From: Natribacillus halophilus
GTDB lineage: Bacteria; Bacillota; Bacilli; Bacillales; Marinococcaceae
Direction of reading: 5' to 3'
Length of the DNA: 64,000 bases
NCBI RefSeq assembly: GCF_900100185.1
Contig: NZ_FNEN01000007.1
Location: forward strand, 91,939-155,938
Shown: in pieces, positions 1 to 64,000 of the stretch
Layout of the letters: each line of letters starts with the position of its first letter
Position numbering within the stretch: the stretch's first letter is position 1
The notes under the pieces: model-generated
What the model was told of the DNA's origin: nothing
Databases searched by the model: none
The model's input: only the letters and a program-made list of their open reading frames with translations
Program-made: the position numbers and the translations under genes

Positions 1-75
1 GAAACGCTCCGCGGGGTATGATTTAGCCGAAGTCATCCCCCAAATGGCAAACGAAACGCTCCGTGAGGTATGATC
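1..75. repeat. 52-bp tandem repeat array A (partial)
   Basis: The motif GAAACGCTCCG followed by GGTATGAT occurs at positions 1 and 53, a 52-bp period. Between the copies lies an inverted repeat: GGGGTATGA (about 14-22) against TCATCCCCC (33-41), with an 11-nt loop. The unit is recognisably the same family as the array at 9556-9945: both have TCATCCCCCAAA followed by CTCCG/CCCCG and GAGGTAT/AAGGTAY. The array probably starts outside the window. No coding potential is seen. Confidence 0.7.
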
Positions 76-171
76 AAGGTAATACAGATGCTGTTCCGTC
101 CTCCGGGGAGCTGTGATGATACTTGGTCTTTACCGATACCGCGCGTACCGCGCGCAATCTGCAAGCGCTGC

Positions 172-200
172 TTGCGAGGGCAGGCAAATCGTGCTATAAT
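172..200 (+). promoter_or_regulatory. Sigma-A promoter of the 6S RNA
   Basis: A -35 box TTGCGA (172-177) and a perfect -10 box TATAAT (195-200) are separated by 17 nt, with an extended -10 TG at 192-193. This is among the strongest sigma-A promoters in the window, fitting an abundant structural RNA starting near position 207. Confidence 0.75.
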
Positions 201-206
201 CATATG

Positions 207-395
207 CAAAGAGGTCCTGTAGTGTACGTATGACACTATTTGTTTTAAAGCCAACACTTTTTGATAGGGAGCCTGACGTTTCAACCGGAAGTAAAAGCCC
301 TCACAGGGACTTACGGAAGTTTGAGCAGGGCACCCACCTGCCATTGCAGGCTTGAAAACCTGGTGATCACTACGGCACAACGGGGCTTCTTCATG
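207..395 (+). ncRNA. 6S RNA (RNA polymerase regulator)
   Basis: A roughly 190-nt non-coding segment lies between a strong promoter and a terminator. The 5' segment AGAGGTCCTGTAGTG (about 210-224) can pair with CACTAC (368-373) and GGGGCTTCT (382-390), giving a long rod with internal bulges. The central part holds the GCCAACACTTTTTG and AGGGAGCCTGACGTTT stretches that I associate with Firmicutes 6S RNA. 6S RNA mimics an open promoter and sequesters sigma-A RNA polymerase in stationary phase. In B. subtilis, bsrA lies in the same aspS-yrvM-rarA neighbourhood, which supports the call. The exact ends are inferred. Confidence 0.8.
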
Positions 396-410
396 AGAAC
401 ACACGCAAAG

Positions 411-440
411 AAAGGCTGACCGAACCGGTCAGTCTTTTTG
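411..440 (+). terminator. Rho-independent terminator of the 6S RNA
   Basis: A 7-bp perfect stem CTGACCG/CGGTCAG with an AAC loop (about 416-432) is followed by TCTTTTT. The T-run lies on the plus-strand side, so it ends the 6S transcript; it may also slow the convergent rsfA transcript. Confidence 0.75.
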
Positions 441-479
441 TCGTTCTTTCTAACATTAAGATTCAGCGTAAGAGAAATC

Positions 480-1118
480 TTACACTGAATCTTTCGCGAT
501 ATTTTCGAGATTGCCGTCGTTGTCCAGACGAAAATTGTTGGACGCCATAAATGTTTCAGGGTTCGTCTCATCCATGAACATCATTTTGCGGGCGCGGTTA
601 ATGACGCTCAACAGAGACTGATATTCTTTTTCCAGTTCCTCGTGTTTATGGCGCCAGGCATCAACGCTTTCCTGCAGCTCTTGTTTCTCTTCTTCCAGTG
701 TAGCTATCTTCTGATCGTTCATGCCGGATTCGCCTTCGCGCCTTTTCAATGTTTCCAAAAAGGCAATGACCTGCTCCAATGGCAAGTCTTCGTTACCGGA
801 GGACATGGGTTGGTTGTCTGTCGTTGTTGACATCGTGGTGGTCGTGTTCATCCCGAACGTGCGTTGGACGGCATTGGCAGCATCGCGACGCTGGAAGGTC
901 TTTCGTTCTCTTTTCGCATCACTGACGTTTCCTTCGTAGCGATCGCGAACGACGGCATTCCAGCGAAAGCCGCAGGCCGCGGCTGTGCGGTTTAAAATGT
1001 CACCGACTTCCTCGAACGCTTTCAACTGTGTACTGCCTTCCTTAATGTGTTTTAATACGGTATCCGCGAGTAAGACATCGTCTTCATGCGACCAGGCGTC
1101 CTGGCGTACTTTTGTCAT
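480..1118 (-). CDS. rsfA: RsfA-family prespore-specific transcriptional regulator
   Basis: A 212-residue protein that begins [14 protein letters not shown], the Myb/SANT-like N-terminal domain of the RsfA family (about residues 1-70, with conserved W and the [13 protein letters not shown] block). A polar Thr/Ser-rich linker and a coiled coil (about 125-185, LETLKRRE...[10 protein letters not shown]) follow. In Bacillus, RsfA is made under sigma-F in the forespore and tunes sigma-F-dependent genes. The start was placed at the second Met because GAAGAAGGG lies about 6 nt upstream; a longer in-frame ATG at 1145 lacks a ribosome site. It is convergent with the 6S RNA and stands next to rarA. Confidence 0.85.
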
Positions 1119-1229
1119 CGCTATCCCTTCTTCCCTGAGGTTCATAGTATATCTTTCTGGTATTAATATGGACGATATTCATAATCTCTATACTTCCAGA
1201 AAGCAGGAAGAAGTAAAATAACCACAAAA

Positions 1230-2519
1230 TTACCGTTTGTTGGTCGGTTTGAGGACGTGGTTGATTTTCGTTTGTGCATCCTGAAACGCCTGCTCAAATT
1301 TGCTGTTGCCGTTAAAGCGTAAATAACGGTGTTGTTTTAACGCATCGGGCAGGTATTGTTGCGCGACGAGAGCGTCTTTATAGTCGTGCGGGTATAAATA
1401 ACCGACCCCGCGGTTTAGCGCCGTTGCGCCCTGATAATGGCTGTCGCGGATATGGGCGGGAATCGGCGGCGAGCCGTGTTTGTCAATATCCGCGAGGGCA
1501 TTATCCAGCGCGCGATAAGCGCTGTTTGATTTCGGGGACAGTGCCAATTCGACGACCGCGTTGGCGAGCGGGATGCGCGCTTCCGGAAAGCCCAAGCGCT
1601 CGGCGCTTTCGATGGCGGCGAGCGTGCGCGTCCCGGCTTGCGGGTTGGCAAGACTGATATCTTCATACGCCATGACGAGTAAGCGGCGTCCGATACTCGT
1701 AAGATCGCCCACCGTGATCAAGCGGCCCAAATAATGCAGCGCGGCATCCACATCGCTTCCCCGTATCGATTTCTGGAAAGCAGATAGCACGTCGTAATGG
1801 TGATCGCCGTCTTTGTCATGGTCAAAATTTTTCTTTTGCGTACATGTTTCTGCGATCGCCAAATCGATGTAAATCGTATCGTCTTCAGCTGCCGGGGTGG
1901 ACAAAACCGCGAGCTCGAGCGCGTTCAGGGCTGTGCGCATATCCCCGCCGGAAGCAGCGGCCATGTGCTCCATGGCCTCTTCATTCACGTTGGTCCGGTA
2001 CGTGCCCAAGCCTTTTTCCTCGTCGGCAAGTGCAGCGACGAGCATTTTTTTGATGTCTTCTTTTTCCGGTTTATAAAGTTCAAAGACGTGGCAACGGCTG
2101 CGGATCGGCGGGTTAATCGAATGGTAGGGATTGGCGGTCGTGGCGCCGATCACGAGCAATTCGCCGCTTTCCAGATGAGGGAGCAGGAAATCCTGTTTGC
2201 CTTTATCGAGACGATGGAACTCATCGAGAATCAGGATCATGCTTCCGTACATCCGTGCTTCATCAGCGGCGATCTGTAAATCTTTTTTCTGATGCTGAAC
2301 GGCATTCAGCCATTTGTAATGAATGTTTGTACTGCCTGCGAGCGCAATCGCCAGGGAGGTTTTCCCTGTTCCGGGCGGGCCGTGCAAAATCAGCGGATGG
2401 AGCCTGTTCGCCTCAACCATGCGGCGAATGAGGGCGCCTTCAGCCAACAGATGGTCCTGGCCATATACTTCATCGATCGTTTCGGGTCGCATGCGATAGG
2501 CGAGTGGTGTGGGACTCAT
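1230..2519 (-). CDS. rarA: Replication-associated recombination protein RarA (AAA+ ATPase)
   Basis: A 429-residue AAA+ ATPase of the RarA/MgsA/Mgs1 family, acting at stalled replication forks. Walker A GPPGTGKT is at residues 47-54 and Walker B ILILDEF at about 95-101, where DEFHR replaces the more usual DEIHR. A sensor-1 block IGATTANP and an arginine-finger region SRCHVFEL follow. The C-terminal half has the tetramerisation domain and the YLYPHDY signature. Full length. Its position beside cymR matches yrvN in B. subtilis. It is transcribed divergently from the YczE-like gene. Confidence 0.95.
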   Translation of the reverse strand: MSPTPLAYRMRPETIDEVYGQDHLLAEGALIRRMVEANRLHPLILHGPPGTGKTSLAIALAGSTNIHYKWLNAVQHQKKDLQIAADEARMYGSMILILDEFHRLDKGKQDFLLPHLESGELLVIGATTANPYHSINPPIRSRCHVFELYKPEKEDIKKMLVAALADEEKGLGTYRTNVNEEAMEHMAAASGGDMRTALNALELAVLSTPAAEDDTIYIDLAIAETCTQKKNFDHDKDGDHHYDVLSAFQKSIRGSDVDAALHYLGRLITVGDLTSIGRRLLVMAYEDISLANPQAGTRTLAAIESAERLGFPEARIPLANAVVELALSPKSNSAYRALDNALADIDKHGSPPIPAHIRDSHYQGATALNRGVGYLYPHDYKDALVAQQYLPDALKQHRYLRFNGNSKFEQAFQDAQTKINHVLKPTNKR

Positions 2520-2623
2520 TTTTTTTCAGCTCCTGGGAATATACGTTCTTTTTTATAAAAATAACACAGATACGAGCCATCTACAAGAAAAGCGCTTCGA
2601 ATGCAAGGGAATGCAAAATGTGC

Positions 2624-2629
2624 TATAAT
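2624..2629 (+). promoter_or_regulatory. Extended -10 promoter for the YczE-like/cymR genes
   Basis: TGCTATAAT gives a perfect -10 hexamer with an extended TGN element 55 nt before the GTG start at 2684. No good -35 is present 17 nt upstream, as often tolerated with an extended -10. Confidence 0.5.
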
Positions 2630-2683
2630 AGCAGCGGATTTGCGCAGGTCATCTGCGCGACTGAAAAGAGAGAAGGAATATAT

Positions 2684-3373
2684 GTGCAACACCAATATGG
2701 GAGAGTAAAGCGAGACGTTGTACGCTGGAGCATTTTTACGATCGGGCTCATGATCGTAGCCGTGGGGATTGCTCTTATGATCCGGGCCGATCTTGGCGCT
2801 GCTCCCTGGGACGTGTTTCACATTGGATTGACGATGAACGCCGGTTTAACGGTGGGAAGCTGGAGTATTATCGTCGGCATCGTCATTATCGGTGTAGCGG
2901 CGATCCTGGATAAAAAGCGCCCGCAGGTGGGCAGCGTTCTTAACATGATATTTGTCGGTGTTTTTCTTGATCTTTTTCTGCTTATCATGGCGACACCGGA
3001 TAGCTTATGGCTGCGGTTTGCGATGCTCATCGGCGGCATTCTCATCATGGGCTTAGGTATTGGCATTTATATCGCACCGAAGTGCGGTGCCGGTCCGCGT
3101 GATACGCTCATGTTATCGATTGCGAACCGAACAGGCATGCAGGTCGGCCGTGCCCGGTTGTTTATGGAGCTGAGCGTCCTCGCGATGGGATGGATCCTCG
3201 GCGGTCCTGTATTTATCGGAACGATTATTTTTTCATTAACGATTGGTCCTGTCGTTGGCTATGCATTGCCTTACTGTCAACGGCTGTTTAATGATTGGCT
3301 AGAAAGAAGGGACAGATATGAAGATTTCTACAAAGGGTCGGTACGGGCTCACCATCATGATCGCGTTAGCTAA
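2684..3373 (+). CDS. YczE/YyaS/YitT-family integral membrane protein
   Basis: A 229-residue membrane protein with about five hydrophobic segments. It has the family signatures RADLGAAPWDVFHIGL near the N-terminus and APKCGAGPRDTLM in the middle. Its transport or regulatory role is unknown. The start is the GTG at 2684, placed 7 nt after GAGAAGGA; the longer frame upstream has no ribosome site. The reading frame runs 56 nt into cymR, so its last ~18 hydrophilic residues (rich in R and H) are encoded by cymR sequence in another frame. This probably reflects loss of the original stop codon and would couple translation of the two genes. Confidence 0.8.
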   Translation: MQHQYGRVKRDVVRWSIFTIGLMIVAVGIALMIRADLGAAPWDVFHIGLTMNAGLTVGSWSIIVGIVIIGVAAILDKKRPQVGSVLNMIFVGVFLDLFLLIMATPDSLWLRFAMLIGGILIMGLGIGIYIAPKCGAGPRDTLMLSIANRTGMQVGRARLFMELSVLAMGWILGGPVFIGTIIFSLTIGPVVGYALPYCQRLFNDWLERRDRYEDFYKGSVRAHHHDRVS

Positions 3374-3737
3374 AAAACACGGGGATGGCCCGATTTCATT
3401 AAAATCGATCGCGAAAGACTATCGACTTTCCGAGCACTATCTCGAGCAATTGATTGCCCCGCTTAGAAACGCCATGTACGTGAAAAGTGTACGCGGCGCT
3501 TATGGCGGTTATATGTTGGCGACAGATCCCAAAGAGATCACGGCCGGAGACATTATCCGCGTGCTGGAAGGCCCGATTTCTCCGGTGGAAATCGTCGAGG
3601 ATGAAGAACCGGCTAAGCGTGATCTTTGGATTAAGATCAGGGATGCTGTAAAAAATGTTCTCGACTCCACGACGCTTCATGATTTGGCGAATTATGAAGA
3701 TACGGGTGAGCTGGAAGACTATATGTTTTACATTTGA
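3318..3737 (+). CDS. cymR: Rrf2-family cysteine metabolism repressor CymR
   Basis: A 139-residue Rrf2-type regulator beginning MKISTKGRYGLTIM. Winged helix at about residues 10-60 (LSEHYLEQLIAPLRNA recognition region, then VRGAYGGYML wing) and the C-terminal helical dimer region GDIIRVLEGPISPVE. It has no Fe-S-binding cysteines, as in B. subtilis CymR, which works as a complex with the cysteine synthase CysK to repress sulfur-acquisition genes. AGAAGGGA lies 5 nt before the ATG, inside the upstream membrane-protein gene. It is followed directly by a cysteine desulfurase, matching the conserved cymR-iscS-mnmA order. Confidence 0.95.
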   Translation: MKISTKGRYGLTIMIALAKKHGDGPISLKSIAKDYRLSEHYLEQLIAPLRNAMYVKSVRGAYGGYMLATDPKEITAGDIIRVLEGPISPVEIVEDEEPAKRDLWIKIRDAVKNVLDSTTLHDLANYEDTGELEDYMFYI

Positions 3738-3753
3738 GGTGGGTGTGATTTTC

Positions 3754-4914
3754 TTGACGGATATTTATTTGGATCATGCCGCGACTACCCCTGTGCGTCC
3801 GGAGGTCTGGCAAGAGATGAAGCCTTTTCTTGATGGCACGTATCAAGGCAATCCATCGAGTATTCATCGTTTTGGCCGCGAGGCGCGCGCAGCGGTGGAT
3901 GCTGCAAGAATGACCATCGCTGAGAGCGTAGGAGCAGGCACCGAAGAGATCATTTTTACGAGCGGGGGGACGGAAGCGGATAACCTCGCGGTCACAGGTG
4001 CCGCCCGTGCCCGTGAACATGAAGGCAGGCACGTGATCACGACAGAAGTCGAACACCACGCTGTTCTCCACGCCTGCGAGCAATTGGAGCGAGAAGGATT
4101 TGACGTTACCTATCTGCCTGTGACCGCAGACGGAACCGTTCGTGTTGAAACCGTGCAGCAAGCTTTGCGGGAAGACACGATTCTCGTCACGATGATGTAT
4201 GCCAATAATGAAACGGGCATCATTAACCCGATAGCCGAAATCGGTGAATGTTTGCGGGGGCACGAGGCCCTTTTCCACACGGACGCTGTACAGGCTTACG
4301 GCATGCTCCCCATCGATGTGGCGTCGCTTCAAGTCGATATGCTCACCGCTTCGGCCCACAAAATCAACGGCCCCAAGGGCGCCGGTTTTCTGTATGTCAA
4401 AAAAGAAACAACCCTTCACCCCCTCATTTTTGGCGGGGAACAGGAGAGGCGTCTGCGGCCGGGAACGGAAAATGTGCCCGCGATCGTCGGTTTCGGTGCA
4501 GCCGTGCAATCCTTGCAAAAGGAGAGGGAAACGCGGGCGAAAACGTATGGGCAGCTCGTGGCGCATCTCTTAACGACACTTGCGTCTGAGGATGTTCCGT
4601 ATGAAATAAATGGAATCGAGGAAAAAAGACTTCCCTCCATCATTAATCTTCATTTCCCCGGCACATCGACAGAACCGCTCCTCGCACAGCTGGACTTGGA
4701 GGGCGTAGCGGTGGCCAGTGGATCGGCCTGCACGGCCGGTAGTTTCCAGCCTTCCCATGTGTTAAAGGCGATGTACGGCGAGGAGGATCCTCGGGTTCGC
4801 GCCTCGATCCGCATCAGTGTCGGCTTCGGCAATGATGAAGACCAAATGGAGACAGCCGCGCAGGCGATCGCCAATATCGCAAAACGGCAACGGAAGATAT
4901 TGACAGAGAATTGA
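3754..4914 (+). CDS. Cysteine desulfurase (IscS/NifS type, YrvO-like)
   Basis: A 386-residue PLP enzyme that takes sulfur from cysteine as a protein persulfide. The PLP lysine is K203 in SAHKINGPKGAG and the catalytic cysteine is C326 in SGSACTAGS; the usual NNETG (151-155) and HTDAVQ (175-180) cofactor-pocket motifs are present. A TTG start at 3754 gives MTDIYLDHAATTP, matching the family N-terminus, with GAGGTGGG about 10 nt upstream; the longer frame reads into cymR. Lying 9 nt before mnmA, it is probably the dedicated sulfur donor for tRNA 2-thiouridine, as YrvO is in B. subtilis. Confidence 0.93.
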   Translation: MTDIYLDHAATTPVRPEVWQEMKPFLDGTYQGNPSSIHRFGREARAAVDAARMTIAESVGAGTEEIIFTSGGTEADNLAVTGAARAREHEGRHVITTEVEHHAVLHACEQLEREGFDVTYLPVTADGTVRVETVQQALREDTILVTMMYANNETGIINPIAEIGECLRGHEALFHTDAVQAYGMLPIDVASLQVDMLTASAHKINGPKGAGFLYVKKETTLHPLIFGGEQERRLRPGTENVPAIVGFGAAVQSLQKERETRAKTYGQLVAHLLTTLASEDVPYEINGIEEKRLPSIINLHFPGTSTEPLLAQLDLEGVAVASGSACTAGSFQPSHVLKAMYGEEDPRVRASIRISVGFGNDEDQMETAAQAIANIAKRQRKILTEN

Positions 4915-6042
<1,128 letters not shown>

Positions 6043-6043
6043 G

Positions 6044-6700
6044 GTGAGTGCGTACGAAAAAGGCACGGACGCAATGCGAGAAGGTAGATACGAAGAAGCG
6101 ATCGCGTATTTTCGCGAAGCGCTGACCTCCGATCCGGACAACCCGTTGGTATACACGAATATTGGCAGTCTGCTTGCCCGTTCGGGGGAATATGAGCAAG
6201 CGCTGGAGAGTTACAGACGAGCGATCCAACTCGATGAAGGGCAGGCAGCTGCCTACTACGGGGCCGGAAATATCTCCTACAATATTGAAAAATTCCAGGA
6301 AGCCCTGCAGTTTTACCGGCAAGCCGAAGCGCTCGGCATGGACGATCAAAGCCTGCACCTGATGATGGGGATGTGCGAATATCAACTCGGCAACCATCCG
6401 TACGCGCTCGCACGCTTGCAACGAGCGGTCGAGTTGGACACGGACGATGATGAAGCCCGTTTTTATTTTGCCTTAACATTGGCGAAGCTGGAGCTCGTGG
6501 ATGAGGCGATCGATGCGTTTGAGGTGATCGTTCAAAACGATGAACAGCATGCGGATGCGCATTATAACCTCGGTATTGCCTATCACGCCAGGGAAGAAAA
6601 CGACAAGGCGCTGGCTCATTTTGAACGGGCGCTCGCGGCGCAGCCCGATCATTATCTGGCGGCACACGGGAAGAAGCGTGTCCTTAAAGCCCTGGAGTGA
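6044..6700 (+). CDS. yrrB: Tetratricopeptide-repeat protein YrrB
   Basis: A 218-residue protein built almost entirely of TPR units: five to six 34-residue repeats with the A-x-x-x-Y/F and A-x-x-x-Y/F-x-x-A-L signature, for example PLVYTNIGSLLARSGEYEQA and DAHYNLGIAYHAREENDKA. Such scaffolds bind partner proteins. The GTG start is 1 nt after the mnmA stop; an in-frame extension upstream lies inside mnmA. The position between mnmA and recD2 is that of B. subtilis yrrB, and the length agrees. The partner is not known. Confidence 0.85.
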   Translation: MSAYEKGTDAMREGRYEEAIAYFREALTSDPDNPLVYTNIGSLLARSGEYEQALESYRRAIQLDEGQAAAYYGAGNISYNIEKFQEALQFYRQAEALGMDDQSLHLMMGMCEYQLGNHPYALARLQRAVELDTDDDEARFYFALTLAKLELVDEAIDAFEVIVQNDEQHADAHYNLGIAYHAREENDKALAHFERALAAQPDHYLAAHGKKRVLKALE

Positions 6701-6718
6701 CCGAAGAGGAGGCAAAGC

Positions 6719-9004
6719 ATGAATGACGAATGGAAGGCGTCGCTGTCCTGGATCTCCGGGACGGTGAGTCATATCATTTTTCGTAACGACAATAATGGTT
6801 ATACGGTCCTGAACATTCACATCGATGAAGCCAAGCCGGCCATTGCTGTCTCCTCGATCGCTATCGTCGGTCATTTCCCCGCGCCGCCTGAAGGGGAGAT
6901 GCTGACGTTTTTCGGTCATTACCACGAGCACCCGCGTTACGGGCAGCAGTTCAACATGGAACTTTACGAACCGTACGTGCCGCAAGGCAGCCCGGCATTG
7001 ATTCAATACTTATCGAGCCAACGGTTCCCCGGCATCGGCGAGAAAACAGCCACTCGTGTCGTCGAAGCCCTCGGGGAAGCGGCTATTGAAAAAATCATCA
7101 ACGATCCCACCTGTCTATACGACCTCTCCGAACTTAAACGCGAACAAGCAGACATCCTCACCACACGCCTTATGGAAGAGCAAGAGCTTGCCGGTGTCAT
7201 GAGCCGCTTGATCGGCTATGGATTCGGTACTGAATTGGCCACCAAAATTATTCAGAAATACGAAGGGGAGACGTTGACAGTCGTGGAGGATGACCCCTAT
7301 CAACTCGTTCAGGATATCGAAGGCATTGGCTTTCAAAAGGCCGATACCCTCGGTGAGCAGCTAGGCATTGCTTCGACATCTCGCAAGCGCGTGAAGGCAG
7401 GGTTACTTTTTACACTGACCCAGATCTCGCAGACGGTCGGGCATGTGTATTTGCCGGAAAACATATGGGTCGAGGAGACATTGGGCGTCCTGAATTATCG
7501 TGACCGGACGGTCAATACTGATATGTTGTTGGACAGTATCGTAGAACTTGCCGAAGAAGGCACGGTCGTCGTTCACGACGATCGGGGCTACATGTTGTCG
7601 CTGTATTTCGCGGAAAAAGGGCTGGCGACGAACATGAAGCGTCTTCTAGGCAGGGAAGACCAGGAAACGTTTTCCCAGGATCTTTTTTTGAAAACATTGG
7701 GCGAATTGGAAGACGATTTCAAAATCACCTACGCCGAGCGTCAGAAAGAAGCCGTCGAGCTTGCGCTTAAATCGCCGCTCATGATTTTAACCGGGGGCCC
7801 GGGCACAGGGAAAACGACGGTTATTCGCGCAATCGTGGAGATGTTCAAACGGACGCGCGGCTGGGATCAGCGCAAAGAAAAAAAGCTCCCGGTCCTGCTC
7901 GCCGCGCCAACGGGCAGGGCGGCGAAACGGATGGCCGAGACGACCGGGCTACGCGCGTATACGATTCATAAATGGCTCGGCTGGCGCGGGGAAGGCGAAG
8001 AATTTCTCGAACACGATGAAGACAATCCTCTGGAAGGGGAACTCTTGATTATCGATGAAGCGTCGATGGTTGACATCTGGCTGGCAAATCAATTGTTTAA
8101 AGCCATTCCCGACGGGATGCAAGTCGTCATCGTCGGCGATGAAGACCAACTGCCATCGGTAGGCCCCGGCCAGGTGCTGGGGGATGTGCTGCGGTCAGAG
8201 ACGATTCCGGCCATCTCATTATCGCTCGTTTACCGGCAGGCGGAGGGCTCTTCCATTATTGACCTGGCCCATGAGCTCAAGGAAGGACGGCTGTCTGCCG
8301 ACTTTACCGAAGCACAACCGGATCGGTCTTTTATACCTTGCCAAGGAGCGGATATGCCAGATGTCGTCCTCCGGGTGTGCGAAAAAGCGTTGGAAAAGAA
8401 TTATTCTGCCCGCGAGCTTCAGGTCCTCGTCCCGATGTATAAAGGCAGCGCCGGCATTCATCGCTTAAACGAACGGTTACAGGCACTTTTCAACCCTCCG
8501 CAGCAAGGAAAACGTTCCGTGAAATATGGTGACGTTGAATTCCGTCATGGCGATATCGTTTTACAACTCGTCAATAATCCCGAAGACAACGTTTTTAACG
8601 GCGACAGGGGAGAAATCGTCGCGATTCAGAGGCAGAAAGAAACGGAAGATGGCAAAGAAAAGCTCGTCGTCAGTTTTGACGGTAAGGAAGTCGAATATGA
8701 AAAACAGGCGTTAAAACAAATCACCCTCGCTTACTGTTCCTCCATACATAAAGCCCAGGGCAGTGAATTTCCCATCGTTATCGTCCCGTTGTCGATGTCT
8801 TACCGCCGCATGTTAAAAAGAAATTTGCTTTACACAGCGATTACAAGGGCTCGTGATTCTTTAATCATGGTCGGCGAACGCCGCGCCTTTGAAATGGCTG
8901 CCCAAAATAACGACCAGAATAGCCGTTATTCTCATTTGCATCTGCGTTTAGCAGGAGAGGAAGTAAGTTCCAATCATGAAAGCCCCGCAGAAGGACAATA
9001 CTAA
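6719..9004 (+). CDS. recD2: RecD2 family ATP-dependent DNA helicase
   Basis: A 761-residue superfamily 1B helicase. An N-terminal region (about 1-330) has helix-hairpin-helix repeats, including FPGIGEKTATRVVEALGE and IEGIGFQKADTLGEQLG. The motor carries Walker A GGPGTGKT at about residue 357, DEASMVD (motif II), GDEDQLPSVGPG (motif III) and TAITRAR (motif VI), and the UvrD-like C-terminal domain with SSIHKAQGSEF. RecD2 enzymes act without RecBC in mismatch repair and fork processing in Bacillus. AGAGGAGG lies before the ATG. Synteny with yrrC supports the call. Confidence 0.95.
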   Translation: MNDEWKASLSWISGTVSHIIFRNDNNGYTVLNIHIDEAKPAIAVSSIAIVGHFPAPPEGEMLTFFGHYHEHPRYGQQFNMELYEPYVPQGSPALIQYLSSQRFPGIGEKTATRVVEALGEAAIEKIINDPTCLYDLSELKREQADILTTRLMEEQELAGVMSRLIGYGFGTELATKIIQKYEGETLTVVEDDPYQLVQDIEGIGFQKADTLGEQLGIASTSRKRVKAGLLFTLTQISQTVGHVYLPENIWVEETLGVLNYRDRTVNTDMLLDSIVELAEEGTVVVHDDRGYMLSLYFAEKGLATNMKRLLGREDQETFSQDLFLKTLGELEDDFKITYAERQKEAVELALKSPLMILTGGPGTGKTTVIRAIVEMFKRTRGWDQRKEKKLPVLLAAPTGRAAKRMAETTGLRAYTIHKWLGWRGEGEEFLEHDEDNPLEGELLIIDEASMVDIWLANQLFKAIPDGMQVVIVGDEDQLPSVGPGQVLGDVLRSETIPAISLSLVYRQAEGSSIIDLAHELKEGRLSADFTEAQPDRSFIPCQGADMPDVVLRVCEKALEKNYSARELQVLVPMYKGSAGIHRLNERLQALFNPPQQGKRSVKYGDVEFRHGDIVLQLVNNPEDNVFNGDRGEIVAIQRQKETEDGKEKLVVSFDGKEVEYEKQALKQITLAYCSSIHKAQGSEFPIVIVPLSMSYRRMLKRNLLYTAITRARDSLIMVGERRAFEMAAQNNDQNSRYSHLHLRLAGEEVSSNHESPAEGQY

Positions 9005-9084
9005 CAATCCTGACTCTTTTACGTATAGCATGGGGATGATTCGGCCATTCTTGTGAAAAAGAAGTTTTTCACAGGAGGGATGAT

Positions 9085-9309
9085 ATGGTTCACTGTCCAA
9101 ACTGTCAATTTAAGGATTTAGGGAAAATTGGCAGTAACCAATATTACTGTTGGCGTTGCTATATCGAAGTGATCGTACAGGGTGAAGAGCTGTCTGTTTT
9201 TCAGGTTGAAGAAGACGGATCGCTGAGCTCTCTGGATGATCTCTTTAGCAGCGAGGAACGTCAGTTGCATACGGATCCTCAGCTCATGCAAAAAGCGTCA
9301 GGACGGTAA
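9085..9309 (+). CDS. Small zinc-ribbon protein of unknown function
   Basis: A 74-residue protein with one zinc-ribbon built from CPNC (residues 4-7) and CWRC (22-25), followed by an acidic tail (VEEDGSLSSLDDLF). It is preceded by CACAGGAGGGATGATATG, a strong ribosome site. An inverted repeat GTGAAAAAGAAGTTTTTCAC (about 9053-9072) lies just upstream and could be an attenuator or a terminator of recD2. The function is unknown; it looks like small conserved Bacillaceae genes found after recD2. Confidence 0.7.
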   Translation: MVHCPNCQFKDLGKIGSNQYYCWRCYIEVIVQGEELSVFQVEEDGSLSSLDDLFSSEERQLHTDPQLMQKASGR

Positions 9310-9333
9310 ATACGTATGAACGGAGGGTCGCTC

Positions 9334-9498
9334 ATGAATAATAAAGCCGCCTCTTCACTGCTGATCGCAGGGATTGGCTCTGTCGGCACAGCCATTTATA
9401 TGATGACCACTCAACGCTCAAATGCCAACTTGATGTCCAGACTTAAGAAAAACAAGTACTACAAGTCTTTTCGAAAAGCTTACCGGCGTGCCTTCTAG
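9334..9498 (+). CDS. yrzQ: DUF3918 (YrzQ-like) small membrane protein
   Basis: A 54-residue protein with one hydrophobic segment (about residues 5-24, SSLLIAGIGSVGTAIYMM) and a basic C-terminus ending in the family-typical FRKAYRRAF. This resembles B. subtilis YrzQ. The start is the ATG at 9334, 6 nt after CGGAGGG; an in-frame ATG at 9316 precedes the ribosome site and is not used. It is followed by a strong terminator. Function unknown. Confidence 0.7.
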   Translation: MNNKAASSLLIAGIGSVGTAIYMMTTQRSNANLMSRLKKNKYYKSFRKAYRRAF

Positions 9499-9501
9499 AG
9501 C

Positions 9502-9536
9502 AAAAATCGCCCGTTGTCATGAGACGGGCGATTTTT
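9502..9536 (+). terminator. Rho-independent terminator
   Basis: Stem AAAAATCGCCCGT/ACGGGCGATTTTT (13 bp) with a 9-nt loop, symmetrical enough to work in both directions. It ends the recD2-zinc ribbon-yrzQ group, immediately before the 52-bp repeat array. Confidence 0.9.
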
Positions 9537-9555
9537 GTGTTTCAGGGATGGGCGT

Positions 9556-9945
9556 AATCATCCCCCAAAGGCTAGATCAGGTGCCCCGAAAGGTACGGGA
9601 AGTCCGAAATCATCCCCCGGGGGTTAGATAGGGGACCTCGAAAGGTATGGAAAGCCGGAAATCATACCCCAAAGGCTAGATCAGGTGCCCCGAAAGGTAC
9701 GGGAAGTCTGAAATCATCCCCCAAAAGCTAGATCGGGCGCCCCGAAAGGTACGGGAAGTCCGAAATCATCCCCCAAAAGTTAGATCGGGTGCCCCGAGAG
9801 GTACGGGAAGTCTGAAATCATCCCCCAAAAGTTAGAACGGGTGCCCCGAGAGGTATGGAAAGCCGGAAATCATACCTCAGGAGTTATATAGGGCACCCCG
9901 AGAGGTATAAAAATCCCGAAATCATACCCCGGGTTTGGATAACTC
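9556..9945. repeat. 52-bp tandem repeat array B (about 7.5 units)
   Basis: The motif AATCAT recurs at 9556, 9608, 9660, 9712, 9764, 9816, 9868 and 9920, exactly every 52 bp. A unit reads AATCATCCCCCAAAAGCTAG, then a variable GATCGGGTGCCCCG, then AAAGGTACGGGAAGTCCG. Each junction forms a short hairpin: GGTATGG or GGTACGG on one side and CATACC or CATCCC on the other, around a GAAAGCCGGAAAT-like loop; several units keep the GGTATG/CATACC match intact. No reading frame is conserved. It fills the yrzQ-yrrI gap. Confidence 0.9.
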
Positions 9946-9991
9946 CACCTGATTCGTAAATGCTAATAGAAATATGCACCTGGAGGTAAGC

Positions 9992-11056
9992 ATGGATTCA
10001 CGGAAATGGTTGCTTCGGTCTCTGTTTGTACTCATTCTATTGGCCTGCGTATACTTTCTTTATTTACTTACACCTGTCTGGAAACCGGTGTTAATCAGCA
10101 TGGGAAAAATCATCCTTCCTTTTTTGCTTGCCGGTTTATTTGCGTACTTGTTGCACCCGGTCATCAAATTTTTGCAGCGATATGGCTTTCCACGCTGGGC
10201 CTCTGTCCTGCTTATTTATCTCGTCGTTTTTGGCGGAGGCATCTGGTTATTGATCGAAATGGCTCCCGTGTTGGTACGTCAATATAGCGAGTTTGTCAAC
10301 GAGTTGCCGGGATGGATTCAAGCCTTCGAATCCGGATGGTCGTCCATTCACCGCCAGATCGATACATTGCCTCCCATCATTCACGATCAGGTGGAAGAGG
10401 GCGTCGTACAATTGGAGGCCAACGGGGAAGATATGGTGGAAAGGGTGATGGAACAATGGCCCGCGATCGTAGAAGGGGTTGTCATGCTTTTTTTGCTCCC
10501 CTTTTTAATCTTTTATTTGTTGAAGGACTTGTATGCCTTTGAAAAAGCGGCCACCTATATCATCCCGGAGCGATGGCAGGAAAATGGAAAAAAATTTGTA
10601 CAGGCCGTCGATCACGCGCTCGGTTTTTACATTCGGGGACAGATTGTCGTCTCCCTTTGTGTAGGGGCGCTTTCGATTGTCGCGTTGTGGATCGTTCAGC
10701 TGCCTTATCCTTTGATCCTCGGGATCTTCATGGGAATGACGGACTTGATCCCTTATGTCGGGCCCTATATCGGCGCGGTTCCCGCTGTCATCGTCGCGCT
10801 CGGGGTTTCCTGGCAAACGGTTTTATTTACGATCATCGCGATTACCATTGTCCAACAATTGGAAAGCAATGTTCTCTCGCCCTATATCATGGGAAAAAGC
10901 GCCCACCTTCACCCACTGTTGATTTTACTGGCGTTACTGATCGGCTATGAATTCGCGGGTTTTATCGGCTTACTCATCGCCGTGCCGCTGTTTGTCATTA
11001 TCGGGGAAGTCGTACGGGTTTTCCGTAAAAAAGAAGAAAATGAGGAAGCGTATTAA
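9992..11056 (+). CDS. yrrI: AI-2E family transporter (YrrI)
   Basis: A 354-residue polytopic membrane protein with about eight hydrophobic segments and the family blocks PFLLAGLFAYLLHPVI (about 40-55) and GMTDLIPYVGPYIGAVPA (about 250-267), plus a long extracytoplasmic loop (about 95-150). Homologues export small molecules or act as Na+/H+ antiporters; the substrate here is not evident. The ATG at 9992 follows CTGGAGGTAAGC; an earlier in-frame ATG (9974) precedes that site. In B. subtilis yrrI is next to alaS, whereas here a roughly 7.3-kb proline block separates them. Confidence 0.9.
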   Translation: MDSRKWLLRSLFVLILLACVYFLYLLTPVWKPVLISMGKIILPFLLAGLFAYLLHPVIKFLQRYGFPRWASVLLIYLVVFGGGIWLLIEMAPVLVRQYSEFVNELPGWIQAFESGWSSIHRQIDTLPPIIHDQVEEGVVQLEANGEDMVERVMEQWPAIVEGVVMLFLLPFLIFYLLKDLYAFEKAATYIIPERWQENGKKFVQAVDHALGFYIRGQIVVSLCVGALSIVALWIVQLPYPLILGIFMGMTDLIPYVGPYIGAVPAVIVALGVSWQTVLFTIIAITIVQQLESNVLSPYIMGKSAHLHPLLILLALLIGYEFAGFIGLLIAVPLFVIIGEVVRVFRKKEENEEAY

Positions 11057-11068
11057 CCTCCTCATTTT
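11037..11068. terminator. Bidirectional terminator between yrrI and putP
   Basis: A 10-bp perfect stem AAAATGAGGA/TCCTCATTTT with a 12-nt loop overlaps the yrrI stop codon. Its A/T-rich outer arms give a short U-run in either direction, fitting the convergent genes. Confidence 0.65.
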
Positions 11069-11077
11069 CCCGCTTGA

Positions 11078-12604
11078 TTAGTCTTCACGAACATATTTTT
11101 GCTGTTCCTCATCATAAGTCGCGTTATCGACGAAATCGAATTCTTCCAGAATATGATCGGCCGGTCGTTGATTGAGCAAGCTCACGATGATAATCGCCAG
11201 GCTGCCGAGCACAAATCCGGGGAGGATTTCATAAAGATCGAACAAGCCGCCTTCAAAGAAATTCCATATGATAACAGTGAGCCCTCCGGTGGCAATGCCG
11301 GCAACAGCTCCCCAAGCGGTCATGCGGCGCCAGAAGACGCTGAATAACATCACCGGCCCAAAGGCGGCGCCAAAGCCTGCCCAGGCATATTCCACCAACT
11401 CCAGCACCGTGCTCTCCGGATCGTACGCCAAAAAGGTGGCAATGAGCGCAATCACGATGACACCGACACGGCCGACCCAGACGAGTTCATTGGCAGTAGC
11501 GTTCGGTTTAAGGAACCCTCTATAAAAATCCTCGGTAAGCGCGCTTGATGACACGAGCAGCTGTGAATCGATCGTGCTCATAATCGCCGCCAATATGGCA
11601 GCGAGTAAAATCCCGGCGACCCAGGGGTTAAAAAGCACTTGTGTGAACAGGATATACACCGTTTCTTCATCCGCCAACGGCGAGCCCGCGCCAACCCCTT
11701 CAAAGTAAGCGATGCCAATGAATCCTACAAAAACGGCACCAAGGAGGCCAAACGTCATCCATGTCATACCGATAAAACGGGCCGCGGGGATGTCATTTTC
11801 GGAACGTATGGCCATAAAGCGGGTAATGATGTGCGGTTGGCCAAAGTAACCAAGCCCCCAGGCGAGCAGGGAAATGATCGCGATCGCCGATGTCCCCGCG
11901 AAAGCATCCAGATAAACAGGATCAACGTCGGCAATACCGGAAACCGTACTGTCCCAACCGCCCATTTCGATCACGGCAACAATCGGAACAATGATAAGAC
12001 CCAGAAACATCAGAATACCCTGTATAAAGTCGGTGAAACTGACCGCGAGAAAACCGCCTAAAAACGTGTAGGAGATAACGACGATCGCACCGACCCACAA
12101 GGCGGTTTGATACTCCCAGCCAAAGGTACTGGCGAAAAGCGTCGCTCCGCCGACCAGCCCCGAAGAGGTATAAAATGTAAAGAACAACAGAATAAAAAAA
12201 GCAGACACAATACGCAACGTCTTCGTTTGCACGATCTTTGTTTCATCACGAAAACGTTTATCCAGAAAGTCGGGCAGTGTAATCGCATTACGGGCGATTT
12301 CTGTGTAGCGGCGCAGCCGTTTGGCAAGAAACTGCCAGTTTAGGTAAGCACCGATCGTGAGCCCTATCGGCAGCCACATTTCACTCATCCCCGACAAGTA
12401 GACGGCACCGGGAAGTCCGAGGATCATGAAAGCACTCATGTCGGAGGCGCCCGCACTTAAAGCGGCTACGCCACTGCTTAATCTTCTGCCCCCCAGGACA
12501 TAGTCAGACAAATTCGTGGTCGTACGGTAAAAGATAATCCCGATGATGAGCATACCGACGATGTAGATGATAAAGGTTATTAACGTAGGAATATCAAGAT
12601 CCAT
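11078..12604 (-). CDS. putP: Sodium/proline symporter PutP
   Basis: A 508-residue SSS-family carrier with about 13 membrane helices. The family features are visible: DYVLGGRRLSSGVAALSAGASDMSAF after helix 1 and the Na+-site region AILAAIMSTIDSQLLVSSSAL (about 335-355). It takes up proline with Na+. It is the last gene of the operon putC-putB-HAD-small peptide-putP, whose upstream peptide gene overlaps its start by 11 nt. GGAGGGGC before the ATG lies inside that peptide gene. In a halophile it could serve both catabolism and osmoprotection; the operon context favours catabolism. Confidence 0.92.
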   Translation of the reverse strand: MDLDIPTLITFIIYIVGMLIIGIIFYRTTTNLSDYVLGGRRLSSGVAALSAGASDMSAFMILGLPGAVYLSGMSEMWLPIGLTIGAYLNWQFLAKRLRRYTEIARNAITLPDFLDKRFRDETKIVQTKTLRIVSAFFILLFFTFYTSSGLVGGATLFASTFGWEYQTALWVGAIVVISYTFLGGFLAVSFTDFIQGILMFLGLIIVPIVAVIEMGGWDSTVSGIADVDPVYLDAFAGTSAIAIISLLAWGLGYFGQPHIITRFMAIRSENDIPAARFIGMTWMTFGLLGAVFVGFIGIAYFEGVGAGSPLADEETVYILFTQVLFNPWVAGILLAAILAAIMSTIDSQLLVSSSALTEDFYRGFLKPNATANELVWVGRVGVIVIALIATFLAYDPESTVLELVEYAWAGFGAAFGPVMLFSVFWRRMTAWGAVAGIATGGLTVIIWNFFEGGLFDLYEILPGFVLGSLAIIIVSLLNQRPADHILEEFDFVDNATYDEEQQKYVRED

Positions 12605-12698
12605 TTATGCCCCTCCTTGCTCTCAACAAACTAATCAAAGACAGAACGACCGTAGCTAACATCGGAACGAGTAACCAGAACCAGGTGGCAAACGACAT
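12594..12698 (-). CDS. Small single-span membrane peptide, probable symporter accessory subunit
   Basis: A 34-residue ORF starting MSFATWFWLLVPMLATVVLS, a single hydrophobic helix followed by a basic LLRARRG tail. It has an excellent ribosome site (GGGAGGG, 5 nt before ATG) and overlaps the putP start by 11 nt, so the two would be translationally coupled. Tiny membrane subunits encoded just before SSS symporters are known in Gram-positive bacteria. That it stabilises or modulates PutP is inference. Confidence 0.7.
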   Translation of the reverse strand: MSFATWFWLLVPMLATVVLSLISLLRARRGINGS

Positions 12699-12709
12699 TA
12701 TATCCCTCC

Positions 12710-13396
12710 CTATGTGGAATGAGCCATTCCCTTGATTAATAAAGCCAGTGTCGACATATCTCCGACTAAAAACGTTTCTTTTACATTGGCCGGCCGAGTT
12801 TCTCCGTAACGGTTCACCCAGCAGGATTTAATGTTTAATTCAGTGGCCGGAACGACATCGTATTTGAAACCGAACCCGACGTGGAGAAGCTCTGATCGTT
12901 CGATACCCAAGCGCTCAAGCGCCAAGTGAAACCCTTGATGATTGGCCTTATAAACACCGGCTTGTTCAGCCGTAATGATCTCATCAAAATCAACCCCCAG
13001 ATGTGTGACGGTTTCATTAATGATGGCATCGTCCGTATTCGTGATCAGAGCGATTTTGGTGAGTTTTTTTAGTTCCAGCAAAGCTTCTTTGGCATCCGGG
13101 AAAGGTTCCCAGCTCCCCATGGATTCAGAGAAAGCGATGCAGTCATCCGTGCTAAAAGGATAGCCAAATTCGCGGAACGCCATCGCCATCGTATGCTTCA
13201 GAACTTCCTTGTAAGGACGATAGTGATCCTGGATATAGGTAAACTGAATGTTTTCCCAATGTCTCTGGAGAGCGACGACATCAGCATTATTTATGTCATA
13301 TTGAGCCAAAATATTCCTAAAATAATTTTGCACGGCCCGATCCCAGTCAATGATCGTGCCGTAACAGTCGAAAGTGATGGCTTTTGGTGCGGTCAT
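12710..13396 (-). CDS. HAD-superfamily hydrolase, haloacid dehalogenase type II-like
   Basis: A 228-residue HAD protein. The nucleophile motif is FDCYGTIIDW (Asp near residue 8), motif II is ITNTDD, the conserved Lys lies in YKANHQGFHLAL, and motif IV is in GFGFKYDVVPA. The fold most resembles L-2-haloacid dehalogenases, but many such proteins are phosphatases; the substrate is not predictable. Two adjacent ATGs exist; the second is 6 nt from AGGAGG and was chosen. It sits inside the proline operon, 15 nt after putB, so a role in proline, P5C or glutamate-semialdehyde side products is possible but unproven. Confidence 0.75.
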   Translation of the reverse strand: MTAPKAITFDCYGTIIDWDRAVQNYFRNILAQYDINNADVVALQRHWENIQFTYIQDHYRPYKEVLKHTMAMAFREFGYPFSTDDCIAFSESMGSWEPFPDAKEALLELKKLTKIALITNTDDAIINETVTHLGVDFDEIITAEQAGVYKANHQGFHLALERLGIERSELLHVGFGFKYDVVPATELNIKSCWVNRYGETRPANVKETFLVGDMSTLALLIKGMAHST

Positions 13397-13411
13397 CATA
13401 TCCCTCCTGAA

Positions 13412-14326
13412 TTATTTTGAAAACATTCCTCGCAAAGCAAACGTGACGTTTTGCGGCCGTTCCGCCAATCGGCGCATGAAATACCCGTACCAATCGTGGC
13501 CAAATGGGACGTACGTGCGAAAGCGATACCCCTCATCGACGAGCGTCTGCTGTAAATCATCGCGGAAACCGTAAAGCATTTGAAATTCAAACATCTCTCT
13601 CGGGATATGATTTTTTTCTGTAAACGCTTTAATTTCAGCGATGATTTTGTGGTCATGAGTGCCGATGGCTGTGTAGCTTTCATTGCGTAAATGTGTTTGT
13701 ACCATTTTTACAAAGTTTTCGTCAATGTCTGTTTTGTCTTGATAAGCGACGGTTGGCGATTCTTTATACGCCCCTTTGACGATGCGCAGCGGGATGCCCG
13801 CCAACTGTTCGGTATCCGCGATGCCCCGGTGGAGATAGGATTGTAAAACGGTGCCGACGTTGTCGTATGTTTTCCGCAACGCGCGTAAAAATTCCAATGT
13901 CTGGTCATAACGGGCGTAATTTTCCATATCGATGTTAATCGTATTGCCATAGTTGGCGGCGTGCTCGCAAAGTGTAGAGATCTGTTGCCAGCAAAGCGCT
14001 TCGTCTACATCGAGCCCGAGTTTGGTGAGTTTAACGGACAGGGTGCAATGGACGCCATGCTCATGGAGAACATCAAGCGTGTGCAGGCTTTCCTGCAGGG
14101 CCTCGCGCGCTTCCTGTTCGTCACTGACAAACTCGCCAAGATGATCAAGGGTGACCATGCGGCCACTGTCATTTAAATCCTTGATTTTCTCAATCGCGCT
14201 CTCGACGGTCAAACCGGCCACGACTTTCGACGCTCCGAGTTTCAATCCCCATCGCCTCGCCCCTTTATTCAGGACTTTATTGTTTGATAACGAACTAAAG
14301 AAGTTGCGGGAAATTTTTTGAATCAT
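13412..14326 (-). CDS. putB: Proline dehydrogenase (monofunctional, FAD)
   Basis: A 304-residue enzyme oxidising L-proline to delta-1-pyrroline-5-carboxylate with FAD. It is the short monofunctional type of Bacillus (PutB/FadM), not the fused PutA. Conserved parts include VTLDHLGEFV, the SVKLTKLGLD strand, GTVLQSYLHRGIADTEQL (FAD region) and the C-terminal YVPFGHDWYGYFMRRLAERPQN substrate-binding helix with the RRLAE arginines. It lies 61 nt downstream of putC, so electrons and P5C pass to adjacent gene products. Confidence 0.95.
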   Translation of the reverse strand: MIQKISRNFFSSLSNNKVLNKGARRWGLKLGASKVVAGLTVESAIEKIKDLNDSGRMVTLDHLGEFVSDEQEAREALQESLHTLDVLHEHGVHCTLSVKLTKLGLDVDEALCWQQISTLCEHAANYGNTINIDMENYARYDQTLEFLRALRKTYDNVGTVLQSYLHRGIADTEQLAGIPLRIVKGAYKESPTVAYQDKTDIDENFVKMVQTHLRNESYTAIGTHDHKIIAEIKAFTEKNHIPREMFEFQMLYGFRDDLQQTLVDEGYRFRTYVPFGHDWYGYFMRRLAERPQNVTFALRGMFSK

Positions 14327-14387
14327 GGTGATCCCTCACTATATTTTTCAAATAAGGGCCCCGTCACTGGGACAGAGCCATATAAAA

Positions 14388-15935
14388 TTAAAACTGGTCG
14401 CAAACCGTTTTCGGATCCATGAAGTGCAGGATATAGCCGGGTCCTCCGGCTTTCGAGTCGGTGCCGGACAATTTAAAACCGCCGAAGGGTTGATAGCCAA
14501 CGATTGCTGCCGTACAGCCGCGGTTGAAGTAGAGATTGCCGACATGGAACTCGCGCCGGGCTTTCTCGAGGTTCGCGCGGTTGTTGGAAATGACCGAACC
14601 GGTCAACCCATAATCGGTGTTGTTGGCAATATCGATAAGTTCCTGAAAGTCTTTCGCTTTCGCGAAAGCCAAGACTGGTCCGAAGATTTCTTCCTGCATG
14701 ATGCGCGCGTGTGGATCCGCGTCTGCAAAAATCGTCGGCTGGATGAAGTAGCCTTCGTCGTTATTTCCCGTTCCGCCGGTGACGAGGCGTGCTTCCTGTT
14801 TGCCGATGTCAATGTAATCGAGTATTTTTTCATAAGCGGCTTGTTCGCTCACGGGACCCATGTACGTTTCTGCGCTTTCCGGGTCGCCGACGGTCAGTTC
14901 TTCGGTTATTTTCGTCACTCTGTCGAGAACGTCATCGTAGACGTCTTCGTGAACGACGACACGCGAGCAGGCGGAGCATTTTTGACCGCTGAAACCGTAC
15001 GCCGATTGCACGATCGCATCGGCAGCGAGGTCGAGATCGGCATCATCGTCGACGATAATCGTATCTTTGCCGCCCATTTCAATCGCTGTCTTTTTCAGGA
15101 AGTTTTGCCCCGGCTGCACTTTGGCCGCTTTCTCGTAAATGCCGATGCCGACGTCTTTGGAGCCGGTGAAATTGATGAAGCGCGTTTTCGGATGTTCGAC
15201 GAGATAATCGCCGATTTCACCGCCGCTTCCCGGGATATAGTTGACGACACCTGCGGGCATGCCGGCCTCTTCGAGCACTTCCATGAATTTATACGCGATC
15301 ACCGGGGTGAGGCTGGCAGGTTTGAGCAAGATCGTATTGCCGGCTACCATCGGGCCAACGGTTGTCCCCGCCATAATCGCGAACGGCAGATTCCATGGGG
15401 AAACGGTGAGCCCGACGCCGAGGGGCTGATACGTATACTGGTTGTGTTCAAACCAGCGGCTGTTCACCGGTTCGCCGTCTTTGAGTTCCACCATTTGCCG
15501 CGCGTAGTATTCCAGGAAGTCAATCGCTTCGGCGGAGTCGGCGTCTGCTTCTTTTCTGGTTTTGCCGATTTCATAAGTCATCCAGGCGGAGAATTCGTGC
15601 TTGCGGCGGCGGGCAATCGCGGCCGCCCGGAACAGGACATTCGCCCGTGCTTCCGGATCCCAATTGCTCCAATCCTGGAAGGCGGCTTGTGCTTTTTCCA
15701 TCGCTTCTTCGGCGTGGCTTTGCGAGGCTTTGGAAATCGTCCCGACCACTTGCGACTTATGGGCAGGGTTCACGGACGTTATTTTTTTCTCCGTCGTTAC
15801 CCGTTCGCCGCCGATGATGAGCGGATATTCCTTGCCGAGTTCGCTTTTGACAAGTTTGAGCGCAGCTTCATACTCGGCATGATTGCTGGTTTCTTTTAAA
15901 TCCGTAAATGGTTCGTGGGTGTATGAAACGACCAT
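14388..15935 (-). CDS. putC: L-glutamate gamma-semialdehyde (P5C) dehydrogenase
   Basis: A 515-residue NAD-dependent aldehyde dehydrogenase converting P5C/glutamate semialdehyde to glutamate. The catalytic cysteine is C320 ([12 protein letters not shown]) and the general base E286 (AIEMGGKD); PWNLPFAI and the FTGSKDVG nucleotide-binding turn are intact. Its length equals that of the Bacillus RocA/PutC enzymes. Start chosen at the ATG 6 nt after AAGGAGTG, not three codons upstream. It is the first gene of the operon, transcribed from a sigma-54 promoter at 15973-15989. An antisense ORF of 524 codons covers it but looks like a compositional shadow. Confidence 0.95.
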
Positions 15936-15972
15936 TGCGATCACTCCTTAAAATAATGTGCACACTAAAATC

Positions 15973-15989
15973 ATGCAATTTATGTGCCA
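15973..15989 (-). promoter_or_regulatory. Sigma-54 (-24/-12) promoter of the put operon
   Basis: On the minus strand the sequence reads TGGCAC-ATAAA-TTGCAT, an essentially perfect sigma-54 promoter with the invariant GG and GC elements correctly spaced, 38 nt before the putC start. It is preceded by an upstream gene for a sigma-54 activator, so the pairing is self-consistent. Confidence 0.9.
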
Positions 15990-16030
15990 AAATAAAAAGG
16001 CGTTTGTGATCGGGGTGAGTAGGCGAAAAC

Positions 16031-16066
16031 TGCAAAATAATTTTCATTTCCGCAAAATTATTTGCG
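16031..16066. promoter_or_regulatory. Probable activator-binding palindromes upstream of putC
   Basis: Two adjacent palindromes: TGCAAAATAATTTTCA (16031-16046) and CGCAAAATTATTTGCG (16051-16066, perfect 6-bp arms). They lie about 45-90 bp upstream of the sigma-54 promoter, an enhancer-like location; the second overlaps the 3' end of the activator gene. A related site GCAAAAAATTTTGC stands in front of the activator gene itself (17451-17464). Confidence 0.65.
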
Positions 16067-17410
16067 ATTATATTTGTCCAGTTTGTACTGTAAGTTTTGC
16101 CGACTAATGCCGAGCAACTGCGCCGCTTGAGTCACATTGCCCCTACTCGCGTCCATCGCTTCAGCGACCAGGTTTTGTTCGATGTGGGCAAGACGCTCGG
16201 GTAAGGATTCTTTCTGTTGCAATGGTTTAGAGCCTTCAGCATGAGGGCGGTGTGGCTGCTCGCGGATGTGGCGCGGCAAATGCTGAATATCGAAAACGGT
16301 TTCATCGCTTAAAAAATTCATCGCCCCCTCGATGATGTGTTCCAGCTCACGCACGTTGCCCGGCCAATGATAGGCTTGCAGCACAGTAAGGGTCTCATCG
16401 GAAAATTTCTGTACTTTTAAATGAAAGCGGTTATTGTATTTTCGTAAAAAAAAGCGTGCGAGCTTTGTTGCATCATCGCCGCGTTCCCGCAGCGGGGGAA
16501 TAAACAGGCTGACGACGCTTAAGCGGTAATAAAGGTCTTTTCGCAAGCGTTCGGCAGCAATCGCCTCCAGCGGGTCTTCGTTTAACGTCGCCAGCAGACG
16601 AACGTCAAAGGGGCGTTCTTTCGCCTCACCGATGCGTGTCACTTTCTTTTCCTGCAGGACGCGCAAAAGCTTAGGCTGCAAATGGAGCGGCAGAGCGTTC
16701 ACCTCGTCCAGAAGCAATGTACCTCCGTCGGCTTGTTCAAATAAGCCGGGGCGATCAATCGCACCTGTAAACGCGCCTTTGGCCGTTCCGAACAGAATCC
16801 CTTCCACAAGACTTTCCGGGAGGGCGGCGCAGTTTTGGGTGACGAATGCTTTTCCTTCGCGTTCTCCCCGATTATGAATACTTTGCGCGAACAGTTCCTT
16901 GCCGGTACCGGTTTCACCGATAATCAGGACAGGAGAGGCCGTGCGAGAGGAACGTCGCGCCTGCTCGACCACCTCCATAAAGTTGGGGGATTCCCCGAGT
17001 AAATCCGCGAATTGAAAACGCGTCCCTTCTTCGTTCGTGCGTTTGTCGCGCAGAATTTGTTCCATTTGACTGACATCCTTGGCGATTTCAACGGCGGCAA
17101 TCACTTTGTCATTGTCCATTAATGGATAAACGTGGTTGATCGTCGTGATGACCTCACCTTTGGCATTAAAATACGTCTGTCTCTTGTTTTCAACGACACG
17201 CGCGTATTTTAAGGCCTGTATGAGCCGGCTTTCTTTTTCATTTTGAAACTGAAAGACGTCCATAAATGGACGATCGGTAAAATCGGAAAAAGTCATCGAT
17301 TCGATCGCGCGCATTTTTTCGTTATAAATGAGCGGCTTCCTTTCCTGGTCGATGACTCGTATGCCGAGGTCGAGTTTGTCGAACAATTGCTCATAAATGG
17401 ACTTAGCCAA
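16058..17410 (-). CDS. Sigma-54-dependent PAS-AAA-Fis transcriptional activator of the put operon
   Basis: A 450-residue enhancer-binding protein: PAS domain (about 1-115), AAA+ domain with Walker A GETGTGKE (165-172), the sigma-54 contact loop GAFTGA (212-217) and LLDEV, and a Fis-type helix-turn-helix at the end (AAQLLGISRQNLQYKLDKY). The PAS domain probably senses proline or a product. Start is a TTG with GGGAGG 9 nt upstream. It is encoded just upstream of, and in the same direction as, the sigma-54-driven put operon. It resembles RocR/PrdR-type regulators rather than B. subtilis PutR, which is not a sigma-54 activator. Confidence 0.9.
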   Translation of the reverse strand: MAKSIYEQLFDKLDLGIRVIDQERKPLIYNEKMRAIESMTFSDFTDRPFMDVFQFQNEKESRLIQALKYARVVENKRQTYFNAKGEVITTINHVYPLMDNDKVIAAVEIAKDVSQMEQILRDKRTNEEGTRFQFADLLGESPNFMEVVEQARRSSRTASPVLIIGETGTGKELFAQSIHNRGEREGKAFVTQNCAALPESLVEGILFGTAKGAFTGAIDRPGLFEQADGGTLLLDEVNALPLHLQPKLLRVLQEKKVTRIGEAKERPFDVRLLATLNEDPLEAIAAERLRKDLYYRLSVVSLFIPPLRERGDDATKLARFFLRKYNNRFHLKVQKFSDETLTVLQAYHWPGNVRELEHIIEGAMNFLSDETVFDIQHLPRHIREQPHRPHAEGSKPLQQKESLPERLAHIEQNLVAEAMDASRGNVTQAAQLLGISRQNLQYKLDKYNRK

Positions 17411-17450
17411 CGTATTCGCCTCCCTTCTAAGCTCAGGATAGCAAAAAATT

Positions 17451-17464
17451 TTGCAGATTTACAG
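17451..17464. promoter_or_regulatory. Palindrome in front of the sigma-54 activator gene
   Basis: GCAAAAAATTTTGC matches the core of the two palindromes at 16031-16066, suggesting autoregulation by the put activator. It lies about 40 nt before the TTG start. Confidence 0.45.
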
Positions 17465-18409
17465 GCCGATATCTGCAATAAAAGCCTGCAGCCGTTCCTG
17501 AAATGCCACCGTCGTTACCGTATGCGCCTCGGTATGCCCGGCGTCCGGAACAATCCATAATTCCGGTTTGCCCCCGGCGGCCTCGTAAAGTTCATAGGCC
17601 ATGTCCGTGGGAACGAGCTCATCTTCACTGCCATGGATGAGAAATAAAGGGAGCGTGTTATCTTTTATTTGCTCAATCGTCGAAGCTTCCGTAAACGTAT
17701 ATCCGGCCCGAATATTGGTGACGAGACTGGTGATATTCAGAAGCGGAAAAGCAGGCAGGCCGTATAAATGCTGTAGTTGATGCGTCAGTTCCTCTTCCAC
17801 AGTCGTGTAGGCACTGTCAGCCACGATGCCCCGGACTTCGTGGGGGAGATCTTCCCCGCTCGCCATCAATACAGTGGCGGCTCCCATCGATTCTCCGTGC
17901 AGGAGTATATTTTCGGCATCATGCTCGTCGATGAGCATATCGATCCAATCCAGATAGTCGAAGCGGTCATGCCACCCAAAACCGATATAATCCCCTTCAC
18001 TTTCTCCGTGACCGCGTGCATCCGGTTTTAAGACATCAAACCCCTGGTCGTGATAAAATTCCACGTATTCATCCATATTTTCTTTTTGACTGCGGTAACC
18101 ATGGGCGAGGATGACGGCATTGCCATCGGAATCTCCGTTAGGCATGTAACTTGCGGCCAGCTGCAGATCATCGTAGCTGGTGAGCTCTACCTCGATTTGT
18201 TCCTGCTCGTCATACCAGTCTTGTGCCTCTTCCATTAAGCGCTCATCTTCCGGATCAGCCAGCGCCTCCGCGTCTGTATCTTCACTATGTAGGTCAACAG
18301 CGACACCCCGCTGCACACTTTCCCGATAAAAATAGTTGCTCGCCCATATTAGGGCAATGATCATAATCACGGTAAAAATACCGGCAAAAAGGAATATTTT
18401 CTTTTTCAT
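17459..18409 (-). CDS. Alpha/beta hydrolase, membrane-anchored or secreted
   Basis: A 316-residue protein with an N-terminal hydrophobic anchor (about residues 5-27) after KKK and no cysteine lipobox, then an acidic stretch and an alpha/beta hydrolase fold. The nucleophile elbow is GESMG, the acid is in GSEDELVP and the histidine in PDAGHTEA, a complete Ser-Asp-His triad. The oxyanion region is LAHGYRSQKENM. It looks like YqkD/BAAT-type esterases facing the outside; the substrate is unknown. It ends just upstream of the activator gene with only about 48 nt between them. Confidence 0.85.
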   Translation of the reverse strand: MKKKIFLFAGIFTVIMIIALIWASNYFYRESVQRGVAVDLHSEDTDAEALADPEDERLMEEAQDWYDEQEQIEVELTSYDDLQLAASYMPNGDSDGNAVILAHGYRSQKENMDEYVEFYHDQGFDVLKPDARGHGESEGDYIGFGWHDRFDYLDWIDMLIDEHDAENILLHGESMGAATVLMASGEDLPHEVRGIVADSAYTTVEEELTHQLQHLYGLPAFPLLNITSLVTNIRAGYTFTEASTIEQIKDNTLPLFLIHGSEDELVPTDMAYELYEAAGGKPELWIVPDAGHTEAHTVTTVAFQERLQAFIADIGL

Positions 18410-18487
18410 TTTTCGGTCACTCCTAACGATGCACGCCTGGATCCATTATATCGCGTCGGGAGCGGTAAGGGATATATGTGAGACTTA

Positions 18488-18543
18488 GCTGATAAATTCG
18501 GGAGATCGCTGATAAATTGACGCGTTCGCTGATACTGGTTAGG
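18488..18543. repeat. 20-bp tandem repeat (2.7 units)
   Basis: GCTGATAAATT or GCTGATACTGG begins at 18488, 18508 and 18528, exactly 20 bp apart, with diverged 9-nt spacers. It lies in the gap between the divergent hydrolase and alaS. No gene is seen in this 18410-18690 stretch. Function unknown. Confidence 0.6.
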
Positions 18544-18693
18544 CGATGGCGTCATCCGCGGAAAGTGAAGCCATAATCCGTCTAATTCTAGCATCCAATG
18601 ACATCACCAAAGGAAATAGCATCTATAGTAAGGGTATCCATGACTAATTATTCGGACTTTGACGAAAACGAAACTGCGGTTTTAACCTCACCC

Positions 18694-18722
18694 TTGACAT
18701 CACAGCCCAAATTCGATATAAA
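18694..18722 (+). promoter_or_regulatory. Sigma-A promoter of the alaS T-box transcript
   Basis: Perfect -35 TTGACA (18694-18699), 17-nt spacer, -10 TATAAA (18717-18722). Transcription would start near 18729 and give a roughly 240-nt T-box leader. Confidence 0.8.
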
Positions 18723-18728
18723 AGAAGA

Positions 18729-18970
18729 AATCAAAGAGACGATCATACGATGATGGAACGAGTAGATCCGGCCCAGTTTTACAGAAAAGGATCCCGCGGC
18801 TGAGAGGGTCCGAACATGGATGGATTGAACGCTATTCCGGAGTGCAGCTAAACCCTGCCGTACCGCCGCGTTAAGGCTATGAAGCGAGCCATTGGCCAGG
18901 CTAATGGTTAACAAGGGTGGTACCGCGAGCAAGCAACCTCGTCCCTTTCCGGGGGCGGGGTTTTTCATGC
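18729..18970 (+). promoter_or_regulatory. T-box leader riboswitch (alanine)
   Basis: The diagnostic T-box sequence AAGGGTGGTACCGCG is at 18913-18927, followed by the terminator arm CCTCGTCCC and GGGGGCGGGG with a U-run (to about 18966). Upstream lies a long stem I; GAACGCTA around 18827-18834 offers GCU (18831-18833) as the alanine specifier codon. Uncharged tRNA-Ala would stabilise the antiterminator and let alaS be transcribed. Confidence 0.93.
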
Positions 18971-18997
18971 TTTCATGCTAATAAAGGAGGACCAGTG

Positions 18998-21637
18998 ATG
19001 AATCGATTAACATCAGCTGACGTGCGCCAGCTTTTTCTCGATTTTTTTCAGGAAAAAGGCCATGACATTGAGCCGAGCGCGTCCCTCGTCCCCCATGAGG
19101 ATCCTTCACTGCTATGGATCAACAGCGGGGTGGCGACGCTCAAAAAATATTTTGATGGACGCGTCGTGCCGGAAAATCCGCGCATCGTTAACGCGCAAAA
19201 GGCGATTCGCACCAATGATATTGAAAATGTCGGCAAAACCGCCCGGCACCATACGTTTTTTGAAATGCTCGGCAACTTCTCGATCGGGGATTATTTTAAA
19301 GAAGGCGCGATCGAGCTGGCGTGGGAATTTCTCACGGATGAACGCTGGCTCGGCTTCGAGCCGGAGCGCTTGTCCGCTACCGTCCACCCCGAGGATGATG
19401 AAGCGTATTCGCTTTGGAAAGATCATATCGGTTTGCCGACGGAGCGGATTATTCGCCTGGAAGAAAATTTCTGGGACATCGGCGAAGGACCGAGCGGACC
19501 GAACGCGGAAATTTTTTATGATCGCGGGCCAAAATACGGGGATGATCCGAATGATCCCGAGCTCTATCCGGGCGGGGAGAACGATCGCTATCTGGAGATT
19601 TGGAATCTCGTATTTTCCCAGTTTAATCATAACCCCGATGGCACCTACACCCCACTGCCGACACAAAACATCGATACCGGCCTGGGGCTAGAGCGTTTGG
19701 TATCGGTCATTCAGGACACACCGACAAACTTCGAAACGGACTTGTTTTTGCCGATCATTAAGGAGACGGAAAACTTAACATCAGCCGCGTACGGGGAAGC
19801 TGATCTATACGACACGGCATTTAAAGTCATCGCCGACCATGCCCGCACGGTTGCTTTCACCATCGCTGACGGCGCACTACCCTCGAATGAAGGGCGAGGC
19901 TACGTGCAGCGGCGCTTGTTGCGGCGCGCGGTTCGCTACGCCCATTCCCTCGACATTGAGGGCGCGTTTATGTATCGCCTCGTGCCGACGATTGCCGACA
20001 TTATGGAACCATACTACCCGAATGTGAAGGAAAAAGAAGCGTTCGTACAAAAGGTGATCCGCAATGAAGAAGAGCGTTTTCACGAAACGTTAAGCGATGG
20101 CCTCGCGATTTTAAATGACCTGATCAAAACGGCGGACCAATCCGGAAAAACACAAATCGACGGGGACGACGTGTTTCGCCTCTACGATACGTACGGCTTT
20201 CCTGTCGATTTGACGGAAGAATATGTCGTGGATGCCGGCATGTCCGTTGATCTCGCCGGCTTTGAGCAGGCGATGGAAAAGCAGCGGGAACGGGCACGCG
20301 CCGCGCGCAAAGAAGGCGATTCCATGCAAACCCAAAATGAGACCCTTCGCTCGTTGCACGCCGCGAGCACGTTCGTCGGCTATGAGCAGACGGAAACGGA
20401 GACGACCGTGCAGTCGATGGTGCAAGAGGATACGAGCGCGGAAGAAGCGCGCGCCGGCGAAGAAGCGCTTGTGATTCTAAAAGAAACCCCGTTTTACGCA
20501 GAAAGTGGAGGGCAAATCGCGGATCGAGGTTTACTTTACGCCGACGCCCTCAAAGCGGAAGTCACCGACGTCCAACAGGCACCCAACGGCCAGCCCTTAC
20601 ACAAGGTAGTCGTTCTCGACGGGACGTTAACGAACGGCCAAACGCTCACAGCGAGCATTAACGAGCAAGACCGCGCCGCGATCGCCAAAAATCACACGGC
20701 AACGCATTTGCTCCATCAAGCGTTGAAAGACGTGCTCGGCGATCATGTCAACCAGGCAGGCTCATATGTCGGCCCCGATCGCCTGCGCTTTGACTTTTCC
20801 CATTTTGGACAAGTCACGAGCGAAGAAATGCGCGAGATTGAGGCGATCATCAATGAAAAAGTAGCCGCAGCCACAAACGTGTACGCGGAAGAAACCACCC
20901 TTGAAGACGCCAAAGCAAAGGGAGCGATGGCGCTGTTCGGAGAAAAATATGGCGCCCGTGTGCGTGTCGTCCATATCGGTGATTTCAGCATTGAGCTATG
21001 CGGAGGGACGCATGTGAACAACAGTTCCGAAGTCGGCGTCTGTAAAATCGTCTCCGAAGCAGGCATCGGCGCAGGCATCCGCAGAATCGAAGCCGTGACC
21101 GGCCAGGGTGCGTATCAGTTTTTGAATGAAAAACTGCAATTGCTGGAACAAGTGCAAGCGCAGGTAAAAGCCAAATCGACCGAAGATGTTCCGCGCAGAG
21201 TCGAGCAGCTGCAGCAAACGCTTCGGGAAACAGAAAGGGAAAATGAATCACTCTCCGCTAAATTGGGAAATATGGAAGCTATGCAGTTGCTCGATGACGT
21301 CCGTCATATAAATGGCGTTCCCGTTTTGGCCGGGCAGCTGGATAACAGTGATATGGATAAGCTCAGGACGACCGCGGACCAATTAAAGCAAAAGCTTCCC
21401 ACCGGAATCATCGTCCTCGGCACCGCCAAAGACGGCAAAGTCAACCTCGTGGCCACGGTGAGCAAAGATTTGGTTTCCGACGGCTACAAGGCCGGTGACA
21501 TTGTGAAAGAAGTCGCTGCCATTTGCGATGGCGGCGGGGGCGGTCGCCCCGACATGGCCCAGGCGGGAGGCAAAAGCCCGGAAAAACTCCCGGAAGCGCT
21601 GGCAACGGTTGATGAAATTGTCGCCTCCATTTCATAA
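18998..21637 (+). CDS. alaS: Alanyl-tRNA synthetase
   Basis: An 879-residue class II synthetase charging tRNA-Ala. The N-terminal catalytic domain contains the motif [14 protein letters not shown] start, [20 protein letters not shown] (motif 2 region) and GLGLERL (motif 3). The editing domain has [11 protein letters not shown] and the C-terminal CGGTHVNN metal site, followed by a coiled coil and the C-Ala/DHHA1 domain with [14 protein letters not shown]. The start is the ATG 7 nt after AAAGGAGG, downstream of the T-box. Full length. Confidence 0.98.
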
Positions 21638-21702
21638 TTTCCCCATATCGTGTACAATAGGAGCAAATCAGGTACGAATGTGCTTAGCGAGGTGAACAAG
21701 CT

Positions 21703-21966
21703 ATGAGCTCTAAAGACAACACGGTGAAATTTAATGTACCGGAAGAACCACCTGAAGGAGACGTCAAAGAGGTACTGATTAACGTTCATCACGCCCTTGA
21801 AGAGAAAGGGTACAACCCCATTAACCAAATCGTCGGCTATTTATTGTCGGGAGATCCGGCTTACATTCCGCGGCATAATGATGCGCGCACCTTGATTCGT
21901 CGCCTTGAAAGAGACGAGCTTATCGAGGAACTTGTGCGCACGTATTTACAGAAAACGAGGAGCTGA
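21703..21966 (+). CDS. IreB-family (DUF965, YrzL) regulatory phosphoprotein
   Basis: An 87-residue protein matching the IreB/YrzL family, with [21 protein letters not shown] and the C-terminal [13 protein letters not shown]. In Enterococcus IreB is a phosphorylation target of the PASTA kinase IreK and controls cephalosporin tolerance; the Bacillus role is less clear. It is the first gene of the yrzL-ruvX-yrzB trio after alaS. Confidence 0.9.
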
Positions 21967-21967
21967 C

Positions 21968-22387
21968 ATGAAGATACTCGGGCTTGATGTAGGAGACAAA
22001 CGCATCGGAGTCGCGATCAGCGACGCCTTGGGACTGACGGCGCAAGGCCTTGAAACCGTCATGGTAAAAGGGCAGGAAGCCACGGTGGCCATGATTTTAC
22101 AAATCGTTCATGATCAAGACGTCGAAAAAATCGTCGTAGGTTTGCCGAAAAATATGAACGGAACCCTCGGGCCGCGTGCCGAAATCACCCAAACGTTTGC
22201 GGCAGCCCTTGAAGAAGGTACCGATGTTCCTGTACAGTTTTGGGATGAACGATTAACGACCAAAGCTGCAGAGAGAACGTTAATTTCCGGAGATGTGAGT
22301 CGAAAAAAGCGCAAACAAGTCGTCGATAAGCTCGCAGCGGTGTTGATTTTGCAAGGGTATCTTGATCATGCTCACTCGACAAAATGA
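21968..22387 (+). CDS. ruvX: Putative Holliday junction resolvase / pre-16S rRNA nuclease RuvX (YqgF)
   Basis: A 139-residue RNase H-fold nuclease. Catalytic acids are in [12 protein letters not shown] (residues 5-16), GLPKNMNG and DERLTT. E. coli YqgF trims pre-16S rRNA and is also annotated as a Holliday-junction resolvase. The start at 21968 follows AGGAGCTGAC and lies 1 nt after the previous stop; the longer frame overlaps the upstream gene. Confidence 0.92.
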
Positions 22388-22396
22388 GGTGAAAAA

Positions 22397-22726
22397 ATGG
22401 CGGAAGAAGAAGAAAACGAACGTGTGATTATTCCTGATGAAGATGGAAATGACCATGTCTTCGAGGTCCTGTTCACATTTAACATTGATGAAACCGAGCG
22501 CTCCTATATGGTCGTGACGCCGGTCGTCAATGAGGATGAGGACCGCGAGGACGAAGAGGTTGAAATTTTTGCTTTCCAGTATGAAGAGACAAATGAAGAC
22601 CCTTCCGGATTTTCCCTGTATCCGATCGAATCCGATGAAGAATGGGAAATGGTCGAGGAAATGATCGCTACGATGTTGGATGATGACGAAACGCTCTACG
22701 TTGACGAAGATAACCGCGAAGGTTAA
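22397..22726 (+). CDS. yrzB: DUF1292 (YrzB) acidic protein
   Basis: A 109-residue very acidic protein (over 30% D+E) with the DUF1292 core VLFTFNIDETERSYMVVTPV and SGFSLYPIESDEEWEMVEEMI. Function unknown. The place after ruvX matches yrzB in B. subtilis. AGGTGAAAA precedes the ATG. Confidence 0.88.
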   Translation: MAEEEENERVIIPDEDGNDHVFEVLFTFNIDETERSYMVVTPVVNEDEDREDEEVEIFAFQYEETNEDPSGFSLYPIESDEEWEMVEEMIATMLDDDETLYVDEDNREG

Positions 22727-22748
22727 TTCTCTGACGGGCAGCAACCTG

Positions 22749-22777
22749 GACCGTGGCCTCCCGCGGCCCGGGTCTTC
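22749..22777 (+). terminator. GC-rich hairpin between yrzB and mltG
   Basis: GGACCGTGGCC and GGCCCGGGTC arms around TCCCGC give a stable stem with one or two mismatches, then TCTTCTT. The T-run is weak, so it is probably a partial terminator or processing site. Confidence 0.5.
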
Positions 22778-22819
22778 TTATGATATCTGAAAAGACCTTC
22801 TGGGAGAGGGAGGGTTTGA

Positions 22820-23968
22820 TTGAGCGAGAAACAGGAAATGAATCAACCAAAGAAAAATCAGGCCCGGGATGCGCGGAAAGTACGTCGGATTGTCTTATGG
22901 ATCGTGCTTGCATTCATCGTGCTTGTACTCATCGGTCTGCTCACCGGTTATTTTTACGTGCGCGCGGCTATGGCGCCAATGGATGAGACTGATGATACAC
23001 CTGTTGAGGTCGAAATCCCATCCGGTGCAACGGTCGGAGGCATTGGGGAGATTTTGGAAGAAGAACATCTGATTGTTAATGGCACATTTTTCCGCTATTA
23101 TGCTCGTTTTCAAAATGCGACACAATTCCAGGCCGGCATCTATGAACTGGACCAAACGATGAATCTTGATGAAATCCTGGAAACGCTGCAAGAAGGCCCT
23201 GATCGAGAAGCTTATTCCGTATCGTTTACGATTCCGGAAGGCTTGTGGATCGAAGATATTGCCGAGACGATCGCGCAGGAGACGGATCATGATGAGGATG
23301 ATGTGATGAATCTCCTCGAAAGCGAAGACTATGCTGAAGACTTGGTGGACGAGTACGACTTTTTAACGGAAGATATTTTACATGATGATATACGCTATCC
23401 GTTGGAAGGATATCTCTTCCCGGCCATGTATGAATTTGTTGAAGAAGACACATCCCTTGAAGTCATCGTGGATTCGATGCTGCAACGGACGTCGGAAGTC
23501 TATGATCAGGTCGTGGAAGAAACGGGCAGTGAAAACGATCTGGATCCCCACGACGTCCTGACGTTGGCTTCCATTGTGGAACGGGAAGCGCAAACCGCAG
23601 AAGATCGCAGGCTGATCGCGGGTGTGCTCTTCAACCGACTTGAAGACGACATGCAATTGGAAGTGGATCCCACGGTTGCCTACGCGCAGGGCGAACATTT
23701 ATATATGACATCCCTTGAAGATATCGACATCGATCATCCGTTTAATACGTACCAAAACAGCGGGCTTCCCCCCGGCCCGATCGCGAGTCCCGGTGAAGAC
23801 GCGATAAGAGCCATTTTCGAGCCGGAAGAGACTGAATATCTCTTTTTCTATGCCCGTGTAACCGGAGAAGTCATCTATTCCGAAACGTTCGAAGAGCACG
23901 AAGAGATTCATGAAACGTACCGTGATGAATGGATTGAAGCCGAGGAAGAAGAGGAATCAGAAGAATGA
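22820..23968 (+). CDS. mltG: Endolytic murein transglycosylase MltG
   Basis: A 382-residue protein with a cytoplasmic N-terminus, one transmembrane helix (about residues 27-50, VLWIVLAFIVLVLIGLLTGY) and an extracellular YceG domain. The catalytic glutamate lies in LASIVEREAQ, and substrate-groove motifs FNTYQNSGLPPGPIASPG follow. MltG cuts nascent glycan strands and influences chain length. The extracytoplasmic part is strongly acidic, typical of halophiles. The start is a TTG with GGGAGGG 6 nt upstream. It overlaps trmR by 4 nt. Confidence 0.93.
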   Translation: MSEKQEMNQPKKNQARDARKVRRIVLWIVLAFIVLVLIGLLTGYFYVRAAMAPMDETDDTPVEVEIPSGATVGGIGEILEEEHLIVNGTFFRYYARFQNATQFQAGIYELDQTMNLDEILETLQEGPDREAYSVSFTIPEGLWIEDIAETIAQETDHDEDDVMNLLESEDYAEDLVDEYDFLTEDILHDDIRYPLEGYLFPAMYEFVEEDTSLEVIVDSMLQRTSEVYDQVVEETGSENDLDPHDVLTLASIVEREAQTAEDRRLIAGVLFNRLEDDMQLEVDPTVAYAQGEHLYMTSLEDIDIDHPFNTYQNSGLPPGPIASPGEDAIRAIFEPEETEYLFFYARVTGEVIYSETFEEHEEIHETYRDEWIEAEEEEESEE

Positions 23969-24594
23969 AGGCTTACCTGGACACATTGCAAAATAAACCG
24001 GACCTTAGTGAATTGGAACGTATGCGTGCGTATGCAGAAAAAGCAAACATCCCGATTCTGGAAGAAGACAGTATGCAGCTGTTATTGCAAGTCTTGACGT
24101 TGACCGCTGCCAGGCATGTGCTGGAAATCGGGAGTGCGATCGGCTATTCCGCCCTGCGAATGGCTGCAAGCGACAAAGGACGGAACGTGACCACGATTGA
24201 GCGTGACCGGCATCGTTACGAACAGGCCCATTTATTTTTGGCCGATTCGTGTTATAATAGGTCGATCACATTGCTCTACGGGGATGCGTTTAACCATGTG
24301 GATACGCTCGCCGAGAAGCAGCCCTATGATGCTTTGTTTATCGATGCCGCCAAAGGCCATAACAAAGCGTTCATCGAAACATTCACTCCTTTTGTGAAAA
24401 CAGGGGGCGTGATCATTGTCGATAATGTTTTCCTGCGGGGCTGGGCGGCCGAGCCGGACAATGCGCCGGAGCGATTACAAAATATCGCGAAGAAAGTGCA
24501 TGACTTTAATCAATGGCTGCGGGATCATCCGCACTTAGATACGTGGTTTCACCCGGTGGGCGATGGACTGGCGGTTAGTTTTAAGTTTTACTGA
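23965..24594 (+). CDS. trmR: O-methyltransferase TrmR (YrrM)
   Basis: A 209-residue class I SAM methyltransferase of the catechol-O-MT-like family: SAM motif I LEIGSAIGYSALRMA, acidic TIERD, DALFIDAAKGH metal/substrate motif and VIIVDNVFLRG. In B. subtilis the enzyme at this position, TrmR, methylates 5-hydroxyuridine at tRNA position 34 to 5-methoxyuridine. The two U32 peptidase-like genes (yrrN, yrrO) that normally follow and help make the 5-hydroxyuridine are absent here, so substrate supply must be encoded elsewhere. The ATGA overlap with mltG implies coupling. Confidence 0.88.
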   Translation: MKAYLDTLQNKPDLSELERMRAYAEKANIPILEEDSMQLLLQVLTLTAARHVLEIGSAIGYSALRMAASDKGRNVTTIERDRHRYEQAHLFLADSCYNRSITLLYGDAFNHVDTLAEKQPYDALFIDAAKGHNKAFIETFTPFVKTGGVIIVDNVFLRGWAAEPDNAPERLQNIAKKVHDFNQWLRDHPHLDTWFHPVGDGLAVSFKFY

Positions 24595-24602
24595 AAAAAG
24601 AA

Positions 24603-24631
24603 TTGTATTTTTTAAATGACGTGCGTATGAT
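24603..24631 (+). promoter_or_regulatory. Sigma-A promoter upstream of greA
   Basis: TTGTAT (24603-24608), 17 nt, TATGAT (24626-24631). It is followed by the inverted repeat GAAAGCGAGG/CCTTGCTTTC (about 24640-24667), giving a roughly 90-nt structured leader before greA. Confidence 0.6.
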
Positions 24632-24727
24632 AGAGCAAAGAAAGCGAGGCGGTTAACCCTTGCTTTCTTCTTACGATAACCCATCTCGGCGATAAGCGTC
24701 GGATGGAGGTTTCGAGGAGTGAAGAAA

Positions 24728-25201
24728 ATGGCGGAAACAAAAAAATATTACATGACCCAGGATGGACTGGCAAAGCTGGAAGAAGAATTGGAATATCTCA
24801 AAACAACGAGACGCCAGGAAGTCGTTGAACGCATAAAAATTGCCAGGGATTTTGGTGATCTGTCGGAGAACTCGGAGTACGATGCCGCCAAGGACGATCA
24901 GGCTTTTGTCGAAGGACGTATCGTCCAAATCGAGAACATGATCCGCAATGCCCTGATTATTGAAGACAATGGCGATACGAATGAAGTCAACCTCGGCAAT
25001 TCTGTAACCTTTAAAGAATTGCCGGACGGAGATGAAGAGATCTATACGATCGTGGGCAGTGCCGAATCCGACCCATTGGAAGGGAGAATTTCCAACGATT
25101 CCCCGATGGCGAAGAGCCTGTTAGGCCGACGTATCGGGGAACAGGTGACCGTCACGACACCCGGCGGAGATATGGATGTTGAAATCGTGAATATTCAATA
25201 A
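24728..25201 (+). CDS. greA: Transcription elongation factor GreA
   Basis: A 157-residue factor that rescues backtracked RNA polymerase by stimulating transcript cleavage. The N-terminal coiled coil ([20 protein letters not shown] to about residue 75) carries the tip acidic residues [16 protein letters not shown]; the C-terminal FKBP-like domain has [12 protein letters not shown]. The start at ATG 24728 is set by GAGGAGTGAAGAAA; the in-frame GTG three codons upstream overlaps that ribosome site. Confidence 0.97.
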
Positions 25202-25246
25202 TAGCTATGTCTAGGGTTGGCGGCATAGCGCAAAAAGGTGATTGTA

Positions 25247-25894
25247 ATGGACGATCCAAATCAATTTCGAGGGGAAAGTCGCAGAGAATTACGCAAACGT
25301 AAAACGATGAACCGACTAATGAATACAGCTATTGGCGTCGTCGTGGTTCTGATTGGATTTTTCCTGTTCGCGCTCGTGTTTCAGGACGACGATGAACCGG
25401 TGGCCGATGATGAATTTGAGGAAGATGAACCCGATGTGGAAGAAGACGTCGAAGAAGACGTTGACGAAGAGGAAGCGCCCGATGAAGAAGCGACGGAACC
25501 GGAAGAATCCCCGGACAATGGCCTGGATGACGAAGACGGTGAAGACGGCGAAGACGAAGATGGGGGCAATGACACAGAAACTGACGAAGAAGGAGATAAC
25601 GGCGACGAGTTGTCTCCGCCGGAAGATGGAGACTTTGAACCGATCGGTACCGAGCAGGAAGATTTCGAACCTAACTTTGATTCTGATAGTCAAAACTGGA
25701 GCGAAATGATAGCGGCGATTGAGTATGCCACCGGCATTTCGGAAGACGAATGGTCAACGCTTCACTGGTTAGGCAGCGGTGACGGTCCCGATGAGGCAGA
25801 AGGAACGATTGAGCACGATGGCACCGAATATGTGGTGACGATGGAATGGGTCGATGATGAAGGCTGGATGCCGACGAATGTTGAGGAAAACTAG
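25247..25894 (+). CDS. yrrS: YrrS-family (DUF1510) membrane-anchored protein
   Basis: A 215-residue protein with a basic cytoplasmic tail, one transmembrane helix (about residues 28-46), a long low-complexity acidic spacer of E, D, P and G (about 50-140), and a C-terminal DUF1510 domain (WSEMIAAIEYATGIS onward). In B. subtilis yrrS lies beside a penicillin-binding protein gene, but no PBP gene is present here. The extreme acidity suits a high-salt exterior. The ATG 6 nt after AAAGGTGATTGTA was preferred over an upstream GTG. Confidence 0.85.
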   Translation: MDDPNQFRGESRRELRKRKTMNRLMNTAIGVVVVLIGFFLFALVFQDDDEPVADDEFEEDEPDVEEDVEEDVDEEEAPDEEATEPEESPDNGLDDEDGEDGEDEDGGNDTETDEEGDNGDELSPPEDGDFEPIGTEQEDFEPNFDSDSQNWSEMIAAIEYATGISEDEWSTLHWLGSGDGPDEAEGTIEHDGTEYVVTMEWVDDEGWMPTNVEEN

Positions 25895-25908
25895 AAAGTG
25901 CCAGCTTT

Positions 25909-25937
25909 AAGCCCGGGATCGGATGGCCTCGGGCTTG
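25909..25937 (+). terminator. Hairpin after yrrS
   Basis: AAGCCCG/CGGGCTT arms with an inner GGATC-type loop form a stable hairpin between yrrS and mtnN but lack a T-run. It may be an mRNA-stabilising or weak terminator element. Confidence 0.4.
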
Positions 25938-25965
25938 GCGTACGCATTTAAGGGGATATAAGACA

Positions 25966-26667
25966 ATGAAATACGGAATTATCGGCGCGATGGCCGAAGA
26001 AGTGAACTGGCTCGCTAACCAAATGGACAGGCGGGCGGTGACCGAGAATGGGGGTTGCGTGTTTTATGAAGGCACCCTCCACGGCCATGACGTCGTGCTC
26101 ATGCAGGCGGGGATCGGGAAAGTTAACGCTGCGATCGGCACCACCTTACTGCTGGATACATATCGTCCGGATATCGTCTTGAATACCGGAGTGGCAGGTG
26201 GTCTGGATCCGGAAATGGAGGTAGGCGATGTCGTGATTTCCTCGGAGGTTGGCTACAACGATGTGGACGCGACCGTATTCGGATATTCGTTTGGCCAGGT
26301 TCCCGGAATGCCAAGGGTGTATCCGGCCGATCAGCGCTTAATCCAACATGCCCAGGCAGCTGCCCACCATTCAGAGCTGAAGGCGACGATAGGCCCCGTT
26401 TTGTCAGGGGATTCTTTTATGAGTGGCGAATCCCTGCTTGCGGACCTTCGCCGGACCTTTCCCGATGCGAAGTGTTCGGAAATGGAAGCCGGCGCGATCG
26501 CCCAGGTTTGTCATCGTTTTGGGGCGCGATTTGTGATCGTGCGGGCTCTCAGCGATATTGTCGGCAGAGATACCCATGAATCCTACGAGACATTTATGGA
26601 ACAGGTCGCCGAGCAGTCGGCGCGTCTCGCGCTCGCTTTTCTCCATGAAACAACTGCCCAGGGATGA
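25966..26667 (+). CDS. mtnN: 5'-methylthioadenosine/S-adenosylhomocysteine nucleosidase
   Basis: A 233-residue enzyme hydrolysing MTA and SAH in methionine salvage and the activated methyl cycle. It starts MKYGIIGAMAEEVNWL with the catalytic Glu in MAEE, and contains NTGVAGGLDP, SGDSFM, SEMEAGAIAQVC (Glu-Met-Glu ribose-binding motif) and VRALSDIVG (catalytic Asp). In B. subtilis mtnN belongs to the CymR-regulated yrrT-mtnN-mccA-mccB-yrhC operon; here yrrT, mccA and mccB are missing and mtnN is directly followed by yrhC. Confidence 0.96.
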   Translation: MKYGIIGAMAEEVNWLANQMDRRAVTENGGCVFYEGTLHGHDVVLMQAGIGKVNAAIGTTLLLDTYRPDIVLNTGVAGGLDPEMEVGDVVISSEVGYNDVDATVFGYSFGQVPGMPRVYPADQRLIQHAQAAAHHSELKATIGPVLSGDSFMSGESLLADLRRTFPDAKCSEMEAGAIAQVCHRFGARFVIVRALSDIVGRDTHESYETFMEQVAEQSARLALAFLHETTAQG

Positions 26668-26732
26668 AACATTTACCTTCCTTATCAATCTCGTCCTCAT
26701 GATAGAATGGCGGTAAAGGAGGGGCCCCTGAG

Positions 26733-26966
26733 ATGGAACAAACGAAGCAAGAGCAGAAGTTTTTAACGAAAATCAACGACTACCGCTCGTTTGCCCATAT
26801 CTTTTTATTGTTAGCCGCTTTTATGTCCATCGGCTGGCTGATCCCCGAACAAGCCGACCGGATGAGGTCGATGCCTGCCCTCTTCCTTTGGTTTGGATTG
26901 GTTGGTGCGTCGGTCTTCTGTTTATCGCTCAGTCTCAAGTGGAGGCGGGAATGGGAAAATTCCTAA
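26733..26966 (+). CDS. yrhC: YrhC-family small membrane protein
   Basis: A 77-residue protein with two hydrophobic helices (about 20-38 and 48-66) between polar ends; the sequence matches the YrhC-like family. Function unknown, but it is normally the last gene of the reverse trans-sulfuration operon. Its retention without mccA/mccB suggests those genes were lost or moved. AAAGGAGGGG lies upstream of the ATG. Confidence 0.75.
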   Translation: MEQTKQEQKFLTKINDYRSFAHIFLLLAAFMSIGWLIPEQADRMRSMPALFLWFGLVGASVFCLSLSLKWRREWENS

Positions 26967-26974
26967 TCATAGGT

Positions 26975-27024
26975 TAAAGCCAAGGGAAAAGTGGGATGTT
27001 ATCCCGAGAGGGCTTGGGCTTTTT
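26975..27024 (+). terminator. Terminator after yrhC
   Basis: An AAAGCC...GGGCTTT outer pairing encloses GGGAT-GTT-ATCCC; a GGGCTTTTTT tail follows at about 27016-27024. It ends the mtnN-yrhC transcript. Confidence 0.6.
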
Positions 27025-27028
27025 TCTG

Positions 27029-27121
27029 CAGGTAAGAAAGTATAAACCACTTTCTTATCCTGCATCAGTGCAACTAAGGCTTATCGCCTTAAAGGCTTGG
27101 CGATAAGCCAAGTTTTCTTTA
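27029..27121. repeat. Dispersed two-hairpin repeat, copy 1
   Basis: It begins CAGGTAAGAAAGTATAAA and ends CCAAGTTTTCTTT. Hairpin 1 is AAGAAAGT/ACTTTCTT; hairpin 2 is GGCTTATCGCC/GGCGATAAGCC. A second copy in the same orientation is at 42132-42220, with compensatory changes in hairpin 2. Here it sits between convergent yrhC and the Nudix gene and could also terminate transcription. Confidence 0.8.
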
Positions 27122-27763
27122 TTTCCCACCTTTCACTTCTAAACTTGACCTCTCGACCATGCGCAGAAAATGCTGGAGGATACGAGCGGTGAGTCCCCAA
27201 ATGTGCTTGCCTTCATATTCGTAAAAAACCTCCGGGAAGACGGTCCGTCGAAACTGATAGTTTTTCCCTCCCTCGATTTTTTCAAATGGAAAATCTTCCG
27301 GTATATCGGCCGAGGAGGAAATATGATACGTTTCCGGCGTTTGCTTCATGAGGGTATTAAGCGGGACTGTGAACAACTCTTCAACCTCTTCATTGGGCGT
27401 AAATGACGTTTCCGTAACCGAGAAAACATGGGGATAAATAATCATCCCGTATGGCGTCATCCATTTATCCAGCGCCGAGATATGAGCGGCGTTGAAGCGC
27501 TTGATACCGGTTTCCTCGCACAATTCCCGCGCGGCTGTTTCCACCGAGGTTAAATCATCGTCTTCCATTTTCCCGCCCGGAAAACTAATGTCCCCGGGCT
27601 GGTCTTTCAACGCTTGACTGCGAATTTGCAAAAGGATGGATGGCTGTTCATCTTCGTGCACAATCGGCACCGCCACTGCGGATTGCTGCGCTTCGCTTTC
27701 ACCAATGATGCCCGGTTCCCGTCGCTTTAAAAACGAAAATACTTGATTGATTTGTTCAGACAT
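27119..27763 (-). CDS. Nudix hydrolase, CoA pyrophosphatase type
   Basis: A 214-residue Nudix protein of the CoA-diphosphatase (YeaB/NudL) branch. It has the CoA-specific motif LLQIRSQALKDQPGDISFPGG directly before the Nudix box GGKMEDDDLTSVETAARELC and EETGI, with metal-binding RELCEE. It would cleave CoA or oxidised CoA to phosphopantetheine and 3',5'-ADP. Start at the ATG 27763; two upstream GTG codons in frame are possible alternatives because GGGG lies just before them. It is convergent with yrhC. Confidence 0.88.
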   Translation of the reverse strand: MSEQINQVFSFLKRREPGIIGESEAQQSAVAVPIVHEDEQPSILLQIRSQALKDQPGDISFPGGKMEDDDLTSVETAARELCEETGIKRFNAAHISALDKWMTPYGMIIYPHVFSVTETSFTPNEEVEELFTVPLNTLMKQTPETYHISSSADIPEDFPFEKIEGGKNYQFRRTVFPEVFYEYEGKHIWGLTARILQHFLRMVERSSLEVKGGK

Positions 27764-27854
27764 GATCACGTTCACCCCTTTAATTATAGTTTAGCATTTT
27801 TAAGCGTTTAAAATCCGTCGATTTGTGGAATTATGATCCACAGAGGTGATGGCA

Positions 27855-28043
27855 ATGAGACGCAGCCGCAAAGAAAAGGACCGTTTGCGCGTTCAGGGGG
27901 AAGCGAAAGTGAAATTCAAGCCAGCGGATAACGACCTCGAGGAGGATGCCCGTAACGATCCGGTTCCCGATGAAGAAGTGAAAAAGAACGAACGCGAGGA
28001 AAAAGATAAGCGAAAGTCAAAAGATGATTCTATCTCGGAATAG
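27855..28043 (+). CDS. Small highly charged hypothetical protein
   Basis: A 62-residue protein made almost only of charged and polar residues (MRRSRKEKDRLRVQGEAKVK, then D/E/K-rich), probably disordered. AGAGG 8 nt before the ATG and the terminator after it support a real gene. No family recognised. It is divergent from the Nudix gene. Confidence 0.55.
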   Translation: MRRSRKEKDRLRVQGEAKVKFKPADNDLEEDARNDPVPDEEVKKNEREEKDKRKSKDDSISE

Positions 28044-28047
28044 GAGG

Positions 28048-28092
28048 AAGCGTTGTGTGCGAATAATGTGCCGTACACAACGCTTTATTTTT
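28048..28092. terminator. Bidirectional terminator
   Basis: GCGTTGTGT/ACACAACGC (9 bp, extended by AA/TT) with a 16-nt loop and T-run TTTATTTTTTT. It separates the convergent small gene and the S9 peptidase gene. Confidence 0.8.
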
Positions 28093-30072
28093 TTATAAAT
28101 AGTGGTCGAACCACTGAACGATTTCCTCGAGACGCGCTCGTCGCAAGCGCGGAGGGCCATTGCGGCTCAGTTCATGATTCGCTTCGGGGAAACGAACGAA
28201 AACGGCTTCTTTATCGTAATACTTGAGTACCGTGAACCACTGTTCCGCCTGTTCAATCGGACAGCGCAGGTCATTTTCCCCGTGCAAAATGAGCAGCGGT
28301 GTCTCTACGTCCCGCGCATATTTTAACGGTGAATGATCCCATAATTTTTCCGGATCATCAAGTAAATGCGCGCCGATTTCCCATTTCGTAAAATAATAGC
28401 CGATATCACTTACGCCGTAGAAGCTGAGCCAATTGGCTATTGAGCGCTGTGTCACAGCAGCTTTGAAGCGATTGGTGTGCGTGACGATCCAATTCGTCAT
28501 AAACCCGCCGTAACTTCCGCCTGTCACCCCTAAACGCGTGTCATCTATAAAAGAATACCGGTCCAGTGTGTTATCGAGGAATGCCATGAGATCGGAATAG
28601 TCTTTGCCGCCGTAATCCCCGCGTACGGCATCGACAAACGGTTGACCGTAACCGTGGCTGCCGCGCGGATTCGTATACAGGACAGCATACCCTTTCCCCG
28701 CCAGCACTTGTAATTCATGAAAGAAAGAATAACCATACATGGCATGCGGGCCGCCATGGATTTCCAGAATGAGCGGGTATTTTTTCTTCGGATCGAAATC
28801 GTAAGGATAAAGGAGCCATCCTTCAAGCGTCCAGCCGTCACTGGCTGTCACGTGGATGGTTTCGGGTGTCTGAAGCGAGAGCTCAGAAAGATAGGCGTCA
28901 TTTGCGAACGTTCGCTGAGTTATCGAACCATCCTCGAGCGAGAGGGTATAAAAGTTTCCTGGATCGGCGGGATGACTGATCCCCACGATAAGAATGGACG
29001 ATTTTGCATGTAACGAAAAGGTGTAGACATGGTCATCGTGTTCATAAATGGTTTGTATCTCCCCGTCGCCCGTCGTTTTAAAAATACCCGTACGACCGAG
29101 ACGGCTTGACGTGAATACGATCGAATGATCGTCGATCCACACAGGTCCCGGATTATGCTGTCCCGACTGAAAATCGCTGATCATGACATCTCCGATTTCA
29201 CGGTCAAACGCCGGGGTGAGCAGCTTTTTTTCACCGCTGGAGACATCAAAAGTCCATAATTGATTTTGCGTCGCACCGTCATGGGTATACGTATGGCCGA
29301 AACAGGCGATTTGCGTGCCGTCCGGGGACCAGGAAATCCCATGATAGGTGCCTTCAGAGGCCGTGAGCTGGCGTGGTTTTTCACCGTTTTGCAGCGGCTG
29401 GATAAAGATATCCTGTCCGATGTGGCTATCGCCCTGAAAGTTCGCTGTGAAGACAATCGCGCGGCTGTCAGGGGACCAGCCGCCCACCGTGTGATCCACC
29501 GCGTCCTCCGTGAGTGGTGTACTCGTTTTGTTCTCGACATCAAAAAGGATCAGTTGCTTACTTTTATGATCATGGAGTCCCGCGGCGTCTGATTTGTATT
29601 TAAGACGTTCAATTTTCAGCGGGTTTTTTTCTTTTTGTCGCTCATGCTTTGTTTTTTCCACTTGCTCCGAGAAGGCAACATCCGGATCGACATTGGCCGC
29701 GAACAAAATGTAACGACCATCCGGCGACCAGTGGGGTTTGCCGGCTCCGTGCTCTAAGTAAGTCAACTGCTTGGGAGCGCCTCCGTTTGTGGACATGCTC
29801 CAAAGCTGATCGGTGCCGCTGCGATTGGATAAAAAGATGATCGATTGATCGTCCGGGGAAAACCGCGGGAAGCGGTCGTTGACATTCCCGAATGTCCATT
29901 GCCGAGGATCTCCCTCATGCAGACCTTGCGTATAAATGTGTTCATTGTAGTCTTGATTCTCGTTTATGATTCGTCCGGTAAACACATACATGTTTCCCGT
30001 GTGCGAAATTTGTGGATCGGAATACTGTACTAATGAAAATAAGTCCTCAATCTCAACGGCACGTTTTGTCAT
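28093..30072 (-). CDS. S9-family prolyl oligopeptidase / acylaminoacyl-peptidase
   Basis: A 659-residue serine peptidase: N-terminal beta-propeller with WD40-like PD repeats (SPDGRYILFAA, SPDSRAIVFTA, SPDGTQIACFG) and a C-terminal alpha/beta hydrolase catalytic domain. The nucleophile is in GGSYGGFMTNW, the acid in HGENDLRCP and the histidine in EANHELSR. HGGPHAMYG provides the oxyanion hole. No signal peptide, so it is cytoplasmic and likely trims short or N-acylated peptides. Of three consecutive ATGs the last (30072) is 7 nt from the GGGGGA site and was chosen. Confidence 0.92.
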   Translation of the reverse strand: MTKRAVEIEDLFSLVQYSDPQISHTGNMYVFTGRIINENQDYNEHIYTQGLHEGDPRQWTFGNVNDRFPRFSPDDQSIIFLSNRSGTDQLWSMSTNGGAPKQLTYLEHGAGKPHWSPDGRYILFAANVDPDVAFSEQVEKTKHERQKEKNPLKIERLKYKSDAAGLHDHKSKQLILFDVENKTSTPLTEDAVDHTVGGWSPDSRAIVFTANFQGDSHIGQDIFIQPLQNGEKPRQLTASEGTYHGISWSPDGTQIACFGHTYTHDGATQNQLWTFDVSSGEKKLLTPAFDREIGDVMISDFQSGQHNPGPVWIDDHSIVFTSSRLGRTGIFKTTGDGEIQTIYEHDDHVYTFSLHAKSSILIVGISHPADPGNFYTLSLEDGSITQRTFANDAYLSELSLQTPETIHVTASDGWTLEGWLLYPYDFDPKKKYPLILEIHGGPHAMYGYSFFHELQVLAGKGYAVLYTNPRGSHGYGQPFVDAVRGDYGGKDYSDLMAFLDNTLDRYSFIDDTRLGVTGGSYGGFMTNWIVTHTNRFKAAVTQRSIANWLSFYGVSDIGYYFTKWEIGAHLLDDPEKLWDHSPLKYARDVETPLLILHGENDLRCPIEQAEQWFTVLKYYDKEAVFVRFPEANHELSRNGPPRLRRARLEEIVQWFDHYL

Positions 30073-30179
30073 CATCATTCCCCCATTGTTTTTGTCTGCA
30101 TGTGTGTATTCCCTGATTACGGGATAATTAATCATCATGCTTTCTCGCAAAAATTGTCCGAACTTTAATATGAGAACAC

Positions 30180-30208
30180 TTGTTTTATTATGCGAAGCGT
30201 GGTATACT
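30180..30208 (+). promoter_or_regulatory. Sigma-A promoter of the Rpn gene
   Basis: TTGTTT (30180-30185), 17-nt spacer, TATACT (30203-30208). It leads to a roughly 75-nt leader in which CCACATC (30248-30254) pairs with GATGTGG (30278-30284), placing the ribosome-site region AAGAAGGA within the hairpin, so translation may be structurally restrained. Confidence 0.6.
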
Positions 30209-30291
30209 ATGGATTAAGATATCCCGCAGTTGTTCACTCCATGGCGACCACATCGTGGATATTCATAATTAAAGAAGGATGTGGTAAAATA

Positions 30292-31176
30292 ATGACAAAT
30301 ACGATGCCAGTGCTCGTACGGGAAGAACCCGCCCAGCATTTGGACCATGACGGCCTTTGGAAAAAAGTGATCACCGATCTGTTCGAACCATTCATGCTAT
30401 TTTTTGCTCCCGATCTTTACGAACAACTGGATTGGAGCAAGCAACCGGACTCACTGGAACAGGAACTGCAAGACGGTAAAGAACAGTGGATTCTTGTTCA
30501 TGTTGAGGTCCAACGCGACAAAGAAGATGATTTTGCGGAACGAATGTTTCAATATTTTTACCGTATTTTCGACAAGTACAACCAAAAGATCTATGCCATT
30601 GCTCTCCTCACCGATGCTGACCGGTCGTTCCATCCCACATCCTACGACTACCATTTCCACGGAACGAATCTAACCTACGCCTACAACACCTATAAGATTT
30701 GGCATGAGGATGAAGAAACGCTACTGCATTCAAGCAACCCTTTTGCCCTCGTCGTATTAGCCGGTAAATACGCGCTAAAAAGCGAAAAAAACGCCGATGA
30801 CCGCTATCAATTCAAACGCCGGCTGTTCGATTTGATCATCCGTCACAAGAACTACTCAGAAGCGTATACCTATTCGTTGTTTTCGTTTGTTGATTATTTA
30901 TTGACCGTGCCGGAGGAAATGAACCAAAAGCTGCAAGAAGAGTTCGAATCCAGAGCCGAAGAGGAGGTGATCCTCATGCATAATACTTCATTTCCCGAGC
31001 CCCCGACATTAAAGCCCATATTTGATAAGTTGAGACGGGAAGAAGAGGAAGTAAAAAGACAAAATACAAAAGAAATTGCTGAAGCAATGTTACAGGAGGG
31101 ACTTCCGATTGCAACAGTTATTAAAGTGACAGGTCTTAATGAAGATGAGCTAGATGAAATTCAGAATCAGAATTAA
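30292..31176 (+). CDS. Rpn-family nuclease/putative transposase (PD-(D/E)XK)
   Basis: A 294-residue protein of the recombination-promoting nuclease (Rpn, YhgA-like) family. The N-terminal half starts KKVITDLFEPFMLFFAPDLY and has the active-site strand VHVEVQRDKEDDFAERMFQY typical of the Rpn PD-(D/E)XK domain. The C-terminal ~66 residues form a charged helix and a small IAEAMLQEGLPIATVIKVTG segment. Rpn proteins are toxic DNases implicated in phage defence. A perfect ribosome site (GAGGAGGTGA) precedes an in-frame internal ATG at 30976, which would produce the C-terminal 66 residues separately. Start at ATG 30292; an ATG at 30190 overlaps the promoter. Confidence 0.85.
   Translation: MTNTMPVLVREEPAQHLDHDGLWKKVITDLFEPFMLFFAPDLYEQLDWSKQPDSLEQELQDGKEQWILVHVEVQRDKEDDFAERMFQYFYRIFDKYNQKIYAIALLTDADRSFHPTSYDYHFHGTNLTYAYNTYKIWHEDEETLLHSSNPFALVVLAGKYALKSEKNADDRYQFKRRLFDLIIRHKNYSEAYTYSLFSFVDYLLTVPEEMNQKLQEEFESRAEEEVILMHNTSFPEPPTLKPIFDKLRREEEEVKRQNTKEIAEAMLQEGLPIATVIKVTGLNEDELDEIQNQN
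30976..31176 (+). CDS. Intragenic C-terminal product of the Rpn gene (RpnS-like, probable antitoxin)
   Basis: In frame with the Rpn gene, ATG 30976 lies 5 nt after GAGGAGGTGA, a near-consensus ribosome site unusual inside a coding region. The product would be 66 residues starting MHNTSFPEPPTLKPIF. Published work on E. coli rpn genes showed that such an internally started small protein (RpnS) blocks toxicity of the full-length nuclease (RpnL). The same function here is inference; what is seen is the site, the frame and a separate duplicated copy with the same 66-residue length downstream. Confidence 0.6.
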   Translation: MHNTSFPEPPTLKPIFDKLRREEEEVKRQNTKEIAEAMLQEGLPIATVIKVTGLNEDELDEIQNQN

Positions 31177-31262
31177 GGAAAGTTAAAAGCAGGTTTGGAA
31201 ATTGCAGCCAGCCTGCTTCTTTTCACTCCTGAAAACCCATAGCCGAAGAGGAGGTGAGCCTC

Positions 31263-31463
31263 ATGTATAATACTTCATTTCCCGACCCACCGACGTTCAA
31301 ACCTGTATTTGAAAAGCTGAGAAGGGAAGAAGAGGAAATAAAAAGACAAAATACAAAAGAAATTGCTGAAGCAATGTTACAGGAAGGACTTCCGATTGCA
31401 ACAGTTATTAAAGTGACAGGTCTTAATGAAGATGAGCTAGATGAAATTCAGCATCAGAATTAA
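31263..31463 (+). CDS. Free-standing copy of the Rpn C-terminal domain (RpnS-like)
   Basis: A 66-residue ORF, MYNTSFPDPPTFKPVFEKLR then a charged helix and the same IAEAMLQEGLPIATVIKVTG core as the Rpn C-terminus. It has its own ribosome site GAGGAGGTGAGCCTC before the ATG; a GTG at 31254 is less likely. Differences from the Rpn copy are mostly conservative (H/Y, E/D, I/V, D/E, V/I, N/H) and there is no stop or frameshift, suggesting it is maintained as a gene, not debris. A second antitoxin dose is a plausible role. Confidence 0.6.
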   Translation: MYNTSFPDPPTFKPVFEKLRREEEEIKRQNTKEIAEAMLQEGLPIATVIKVTGLNEDELDEIQHQN

Positions 31464-31521
31464 AGAAAGTTAAAAGCAGGTTTGGAAATTGCAGCCAGCC
31501 CGCTCAATTGTTTTCGGCCAT

Positions 31522-31548
31522 AAAAAACTTCCAACCAGTGGTTGGAAG
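31522..31548 (-). terminator. Terminator of the CwlC-like amidase gene
   Basis: On the minus strand CTTCCAACCA/TGGTTGGAAG is followed by TTTTTTA. It lies 17 nt past the amidase stop codon. Confidence 0.85.
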
Positions 31549-31564
31549 CATTCACGTACCCGCT

Positions 31565-32659
31565 TTATCCGCCCAATGCGCCATGCGTCTCCGGGCCTGG
31601 AATCCCATCCACGCCGATGCCGGCGTCTTGCTGGAACCTGCGCACCGCTCCGGACGTTTCGGAACCAAAAATACCGTCAACCCCGAATTGCGGCAAGCTG
31701 TATCCGAGATCAACCAAGCGTTGTTGCAACTCTTCGACGTGATCGCCTTGATCGCCAGCGCTGATGATCGCTCCATCCCAGTGTTGAAAGCGAAAAGCCA
31801 TGTCAACATCGCCTTCTAATGCGCCATGCGTCTCCGGCCCCGGAATGCCATCCACGCCGATGCCGGCGTCTTGCTGAAACCTTCGCACCGCTCCGGACGT
31901 TTCGGAACCAAAAATACCGTCAATTCCGAACTGCGGCAGACTGTAACCGAGGTTAACCAAGCGTTCCTGTACTTCTTCGACGTGATCACCTTGATCGCCA
32001 TCGCCGATGATCGCTCCGTTCCAGTGTTGGAACGTAAAGCCATCATCACCGTTATCGTCGTTTCCGTTCTCATCATCGCCATCACCGTCACCATTATCAA
32101 TCGGCGTTAAACCTAAATAGTCGGCAACGGCTTCAGCATGTGCCGCGGCTACGGCTGAAATAAAAGCCGGATCTTGCAACAACTCGGCGTCTGCGGCATG
32201 ATCGATAAACAAATTTTCCGTCAAAATCGCGGTCATTTGCGTCTCCCTTAAGACATGGAAGTTGGCCGATTGCTGGCCGCGGTCGGGGATAGAAGCATCG
32301 TATCCCAGCATCTCATTTAAAATCTGCGGATGCATATCAGCCTGGAGATTATTCGCTCCCGTCGGGATGCTATTATGAATGTACGTCTCAAATCCTCGCG
32401 CGTTCCCATTAAAGGCATTGGCATGGATCGATATAAACACGTCAGCCCCCCAGTTGTTCGCGTTATCTGTCCGCGCTTGTAGGGAAACAGACGTATCATC
32501 GGTCCGGGACATTCGCCGATACATGCCCTCGTAATTTTGACGCAGATAAACGCTCATCTGGTAGCCAATATCGAGCACGATATCTTTCTCGGCCAATCCA
32601 TTCCCGGTCGCTCCCGTGTCATTACCGCCATGTCCCGGGTCAATATAGATTCTTTGCAA
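31565..32659 (-). CDS. N-acetylmuramoyl-L-alanine amidase, CwlC-like, with two peptidoglycan-binding domains
   Basis: A 364-residue Amidase_3 enzyme: catalytic domain about residues 1-185 with IDPGHGG (zinc His), E28 in the GLAEKD region, SIHANA (zinc His) and the catalytic Glu in TAILTENLFID; a D/G/N-rich acidic linker; then two PG_binding_1 domains about 81 residues apart (GIDGIFGSETSGAVRRFQ and GVDGIFGSETSGAVRRFQ). There is no signal peptide, as in CwlC, which lyses the mother cell late in sporulation. The TTG at 32659 gives MQRIYIDPGHGG and is 10 nt from AAAGGGG; a TTG three codons upstream is too close to the site. Confidence 0.88.
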   Translation of the reverse strand: MQRIYIDPGHGGNDTGATGNGLAEKDIVLDIGYQMSVYLRQNYEGMYRRMSRTDDTSVSLQARTDNANNWGADVFISIHANAFNGNARGFETYIHNSIPTGANNLQADMHPQILNEMLGYDASIPDRGQQSANFHVLRETQMTAILTENLFIDHAADAELLQDPAFISAVAAAHAEAVADYLGLTPIDNGDGDGDDENGNDDNGDDGFTFQHWNGAIIGDGDQGDHVEEVQERLVNLGYSLPQFGIDGIFGSETSGAVRRFQQDAGIGVDGIPGPETHGALEGDVDMAFRFQHWDGAIISAGDQGDHVEELQQRLVDLGYSLPQFGVDGIFGSETSGAVRRFQQDAGIGVDGIPGPETHGALGG

Positions 32660-32744
32660 AAAAGACAACCCCTTTCAATCTCTATATATGAAAGGGGTGG
32701 ACAAAAAGGGGCGGCTCCTGACGGACAGCGTATCACTCATTTTT

Positions 32745-33671
32745 TTATGAAAACCAGTTTATTGTCCGCGCAAGCCCTTCGTCAAAAGAGACGGTGGGGC
32801 GATAACCGATTAACGCCTCGGCGCGTTGAAGATCGGCTAACGAGTGTTTCACATCTCCCGTACGTTCAGATGTATAGATGGGTTGAACATCCTTTCCCAG
32901 TTTTTCATTGATTTTTTTGACGAGCTGATTTAAAGTCCAACGCTTACCACTGCCAATGTTGATGACTTCCCCTTGCAATTTCGGTGCTTTTGCGGCCAAC
33001 ATGTTCGCTGCCACGACATTATCAACATAGGTGAAGTCCCGTGATTGCTTGCCATCACCATAAATCGTAGGCGGTTGATCCTGTAATATCGCGCTGATAA
33101 ACGCGGGGATAACCGCTGCATACTCGGATTGCGGATCCTGTCCGGGGCCGAAAACATTGAAGTACCGTAGAGACACCGTTTCCAGTCCGAAGCTTTCATA
33201 AAAGGCTTTGCAATAATGCTCGCCCGCGTATTTGCTAACCGCATAAGGAGACATAGGTTTACCCGCCTGCTTCTCTTTTTTCGGAAGTTCTTCGCCATCC
33301 CCGTATGCGGAGGACGAAGCAGCATAAATAAAGCGATCAACGTTTTCCGCAACGGCTGCCTGTAAAAGCTGCAGCGTTCCCGTTACATTGGCATGGTTCG
33401 TTTGGATGGGATGTTCGATGGACTTTGGAACCGAAGGGATCGCCCCTTGATGAAAGATGATGTCGACATCTTTAACTGCTTTTTTAACGACATGAGGATC
33501 GGTGAAATCGCCATCGATGAGTTCGATGTCATCATGGCAGACGCGTAGATTATCCCCATTACCTGTGTTGAAATTGTCAAGAACTTTGACGTTTGCCCCT
33601 TGCGAAACCAACGCTTGAACGAGATTGGAGCCAATAAACCCGGCCCCGCCGGTGACGAGATAACGTACCAC
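32745..33671 (-). CDS. NAD-dependent nucleotide-sugar epimerase (UDP-hexose/HexNAc 4-epimerase-like)
   Basis: A 308-residue extended short-chain dehydrogenase. The Rossmann motif TGGAGFIGSN is at residues 7-16, the catalytic serine lies in AASSSAYGDGE and the Tyr-Lys pair in YAVSKYAGE. NVFGPGQDP and YGDGKQSRDFTYVDN are typical of UDP-glucose or UDP-GlcNAc 4-epimerases (WbpP-like). Start is a GTG about 10 nt after AAAGGAGG. Lying beside glycosyltransferases and a UDP-sugar dehydrogenase (38113-39411), it probably supplies precursors for a surface glycan. Confidence 0.88.
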   Translation of the reverse strand: MVRYLVTGGAGFIGSNLVQALVSQGANVKVLDNFNTGNGDNLRVCHDDIELIDGDFTDPHVVKKAVKDVDIIFHQGAIPSVPKSIEHPIQTNHANVTGTLQLLQAAVAENVDRFIYAASSSAYGDGEELPKKEKQAGKPMSPYAVSKYAGEHYCKAFYESFGLETVSLRYFNVFGPGQDPQSEYAAVIPAFISAILQDQPPTIYGDGKQSRDFTYVDNVVAANMLAAKAPKLQGEVINIGSGKRWTLNQLVKKINEKLGKDVQPIYTSERTGDVKHSLADLQRAEALIGYRPTVSFDEGLARTINWFS

Positions 33672-33793
33672 CCTGAACAAACCTCCTTTCCGGGTATCGT
33701 ATGTCGCTATGCCCCTGGTGAAATAGACAAGGATGGAAAATCGCACGATTTGGGGAAAAGTTCATATCATTAGCAGTGGAGGAGGCGTTGATC

Positions 33794-34762
33794 ATGGGTA
33801 GCCACTTGCTCGTGTATGATTACGATTGGTGGGTTCTTGGGCAAAAAGCGAAGATCATCCAACGCTTTCATCCGGACCTTGATATTATGTCGATAAAAGA
33901 AATCACGGCGTTAACAAACAAAAGAGGCGCCAACTATATCAATACGCGTTACGAGCAAATCGCAACGCTCGGTTTAGGGATTGCGCAAATCCTTATACGG
34001 CTGCACATTCGCGTCGATGCCTCCCAGATTGGATCTTACAATTACATAACGAAAAACCATCAAACGTTTCGGGAATGGCAAGATGTCGCCAAGCCCAATC
34101 ATTCCTTCAGCAAACAAGTCATGACGAAACCTGACCAGTTGGGAGCGATTAATCCAAACTTAGCCCTTGAAGTAAAGAAACAACTGCCCCATAAAAATGT
34201 CACCTATCTTCGTCCCTTCGTCGACAGCGACCGTTTTCATCCCGCCGCGACCCGGCAACAGCCAAAAGAAATGGTCATCGGTTGGGTCGGGAACGAACAT
34301 CGAAAAGTAAAAAATTACCACACATTATACCGCGCGATCGTCAAAGCTTTTCGCAATCATCCCCACGTCACATTTGTGGAAGCCACCCGTTCCTCGCCCG
34401 TCCAGACACACGAGATGCCGGGCTTTTACAGAAACCTCGACCTGCTGTTAATTACGTCCTCGAATGAAGGGGGACCGGCGCCTGCCCTGGAAGCTTATGC
34501 CTGTGGCGTGCCTGTCCTGTCCACGAATGTCGGGTATGTGCAAGCCGTGGCCGGCCCCCGCAATAAATCCCTCATCCTAAACAGTAAAAATCCCAAGCCT
34601 TTTGTAAAAAAAATCGAGGAACTAAGCAAAGATCAGGATTTACACGCGTCGTTGAAAAAAGAAGCGAGAGATCATATTGTCAATCATTTTACCGTAGAGA
34701 AGGCTATTGGCGTTTGGCTGAAAACATTATTTAATGTTAGCCCATTTTTCCCAAAGGAATGA
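33794..34762 (+). CDS. Glycosyltransferase, GT-B fold (family 4-like)
   Basis: A 322-residue GT-B glycosyltransferase. The C-terminal half carries MVIGWVGNEHRKVKNY (nucleotide-binding start) and SSNEGGPAPALEAYACGVPV, the E-x7-E family-1/4 signature. The N-terminal domain (about 1-140) is unusual, with a stretch VDASQIGSYNYIT in place of the usual Gly-rich loop. The ATG at 33794 follows GGAGGAGGCGTTGATC. It is divergent from the epimerase gene and first of a four-gene plus-strand run. Acceptor unknown. Confidence 0.8.
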   Translation: MGSHLLVYDYDWWVLGQKAKIIQRFHPDLDIMSIKEITALTNKRGANYINTRYEQIATLGLGIAQILIRLHIRVDASQIGSYNYITKNHQTFREWQDVAKPNHSFSKQVMTKPDQLGAINPNLALEVKKQLPHKNVTYLRPFVDSDRFHPAATRQQPKEMVIGWVGNEHRKVKNYHTLYRAIVKAFRNHPHVTFVEATRSSPVQTHEMPGFYRNLDLLLITSSNEGGPAPALEAYACGVPVLSTNVGYVQAVAGPRNKSLILNSKNPKPFVKKIEELSKDQDLHASLKKEARDHIVNHFTVEKAIGVWLKTLFNVSPFFPKE

Positions 34763-34835
34763 AACGGACCTAGGGCAAACTATTCACCCCGGCCATATCA
34801 TATAGAGTCAGTCCAACGAACAAGAAGGTGAAAAA

Positions 34836-35666
34836 ATGAGCCTTGCACCGATATGCATCACGGGGTTTGTCTATGGCATTTACACGAAATACATTCCCTT
34901 TTATATCTATAGCATTTTAAAAAGCTACCCTGATTACTATGTGAAAATCTTTACGGATACCCCGCTCTCGGCTCGCGAGCAGTCATGTCTGCGCATGATA
35001 AAACAACGGCTATCCAAGCGCTTTGAGGTCAAGGAAAATGATTTCGCGGATTTTAAAGTAAGAAGCATCGCGGAAGGGAAAGCGAGAAGATTTTTAATCC
35101 CCCGGCATGAATTTAGACATTTTGAAAATGTTTACGTGGGCGATGTTGATTTTCTGCTCGTTAGAGAAAGTCCGTCGCTTTTGGCATCCCATTTGCAGCA
35201 CTGTGAAAACATCGGTTTGCCATATAGCAATCAAATTCGGCCCAACTCCAAACGGTTGACGGGATTACATTTTTTCAAGGTGCAGCCGTATTATGAGCAG
35301 GTGGAGCACCGGATCAAACACTATTTACATCATCACGGCGACTTGGCAGCAGCCTTTCAAACCATCAAAAGGGATGAAGAATTTTTATATAGACTGATGG
35401 AAGAAACGATCGGTTTCGGGCGCATGGACGTTCACCACTATCGCCCTCATCACGGCTTTCACTTGGGGATTTTGAGAAGCGGGTCGGCGCGATTTAAAGA
35501 CTATGTTAAAAATGGCCCCCAAAATGCTTTTCATCAACTTCCGGACTATGCAACGTTGAAAAAACAATTGCTGCAATACTTTGCGGATCCCCTGTTCACG
35601 GATATGAAAAACATCGTCGATGTTAAGGAGATTCGCAGATTACAGCAATGGTTGAGGCCGTACTAA
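34836..35666 (+). CDS. Hypothetical protein with GT-A-like features in the glycan cluster
   Basis: A 276-residue protein without a clearly recognised family. The start ICITGFVYGIYTKYIPFYIY and a later VYVGDVDFLLV (D-x-D) resemble GT-A glycosyltransferases that open with a short beta strand and use DxD to bind metal and sugar nucleotide. The region RPNSKRLTGLHFFKVQPYYE could be acceptor binding. AAGGTGAAAA precedes the ATG. Its place between glycosyltransferases supports, but does not prove, a transferase role. Confidence 0.6.
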   Translation: MSLAPICITGFVYGIYTKYIPFYIYSILKSYPDYYVKIFTDTPLSAREQSCLRMIKQRLSKRFEVKENDFADFKVRSIAEGKARRFLIPRHEFRHFENVYVGDVDFLLVRESPSLLASHLQHCENIGLPYSNQIRPNSKRLTGLHFFKVQPYYEQVEHRIKHYLHHHGDLAAAFQTIKRDEEFLYRLMEETIGFGRMDVHHYRPHHGFHLGILRSGSARFKDYVKNGPQNAFHQLPDYATLKKQLLQYFADPLFTDMKNIVDVKEIRRLQQWLRPY

Positions 35667-35680
35667 AGGAGGAAGCAGAG

Positions 35681-36376
35681 ATGATCAGCATCGGTATGGC
35701 GACGATGCCCAGTCGCTTCAAGAACCTAGCAATCACCATCCCGACACTCTTAAACCAGTGCGACCGCATGTATGTGCATGTGAACGGAGCCACGGATGCG
35801 CCCTCATTTTTAAAAAAAGAAAGCAAGATAAAACTTACTTTTTCCCATAAAAATAAAGGAGGACAAATGGCTTTCAAGGGTTTTCCCAAAACGAGCGGCT
35901 ATTATTTTTGTGTTGACGACGATCTCATGTACCCGGATGATTACGTGGAGAAAATGGTCGCGTTAATGATTGATTATGATGATGAAATCATCGCGTGTGT
36001 TCACGGATCCGATTTTGACCCTTACAAGCCAAGCAAAAACGTTTTCAAAAATAAAACGAATGCCCATGTATCCTACCAAGGCCTGGACGACCACGCTCGT
36101 GTTATGATCCCCGGTGTTGGCACGAGTGCCATGTCCACAAAAAAATTTAGTTTAAGCCCCACCGATTTTTATCCCCATAAAAATATGCGCGATGCTGTCG
36201 TCGCTTGTAAGGCGGCAAAAGCAGGCATGCCGGTGATGGCGATTAAAAGAGAGGCGAACTGGATCAAAAAAATTCCCATGCCAACCGAGATCAACAAAAA
36301 CGAAGCGTATTATGAAAACATCGATCGCTTAATCGCGAGGCACATCGAATATTTCAAACGGATAGCGGGAGGCTGA
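35681..36376 (+). CDS. Glycosyltransferase family 2-like protein
   Basis: A 231-residue protein starting MISIGMATMPSRFKNLAITI with the GT-A strand, and FCVDDDLMYPDDYV as the acidic metal-binding motif. VSYQGLDDHARVMIPGVGTSAMSTK is likely the acceptor side. Shorter than most GT2 enzymes. The start at 35681 follows AAAGGAGGAAGCAGAG and the preceding ORF stops just upstream. It is separated by 5 nt from the next glycosyltransferase gene. Confidence 0.7.
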   Translation: MISIGMATMPSRFKNLAITIPTLLNQCDRMYVHVNGATDAPSFLKKESKIKLTFSHKNKGGQMAFKGFPKTSGYYFCVDDDLMYPDDYVEKMVALMIDYDDEIIACVHGSDFDPYKPSKNVFKNKTNAHVSYQGLDDHARVMIPGVGTSAMSTKKFSLSPTDFYPHKNMRDAVVACKAAKAGMPVMAIKREANWIKKIPMPTEINKNEAYYENIDRLIARHIEYFKRIAGG

Positions 36377-36381
36377 TGGTT

Positions 36382-37257
36382 ATGAAAATTCTTTTAGTTC
36401 CGGGGAGCCGGGGGTGGGCTTTTGATCATCGGGCGCGCGATCTTTGCACCCTTTCCTTTAAGCACATTCGCCTGCACCTGAAATATGTAAATAAAGTAAA
36501 GACGAGCGACCAGCATCATTATGACCTCATTTATCCCATGTCCGTAAACATCGCAAAAAAATTAAATGAAGAAACGGGGATCCCCCGCGAGAAAATGGCG
36601 GTCGGTATTACATCACTACGGGTGATTGATAAATATAGCGTGAGCTTTCTTAAATCATTTCGAGGGCTCAACACAGCCTCGGATGAGATCACTCGAATGT
36701 TGCAATCGCGTCTTCCCATTTATAAAACGAGGGTCGGCATCAATGAACAGTTGTTCAAACCTGCGACCGGGAAAAAAGAAACGGGCCCCTTCGTTGTTGG
36801 CTGGGTGGGAAGAATAGATCAACAAGGCTATCGAAAGCTGAAAGGGTATGACCTCGTCACTTCCGCGCTCAAGAATATAAATGTAAAATTGGATATCCGC
36901 ACGTTTCAGGAGAAAGTCCCGCGAGAGGATATGGTGAGCTTTTATCAGGGACTCGATTGTTTTATTTGCTCGAGTGCCTCCGAGCACATTCCACTGCCGG
37001 TGTTGGAAGCGGCCGCCTGTGGGGTGCCGCTCATTACCACAAACGTCGGCATTGTCCCGGAATTAATCAGCGACTCATCGAAAGGTTTTATCGTTCCGAG
37101 AAAGAGCGACGCCTTTCGGGATACAGTGCAAACCTTGATGAATCATCCTGAAAAGAGAAGGGAGGTTTCCAAGAATATTCGCCAAACGATTGTGGATCGC
37201 TGGACGTTGGAAGCGTGTCAGAGCGATTGGGAAAATTTTTTCTTATCTATGTGGTAG
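36382..37257 (+). CDS. Glycosyltransferase family 4 protein
   Basis: A 291-residue GT-B enzyme. The C-terminal domain contains VVGWVGRIDQQGYRKLKGYD and SSASEHIPLPVLEAAACGVPLITTN with the E-x7-E motif. The N-terminal domain is short (about 110 residues). GGGAGGCTGATGGTT stands before ATG 36382; the preceding in-frame ATG (36376) overlaps the upstream stop (ATGA) and is a possible alternative. Its 3' end overlaps the convergent glycosyltransferase gene by 40 bp. Confidence 0.82.
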   Translation: MKILLVPGSRGWAFDHRARDLCTLSFKHIRLHLKYVNKVKTSDQHHYDLIYPMSVNIAKKLNEETGIPREKMAVGITSLRVIDKYSVSFLKSFRGLNTASDEITRMLQSRLPIYKTRVGINEQLFKPATGKKETGPFVVGWVGRIDQQGYRKLKGYDLVTSALKNINVKLDIRTFQEKVPREDMVSFYQGLDCFICSSASEHIPLPVLEAAACGVPLITTNVGIVPELISDSSKGFIVPRKSDAFRDTVQTLMNHPEKRREVSKNIRQTIVDRWTLEACQSDWENFFLSMW

Positions 37258-37910
37258 TCTTTCGTATACACCAACGCCGTACACTGCTTCATAAGTTGTT
37301 CGTCGGTTATGTTCCACGTATGGGAAGCGCCCCCTCTGATCGCGACATGATCATAGCGAGCAGTGGAATAAATTGTAAATCCCTTCATCCGGCAATCTTT
37401 CTGGAATTTGCTGTCTGAGCCCATTTTCATAGGCGTAAAACGGACGTGTTTGCACACGTCTTTTTTAAACGCCAAGGTTGAATCCGCGACGCGCGTGGTA
37501 TATGAATTTTCGCTGTTTGACGGAAATAAACCTAAGGCGTTTCGGTTTGTAAAATAATAGTAAATGCTGCTTTTGCCAACGATATCCGCCTGTTTTTCGG
37601 TGAAAGCGTCCCGAACCGTCGTTAAGTAGCGAGGGGCGTAGTAGTCATCATCATCAAATTTGGCCATATAATCGTACGTGGCTTTTTGTACCCCAAAATT
37701 TTTGCACGCGCTCACGGACATACGCGCGGGCAATTGGTAAACAGAAACATTGGGATATTTTTTCGCTTCCCGTTTCCAGATGTTAATATCCATCTCATCT
37801 TGATTAAGGATCAGGATGAGTTCTTTTTGTTCAAGCTCTTGTTGAGCATAATTGGCAAAAATATTGTTCATCATGTGGGGGCGGTTGGTGCACGTGAGCA
37901 CGGAAATCAT
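37218..37910 (-). CDS. Glycosyltransferase family 2
   Basis: A 230-residue GT-A enzyme: MISVLTCTNRPHMMNNIF start, ELILILNQDEMDI, SACKNFGVQKATYDYMAKFD and a four-Asp metal motif (DDDD, about residues 90-93). It is encoded opposite to its neighbours, and the last 13 codons overlap the end of the upstream plus-strand glycosyltransferase gene. GAAAGGATG stands before the ATG. Confidence 0.85.
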   Translation of the reverse strand: MISVLTCTNRPHMMNNIFANYAQQELEQKELILILNQDEMDINIWKREAKKYPNVSVYQLPARMSVSACKNFGVQKATYDYMAKFDDDDYYAPRYLTTVRDAFTEKQADIVGKSSIYYYFTNRNALGLFPSNSENSYTTRVADSTLAFKKDVCKHVRFTPMKMGSDSKFQKDCRMKGFTIYSTARYDHVAIRGGASHTWNITDEQLMKQCTALVYTKDYHIDKKKFSQSL

Positions 37911-37930
37911 TGATTTTCATCCTTTCAAGA

Positions 37931-38093
37931 TGGGGGATAGCGCTCCAACACACCCTAAAATGAGAGATTGAGTAAAATGGGGTGCGCTGGTGGTTGCCGT
38001 GCCCCTCAAAATAAAAAAATAATCAAAGTGGGGTGCGCTGGTGACCCACCGCACCCCCCAAAATGGAAAAATGACCAAAATGGGGTGCGCTGC
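37931..38093. repeat. 51/52-bp tandem hairpin array C
   Basis: TGGGGTGCGCTG begins at 37978, 38029 and 38081 (periods 51 and 52 bp). Each unit has an inverted repeat GGGGTGCG...CGCACCCC with a roughly 12-nt loop (perfect in 38030-38057), then an AT-rich spacer AAAATAAAAAAATAATCAAA or AAAATGGAAAAATGACCAAA. A degenerate further unit starts at 37931. The period matches arrays A, B and D although the sequence is different. It lies between two minus-strand genes. Confidence 0.85.
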
Positions 38094-38112
38094 AAGTCAT
38101 AAACGGTGAAGA

Positions 38113-39411
38113 TTATTTTTCGGTGTCACCTCCGCCAAGCACGATGACCTTGGCTTTGCCTGTGAGATCTTTCGTTTGATTCCTCGTGTCGTAGATGAAC
38201 ATGGCGTGATCCAGCATTTTTTGCAGCGGCCATGTGGAGTGGTCGGTGCCAATCACGACGCCATCCGTTTGTGCCAGTCGTTCGTTTGTAAGGGGGAGAC
38301 TTTTAAAGGTTTGCCCGCCCAACACGACTTCCGGTACATAAGGGTCATGATAGCCAACTTCCGCACCCATTTGCCGGAAATTGCGCATCATTTGTAGCGA
38401 CGGCGAATGTCTGACATCATTGGAATCTTTTTTATAGGATATCCCGCATAGTAAAATGTTCGCGTCCTTGATGTTTTTCTTTTTTTCGATTTCCTGTTTC
38501 ACTTGCTCCGTGACATAGGTGAGGATGTGCTGGTTCGTTTGTTCTGACAAAGCGAGAAAGTGGTTTTGAAATCCGTGCTTTTGCCCGACCCAATACAAAT
38601 ATAATGGATCGACGGGGATACAGTGGCCGCCGATCCCGGGACCGGGAAAAAAAGGTGTAAATCCGTACGGTTTTGTGGCGGCAGAATCGATCGCTTCCCA
38701 GGCATTAATGTCCAATCTGTCACATAACATCGCGATTTCATTGATAAACGAGATATTGATAAACCGGTAACTATTCTCCAGAAGCTTGGAAAGCTCGGCA
38801 ACTTCCACGGATGAAGCCGGAACAATTTCCTCGAAAATCGTGTGATAAAAGTCAGCGGTGTATGTGAGACAGTGATCACTGATGCCGCTCACGACCTTCG
38901 GAATTTCTTCAACACTCAGCCTTTGATTGCCCGGGTCGAGGCGTTCCGGAGAATAACCCAAATAAAGATTTTCTCCAACGCGTAAATCGCTTTTTTCCAA
39001 AATGGGTTGGATAACGTCACGAGTCGTTCCGGGATAAGTTGAACTCTCCAGGATAACGAGTTGCCCGTTTTGCAATCTCGGGAAAAGGTCTTCGCTTACC
39101 GTTGACAGGAAGCGTAAATCAGGATCCCCGTCGTTCGTTAAAGGGGTAGGCACACAAATGACAATAATATCCAAAAATGTTACTGCTTCGTCATTCGTCG
39201 TAAGCGTAAGTTTTCCCGAGGACAAGGCTGATTTTATTACCGAATCGCTGATATCAGGAATATAACTATTGTGATTTTCCAGATCGGTGATTTTGCCTTG
39301 ATCAGTATCGATACCTGTCACTTCGTAACCTTTGCGTGCGAATAGCAAGGCGAGTGGCAAACCTACGTAACCCAAACCGATCACACCGATCCTTCTATTT
39401 GAATGATTCAA
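38113..39411 (-). CDS. Nucleotide-sugar (UDP-N-acetylhexosamine) dehydrogenase
   Basis: A 432-residue enzyme of the UDP-glucose/GDP-mannose dehydrogenase family, making a uronic acid by two NAD-dependent oxidations. Rossmann GVIGLGYVGLPLALLFA at the N-terminus, ESSTYPGTTRD, YSPERLDPG and the catalytic cysteine in PGIGGHCIPVDPLYL; this last form is typical of UDP-ManNAc/UDP-GlcNAc dehydrogenases (WecC/WbpA/TviB) and not UDP-glucose enzymes. Together with the 4-epimerase it implies an aminouronic-acid-containing polymer. Confidence 0.88.
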   Translation of the reverse strand: MNHSNRRIGVIGLGYVGLPLALLFARKGYEVTGIDTDQGKITDLENHNSYIPDISDSVIKSALSSGKLTLTTNDEAVTFLDIIVICVPTPLTNDGDPDLRFLSTVSEDLFPRLQNGQLVILESSTYPGTTRDVIQPILEKSDLRVGENLYLGYSPERLDPGNQRLSVEEIPKVVSGISDHCLTYTADFYHTIFEEIVPASSVEVAELSKLLENSYRFINISFINEIAMLCDRLDINAWEAIDSAATKPYGFTPFFPGPGIGGHCIPVDPLYLYWVGQKHGFQNHFLALSEQTNQHILTYVTEQVKQEIEKKKNIKDANILLCGISYKKDSNDVRHSPSLQMMRNFRQMGAEVGYHDPYVPEVVLGGQTFKSLPLTNERLAQTDGVVIGTDHSTWPLQKMLDHAMFIYDTRNQTKDLTGKAKVIVLGGGDTEK

Positions 39412-39488
39412 TGGTTAGCCCCTTTCTAAATCTACTGTTAAGCTTGATTATCTTATTAATTGACATGGGGATAGGAAACGGCATTTAG

Positions 39489-40244
39489 CTAGTCTGAAAA
39501 TAGTTGGTTTTTGAATGCAGGCCACTTGTTCCGGTTTTTTCGAGTGATACTTGCCTCATGCTCACGCACGTTATAGACGGTGAAATTTTGATAGGAAAAG
39601 CGTGTATTCTTGATTAATGTGAGTAATACACTCACGTCTTCATAGAGACGGCCATTTTCAAAAGGCACGATCGGAAATCCTCCCGCTTGGCGTAACGAAG
39701 ACGTACGATAAACCCTAGGACCTAAAGGAAAGCGGTAGGAGAGCAAGTCACGTTGCGTTTGCACGGGTTTGCCTTTCGCGATGGATTTATACAACACATC
39801 TCCATCCGCCAATTGTTTCCACTTGCGAAAATTTCCGTACAATAAGGAAACGTCTTCTGGGAGATGGTTCAGTTTTCGTTTAATAGTGGAAAGGGCGTCG
39901 GGATCCAACCAGTCATCGGCGTCTACTTCCATAACAAAGTCACTGCTCACATGGGGCAGTAAATCATTGAGCGCCCGCGCTTTCCCTTCATTTTCTTTAT
40001 GAAAAATTTCCACATGCGGCTGGTCTTGCCATTTTTTGATGTGCTGCCAGGCGTCATCTTCCGAACCATCATCGATGATGAGAATCTGCTCCGGTGACGT
40101 ATGCTGAAAAACGCAGGAAGCGACCGCTGCTCCCACGTAAGAGGCCATATTATAACAGGAAGTCATAACGGAGACGGTGGGGGAGGGCAGAGCAGCTAGT
40201 GGTGCGTTATTTTGGCTTGCTGTTTTTAAACATGGTGGCTTCAA
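39489..40244 (-). CDS. Glycosyltransferase family 2
   Basis: A 251-residue GT-A enzyme: TVSVMTSCYNMASYVGAAVA, ILIIDDGSEDDAW, GKARALNDLL and the metal motif FVMEVDADDWLDP. It begins with a TTG about 9 nt after AGGGGA; the first ~20 residues before TVSVMTS are not conserved in such enzymes. No membrane segment. It is the last member of the glycan cluster on the minus strand. Confidence 0.85.
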   Translation of the reverse strand: MKPPCLKTASQNNAPLAALPSPTVSVMTSCYNMASYVGAAVASCVFQHTSPEQILIIDDGSEDDAWQHIKKWQDQPHVEIFHKENEGKARALNDLLPHVSSDFVMEVDADDWLDPDALSTIKRKLNHLPEDVSLLYGNFRKWKQLADGDVLYKSIAKGKPVQTQRDLLSYRFPLGPRVYRTSSLRQAGGFPIVPFENGRLYEDVSVLLTLIKNTRFSYQNFTVYNVREHEASITRKNRNKWPAFKNQLFSD

Positions 40245-40443
40245 TGTGAATGTCCCCTAAATTGAGTTATATCCGTAACGTATTCAACGTCTTCCGGAAG
40301 TTGCTCGCTGGCGGGGAAAATAAATATTAATCTAGTGGACAACTGAGGATTTTTTAAGAAATAGGGCTAAAAGATAGGAATGATCCCATACATGAAAAAA
40401 ATGACTGCAATATGATGGTTGAGATTAGGAAAGGAGGGTTATG

Positions 40444-40773
40444 ATGGCGAACAGTAATCAAAATGAGTTATCCATGCGTTTGTTCAACCAGCTTTCCAAT
40501 TTAAATACAAGTCTTCTCGACCTGAGACTTTCCAGAGGAGGGAATGCCAATATGAGTGGGCCAACCAGGGAGACTTGTCCACCCGATCAACCGAATACAC
40601 TGCGAGATCTGTTGTGTACGTTGGTAGGCAATCAAGTACAAGTGACGACTCCGTTCGGGGAAGTTGCCGGAACGCTGATCGCGGTGAGAGATGATTATAT
40701 TGTGATGGTCGATGACACCGGCACACAAGTCCTGGTGCGTATCGACGTTATTGAAGCAGTCAGCGAACTGTAA
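40444..40773 (+). CDS. DUF2642-like small protein (possible spore coat component)
   Basis: A 109-residue protein whose C-terminal ~65 residues (LVGNQVQVTTPFGEVAGTLI, then DDYIVMVDDTGTQVLVRID) form a small beta-barrel like the DUF2642/YuzF-type proteins often linked to spores. The N-terminus is polar (MANSNQNELSMRLFNQ). AAAGGAGGG precedes two consecutive ATGs; the second was taken, and 40441 is equally possible. It is followed 13 nt later by a paralogous short protein. Confidence 0.65.
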   Translation: MANSNQNELSMRLFNQLSNLNTSLLDLRLSRGGNANMSGPTRETCPPDQPNTLRDLLCTLVGNQVQVTTPFGEVAGTLIAVRDDYIVMVDDTGTQVLVRIDVIEAVSEL

Positions 40774-40786
40774 AGGAGGGTTTATT

Positions 40787-40999
40787 TTGTTTGAAAATCT
40801 GTTTCGTGACGAGTTGGCGAATCGGGTGGGGACGACAGTGGAGATCGCGACCGACAACAATCTGTTTGAAGGTATCCTCGTGAACGTTTCCGGAGATCTC
40901 GTGGTAACGGTTGATGTCAATGACGGATACGGAAATGGAAATCAAGTCTTCCTGTCGGTTGACGCGATTAATTATGTTCGTTTTCCGGCCATGGCGTAA
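40787..40999 (+). CDS. DUF2642-like small protein, paralogue of the upstream gene
   Basis: A 70-residue protein, MFENLFRDELANRVGTTVEI then LFEGILVNVSGDLVVTVDV, with the same VGxxVEI-FEGILVNV beta-barrel pattern as the C-terminal half of its neighbour. Start is a TTG 7 nt after AAAGGAGGG. Clearly a two-gene unit ended by the terminator at 41004-41043. Function unknown; a role in the spore outer layers is inferred from family recollection only. Confidence 0.65.
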   Translation: MFENLFRDELANRVGTTVEIATDNNLFEGILVNVSGDLVVTVDVNDGYGNGNQVFLSVDAINYVRFPAMA

Positions 41000-41003
41000 G
41001 ACG

Positions 41004-41043
41004 ACAAAAGCCAGGACACCTATACGTGTTCCTGGCTTTTGTT
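41004..41043. terminator. Bidirectional terminator
   Basis: AAAAGCCAGGA/TCCTGGCTTTT, 11-bp stem with a CACCTATACGTGT loop that can itself pair (CAC/GTG). It separates the convergent DUF2642-like gene and the 71-residue gene, and overlaps the latter's 3' end. Confidence 0.9.
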
Positions 41044-41235
41044 GGTCAACATCTGGCTCATCCATCTAATGGACTGTTCCATCCGTTGGTCTCTGTCCAG
41101 TTTTTTCTGTGTTAGCGCTTTTCGTTGGGTAATTAAATCATCCATTTTTATCCGGTAGACAGATCGATCAACCATCTTTCGCTGGTATGCATCCTGCAAA
41201 ATACTGATGCGCATGTTTACCTCTTCGATATTCAT
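41020..41235 (-). CDS. Small coiled-coil hypothetical protein
   Basis: A 71-residue, strongly helical, charged protein (MNIEEVNMRISILQDAYQRK, then QRKALTQKKLDRDQRMEQ). No family recognised. AAGGTGGCAAAT precedes the ATG at 41235, which overlaps the stop of the upstream GAF gene by 4 nt, so the two are probably translated together. Its last 24 nt lie within the terminator. Confidence 0.6.
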   Translation of the reverse strand: MNIEEVNMRISILQDAYQRKMVDRSVYRIKMDDLITQRKALTQKKLDRDQRMEQSIRWMSQMLTNKSQEHV

Positions 41236-42023
41236 ATTTGCCACCTTAGTCGATGAGTAGATGTAGATTGAACAGCTCCATCATACATCTCAATAATAAC
41301 AAGTGTAAGCAAATCTGTATAGACATTTATAATGTCACGTGATTCAGATGTAAAGGGAGAGACGGAGTCTACCGTCATGATTCCCCAGTTCAATATGGGT
41401 ATGCAAATTAAACTATTGTAATGACTCTTTGAATCTTCATTGGGGATCCAGTCGTCATCTTCGGTGACATCGTCGATAAACAAACTCTCCGATTTTCGAA
41501 AACACCTCCCTCCGGCTGTGTTGTTTATATCCAACGCGCGCCCGCCGTCCTTGTAATCATTGGGAAACTGTGCACTCCCCGTGAAAAATTCCAATGTTTC
41601 CGTCGTCGAATTATACATCCATAATGCACAGCGATGATTCGAACCCGAGTTTGATATCATATTATTAGGGACCGCGTTGACAAGCTTCTTAATCAAATGG
41701 ACCGATAGGTGGAATTTGTCGTCATCTGTCTCCTTGATATTTTTAAGTTCCTGAAGGTAAATGCTCCATTCGTTAAGTGATGAGTCGTATTGACTTTGTA
41801 TATTTTCCAGCGATTTAAGTTCTGTTTGTAATTGCGCATTCTTTTCCGCCAGCGTCCCAATGCGATCTTCCCGCCCGACAGCTTTAGCAAATTTGTTGGA
41901 GATCCTTGTCACTTGAAAAATAAGAATGACGCCACCAGCAATAAAGATCACACCGGCGATGGCATAGATCCAATCGGGAAACCGGTCCATAGCTTCCAGA
42001 ATAATTGTCTCAATGCCGGCCAC
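41232..42023 (-). CDS. Membrane-anchored GAF-domain protein
   Basis: A 263-residue protein: short N-terminal region, one transmembrane helix (about residues 16-38, WIYAIAGVIFIAGGVILIFQ), a coiled coil (about 50-95, LAEKNAQLQTELKSLENIQS) and a GAF domain (about 105-245) with GGRCFRKSESLFIDDVTEDD and SLICIPILNWGIMTVDS, the usual C-terminal GAF strands. No output domain, so it may sense a ligand and signal through partners. Start is set at a GTG 6 nt after GGAGGGG; an ATG five codons upstream has no site. Confidence 0.75.
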   Translation of the reverse strand: MAGIETIILEAMDRFPDWIYAIAGVIFIAGGVILIFQVTRISNKFAKAVGREDRIGTLAEKNAQLQTELKSLENIQSQYDSSLNEWSIYLQELKNIKETDDDKFHLSVHLIKKLVNAVPNNMISNSGSNHRCALWMYNSTTETLEFFTGSAQFPNDYKDGGRALDINNTAGGRCFRKSESLFIDDVTEDDDWIPNEDSKSHYNSLICIPILNWGIMTVDSVSPFTSESRDIINVYTDLLTLVIIEMYDGAVQSTSTHRLRWQI

Positions 42024-42131
42024 AAACATCCCCTCCATTCTTTTGGTTTAATCTTCCATAAAAGGTATGGAAATTCCTGCTTGTCGAGACAAATCGACAG
42101 CTTAGACCTATGCCCATAGGTCTTATGTCCA

Positions 42132-42220
42132 CAGGTAAGAAAGTATAAAACCACTTTCTTATCCTGCATAAGTGCAACTAAGGCTTTCGCCATACTTGGC
42201 GAAAAGCCAAGTTTTCTTTA
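42132..42220. repeat. Dispersed two-hairpin repeat, copy 2
   Basis: Same orientation and organisation as 27029-27121: hairpin AAGAAAGT/ACTTTCTT, GTGCAACTAAGGC, then hairpin GGCTTTCGCC/GGCGAAAAGCC. Here it lies between divergent genes, so it is not simply a shared terminator. Confidence 0.8.
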
Positions 42221-42312
42221 ACAAAGAAAATATGTAAATTTTATATTTTAGCAGGAAAATAAAGCTCCTTTCGCCAATTTAGTTAAGGAAGAAATCAAAG
42301 AAAGGGTGTCGG

Positions 42313-42513
42313 TTGTTTATGAGCCATGACTTAACACTCCAGGAAATTGCCGAAAGCATCCCGAAGTCATTGTTAAATGCATCGGATAAGGACATTGAAG
42401 GTTTGCAGGAAATCCTCGAGCAAACATTGGAAGTAAGGGAATCCCACAAGGAATTGCAGAGAATGGTCAAAAGCTATACCAATGGCCATGTGAGTTCGGG
42501 AGGGCAGCGTTGA
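42313..42513 (+). CDS. Small hypothetical protein upstream of the TAXI protein
   Basis: A 66-residue helical protein (MSHDLTLQEIAESIPKSLLN, then ILEQTLEVRESHKELQRMVK). Start uncertain: a TTG at 42313 is 6 nt from AAAGGG, and an ATG two codons later is equally plausible. The gene ends 20 nt before the TAXI gene start. No family recognised. Confidence 0.5.
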   Translation: MFMSHDLTLQEIAESIPKSLLNASDKDIEGLQEILEQTLEVRESHKELQRMVKSYTNGHVSSGGQR

Positions 42514-42533
42514 AAAAGGGGAGGGGGATACAC

Positions 42534-43553
42534 TTGAAATTACGAGTGATTTTGAGTTCGGCACTTTTGGTGTTTGTCGTTGGTTGTAATGGAGATGCAG
42601 ATGCACCTGAAGTGGAGGACGAGGATGTGCCTGGAGGCGAAGGCGGTGAGATGGAGAGCGGTGACGAAAATGGTGATTCGATTCAGTTAGGCTCAGGCTC
42701 TACAGGCGGTGATTATTATACACTTGGGCAAGAGATGGCAAATGTTATGAATGAGCACGTGGATGGACTGGACGTCAGTTCCGTTGCCACAGACGCTTCG
42801 GTCGAAAATATCTCCCGCGTATCCGACCAGGATCTGGAATTGGGAATGGCTGTACACATTCCGGCATTACAGGCATTGGAAGGGGAAGGACCATTCCAGG
42901 GGGAAGTGTTCGATGATTTTGGCTTCATGGGGTATATCTATCCGGAAACCAATCAAGTCGCTGTTGATGCCGATGCCGGCATCGAATCCATTGAAGACTT
43001 GGAAGGCATGAGAATTAACACCGGTTTGCCGAATTCTACCTCTCAGGAGGCTTCAGAGACGGTTCTGGAAGCGTATGGGTTGGAAATCGATGATTACGAG
43101 GCTTATGAAGAAGGATTTGGCGATGCCGCGAGCTTTTTGCAAGATGGTAATGTGGACGCCGTTTCCGGATTATTGGGTTTGCCGACAGGAAGTATTATGG
43201 AACTTGATGCGCAGATGAATATTGATTTGTTATCGATCGAACCGGATATGTTGGATGAAATCGAAGAGGAAACGATGTACGAACATATCGTCATTGAAGA
43301 GGACGTCTATGATTTTTTGGATGAAGATGTTGATGCGATTGGCGCCTACGCGATTTTGATCGGCTCCACCGAAGATATCGATGAAGAGCTTGGCTATGAC
43401 ATTGTCGAAGGGCTATATGAAAATGTAGATGAGATGACGCATGAACAGGCCACCCACATGCAAGACCTGGAGGCGATCACAACCGGATCGGAAGGCCTGC
43501 CCCTTCATCCGGGAGCGGAACGTTATTTTGAGGAGAATGATTTGTTGGAATAG
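42534..43553 (+). CDS. TAXI-family TRAP transporter solute-binding lipoprotein
   Basis: A 339-residue lipoprotein with signal peptide and lipobox LVFVVGC, a highly acidic linker (DADAPEVEDEDVPGGEGG) and a TAXI/NMT1-like binding domain: LGSGSTGGDYYTLGQEMANV, ISRVSDQDLELGMAVHIPAL and MRINTGLPNSTSQEASETVL. TAXI proteins feed Na+-driven TRAP carriers with C4-dicarboxylates, glutamate or similar. No TRAP membrane-subunit gene is adjacent, so the partner is elsewhere or the protein is a sensor. The TTG start follows GGGAGGGGG. Confidence 0.88.
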   Translation: MKLRVILSSALLVFVVGCNGDADAPEVEDEDVPGGEGGEMESGDENGDSIQLGSGSTGGDYYTLGQEMANVMNEHVDGLDVSSVATDASVENISRVSDQDLELGMAVHIPALQALEGEGPFQGEVFDDFGFMGYIYPETNQVAVDADAGIESIEDLEGMRINTGLPNSTSQEASETVLEAYGLEIDDYEAYEEGFGDAASFLQDGNVDAVSGLLGLPTGSIMELDAQMNIDLLSIEPDMLDEIEEETMYEHIVIEEDVYDFLDEDVDAIGAYAILIGSTEDIDEELGYDIVEGLYENVDEMTHEQATHMQDLEAITTGSEGLPLHPGAERYFEENDLLE

Positions 43554-43560
43554 GTGTGGA

Positions 43561-43592
43561 AAAAGGGCCGGGCAGGAGGTGCCCGGTCTTTC
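43561..43592 (+). terminator. Terminator after the TAXI gene
   Basis: CCGGGCA/TGCCCGG with GGAGG loop and a TCTTTCC tail. A close relative with the same loop (ACCGGGCA GGAGG TGTCCGAT) is at 44954-44978 downstream of the broken PD-(D/E)XK gene. Confidence 0.8.
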
Positions 43593-43613
43593 CATGTGCC
43601 CTAAAGCACTCCG

Positions 43614-43798
43614 GAGGGATCAGGAAAGTGAAGTAATCCCTCAGCCGGAGGTTGAGCTACTACGAGAGGAACAAGAGAAGCAAAGTAATCCCTCATCCGG
43701 AGATCGAGAGACTGCGAGAGGAACAAGAAGAGCGAAGTAATCCCTCAAACGCCAGTGGATCCGCCTCGAGAGGGATAAGAAAAGCGAAGCGTTCTGGA
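43614..43798. repeat. 52-bp tandem hairpin array D
   Basis: The motif GTAATCCCTCA begins at 43633, 43685 and 43737, exactly 52 bp apart. Each unit is a 29-nt segment GAGGGAT-(15 nt purine-rich)-ATCCCTC (perfect 7-bp arms in the first unit, degenerate in the next two), then a 23-nt spacer (AGCCGGAGGTTGAGC..., ATCCGGAGATCGAGA..., AAACGCCAGTGGATC...). It ends with GAGGGATAAGAAAAGCGAAG (from about 43770). It lies between the TAXI terminator and a promoter. Confidence 0.85.
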
Positions 43799-43872
43799 GA
43801 AATCCCCATGACCGGACACCTGTAATTAATATTTGAAATTTGACGAAACAGTGCCCTAAGAGGAAGAAAAAA

Positions 43873-43901
43873 TGTACACTCTATCCGCCGTTTGCTATAA
43901 T
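43873..43901 (+). promoter_or_regulatory. Sigma-A promoter of the PD-(D/E)XK gene
   Basis: TGTACA (43873-43878), 17 nt, TATAAT (43896-43901) with an extended -10 TTTGC. The GTG start at 43942 is preceded by AAGAGGTGAAGC. Confidence 0.6.
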
Positions 43902-43941
43902 GGCTGTAAATACCCTGGTTCGTTAAAAAAGAGGTGAAGCG

Positions 43942-44943
43942 GTGAAAGAAAATGAAGCGATTGCCTGGCATCCGTCATTTGCGGCGGCCTTGCAATTGGG
44001 ATTGCAAGCTTATTCTGACGAACTGGAGCTTGAAACCGAATATGAGCTCACGAGTGAGCCTCTGAAAGTCGATGTCCTTATTTTAAAAGACAGGCAAACG
44101 ATCATCCATAAAAATATTGGCAGAATCTTTCGTCATTATAACATTGTCGAGTATAAATCACCCAGAGATTATGTCTCGATCGATGACTTCTATACAGTGA
44201 AACTTCCATCAGAGGTGGTTTTCCTCTGATGGTTAGTTGAACCAATCGGGGTGTTAGTCGCCCGTTATCTCCCGCTTACGGGGTTGCAGCGGGAGATTTA
44301 CGGGCGCTTATCACCGGGACAAAACCATAGCGTACGTGTATCTGTATAAAAACACCGGCGACAAAGGCACAGATACGATAGATATCCGTGATATGACGCT
44401 AACTTTGGTCAGTTTGTATAAGCCGGTGAAACTTCTGGATCATCTACAGAAGCGGGAAAAACATGTCTATTCAGAGCATGAAGGGGTATACTACATCGAA
44501 GGGATGGATGTACCTATCCAGCTTCTCATTCAAGATGATCTCCCCACCGAGGAAAACGAGTACCTGACGTTATTGACGAATGAGTTACAGGAAAAAGAAC
44601 AACTTCAACGTGCCCTGATGGACTATTTTCAAGACAGTAAGAAGGATCTGTACTTGCTTATGTTTCATGCGGTTTTTCATGCCAATCCCGAATTATTTAC
44701 GGAGGTGATCCAAACGATGCAAAAACTGGATCTTGACCCGGAGGCCCAAAAAAAGATCGACGAGGTCGTCAAAGAGTTTGAATGGGACAAAAAGGGTTAC
44801 AAGAAGGATTTGAAAAAGGGAAGGAAGAAGGAAAAGAAGAAGTAGCCAAAAAGCTGCTCGCAAAAGGAATTTCCTTGGAAGATATTGCGGAAGCAACGGG
44901 ATTACCCATTGATACGATCAAGAAATTGACCCATGACGATTAG
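43942..44943 (+). pseudogene. PD-(D/E)XK nuclease-like gene disrupted by an insertion and a frameshift
   Basis: Three pieces make one protein. Piece 1 (43942-44199) starts MKENEAIAWHPSFAAALQLG and has the nuclease motif D in LKVDVLILKD and E-x-K in IVEYKSP, ending at SIDDFYTV. A 127-bp element (44200-44326) follows. Piece 2 resumes in the same sense as IAYVYLYKNTGDKG (44327 onward). At about 44806 one G appears missing (AAGAAGGATTT where AAGAAGGGATTT would keep the frame); after the shift the frame reads GFEKGKEEGKEEVAKKLLAK and the usual DIAEATGLPIDTIKKL tail, ending at 44941-44943. The in-frame stop and two lesions show it is not functional as full length. A 170-codon remnant (44336-44845) remains open. 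Confidence 0.85.
44200..44326. mobile_element. 127-bp non-autonomous hairpin insertion element
   Basis: The element interrupts the PD-(D/E)XK gene between the codons for V of DFYTV and I of IAYVYLY. It holds two strong hairpins: CCATCAGAGG/CCTCTGATGG (44207-44233, 7-nt loop), and CGCCCGT..ATCTCCCGC / GCGGGAGAT..ACGGGCG (about 44259-44307). No target-site duplication is visible. Small size, subterminal hairpins and no duplication fit a derivative of IS200/IS605-type elements, which move as single strands; no transposase or TnpB is present. The boundaries are inferred from protein continuity. Confidence 0.7.
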
Positions 44944-44952
44944 ACATTGGCA

Positions 44953-44978
44953 AGACCGGGCAGGAGGTGTCCGATCTT
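44953..44978 (+). terminator. Hairpin after the disrupted nuclease gene
   Basis: AGACCGGGCA-GGAGG-TGTCCGATCT; same GGAGG loop and stem pattern as 43561-43592 with G-U and mismatch changes. It lies just 42 bp from the gabR stop and could end both convergent transcripts. Confidence 0.6.
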
Positions 44979-44985
44979 ACCTGTT

Positions 44986-46389
44986 CTATTGATTGGGAAA
45001 ACAACACTTATACAGCTCATCTACGGCTTGGGTAATCTCTTCCGCTTTTAATTTCGCAAAACCGATAATTAACGTGGGAGGCACCCTCGTGTATGAATCC
45101 TGTAAAAAACGTTGGATCGAATATAATTCGATATCCATCTGTTCTGCCCGTGCCAATATAGCGTCGACAGATTCCTCTGTATCAAGATGCAACAGAAAAT
45201 GGAGACCTGCCTTCTCCCCTTCGACTTGGATCCGATCCCCAAAACGATCCTGTAAAGCGGCCATCAATTTTTCCCTGATATCTTTATAGTGCTTGCTCAT
45301 ACGTTTAATATGTTTATCATATTCGCCGCTCTCCAGAAACCGGCTCAGCGTCAGTTGTATAAGCGTCGAAGACGTCTGTAAAAATCGCATCCCTGTGTCT
45401 TTATATTGCTGTAATAATGTCAACGGCAAGATCATGTAGCTCACTCTAAGATCGGGCAGCAGCGATTTGGAAAAAGTCCCGATATAAATGACTTTTTCCT
45501 GTTCATCCAAGCTTTGCAAGGATGGGATAATTCCTCCTTCATACTTGAATTCGGAGTCGTAGTCGTCTTCGATGATATATCTTTTTTTATTTTCATAGCT
45601 CCAATGCAACAACTCGGTGCGGCGAGAGACGGGCATAATTGACCCTGTCGGCATTTGATGGGAAGGGGTGACGATGGCGATGGTTGCTGGTGTTTCCCGT
45701 AAAGATTCAACTTGCATTCCAAGGTGATCCACAGGAACATGATAAACAGTATGATTCATCGCTTCTAACATTAAACTCAGACGATAATAACCTGGTTCTT
45801 CCATGGCAAAATGTTTATTATTCGAGATTGCCAGCAAGAATAGCTGCAAGAGCCATTGGGTACTCGCGCCGATCACAATCTGCTCGGGTTCACAGATGAC
45901 TCCGCGAGTATGTCGAATTTTATTAGCAAGTATCTCTCGCAACTTGTATATCCCCTGGGAATGGTTAATATCTGAAAGTAATTCTCCTTCTTCAAGGATG
46001 GCTCTTTGCTCACAATGTCGCCAAATTTGAAAGGGGAAAAGCGAAGCATCCACACTCATATGCGAGAAGGAGTAGCGATATTTTTTGGGAGTGCCTTCCT
46101 CTAAATGAGCGTCAAGCTTTTTCTGTACTTTTCGTGGCTTGATCGGATGAATCGTTTCTACAAAATAACCGCTACGTTCTTTTGTGTATATATATCCTTC
46201 TGCGATGAGTTGGTTATAAGCGGATAAAACACTATTCTGACTGACATTAAGATACGTAGACAGTGTTCTTTTTGAAGGAATCTTCGTTTCCGCCTCCAAC
46301 TTTCCTTGCAAAATTTCATTTTTAATCCACTGATAGATTTGCTTATAGACAGGGAGTGAACCTCCTCGATCAATGGGAATATGAAGCAT
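44986..46389 (-). CDS. gabR: MocR/GabR-type PLP-dependent transcriptional regulator
   Basis: A 467-residue MocR-family regulator: GntR winged helix (about 5-75, PVYKQIYQWIKNEILQGKLE then SVLSAYNQLIAEGYI) fused to an aminotransferase-like domain (about 110-460). The PLP lysine is in GTFSKSLLPDLRVS and the cofactor Asp-Tyr in IIEDDYDSEF. GabR activates gabTD in B. subtilis by sensing GABA plus PLP. It is divergent from gabT, and paired direct repeats with the typical arrangement lie in the intergenic region (46403-46436). Start is ATG 46389 after TGGAGGTTCAC. The symbol is by context; sequence alone supports MocR. Confidence 0.85.
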   Translation of the reverse strand: MLHIPIDRGGSLPVYKQIYQWIKNEILQGKLEAETKIPSKRTLSTYLNVSQNSVLSAYNQLIAEGYIYTKERSGYFVETIHPIKPRKVQKKLDAHLEEGTPKKYRYSFSHMSVDASLFPFQIWRHCEQRAILEEGELLSDINHSQGIYKLREILANKIRHTRGVICEPEQIVIGASTQWLLQLFLLAISNNKHFAMEEPGYYRLSLMLEAMNHTVYHVPVDHLGMQVESLRETPATIAIVTPSHQMPTGSIMPVSRRTELLHWSYENKKRYIIEDDYDSEFKYEGGIIPSLQSLDEQEKVIYIGTFSKSLLPDLRVSYMILPLTLLQQYKDTGMRFLQTSSTLIQLTLSRFLESGEYDKHIKRMSKHYKDIREKLMAALQDRFGDRIQVEGEKAGLHFLLHLDTEESVDAILARAEQMDIELYSIQRFLQDSYTRVPPTLIIGFAKLKAEEITQAVDELYKCCFPNQ

Positions 46390-46402
46390 GTGAACCTCCA
46401 AC

Positions 46403-46460
46403 TGGTACCATTATTATTTTTATATTGGGCCTATTAAGCATATCATAAAACGCTTACAAT
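46403..46460 (+). promoter_or_regulatory. GabR-like operator and gabT promoter
   Basis: Direct repeats TGGTACCATTA (46403-46413) and TGGGCCTATTA (46426-46436), 23 bp start to start, followed by -10 TACAAT (46455-46460). The second repeat overlaps the weak -35 region, as expected for a MocR activator. The same arrangement recurs at 55441-55498. Confidence 0.7.
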
Positions 46461-46483
46461 GACTAAAACAAAGGGAGGTTTTT

Positions 46484-47776
46484 ATGTTGGCAATAACCAA
46501 TTGGCAAGAAAAAAGGGATCGCTATGTTCCGAGAGGATTGGGGAACGGCAATCGGGCAATTGCCGATCGTGGTGAAGGGGCCACCATATATGATGAAAAT
46601 GACAATGCCTATATTGATTTCGCCGGTGCGATCGGCGTCATGAACGTGGGGCATTCGCATCCAAAAGTCGTGGAAGCTGCCAAAGAGCAAATGGATAAAG
46701 TGACGCACCCGGGCTTTAACGTCGTCATGTATGATAGTTATATTGAACTGGCTGAGCGTCTTAGTAAGCTTACCCCGGGTGATTTTGACAAGAAAACACT
46801 TTTGTTAAATAGCGGCGCCGAAGCCATCGAGAACGCGGTGAAAATCGCGAGGAAGGCGACAGGCAGACAAGCGGTCGTTACATTTACCCGCGGATTTCAC
46901 GGCCGGACGAATATGACGATGGCGATGACAGGGAAAGTGAAACCTTATAAGTATGAGTTTGGTCCTTTTGCTCCGGAAGTCTATCACGCCCCATATCCGT
47001 ATGTGTTTCGTAAGCCGGAAGAACAAAGTGACGAGGCTTATGTACAGTCTGTTATTGATGAATTTGATCTGTTTTTTAAAACCGAAGTCGCACCGGAACA
47101 AATTGCGTGTGTGGTCATGGAGCCGGTTCAAGGTGAGGGTGGTTTCGTTGTACCGCCGAAGGCGTTCGTTGAACACGTTGCCGAGCGTTGCAAAGAACAC
47201 GGCATTCTTTTCGTTGCCGATGAAATTCAAACCGGATTCGCACGCACCGGTGCTTGGTTTGCCAGCGAACATTTCGGCATCACGCCTGATTTAATGACGT
47301 TGTCGAAATCGCTAGCGGCCGGATTCCCTTTAAGCGCTGTGGTAGGAACAGCTGACGTGATGGACGCAGCTAATCCTGGTGAAATAGGGGGTACTTTTGC
47401 CGGAAACGCCGTTGCCTGCAAAGCAGCCCTTGCCGTCCTGGATGTTATTGAGGAAGAGAACTTGAATGAGCGAGCGGAAGTTATAGGCCAGCAATTGGAA
47501 AATCAAGTACACGAGTGGCAACAAGAACTTGGCTTTATTCAAGGATTTCGCCGATTGGGAGCCATGGTCGCTTTTGAAGTAGTTAAAGAAGACGGGAAGA
47601 CACCGGCTCCGGAAAAAACAGCTTCTATCTTGAAGGCGGCTAATGCATCGGGATTATTGTTGTTGTCGTCCGGTGTGTATGGCAACGTGATTCGCTTTCT
47701 CACGCCGCTCGTGATCACCTATGAAGAATTGGAGAAAGGGTTTCAAATCCTTGAAGACGTATTGAAACAGCAGTGA
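46484..47776 (+). CDS. gabT: 4-aminobutyrate transaminase GabT
   Basis: A 430-residue class III aminotransferase moving the amino group of GABA to 2-oxoglutarate and yielding succinate semialdehyde. SGAEAIENAVKIARKATGR (phosphate-binding), TFTRGFHGRTNMTMAMTGK, VADEIQTGFARTG and the PLP lysine in TLSKSLAAGFPLSAVVG are intact. AAAGGGAGG lies before the ATG. It is divergent from gabR and followed 11 nt later by gabD, a complete GABA-to-succinate pathway. Related enzymes use beta-alanine or 5-aminovalerate, but the gabD neighbour favours GABA. Confidence 0.93.
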   Translation: MLAITNWQEKRDRYVPRGLGNGNRAIADRGEGATIYDENDNAYIDFAGAIGVMNVGHSHPKVVEAAKEQMDKVTHPGFNVVMYDSYIELAERLSKLTPGDFDKKTLLLNSGAEAIENAVKIARKATGRQAVVTFTRGFHGRTNMTMAMTGKVKPYKYEFGPFAPEVYHAPYPYVFRKPEEQSDEAYVQSVIDEFDLFFKTEVAPEQIACVVMEPVQGEGGFVVPPKAFVEHVAERCKEHGILFVADEIQTGFARTGAWFASEHFGITPDLMTLSKSLAAGFPLSAVVGTADVMDAANPGEIGGTFAGNAVACKAALAVLDVIEEENLNERAEVIGQQLENQVHEWQQELGFIQGFRRLGAMVAFEVVKEDGKTPAPEKTASILKAANASGLLLLSSGVYGNVIRFLTPLVITYEELEKGFQILEDVLKQQ

Positions 47777-47787
47777 GGGGAGATTCC

Positions 47788-49212
47788 ATGAGAAAAAAAT
47801 TGTATATAAATGGTAAATGGCAAGGGGAAGAACATGATCAGTTCGACGTTGTAAATCCGGCAACGAAGCAGGTGATCGCGGCGGTGTCTAACGGCGGCAA
47901 GAACGAAGCCGAACAAGCCGTAGAGGCTGCTCATACCGCATTTGAAATGTGGTCCGGATTTACGGCTCAAGAACGCAGCGGGTTTTTGGCTAAATGGCAT
48001 CAATTAATCGAAGAAAACAAGGAAGAAATTGGAAAAATCATGACGATGGAACAAGGGAAACCTTTAAAAGAGGCGATCGGGGAAGTCGGTTACGCCAACG
48101 GTTTTATCTCTTGGTATGCCGAAGAAGCCAAACGAATTTACGGCGATACCATCCCCGCTTCTCAAACGAATAAACGAATATTCGTCCAAAAACAACCGGT
48201 CGGTGTGGTATCAGCCATTACCCCTTGGAACTTCCCGGCCGCGATGATTACCCGTAAAGTCGCGCCGGCCCTCGCAGCGGGGTGTACAGCCGTCATTAAA
48301 TCGGCTGAGGAAACACCGCTGACGGCTCTGAAATTGGCGGAGCTTGCAGAGGAAGCAGGCATTCCGGCAGGGGTCGTCAATGTCATTACCGGGAAACCTA
48401 AAGAAATTGGAGATGCATGGCTTCAGGACGACCGCGTACGAAAAATTACTTTTACAGGCTCCACTGAAGTAGGAAAACAGTTGATGAAAGGGGCTGCTGA
48501 AACGGTTAAAAAGGTGTCGCTTGAACTCGGCGGACACGCCCCGTTTATCGTCATGGAAGATGCGGATTTAGACAAAGCCGTGGAACAGTTAATCGGCTCT
48601 AAATTCCGTAATTCCGGACAAACATGCATCTGTACGAACCGCGTGTACGTACAAGCAACGATTCTGGAAGCCTTCAGCGAAAAATTCAAAGCGGCTGTTG
48701 CGGAGTTAAAGACCGGAAATGGATTAGAAGAAAATGTTGATCTGGGACCATTGATTAACGACCAAGCCATTGAAAAAGTCCAGAGCCATCTCGATGACGC
48801 GACAGCAAAAGGCGGAGAGGTATCAATCGGCGGAAATAGCTTCGTGAAAAACGGAGGCCAATATTTTGAACCGACCATTATAACCGGCGCTACCGACGAT
48901 ATGCTCTGCATGAATGAAGAAACCTTCGGCCCCGTCGCACCCATTGCTTCTTTCGAAACAGAAGAAGAAGTTATCCAACGCGCGAACAATTCCCCTTATG
49001 GCTTAGCGGCATATGTTTTCTCGGAAAACATCGGGAGAGCTGTCCGTGTAAGCGAAGCTTTGGAATACGGCATTGTAGGTGTTAATGACGGGCTTCCTTC
49101 TGTACCACAGGCGCCATTCGGAGGAATGAAAGAAAGCGGTATAGGACGAGAAGGCGGACACCATGGGATTGAGGAGTATTTGGAAGTGAAATATATTTCT
49201 TTGGGAGTATAA
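47788..49212 (+). CDS. gabD: Succinate-semialdehyde dehydrogenase GabD
   Basis: A 474-residue aldehyde dehydrogenase. Catalytic cysteine in RNSGQTCICTNRVYV, base Glu in LELGGHAP, nucleotide-binding FTGSTEVGKQL and TPWNFPAAM. The C-CIC-T cysteine pair is typical of redox-controlled GabD enzymes. It converts succinate semialdehyde to succinate for the TCA cycle. Start at the ATG after GAGGGGAGATTCC. This is the last gene before the drop in GC content at about 49.2 kb. Confidence 0.93.
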   Translation: MRKKLYINGKWQGEEHDQFDVVNPATKQVIAAVSNGGKNEAEQAVEAAHTAFEMWSGFTAQERSGFLAKWHQLIEENKEEIGKIMTMEQGKPLKEAIGEVGYANGFISWYAEEAKRIYGDTIPASQTNKRIFVQKQPVGVVSAITPWNFPAAMITRKVAPALAAGCTAVIKSAEETPLTALKLAELAEEAGIPAGVVNVITGKPKEIGDAWLQDDRVRKITFTGSTEVGKQLMKGAAETVKKVSLELGGHAPFIVMEDADLDKAVEQLIGSKFRNSGQTCICTNRVYVQATILEAFSEKFKAAVAELKTGNGLEENVDLGPLINDQAIEKVQSHLDDATAKGGEVSIGGNSFVKNGGQYFEPTIITGATDDMLCMNEETFGPVAPIASFETEEEVIQRANNSPYGLAAYVFSENIGRAVRVSEALEYGIVGVNDGLPSVPQAPFGGMKESGIGREGGHHGIEEYLEVKYISLGV

Positions 49213-49257
49213 GTGCCTAAAAGATATGGCAGGTTATAGATTAATGGAGGAGTAACC

Positions 49258-50877
49258 ATGAGTAAACAGTCACTATTATTTTATGGCGGAAAAATACTAA
49301 CAATGAGCGATGGAACAGAAAGTGCGGAAGCAGTAGCTGTGAAAGGAAATGAAATTTTTTTTGTAGGCTCATACCAAGAGTGTAAAGCTTCTTTACAAGG
49401 AGAAATAAAAGAAATAAATTTAAAGGGTAAATCTCTGCTCCCTGGATTTGTTGATCCTCACGCGCACTTAATGATGTTGGGTATGGCTTATAGTTGGGCA
49501 GATATTAGTTACCCTAAAGTTAAAAGTATCGCTGATATCATTGCTGTTTTAAGGGAACAAAAGGAGAAAACACCTGCGGGTAGTATTATTCGTGGATTTG
49601 GACTCGATCAGAGAAACCTTGAGGAAAAACGATATCCGACAGCTGATGAGCTGGATGAAGTTGCTGAAGATTGCCCTGTTCAAATTATGCATGTAAGCGG
49701 GCACAATAATGTGGTTAATAATTATTTACTTCAAGAACTAGGAGTTAATAAGAATGTAGAGGATCCTGTAGGTGGAGCCATAGGAAGATATGAGAACGGA
49801 CTTCCAAATGGTCAGCTGTTCGATAGTGCCAATGATCATTTTGCTAAAAAATCTGGTGTCGTGATTGGAAGCAACGGTCCTAACATTCATATGCCGGATA
49901 CACCTGAAAATTTACAAAACCTTGTTGCTGTTGGTCAAGAACAATGCTTTTTAGCGGGTGTGACAACAATCAATGATCCTCAGGTTACAAAACAGGAGAT
50001 GGAATCTTTTCAGGAAGCTCGAAATAATGACCTGCTAAAAATGCGTATTGTGATGTCTTTTCTATCTACGTACTTGGATGAATTGACTCAACTTGGATTT
50101 AGATCCGGCTTTGGTGATGACCAACTTTCGATTGGTTCCATTAAATTGTACGCAGATGGCTCCCTAAATTCCGGTACCGCATACTTGTCTTCTGGTTATC
50201 TAGACAGCAGCCGTAAACAAGGATATCTATATCATGAACCGGAACGTTTTAAAGAAATACTTGTGAAAGCGCATAGACAAGGTTTTCAGACCATTACACA
50301 TGCTCAGGGCGATGGGGCAATTCAATTAGTCATTGATGGTGTGAAAGCGTCACAAGAGCAATCACCACGGAGTGATGTGCGACATCGAATTGAACATTGT
50401 GGATTACCGGATCCGGCTCAGATCCAGGATATTTCTGAATTAAAAATGTGGCCTGTTCCCCAACCACAACACGTGTATCAGTTTGGTGAAGGGGTTGTAC
50501 GAGCAGTCGGTGACCATGGTGAAAACTATTCACCGTATGGGTGGTTTAAAGATCAAAATATACCTCTCGTATTGTCCTCAGATGCGCCGGTCGCTCCTCC
50601 AAACCCATTGCAGGCTATTTATGCAGCCGTCACGCGGTCCACATTACAAGGAAACGTTGTAGGTGCTGAACATCGAATCTCTCTTACTGAAGCTTTAAAA
50701 GGCTATACGATTGAAGCGGCTAAAGCCATACATCGTGAAGATTCTATTGGATCCATCGAAAAAGGCAAACTAGCTGATTTTGTCGTATTGGATAAAAACC
50801 CGTATGACACATCAGTAGAAGAGATCCCTAATATTGAAGTAAGTGAGACATGGATTTCGGGAGAGCAAGTTTATTAA
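49258..50877 (+). CDS. Amidohydrolase family 3 (YtcJ-like) metal-dependent hydrolase
   Basis: A 539-residue amidohydrolase. Metal ligands HAH are in PGFVDPHAHLMML (about residue 67), the later histidines in TITHAQGDGA and RHRIEHCGLPD, and the catalytic Asp in SSDAPVAPPNP. YtcJ-type proteins hydrolyse N-acyl or formamide-type compounds, but the substrate is not predictable. It begins an operon-like run with an M20 amidase, a BCCT carrier and an agmatinase-family enzyme. GC content is clearly lower than in gabD, suggesting a different origin. Confidence 0.85.
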   Translation: MSKQSLLFYGGKILTMSDGTESAEAVAVKGNEIFFVGSYQECKASLQGEIKEINLKGKSLLPGFVDPHAHLMMLGMAYSWADISYPKVKSIADIIAVLREQKEKTPAGSIIRGFGLDQRNLEEKRYPTADELDEVAEDCPVQIMHVSGHNNVVNNYLLQELGVNKNVEDPVGGAIGRYENGLPNGQLFDSANDHFAKKSGVVIGSNGPNIHMPDTPENLQNLVAVGQEQCFLAGVTTINDPQVTKQEMESFQEARNNDLLKMRIVMSFLSTYLDELTQLGFRSGFGDDQLSIGSIKLYADGSLNSGTAYLSSGYLDSSRKQGYLYHEPERFKEILVKAHRQGFQTITHAQGDGAIQLVIDGVKASQEQSPRSDVRHRIEHCGLPDPAQIQDISELKMWPVPQPQHVYQFGEGVVRAVGDHGENYSPYGWFKDQNIPLVLSSDAPVAPPNPLQAIYAAVTRSTLQGNVVGAEHRISLTEALKGYTIEAAKAIHREDSIGSIEKGKLADFVVLDKNPYDTSVEEIPNIEVSETWISGEQVY

Positions 50878-50898
50878 AGAAACGAGGTTATTCATTTT

Positions 50899-52485
50899 AT
50901 GCTGACAAATGAAAAGAAGGACATCATAGAATGGGTTAACGGAAATAAAAAAACATTATCTGATTGGAATCAGACGATCTGGAACTATGCAGAACCAGCT
51001 TGGCGAGAATACAAATCATCAGCTTGGTATGTCCATCGCTTAAGGGAAGAGGGGTTTGAGGTTGAAGAGCAAAGTGGCGACATGCCTACCGCTTTTTGCG
51101 CAACTTGGAAAAACGGCACAGGGCCTGTCATTGGCGGCTATGCGGAGTATGATGCTGTCCCCGGGAATAACCAGGCAGCTGATACTGTCAAAAGACCCAG
51201 GGAGGGATTAAGTCCATATGCCGGTGGGCATACGGACCCTCATTCTGCACTAGGCATAGGTTCCCTTGGAGGGTTTTTAGCGGCGAAAGCAATGATGGAA
51301 AAGCATGACATTAAGGGGACATTAAAGTTTTTTGGCGAACCTGCAGAAAAATTACGAGGCTCAAAGCCTATTCATGCAGCGAAAGGTTATTATGATGACC
51401 TCGATGCTGCAATAAGCTTTCACCCTTTTTATATGCTGCCTCTATGTAATACGACCAGATGGGATACGCATTGTGCGGTCGCATATTCTGTCATGTATAC
51501 GTTCACTTGTGATGAACCGGAAACATGGCTATCCTCAGGAAAAGACTCTCCTATTCCTGCTGCACATGCGGCTGCACGCGCCCCAGGCGCAACGGATGCT
51601 GTTGTTACTATGTATTCGTTGTCCAAAATGTATAAGGAACACATGCTATCAAACAATATGGGATGGTCTGTCAATGAAACAATTTTAAATACTGGACAGG
51701 CGACTGCTGATAATATCCCAGCGCAAATGTCGCAAATTTACTATTTTATTCGGGTTCCGGATATTGAAAAAGCTGAACAGGTGATTCAAGTACTCGATCA
51801 AAATGCAGAAAGCGCTGCTTCAGCTGCTCATTGTAATTGGAAACGAGAATGGATTACAAAATCACGGGCAGGCCTTGCGAATCACACGTTGGCAGAAGCA
51901 ACTTATCAAAATCTTGAACTTGTGGGCGCCCCTAAATTTGAAGGGAACGCCATTAAAAAGGCACAAGAAATTCAAGAAAATCTTGGACTGCAACCGTTGG
52001 AGGATCCTTACTTGGATGAGATTGAAACCCTAATCCCTCCACAAGAAGCAGAGGAGAAAATGCGTGAAATGTTACCTGCTTGGCAACAACATTTTACCTC
52101 TGACGACTACACAGAGTATTGCTGGCATGCTCCCACGGTTAGACTCTATATAGGTAGACCGGCACTAAAATCACCGAAGTCAGGTTATGTTTATCCTGAT
52201 TGGGTAATGAATGCAATGGGGGGAATCCCTGAATGTATCAACCCAATGATATTTAGTGCTTCTAAAACAGTAGGTTTGACGATCATTGATCTGCTAACTG
52301 ATGATCACCTACTTGAAGAAGCAAAACAAGAGTTTAATGAGCGTACCGGTGGTGGTATTAAAGGCACCCAGTGGATACCCCCGCTTTGCGATTATGATCC
52401 TCCTATTGATTACCGTTGGCCTGAATATGTCACTACCCCTCGTGGAGAGGACCATTGGGTAATTCCGGCAAAGGGCGATCAATGA
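50899..52485 (+). CDS. M20-family amidohydrolase (AbgB-like)
   Basis: A 528-residue M20D peptidase/amidohydrolase. It has GYAEYDAVPGNNQAAD and a metal motif AGGHTDPHSALGIGSLGGFL in place of the usual CGHNLLGTGS, then a dimerisation domain (about 195-330). AbgB-like enzymes cleave p-aminobenzoyl-glutamate and other N-acyl amino acids; this one is about 50 residues longer than AbgB. It follows the amidohydrolase by 21 nt, so the two may act on one compound. Confidence 0.82.
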   Translation: MLTNEKKDIIEWVNGNKKTLSDWNQTIWNYAEPAWREYKSSAWYVHRLREEGFEVEEQSGDMPTAFCATWKNGTGPVIGGYAEYDAVPGNNQAADTVKRPREGLSPYAGGHTDPHSALGIGSLGGFLAAKAMMEKHDIKGTLKFFGEPAEKLRGSKPIHAAKGYYDDLDAAISFHPFYMLPLCNTTRWDTHCAVAYSVMYTFTCDEPETWLSSGKDSPIPAAHAAARAPGATDAVVTMYSLSKMYKEHMLSNNMGWSVNETILNTGQATADNIPAQMSQIYYFIRVPDIEKAEQVIQVLDQNAESAASAAHCNWKREWITKSRAGLANHTLAEATYQNLELVGAPKFEGNAIKKAQEIQENLGLQPLEDPYLDEIETLIPPQEAEEKMREMLPAWQQHFTSDDYTEYCWHAPTVRLYIGRPALKSPKSGYVYPDWVMNAMGGIPECINPMIFSASKTVGLTIIDLLTDDHLLEEAKQEFNERTGGGIKGTQWIPPLCDYDPPIDYRWPEYVTTPRGEDHWVIPAKGDQ

Positions 52486-52555
52486 TCCGCAACATTTTGA
52501 CTTATAGTGTAATGACATTAATTAGTGATACATTCATATGGAAAGGAGGATCACA

Positions 52556-54058
52556 TTGAAAAGATATATTGTCTTAGTTGGTGCTCTTATGATCACTTTT
52601 CTATTGGTAATTATCGGCGTTATAAATTCTGAAGGATTAAGTGTTTTCTCTGAATATCTTCTAAACGATTTGATTGGTGGATATTTTGGTTGGTACTATA
52701 TGCTGGTTGCTTTTTTCATTGTAGTGATTTGTTTATATACAGCTTTTTCGAAATATGGATCCATCAAACTTGGTAAAGATTCGGATCGACCAGAGTTCAA
52801 TAAGTTTACTTGGATTGCGATGTTGTATAGTGCAGGACTCGCGATAAGCCTTTATTTTTGGGGAGTAGCGGAACCTGTATTAATGTACATGGAGCCTGCT
52901 GTCGGGGAAGGTGAGACAAAAGAAGCAGCAGATTTAGCGATGCAGTATTCCTTTTTTCATTGGGCGTTGCACAGCTTTGGAGCTTATACGATAACCGGAC
53001 TGTTTATGGCTTATTTCCAATATAGGAAAAATGCCCCGCCCTTGATCAATTATGCTTTTCAGCCTTTATTAGGGGACCGAATTCATGGTCCAATAGGCCA
53101 GATCATTAATATAATAGCGATATTTGCAGTGATTGGCGGGATTACAACTTCGCTTGGTCTAGGTGTTATGCAAATGGGGGCCGGTTTTGATTATGCTTGG
53201 GGGATTGACAATACACCTACTACGCAAATATTTATGATTCTAATCCTAACGGTCTTGTTTATCATTTCTGCAAGCTCGGGTATACAAAGAGGTATTAAAT
53301 GGTTGTCTAATATCAACATTGTAATAGCTTTGACGGTTTTGGTTTTAATTTTCATATTAGGCCCGACTACAAATATTTTGGAAACATTTGTGAGCACTAC
53401 AGGTAATTATCTACAAAACTTCATAAACATGAGTTTTCATATGGAACCATTTATTGAAGGTTATGATTGGCAAGCAGGTTGGGATTTCTTTTACTGGGGC
53501 TGGGCTATCAGCTTTGGCGTTTTTGTCGGACTTTTCATGGCTAGAATTTCAAAAGGGAGAACTATCAAAGAATTTATTCTCGGAGCCATGGTAGTGCCAT
53601 CAATAGCTACAATGGTTTGGTACTCTACTTTTGGCGGAAGTGCCCTCTACAACATTGTTAACTTGGGTAATAATGAATTGGCTAATCAAATATTAGCAGA
53701 TATGGACACTGCTTTGTTTTACTTCTTGGATCTTTTTCCGTTAGGGTCAATAATTATTGTGCTGGTACTTGTTTCATTGGTTATTTTCTTTGTTACATCT
53801 GCAGATTCAACTGTTTACGTACTTGGGATGTATAGTGAGGGGACGACAACACCCACCAATAGGAGTAAAATATTATGGGGGATGGTCATTGCTGGGTTGG
53901 CAATCGCTTTATTATTAAGTGGCACGCTAACTGCTTTACAATCCATATCAGCTGCGGCTGGTTTACCTTTTTCTTTAATTGTAATAGGTATGTGTGTTTC
54001 CTTCTTTAAATCCTTGCGAGAAGAGTATGTAGGTTTGAGCTATAAAAAAGAAAAATGA
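52556..54058 (+). CDS. BCCT-family betaine/carnitine/choline-type transporter
   Basis: A 500-residue carrier with 12 hydrophobic helices and the BCCT signature region GWAISFGVFVGLFMARISKG, then IKEFILGAMVVPS, plus WGVAEP (about 103-108) and SADSTVYVLGMYSEG near the end. BCCT proteins import trimethylammonium compounds with Na+ or H+. Start is a TTG 7 nt after AAAGGAGG. Lying in a catabolic run without osmoregulatory features, it probably imports the substrate of the neighbouring hydrolases. Confidence 0.9.
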   Translation: MKRYIVLVGALMITFLLVIIGVINSEGLSVFSEYLLNDLIGGYFGWYYMLVAFFIVVICLYTAFSKYGSIKLGKDSDRPEFNKFTWIAMLYSAGLAISLYFWGVAEPVLMYMEPAVGEGETKEAADLAMQYSFFHWALHSFGAYTITGLFMAYFQYRKNAPPLINYAFQPLLGDRIHGPIGQIINIIAIFAVIGGITTSLGLGVMQMGAGFDYAWGIDNTPTTQIFMILILTVLFIISASSGIQRGIKWLSNINIVIALTVLVLIFILGPTTNILETFVSTTGNYLQNFINMSFHMEPFIEGYDWQAGWDFFYWGWAISFGVFVGLFMARISKGRTIKEFILGAMVVPSIATMVWYSTFGGSALYNIVNLGNNELANQILADMDTALFYFLDLFPLGSIIIVLVLVSLVIFFVTSADSTVYVLGMYSEGTTTPTNRSKILWGMVIAGLAIALLLSGTLTALQSISAAAGLPFSLIVIGMCVSFFKSLREEYVGLSYKKEK

Positions 54059-54131
54059 GTTGTTTATGAAAATGAAGCACAAGGAGGTGCAGGTTTAAAT
54101 GCCTGTATCTTCTTACGAGGGAGGAATATTG

Positions 54132-55079
54132 ATGTACCAACCAAAAGATTCATCCAGGTCACCGCGTTATGTCGGACCAAGAACTTTTATGAGACTGGAG
54201 AATATCCGAACGACAGATGATGTTGATTTTATAGTTGCAGGGGTTCCATTTGACACGGCTGCTTCAAATAGGACAGGTCAACGTTATGGTCCTCAGCATA
54301 TACGGGATTTTTCAGTATTGCTTCGACCTTACAATCCGGATCAGGACATCAATATTTTTAACTATTGTTCCGGAGTGGATTATGGCGATATCGATATCAT
54401 TCCAGGGAACATTCACAGAACGTATGACAATATCGTTGAACAACTCGATGAAATTCTTGAAAAATCAATTACCCCAGTATTGATGGGCGGGGATCATTCT
54501 ATTACGCTCGGGCATTTGCGAGCGTTTGCTAAACATTATGGCCCCGTTGCTCTCGTGCACTTTGATTCCCACGGTGATGCTTGGGATGACTACTTCGGAG
54601 AAAAATATATGCACGGGACACCTTTTCGCAGAGCTGTTGAAGAAGGCTTGCTAGATGTTGATCACTCCATACAAATTGGAATGCGTGGTCCTCTGTACGG
54701 TCCTGAGGATATTCAAGGTGCCAGGGATCTCGGTTTTCAGGTAATTCCAATGAGGGAAGCGCGGCAGTTAGGTTATGACGAAGTGATAAAACAAATTCAT
54801 CAAAGGGTAGGAGATCGACCGGTATTTGTTACTTATGATATCGATTTCCTTGACCCAGCTTACGCACCCGGGACGGGAACGCCGGAAGCAGGTGGCCCTA
54901 CCAGTTATGAAGGTTTGGAGTTTGTCAGAGGATTGGACGGTATCAACTTGGTTGGGTTTGACCTTGTAGAAGTGCTTCCTGCTTATGACAGCGGTGAAAT
55001 TACTGCCATTGCTGCATCTTCAGTCATGTTTGAAATGATTTCTTTAATTGCTATGAAAAAAAGGCGGGAGCAAGATTAG
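54132..55079 (+). CDS. Agmatinase-family ureohydrolase
   Basis: A 315-residue ureohydrolase. Mn ligands are visible as GGDHSITLG, HFDSHGDAWDDY and TYDIDFLDPAYAPGTGTPE. The family splits guanidino compounds into urea and an amine (agmatine, guanidinobutyrate, guanidinopropionate). With gabT-gabD just upstream in the window, guanidinobutyrate hydrolysis to GABA and urea would fit, but the specificity is not visible. Start at the ATG 7 nt after GGGAGG; a longer start at 54099 also has AGGAGG 11 nt upstream. Confidence 0.88.
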   Translation: MYQPKDSSRSPRYVGPRTFMRLENIRTTDDVDFIVAGVPFDTAASNRTGQRYGPQHIRDFSVLLRPYNPDQDINIFNYCSGVDYGDIDIIPGNIHRTYDNIVEQLDEILEKSITPVLMGGDHSITLGHLRAFAKHYGPVALVHFDSHGDAWDDYFGEKYMHGTPFRRAVEEGLLDVDHSIQIGMRGPLYGPEDIQGARDLGFQVIPMREARQLGYDEVIKQIHQRVGDRPVFVTYDIDFLDPAYAPGTGTPEAGGPTSYEGLEFVRGLDGINLVGFDLVEVLPAYDSGEITAIAASSVMFEMISLIAMKKRREQD

Positions 55080-55176
55080 GCTGCACAAAAAACAAAATAA
55101 GAACTATTTCAATGTATAGAAAAAAAGGGATGCAAACAGAACTTAACGTTCATAGCAAAAAGCTAACTCTAATGTA

Positions 55177-55208
55177 AGGGAAGAACATTCTGCTCGTTCT
55201 TCCCTTTA
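55177..55208 (+). terminator. Terminator after the ureohydrolase gene
   Basis: AGGGAAGAAC/GTTCTTCCCT, perfect 10-bp stem with a 9-nt loop, then TTT. Confidence 0.8.
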
Positions 55209-55231
55209 ACAACACAACGCTATAGTATAAG

Positions 55232-55253
55232 AGCCACCACTAAGGTGGCTTTT
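55232..55253 (+). terminator. Second terminator
   Basis: AGCCACC/GGTGGCT with ACTAA loop followed by TTTT, 24 nt after the preceding terminator. The following ~190 bp to 55440 show no gene I can support. Confidence 0.7.
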
Positions 55254-55440
55254 AAATGTAAAAAGCGGGTGTCGTAGTTACAGCGACAGCATGACGGGTT
55301 AATGATGAGGATGTGTTCAAAACAGAAAATGACCTGCGAATGATGGCTGCATACATTCAGAATCTCAATACTTGTAGTCGGTATTTTCAATCTGGAAGGT
55401 TCGAATTCTCTGAATTTCTTCTAACTCGAATTCCTTGCGC

Positions 55441-55498
55441 TGGTGCCATTATAAATTAAAATTTGGTGCTATTAAGGTTATCAAAAAACGCTTACAAT
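55441..55498 (+). promoter_or_regulatory. Second copy of the GabR-like operator/promoter module
   Basis: TGGTGCCATTA (55441-55451) and TGGTGCTATTA (55464-55474), again 23 bp apart, then TACAAT at 55493-55498. Distances are identical to the gabT module (first repeat to -10, 52 bp in each), and the CGCTTACAAT...AAAACAA sequence is shared. No ORF follows immediately; the next gene starts at 55708. Confidence 0.65.
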
Positions 55499-55563
55499 AA
55501 CGAAAACAATGTAAAATAATATTACTACTTATAAATTATGATTGAATAACCACATTAAACCTA

Positions 55564-55591
55564 TTGACAAATTTCATTATATTATTATAAT
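55564..55591 (+). promoter_or_regulatory. Sigma-A promoter of the ornithine-cyclodeaminase homologue
   Basis: TTGACA (55564-55569), 16 nt, TATAAT (55586-55591). An inverted repeat with 15-nt arms (55591-55605 and 55624-55638) starts at the -10 box. Confidence 0.7.
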
Positions 55592-55638
55592 TGGATTTAA
55601 CAATCCTATATATATTAATTAAAGATTGTTGAATCCAA
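55591..55638. promoter_or_regulatory. Long inverted repeat, probable operator or leader hairpin
   Basis: TTGGATTTAACAATC (55591-55605) pairs with GATTGTTGAATCCAA (55624-55638), one mismatch in 15 bp, loop 18 nt of A/T. It overlaps the -10 box and transcription start of the ornithine-cyclodeaminase homologue gene, so either a repressor binds it as DNA or the RNA folds in the leader. The RpiR regulator at 58827 or the GntR regulator at 59806 are candidate binders. Confidence 0.65.
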
Positions 55639-55707
55639 TATAATGATAAATGAAAATATAACATTTACTTTTATTTGGATTATAATTATAGAGAGGAGAA
55701 TTCTGGA

Positions 55708-56742
55708 ATGGACGCACCAGTAGTTTTTCTAAATCAAGAAGAAGTGAAACAAAGCGGTGGCTCTAATATGAAAAAAACAATGGACGTTGTCGAGGACGTT
55801 TTTTCTTTACATCAAAAAGGTGATTATGTCATGCCTGATAAAACTGTATTAAGGTGGGGAGAAGGTACTGAAGCAACGAAAGGGCGTATAAATGGCATGC
55901 CAGGGTATATTGGAGGGAAATTTAATGCTTCAGGGATAAAATGGATTTCAAGTAACCCTAGCAACCCTTTTAAGTTTAATATTCCTCGTGCAGCGGGGAT
56001 GATCATCTTAAACAATTCAGCTACTTATCTTCCTGAAGCAATTATGGATGGAACTCTCATTAGCTCTATGAGAACGGCTGCTAACAACGGACTTGCTGCT
56101 AAGTATCTTGCAAAAAACGATACTAAGGTTATTGGACTAATTGGGGCAGGAGTTCTAAATCGCACTATATTATTAGCTTTATATGAAGCGCTTCCAAAAT
56201 TAGAGAAAGTTAAGCTTTTTGATTTAAACTCAGAAAGGTCTCAGAAATTTATTGATGAGATGTTGCCTTATGTACCGTCAGTAAAAATGAGTATTAGTGA
56301 ATCAGCTAAGGATGCTGTTGAAGGATCAGACGTGTTTGTAACAGCAACTGTAACAACAGAGCCTATTGTTAAACAGGAGTGGATAAACCCAGGGTCTCTT
56401 TATCTTCATGTTGGGGCGCATGAATGTGAATTTAAGGTTGTTCAATTAGCAGACAAGTTCATAGTTGATGATTGGAAAAAAATTAAAAGTAGAGGTGAAG
56501 CAACTTCCGCTATAATGCATCAGGAAGGGGATCTTCAGGAAAGTGATATTTCTGCTAATTTAGGTGAGCTTGTGAATGGAAATAAAAAAGCAAGGGAGAG
56601 TGATGATGAAACTATAGTATTTCATAGTGTTGGACTAGGTATACAGGACATAGCTGTAGCAAAGATAATCTATGAAGAGGCAAAAGCAAAGGGGTTGGGT
56701 CAAAAGATTGAACTATGGGGGAATACCAAAATATTCATGTAA
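55708..56742 (+). CDS. Ornithine cyclodeaminase/mu-crystallin family protein
   Basis: A 344-residue member of the OCD/mu-crystallin family: N-terminal MDAPVVFLNQEEVKQSGGSN, substrate region GRINGMPGYIGGKFNASGIKWI, Rossmann KVIGLIGAGVLNRTILLAL and VTATVTTEPIV. Family members form proline from ornithine, reduce cyclic imines or ketimines, or condense amino acids. The sequence is close to OCD-like proteins some databases call tyramine oxidase subunit B, but this is a name, not a tested function. Start at the ATG after GAGAGGAGAATTCTGGA. Confidence 0.85.
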   Translation: MDAPVVFLNQEEVKQSGGSNMKKTMDVVEDVFSLHQKGDYVMPDKTVLRWGEGTEATKGRINGMPGYIGGKFNASGIKWISSNPSNPFKFNIPRAAGMIILNNSATYLPEAIMDGTLISSMRTAANNGLAAKYLAKNDTKVIGLIGAGVLNRTILLALYEALPKLEKVKLFDLNSERSQKFIDEMLPYVPSVKMSISESAKDAVEGSDVFVTATVTTEPIVKQEWINPGSLYLHVGAHECEFKVVQLADKFIVDDWKKIKSRGEATSAIMHQEGDLQESDISANLGELVNGNKKARESDDETIVFHSVGLGIQDIAVAKIIYEEAKAKGLGQKIELWGNTKIFM

Positions 56743-57232
56743 ATCAATAGTTAAACTACCTAAAGTAGTTAAACTACCTGAATATAAACAAATGATCGCC
56801 AATTTTGGAGCTAATTTTTTACAATAAAAGGCAAGGTTTTAGGGTTTGTGGATAACCTTTGTAGTCACAAATGAAAAAAGATTTTAATAACCCTATTACA
56901 ATGCTACTTCTGAAGTGTGATTTCAAAATTTGTGACTACATATTTTGAAGACAAATGCTCTGAATCCTGCCATTACGGTATTTAGAAAAATATGTCGGCA
57001 AACTCGGGATAGAAGTTTAAATGTATGGTGGGGACACTAACTTGTAAAAAACTTCGAATATTGAATCCAAAGCTCGTGCGTATAGAGATATGTGGAGTGT
57101 TATAGAATCCAAGGAAATAAGTAAAGGATAAGTTTTATAAAAACGTGATTCTAGGTGTAGTTGGTTATCATGAGCAGGTATGCTGTTACTACCAGTATAA
57201 GAATATATTGTTTGATCTAAAGGAGTGATTTT

Positions 57233-58642
57233 ATGTTTCCATTAGAAACCATCGAATCTGAAAGCCTAGAATCCCTTCTTTTTTATTCAGCCTGTCTTGG
57301 AATACTATTGCTTATTGGAATAGTTATACGTATTAAACTTAAAATATTTAAGAAATTCATTATACCTGCATCTTTAATTGCGGGTGTAATTGGCTTATTA
57401 ATTGGTCCCCATGTGCTTGGCTTTTTGCCCGTTGAAATGATGGATACTTGGTCAGCTTATGCTAGTATTCTTATCGCTATCGTTTTTGCACCGATGCTAA
57501 TTGGAATTAATATAAACTTTAAGAGAATTAAAGAAACTCAAGCGATTCCTCAATTTATATATTCATGGAATATGAGCTTCATGCAGTGGGGAATCCCTCT
57601 TATCATAATGGCTTTATTCTTAACTCCTTTTTTTGGTGTGAATCCTTTATTTGGAACACTAACTGAAGTAGGGTGGCATGGTGGTCACGGTACTGCTGGT
57701 GGAATGTCTGAAGTATATGAAAACTTTAACTGGTCAGAGGGAGTTTCTTTAGGTTTAACAGTAGCTACCATTGGTTTAGTATTTGGTGTAATTGGTGGCA
57801 CTATAATTATTAATTATGGGGTTAGAAAAGGTTATACGAATTATATGGGAAAAGATGATACTGTTGTTGAATCAAGCAAACCTGATATAATTCCTCGTTC
57901 AGAACAGCAATCCTCATCAGTAAAAACCATTCAAGGGGAGATCGTCGAAGGTTATGGATTCCACCTTGCGATAATATCGGTAGCTATTTTTATAGGGTGG
58001 ATTTTACAAAATGTAATTGAACCTTATGTACCCGGTGTACCACTCTTCCCATTGACAATGATAGGAGGATTAATTGTTGGCAGCATTTTAAAAAGAACAA
58101 GTTTATATGAAGCAGTAGACTTGGAAACATTTCGACGGATTCAAGGGTTAGCGATAGATTTTCTTATTGTATCGGCAGTAGCCTCCATCAGTCTTCCAGT
58201 GGTTTTTGATCATTTGGTACCGTTGATTGTTATGTCCATAGTCATTCTATTTTTGATGGTATTTTTCTTTTTCTACATTGGTCCTCGTCTATTTGAGAAA
58301 GATTGGTTTGAACATTCGATTATAAATCTTGGAGCAGGTTTTGGTGTAGCTGCTGTAGGGTATATGCTCCTTCGAATGGTAGACCCAAAATTACAATCCG
58401 ATGCGTTCATAGCATATGGGTTAAGAGCTCCTTTAGTAAGTCCATTTGCTGGAGGAGGATTAGCAACAGCTTCTATACCAATCTTAACGATCTCTTTTGG
58501 GGCGTTGCCTGTAGGTTTAGTTTGTATTGGACTGATGATTGTGATTTTTATTATAGCAAAAGTTTCAGGTCTTTATGGACGGCATAGCAACAATTATTTT
58601 AATCATTCATTGTCTGTATCGAAAGATAGACGTTCAATTTAG
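57233..58642 (+). CDS. Sodium/glutamate symporter (ESS/GltS family)
   Basis: A 469-residue transporter with about 11-12 hydrophobic segments in two inverted halves. Family landmarks are KFIIPASLIAGVIGLLIGPH near the start, EVGWHGGHGTAGGMSEVYEN, LPVVFDHLVPLIVMSIVILF and SPFAGGGLATASIPIL. GltS proteins take up glutamate with Na+. AAAGGAGTGA precedes the ATG. It sits in an AT-rich region with the OCD homologue gene upstream, separated by 490 bp that I cannot assign. Confidence 0.85.
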   Translation: MFPLETIESESLESLLFYSACLGILLLIGIVIRIKLKIFKKFIIPASLIAGVIGLLIGPHVLGFLPVEMMDTWSAYASILIAIVFAPMLIGININFKRIKETQAIPQFIYSWNMSFMQWGIPLIIMALFLTPFFGVNPLFGTLTEVGWHGGHGTAGGMSEVYENFNWSEGVSLGLTVATIGLVFGVIGGTIIINYGVRKGYTNYMGKDDTVVESSKPDIIPRSEQQSSSVKTIQGEIVEGYGFHLAIISVAIFIGWILQNVIEPYVPGVPLFPLTMIGGLIVGSILKRTSLYEAVDLETFRRIQGLAIDFLIVSAVASISLPVVFDHLVPLIVMSIVILFLMVFFFFYIGPRLFEKDWFEHSIINLGAGFGVAAVGYMLLRMVDPKLQSDAFIAYGLRAPLVSPFAGGGLATASIPILTISFGALPVGLVCIGLMIVIFIIAKVSGLYGRHSNNYFNHSLSVSKDRRSI

Positions 58643-58826
58643 TAAAATTTGGGGTTATACCAATAAATCTAAGATATGATAATGTTAGAAAACCAACAAA
58701 AAAGGAGAAGCTGTATTAGATGCTATACACCCCGGTCAATCAAAAGTTGCGGAAAAACTAAAATTTTGGGCAGAAGCAGCCAGGGGATTTTCATCTTTCT
58801 GGTTGCTCCCACGCTCAATATAAAGG

Positions 58827-59684
58827 GTGAGAGTACTGAAATTATTTGTGGATCTTGTACATGAGAACAATCGGATAGTTACTAAAGCTGAAAAACTGGT
58901 CATTGATTATATACTAGAAAATAAAAAAGAAGTTACCTATATGACTGCTTCAAAAATAAGCAAAGAGGTTGGTGTAGGAAAAACTACTGTTGTTCGATTA
59001 GCAAGCTCTTTAGGTTATGAAAATTTCTCTCATATGCAATCATCTTTACAAGAAGAATTTATTAAACATCAATTGAATGAACGTATGCAAGATGTGAGTG
59101 AGAATATCGATAATGATAATGCCATGATAAAGAGTATAAATAAGGACATTGCAAATATCCAAGCTACCGTTGATAACATTAACATGAATGAATTTGAAGA
59201 GGCTATTAAATTGATAGGGGGATCTAAAGGCATCTATACGATAGGATTTCGATCATCAATAGCAGACGCCTATTATTTAGGTATAACATTAAAAAAGATG
59301 TTAGGTAATACCTTTCCTATTACATCGACCGGTGTCATTTTGGATCATTGTTTCCAAAATGCGAATGAGAATAGTGTCGTTATTGCTTTTTCCTTCCCGC
59401 GTTATACAATGCAGACGATCGAGAGCGTAAGATATTTAAAGGAGCAAAATAAAGTGAAAGTAATATCCATTACCGATAGTATAAAGAGTCCTTTGGTGAC
59501 TATTAGTGATTATTTTTTCTTAACCTCGGCAAAATCTTTATCTCCATTATATTCCCATGTTTCCAGTATGGCACTAATTAATGCTATCATCGCTACAGTT
59601 GGGCAATATTATAATGAAAGAGTCACTAAAAACTTAATACTTGAAGAAGAAGAGATATCAAGGAGAAATGTTTTTTATCTTTAG
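58827..59684 (+). CDS. MurR/RpiR-family transcriptional regulator
   Basis: A 285-residue regulator: RpiR helix-turn-helix (about 1-80, AEKLVIDYILENKKEVTYMT then GVGKTTVVRLASSLGYENFS) and a SIS domain (about 120-255, GSKGIYTIGFRSSIADAYYL) that usually binds a phosphosugar, although many members near amino-acid carriers bind other ligands. It starts with a GTG directly after AAAGG; the N-terminus is uncertain. It probably controls the GltS-type gene just upstream. Confidence 0.85.
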   Translation: MRVLKLFVDLVHENNRIVTKAEKLVIDYILENKKEVTYMTASKISKEVGVGKTTVVRLASSLGYENFSHMQSSLQEEFIKHQLNERMQDVSENIDNDNAMIKSINKDIANIQATVDNINMNEFEEAIKLIGGSKGIYTIGFRSSIADAYYLGITLKKMLGNTFPITSTGVILDHCFQNANENSVVIAFSFPRYTMQTIESVRYLKEQNKVKVISITDSIKSPLVTISDYFFLTSAKSLSPLYSHVSSMALINAIIATVGQYYNERVTKNLILEEEEISRRNVFYL

Positions 59685-59805
59685 ACTTTAGGCGGAAAAA
59701 TCGAAATACCCGCGTTGTTCAAAGTGTATCTTACCATTGTTTTTTCTTCATTTGTGGTATATTATGTTATGTGATTAAATTACTACTAATATGGAGATGA
59801 CGTGT

Positions 59806-60510
59806 ATGAAAGTTGACAAGAATTTGCCAGTTCCTTTGTATTATCAGGTGAAGGAAAAACTGAGGGAGAAGATTACGAATGGAATATGGACATCTGGTCA
59901 GCAGTTGCCTACAGAGCGAGAGCTGGCTGAAATTTTTGGAGTAAGCCAGATTACGGTGAAGCGAGCAATTCAGGAACTAGTAAGTACAGGTAAGCTGTAT
60001 CGCCAGCGTGGGAAAGGCACCTTTGTTAAGGAAAAGAACTTGTATCAATTAGTGGGGCTTCGTAGTGGAGTTGAACGTTCGCATCCACATAAAGTGCTTC
60101 GTTTTACAATAGAGGAACCGAGTTCCGTCATAGCTGCTAAAATGAATCTGGCTCCGGATAGTTTCGTGTATCATATACATCGTCTAAAGATTGAAGATGG
60201 AATGCCAATCGGCATCGAATATAGTTATATACCAACTACCTATGTACCTGAATTAAATGAAGAGTCGGTAGTGGATGAGCTCCTCTATAATGTGTTAGAT
60301 CAATATGGAGTGCCACTCGATAAAGCAAGAACCTATTTTAGCATGAGAAAAGCTGATGTCGAAGAGGCTGAATGGCTCGATATTGATACTAATTTTTATT
60401 TATTCATACTCGAACGTTTCACTATGACGGTTCAAGGAGAAGTTGTGGAATACTCAAAATGTTGTATCCGCCAAGACCATTCGCGATATTATCTAGAAGT
60501 AAAGTTGTAA
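59806..60510 (+). CDS. GntR-family regulator with UTRA domain
   Basis: A 234-residue HutC-subfamily regulator: winged helix (about 8-72, PVPLYYQVKEKLREKITNGI then TERELAEIFGVSQITVKRAI) and an effector-binding UTRA domain (about 90-230). The effector is unknown. GGAGATGACGTGT before ATG 59806 sets the start. It is transcribed the same way as the following Fe-S/flavoprotein operon, whose promoter is 54 bp downstream of its stop, and is its likely repressor. Confidence 0.9.
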   Translation: MKVDKNLPVPLYYQVKEKLREKITNGIWTSGQQLPTERELAEIFGVSQITVKRAIQELVSTGKLYRQRGKGTFVKEKNLYQLVGLRSGVERSHPHKVLRFTIEEPSSVIAAKMNLAPDSFVYHIHRLKIEDGMPIGIEYSYIPTTYVPELNEESVVDELLYNVLDQYGVPLDKARTYFSMRKADVEEAEWLDIDTNFYLFILERFTMTVQGEVVEYSKCCIRQDHSRYYLEVKL

Positions 60511-60563
60511 AATGTGCGACCTTTTCCTTCACTAAATAAAAGTTATAATTTTATAATAATATA

Positions 60564-60592
60564 TTGACGCGTGATATATAGTCGGCTATAAT
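60564..60592 (+). promoter_or_regulatory. Sigma-A promoter of the flavoprotein operon
   Basis: TTGACG (60564-60569), 17-nt spacer, TATAAT (60587-60592). The outer bases ATTGAC/GTCAAT (60563-60568 and 60596-60601) form an inverted repeat around the promoter, a plausible operator for the adjacent GntR regulator. Confidence 0.75.
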
Positions 60593-60646
60593 TGTGGTCA
60601 ATTAACGGAATATTCATTATTAGAAATGTTATGGAGGTGTCCTGTA

Positions 60647-60910
60647 TTGTCTGCGTACAAAGAGAAGGTTAATTTTTCGTTCAATGATGTTCGGTTAGAG
60701 GCCAAGGAAGGACAGACAGTAGCAGCTGCATTATATGAAAATGATTATAAAAAGCTAGGAACAACACGCAAGTACCAAAGACCTCGAGGTCTATTTTGTG
60801 CAACGGGGCGATGTTACAGTTGTTTGTTGACGGTGAACGATCAGAATAATGTTCTTTCGTGTATGACGCTTGTTGAAGAGGGAATGAGTGTGAAATCGAA
60901 TCAATCGTAA
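60647..60910 (+). CDS. (2Fe-2S)-binding small subunit (HcnA-like)
   Basis: An 87-residue ferredoxin-type protein of the Fer2_4 family with cysteines in GLFCATGRCYSCLLTV and VLSC, matching the small subunit of HcnABC-like dehydrogenases (also nopaline/octopine and D-hydroxyproline enzymes). It passes electrons from the flavin subunits. A TTG start 8 nt after TGGAGG gives LSAYKEKVNFSFND as the N-terminus. First gene of the operon. Confidence 0.85.
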   Translation: MSAYKEKVNFSFNDVRLEAKEGQTVAAALYENDYKKLGTTRKYQRPRGLFCATGRCYSCLLTVNDQNNVLSCMTLVEEGMSVKSNQS

Positions 60911-60920
60911 GGAGGAGAAG

Positions 60921-61970
60921 ATGGATACTGATCTATTAATTATAGGCGGTGGCCCTGCTGGGTTACATGCGGCAAATACAGTGGGGCAGTATGGAATACG
61001 AACGGTCATTGTAGAAGAATCCAATGCTTTGGGTGGCTTATTACGCCAACAAGTTCACTATATCAACGATTTGCCTCGCGAATTTAAGGCACAGACAGGT
61101 CAAAATCTATCCGAATATTTCATCGGTAATTTATCTGACCAGTGTACAGTGTTACTAAACCATATATTTACAGGAGTTTATAAAGATGGTCGGCTCGGCA
61201 TTGCTAATCAGGAAACCGTTATACCTATTCGTGCTAAACGGGTCTTAATAGCAACTGGTGCAGCAGAAGAAACGATGATTTTCCCAGGGTGGACATTACC
61301 GGGAGTGATTAGTGTCGGTGCTGGACAGATCCTCCACCATCGAGAGGGGGTTCTCCCAGGAAAGAAGGCAGTAATTCTTGGTTCGAGTGAACCGGCTCTA
61401 TCCCTGTCTATGGACTTATTTGATAAGGGGAGTGATGTTGCTATCGTTGATGGGGGGAGTGAGATAAGCTGCGGAAACCAGCAGTTGCTTGATGAAATCG
61501 TAACAAAAAATATCCCGATTTACTTTGAAGCTTTCAATCTTGAGGCGCTCGGAACAGATGAAGTTGAGAAACTTGTTTTTCAACAGTCATCTGGAAACGA
61601 GAAGAAACTCGAAACCGATGTCGTTTGTATTGGCGGTGAATATTCTCCGATATTAGAAAGCTTCGAAATACTTGATTGCAAATTCACTTATGCAGAGAAA
61701 TTGGGTGGTTGGCTACCCCAATATGATCACACTTTAAAAACAAGTGTAAATCATGTTTTTGCAGCTGGTAATTGCGCTGGAATTACATCTATGTCAGGTA
61801 TTCTTCTAACAGCTGAAATTGCTAGCTTAAATGTAGTGCATGAGTTAATGAATGAACAAATCCAAGAGCAGGTTGAGTCATTGTGGGAAGAGCTGATCAA
61901 TATCGAAGATTCTTCATTTTTGCCTTCCTTTCATTCACGTAAGGATATCATTGCAGAGGCTTATACTTAG
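60921..61970 (+). CDS. FAD/NAD(P)-dependent oxidoreductase subunit (HcnB-like)
   Basis: A 349-residue flavoprotein with the FAD motif LIIGGGPAGLHAAN at the N-terminus, ATGAAEETMIFPGWTLPGV and an NAD-site-like AVILGSSEPALSLS. It corresponds to the HcnB-like alpha subunit but lacks the C-terminal cysteine-rich domain, which is encoded separately by the next gene. It starts with ATG 7 nt after AAGGAGGAG and overlaps nothing. Probable partner of the DAO-type subunit at 62305. Confidence 0.88.
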   Translation: MDTDLLIIGGGPAGLHAANTVGQYGIRTVIVEESNALGGLLRQQVHYINDLPREFKAQTGQNLSEYFIGNLSDQCTVLLNHIFTGVYKDGRLGIANQETVIPIRAKRVLIATGAAEETMIFPGWTLPGVISVGAGQILHHREGVLPGKKAVILGSSEPALSLSMDLFDKGSDVAIVDGGSEISCGNQQLLDEIVTKNIPIYFEAFNLEALGTDEVEKLVFQQSSGNEKKLETDVVCIGGEYSPILESFEILDCKFTYAEKLGGWLPQYDHTLKTSVNHVFAAGNCAGITSMSGILLTAEIASLNVVHELMNEQIQEQVESLWEELINIEDSSFLPSFHSRKDIIAEAYT

Positions 61971-61982
61971 GGAGGTGAAATT

Positions 61983-62315
61983 ATGAAAGGGTCTACAATC
62001 GTGTGTCGTTGTGAAGAGATTACTGCATATGAGATACAAACAGCCATTCATATGGGAGCGGAAACTTTCGATGATGTAAAGCGCATTACTCGTTGTGGAA
62101 TGGGTTATTGTCAGGGGAAGATATGCATGAATCCCGTTCGCAGGTTGATTGCACAAGAAAAAAACGTGTCGCTCCATGATATCCCCCTTCCGCGAATGAG
62201 GATGCCTTTACGGATGATGAGAATGGACGTGTTAGCTACTTCATCGTCAGCATCTACCATACAATCGATATTAAAGGAAGCCACAGCAAAAGTAGGTGAA
62301 GAAGATGACCAATGA
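61983..62315 (+). CDS. BFD-like [2Fe-2S]-binding protein
   Basis: A 110-residue protein with the BFD-type cluster motif C-x-C (VCRCEEI, residues 8-10) and C-x4-C in TRCGMGYCQGKIC. In most homologues this domain is the C-terminal part of the HcnB-like subunit; here it is a free gene between the two flavoprotein subunits. The roughly 60-residue C-terminal tail is Met/Arg-rich. Its last 11 nt overlap the next gene. Confidence 0.85.
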   Translation: MKGSTIVCRCEEITAYEIQTAIHMGAETFDDVKRITRCGMGYCQGKICMNPVRRLIAQEKNVSLHDIPLPRMRMPLRMMRMDVLATSSSASTIQSILKEATAKVGEEDDQ

Positions 62316-63393
62316 TTATGATATCATCATTATCGGCTCTGGGGTGATCGGCGCAAGTATTGCTTATTATCTCTCGAAGCGTCCTCGACAAAATATTCTG
62401 GTCATTGATAAAGGTTTTCCGCTCACAGGCACATCAGGTGCTACACAAGCATGGGTGTTTGCCCATAATAAAACGCCGGGATCATATGGGAAACTGAGTA
62501 TGTTAAGCGCGCAACTGTATCCATCATTGCAAGCGGAAATCGGTGATATTGAATATAAGCGAACAGGTGGAATTGTTCCCTTCTTTGACGAGGATGATTG
62601 GGTGAAAGCCGAACACCTTGTTAAAGAACAATCAAAAGCAGGATTGGACGTACAAGTGCTGAACCGGACGCAGACACTGGAAAAAGAACCTAAGCTTTCG
62701 GCAAAGATTAAAGGATCAACGTACAGCCCAATTGACGGAAACGTAAACCCTTTTTTGCTTGTAGAAAAATATGTGCGGGCGTTCCAAAGAAATGATGTTG
62801 ATGTTTCTTTTTACAATGCAGTAACGGCCATTGATCATAGCGATGAACAAGTAACCGTGACAACGGAAAAAGGTATATTCAGTGGAGAAAAGATTGTCTT
62901 TGCTGGAGGGCCATGGACAGAACATTTAGGAAATATGCTTGATGTGCAAGTTCCGGTAAACCTAGTGAGAGGACAGATCCTCGTCACAGAGCCACTGCAG
63001 CCAATTATTACACATACACTTGGTGGTATGCGACAAATGGATAATGGAGTGGTGTTAATTGGAAATTCAAGCGAGAAGCATATTGGTTTGGATCGCAGAA
63101 CAACGCTGGATGTGATTCAGCATACAGCAAAAATGGGGATTGATTTCGTTCCCGAGCTCAAGAAGGCACATATTTTACGATCATTTGCAGGAACGAGACT
63201 TGTTCCCTATGATGGTTTGCCGATTCTAGGGACAATGCCTTGCATGAAAAATGTATACATTGCGGCTATGCATAGTGGTGTCACGTTATCACCGCTAGTT
63301 GGTAAAGTGATGTCAGAATTGATCTTTGACGGAGAAGCAAGCATCGATATCGACGGTTATGATATTCGCAGGTTTAATAAAATAAAGCCATGA
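62305..63393 (+). CDS. FAD-dependent amine/amino-acid oxidoreductase (DAO family, HcnC-like)
   Basis: A 362-residue DAO-fold flavoprotein. FAD motif IIIGSGVIGASIAYYLS, GTSGATQAWVFAHNK, and the C-terminal FAGTRLVPYDGLPILGTMP and AAMHSGVTLSPLVGK motifs as in glycine/sarcosine oxidase and HcnC. It would oxidise the C-N bond of an amino acid or amine and hand electrons through the Fe-S subunits. Start is the ATG after AGGTGAAGAAG, overlapping the preceding gene, so subunits are made together. Which substrate (proline derivative, opine, glycine) cannot be told. Confidence 0.9.
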   Translation: MTNDYDIIIIGSGVIGASIAYYLSKRPRQNILVIDKGFPLTGTSGATQAWVFAHNKTPGSYGKLSMLSAQLYPSLQAEIGDIEYKRTGGIVPFFDEDDWVKAEHLVKEQSKAGLDVQVLNRTQTLEKEPKLSAKIKGSTYSPIDGNVNPFLLVEKYVRAFQRNDVDVSFYNAVTAIDHSDEQVTVTTEKGIFSGEKIVFAGGPWTEHLGNMLDVQVPVNLVRGQILVTEPLQPIITHTLGGMRQMDNGVVLIGNSSEKHIGLDRRTTLDVIQHTAKMGIDFVPELKKAHILRSFAGTRLVPYDGLPILGTMPCMKNVYIAAMHSGVTLSPLVGKVMSELIFDGEASIDIDGYDIRRFNKIKP

Positions 63394-63683
63394 TTATAAA
63401 AGAACTTCATAAATTATGAGATTATTTTAGAAGAGTAAATCTAAAATAATCTCCTCTCAGAATTTGAAGAAGTGCCAAAAGTTCTAATGAATTATCCTAT
63501 ACCGCGATATTTTATCTAATATGTAAAACATAAAAAAATTCAAATCAATCGTAATTCCCAGTATAAGATCGAACGAAATTAAAAACGCCTGCAGGAGTAA
63601 ATCCCATTAGGTGGGTGAAAATACCCTTGTAGCACCAGCTTTAGTCAATTCCAAAAACTAATAATATGTAAGGGGGAATTAAA

Positions 63684-64000
63684 TTGGATGCTGTAACTGC
63701 AATAATTTTAAGTTCGATGGTAATGTTGGGTATGGGAATAGCGGTTTCATTTTGGGTAGCAAGAAGAGCAGATAGTGAAACATGGAGCGTGGGAGGAAGA
63801 TCCCTGCCAATGTATGTAATAGCAGGCACTCAGTTTGCAACTGGTATGGGTGGAGGTGTCTTAGTAGCTCATGTAGGGATTGGGTATGGAGGTGGTTGGT
63901 CAGCAATTACCTATAATGTGTTATACTCCATTGGCGTTGTGCTCCTCGTATTACTTGCCAGCTGGCTTAAAAAGCATAACTTTACTACGCTTCCAAATAT
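63684..64000 (+). CDS. SSS-family sodium:solute symporter (partial, runs off the window)
   Basis: Only the first 105 codons are present. TTG start after AAGGGGGAATTAAA; the N-terminus MDAVTAIILSSMVMLGMGIA is a membrane helix, followed by RADSETWSVGGRSLPMYVIA, the SSS-family loop after helix 1, and GTQFATGMGGGVLVAHVGIG in helix 2. It probably imports the substrate of the flavoprotein complex just upstream. The preceding 290 bp (63394-63683) contain no gene I can support. Confidence 0.85.
   Translation, partial: MDAVTAIILSSMVMLGMGIAVSFWVARRADSETWSVGGRSLPMYVIAGTQFATGMGGGVLVAHVGIGYGGGWSAITYNVLYSIGVVLLVLLASWLKKHNFTTLPN

Follow-up and report, generated by a model that had tools for sequence, protein, structure and literature searches.

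The 52-base repeats that recur in the 64,000-nt stretch of the Natribacillus halophilus genome analysed here (the window), and elsewhere in this bacterium and in some of its relatives, look like the countable modules that make up the middle of small non-coding mobile elements. The array under study (hereafter the window array; Table 1) is, in our judgement, probably the module block of one such element, a small non-autonomous transposon built like a BOX element, with an end, a variable number of tandem 52-bp modules and a second end. The model comes from two elements of this genome, M1 and M3, which have conserved ends, border repeats of about 8–12 bp and module numbers differing by whole 52-bp steps among otherwise very similar copies; judged by alignment, the window array possesses one end homologous to theirs. 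Such an element would be moved by a transposase acting in trans, while slippage or unequal crossing-over would add and remove modules, and we take the modules to be the filler, or the amplifiable core, of the elements that carry them.

The repetition in the window array is regular to the base. Copies of GTAATCCCTCA begin at 43633, 43685 and 43737, and three overlapping 72-nt copies, at 43614, 43666 and 43718, follow one another by steps of 52 and 52, in register. TRF gives the array a period of 52 and a score of 171, and in the lag scan its segment scores 60; a shuffle control (400-kb sample of genome G009, 100-bp blocks) produced no segment scoring at least 22 at any period from 20 to 130. 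The exact period noted by the first-pass annotation was in this way reproduced. Its description of the unit as GAGGGAT, 15 nt and ATCCCTC needs correcting, as the GAGGGAT arm is restricted to the first unit and the partial fourth; units 2 and 3 carry GAGGAAC instead, which pairs with ATCCCTC at five of seven positions. The gene preceding the array encodes an NMT1_3 (PF16868) protein, and the open reading frame downstream on the same strand, at 44336–44842, is without a Pfam match.

The window array had also been described as the third of three unlike sequences sharing one geometry, of which the shared geometry stands and the number does not. A profile grown from one unit gathered 59 in-register units of 52 columns from the window and ten loci of this genome, array A/B contributing seven, and the A/B consensus agrees with a consensus of the main family, that of the window array, at 29 of 52 positions, a level reached by none of 5700 shuffled comparisons. 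Because their units are homologous and their consensus sequences match to this extent, array A/B and the window array form one family, and the window holds two types, not three. Array C, on the other hand, was linked to none of the other arrays when 76 period-52 consensus sequences were clustered, and unlike sequences do share the 52-bp geometry.

Table 1. Arrays, element borders and comparison loci (positions refer to the window unless a genome or locus is named).
Feature	Position	Strand	Basis or remark
Weak single match to main-family unit	7..58	+	Profile score 26.7
Array A/B, ~7.5 units (52 bp each); belongs, in diverged form, to the window-array family	9545..9933	+	TRF, lag scan, profile, consensus clustering
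Array C, ~2–3 units; different sequence, period 52 (lag scan: 52 and 103)	37949..38092	+	TRF, lag scan, clustering
Left copy of 9-bp direct repeat GTGCCCTAA, candidate target duplication	43596..43604	.	Exact; two copies in window
Candidate mobile element comprising the array and a right end (left end unrecognised)	43605..43853	+	Array, end homology, bracket
Window array: three 52-bp units plus partial fourth	43608..43789	+	Sequence, TRF, lag scan, unit profile
Right end, homologous to L086, M3 and M1 ends	43798..43853	-	Reverse complement agrees with L086 end at 44/56 positions
Right copy of GTGCCCTAA	43851..43859	.	Shares its first three bases with the terminal GTG of the element
Full-length Y1 transposase	G000:C39:12278-12634 (L019)		3.1-kb locus free of tandem segments
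Tandem arrays with periods 43, 40–41, 41 and 124, genomes G046 and G038	L214:9737-10158; L223:2737-3533, 18612-18799; L227:5774-5910; L222:9790-10052		

The borders of the window array give the candidate element its outline. The right end scores above all 500 shuffles when compared with the ends of locus L086 and of M3, and reaches p 0.002 against the M1 end, in tests made after the likeness had been spotted by eye. The left flank has no match to the four M1/M3 ends at p<0.02, and the left end of this copy may have been lost; with that end unrecognised, terminal inverted repeats were not found in the window array. The two copies of GTGCCCTAA are the only exact ones in the window and bracket positions 43605–43850; similar brackets occur at 37 of 1711 other window places tested, or about 2%. 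Neither flank of arrays A/B and C shows an end of M1/M3 type (four ends tested, p<0.02).

In M1 and M3, two conserved end modules flank a tandem module block. M1 was seen as common sequence beyond the array at loci L010, L012, L015 and L017; its right end lies at seven places in this genome, and six two-ended copies measure 299, 403, 413, 309, 361 and 204 bp between search anchors. With three terminal bases added, these lengths equal 6x52-10, 8x52-10, 8x52, 6x52, 7x52 and 4x52-1, and the copies differ by multiples of 52 save for one 10-bp class difference and one base. M3 is found at 16 places in this genome. Its outer 60 bases have a mean likeness of 97% on the right and 91% on the left (ten N-free copies), and in the ten N-free copies with both ends the gap between the end blocks is exactly 15+52n in seven and within 2 bp of such a value in three. 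Modules within M3 are spaced by 52 in 29 of 30 cases, the remaining spacing being 103 (nine copies with at least two recognised modules), and the recognised modules per copy range from 1 to 11 (ten copies). Exact direct repeats of 9–12 bp border 10 of 14 M3 copies, with one partial case, one without and two unjudgeable, and M1 copies are likewise bordered by direct repeats. Both elements have short, imperfect terminal inverted repeats with a GTCAAAGT core, and the M3-type ends read CACGGTTCCGTCAAAGTCC and CAAGGTAAAGTCAAAGT.

Ends and modules also occur in other combinations. At L086, an end of the M1/M3 type adjoins a different module type, and a third element, M2, found in genus g10, has unrelated CTAGTGCA-type ends around a block of F8 modules, which number four in most of the copies aligned; the lengths of M2 are not near multiples of 52. 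The idea that the whole element measures a multiple of 52 fits the elements only in part: it holds exactly or within 2 bp for six of ten N-free M3 copies and four of six M1 copies (with the three terminal bases added) and does not hold for M2. Recent amplification inside each M3 copy was discarded: unit likeness is 0.893 within copies and 0.880 between them, and 289 of 2000 permutations reach this. Module number differs by whole units between copies of M3, between copies of M1 and at an orthologous site shared by G016 and G022, where the former has three F2 units and the latter about eight.

Most arrays are without a proved carrier and may be old remnants or users of other ends. In a 444-kb sample of G000, which holds 16 arrays or about one 52-bp array per 28 kb, the end motif lies within 350 bp of just three of them; its matches number four near arrays and 24 elsewhere, which, on these small counts, is 4.9 times the background rate. 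The 150-bp flanks of 78 arrays show only a small excess of repetition, direct (9.38 vs 8.81) and inverted (9.41 vs 9.03). Transposase searches with PF01610 and PF01797 found no autonomous partner. An ISL3 partner, a guess prompted by the end motif, was dropped, PF01610 being absent from G000 and G005, with one match in G009 and pieces in G016; Y1_Tnp (PF01797) has one full-length and one partial match in this genome, which may be of IS200 or of RAYT type.

The step of 52 is both frequent and constant. In lag scans over periods 25–80, it was the top period in 464 kb of this genome (19 segments), 400 kb of G009 (37) and 400 kb of G016 (12), with 14 of 20 G009 and seven of 20 G016 stretches picked around matches to the main family, one G000 stretch (L090) containing a known array and the window picked for the finding itself; this selection concerned the main family, and the other sequence types were unselected. 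When periods of 20–130 were admitted and each place was counted once, period 52 was found at 15 of 31 places in this genome, 33 of 47 in G009 and 11 of 19 in G016. Among arrays chosen for periods of 51–53, 229 of 240 unit spacings in five genomes are 52, seven are 51 and four are 53 (each unit counted once), and in a sixth genome, G046, all 30 of 30 are 53; unit lengths do not vary freely. G046 and G038 further contain arrays of 40–43 bp, and G046 also arrays of 20 and 124 bp, periods near whole helical turns, but other genomes have periods of 56, 58, 76 and 89 too; two of the arrays with periods of 40–43 or 124 that Table 1 lists for these genomes sit inside open frames. In the window, TRF also reports two adjacent tandem duplications of 287 and 243 bp, at 30950–31504 and 31575–32043.

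The arrays occur genome-wide here and recur in relatives. The main family was found in five of 61 genomes, namely this one and all four sampled from genus g10, and 52-bp arrays of unlike sequence are present in G005, from another genus of the same taxonomic family, and in G038 and G046, from two other families. No arrays of 51–53 bp were seen in 566 kb from 23 further genomes, a weak absence given the thin sampling, mostly 20–40 kb per genome and in four contigs of G002 and G008 just 1–2 kb. A contig pattern search prescribed the 52-bp spacing, and its three matches are no independent evidence. Such a pattern also underlies the arrays of other sequence, with steps of 51–53 bp, that were noticed in Bacillus sp. 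T33-2 (L151) and Bacillus sp. CHD6a (L153). Collections of plasmids and phages gave no match. By crude ORF calls, 55 arrays are intergenic, 18 in convergent, 29 in codirectional and eight in divergent gaps, where the gaps total 119, 398 and 129, respectively; seven arrays lie within ORFs that reach 90 codons or more, and six of these ORFs are shorter than 620 bp.

At a second orthologous site, G016 and G022 carry an array where G026 and G009 have none. At L172 (G022; contig 857180–857720, compared with L107:9700-10450), an array lies between two close genes, with 44 bp of host sequence directly duplicated on either side of it; G026 and G009 have no array here. The two copies of the duplication are identical at 38 of 44 positions (score 34, shuffled maximum 13), and through it both neighbouring genes retain their overlapping ends.

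The odd point is that arrays of quite unlike sequence hold the same 52-base step. One account is descent, neutral or selfish, by which a single ancestral 52-bp array, spread by transposition or recombination, gave rise to most of the arrays, the period being inherited and its length unconstrained; we regard this as a serious contender, if somewhat short of an even chance. We compared the 76 consensus sequences from three genomes in all rotations and on both strands, with a threshold of 29/52, the loosest that no shuffled pair reached among 5700. At this threshold single linkage yields 12 clusters, with 63 of the 76 arrays in one, and the stricter 31/52 yields 16, of sizes 41, 15, 5, 2 and 2 and eleven singletons. 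The chaining at 29/52 hints at distant common descent, and it counts against convergence on 52. The step of 53 in G046 shows, moreover, that the length can drift. Descent has more difficulty with representatives F1, F2, F7 and F8, which, compared directly, agree at 20–26 of 52 positions, about what chance gives (shuffled mean 21.4), and yet all keep 52, and with the spacings of 51 and 53, which occur in the five genomes but have hardly spread.

Constraint on the length would be another way to account for the constant step. As a weaker part of our explanation, and a guess, 52 bp may be held as five helical turns of about 10.4 bp, such that any number of modules leaves both ends of the element in the same rotational phase. 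In its wider form, a five-turn physical ruler would govern a class of intergenic tandem arrays of the Bacillales. Only modules of whole turns would hold two ends far apart in phase, or do the same for a polymerised protein, and arrays from several genera, with sequences and transposon ends that differ, would for this reason settle at 51–53 bp, a smaller class lying near 41 bp. We consider this generalisation unlikely, and the chaining at 29/52 lowers its probability. Phased binding sites offer a related and, to us, quite improbable reading: a nucleoid or other protein would read imperfect palindromes five turns apart, and the arrays would be kept for chromosome folding or gene control. The period near whole turns agrees with it, as do the consensus units, which in 31 of 97 arrays are more palindromic than any of 20 shuffles; the unlike sequences, however, speak against one sequence-specific protein, and the presence, absence and unit number of the arrays shift between related species.

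That the arrays are transcribed as structured RNA, a row of hairpins, is very unlikely. The arms are complementary at 74–92% of cells, and in L119, a single array of ten units, compensatory changes equal the best of 300 shuffles. The arms of F8, F2 and F7, however, pair slightly worse than shuffled partners and those of F1 fall within the shuffled range, so the arm covariation that the first-pass annotation had proposed to examine was not seen in four of five families and was borderline in L119. Six stretches fold like their shuffles (z -0.94 to 1.00), and the sole Rfam match at gathering score in the window is a 6S RNA gene at positions 211–390, away from the arrays. By eye, palindrome arms often differ at one A/C position (GACC/GCCC; for example, at L079, L062 and L106), possibly a fixed mismatch. 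A CRISPR array, which the spacing of repeat and spacer resembles, can be dismissed, as copies are related over the entire 52-nt unit, the "spacer" too, in line with the first reading of the window, and the unit recurs at many places in the genome.

We therefore return to the mobile element with countable modules and its place among known systems. BOX elements are best known from streptococci; their boxB module is 45 nt long, where the module here is 52 bp, and their variable middle is to our knowledge unexplained. In Streptococcus pneumoniae and S. suis, BOX elements are described as having boxA and boxC on either side of tandem boxB modules in variable number, together with target duplications and inverted repeats at the termini; S. 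suis has forms in which the ends differ (A/C or E/F) but enclose the same boxB (PMC3049150). M1 and M3 share this architecture of a small interspersed intergenic element with two ends and a variable tandem middle, a likeness at the level of description, and the first-pass annotation's remark that it knew of no described element family with this property is incomplete at this level (PMC3049150). Differences from BOX are that one length is common here to a number of unlike module sequences and end types, that the host belongs to another order of bacteria and that no transposase partner was found. We regard the element as BOX-like in architecture, apparently a variant of a known plan, and claim no membership of the pneumococcal family. 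REP/BIME palindromes, which are moved by RAYT, are similarly intergenic and clustered; they differ from the arrays here in the latter's fixed 52-bp step, and the sole full-length Y1 transposase is without a tandem segment in its locus, leaving a RAYT link not supported. The terminal-only PATEs of Haloquadratum are likewise short, non-autonomous and palindromic, with a length of 52 bp, but these archaeal elements occur singly, as remnants of core deletion, and not as tandem arrays (PMC3119063); the common 52 bp is a coincidence. Among the papers listed by literature searches, none had a title or opening abstract lines describing intergenic arrays of 52 bp.

Overall, our analyses place a BOX-like architecture in another order of bacteria, with a step length that outlives the sequence of the modules, and in arrays whose spacing mimics that of CRISPR. 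The question of the constant step is thereby made testable: the module length may matter, be it to transposition or to a protein that binds the modules, or it may be just history.
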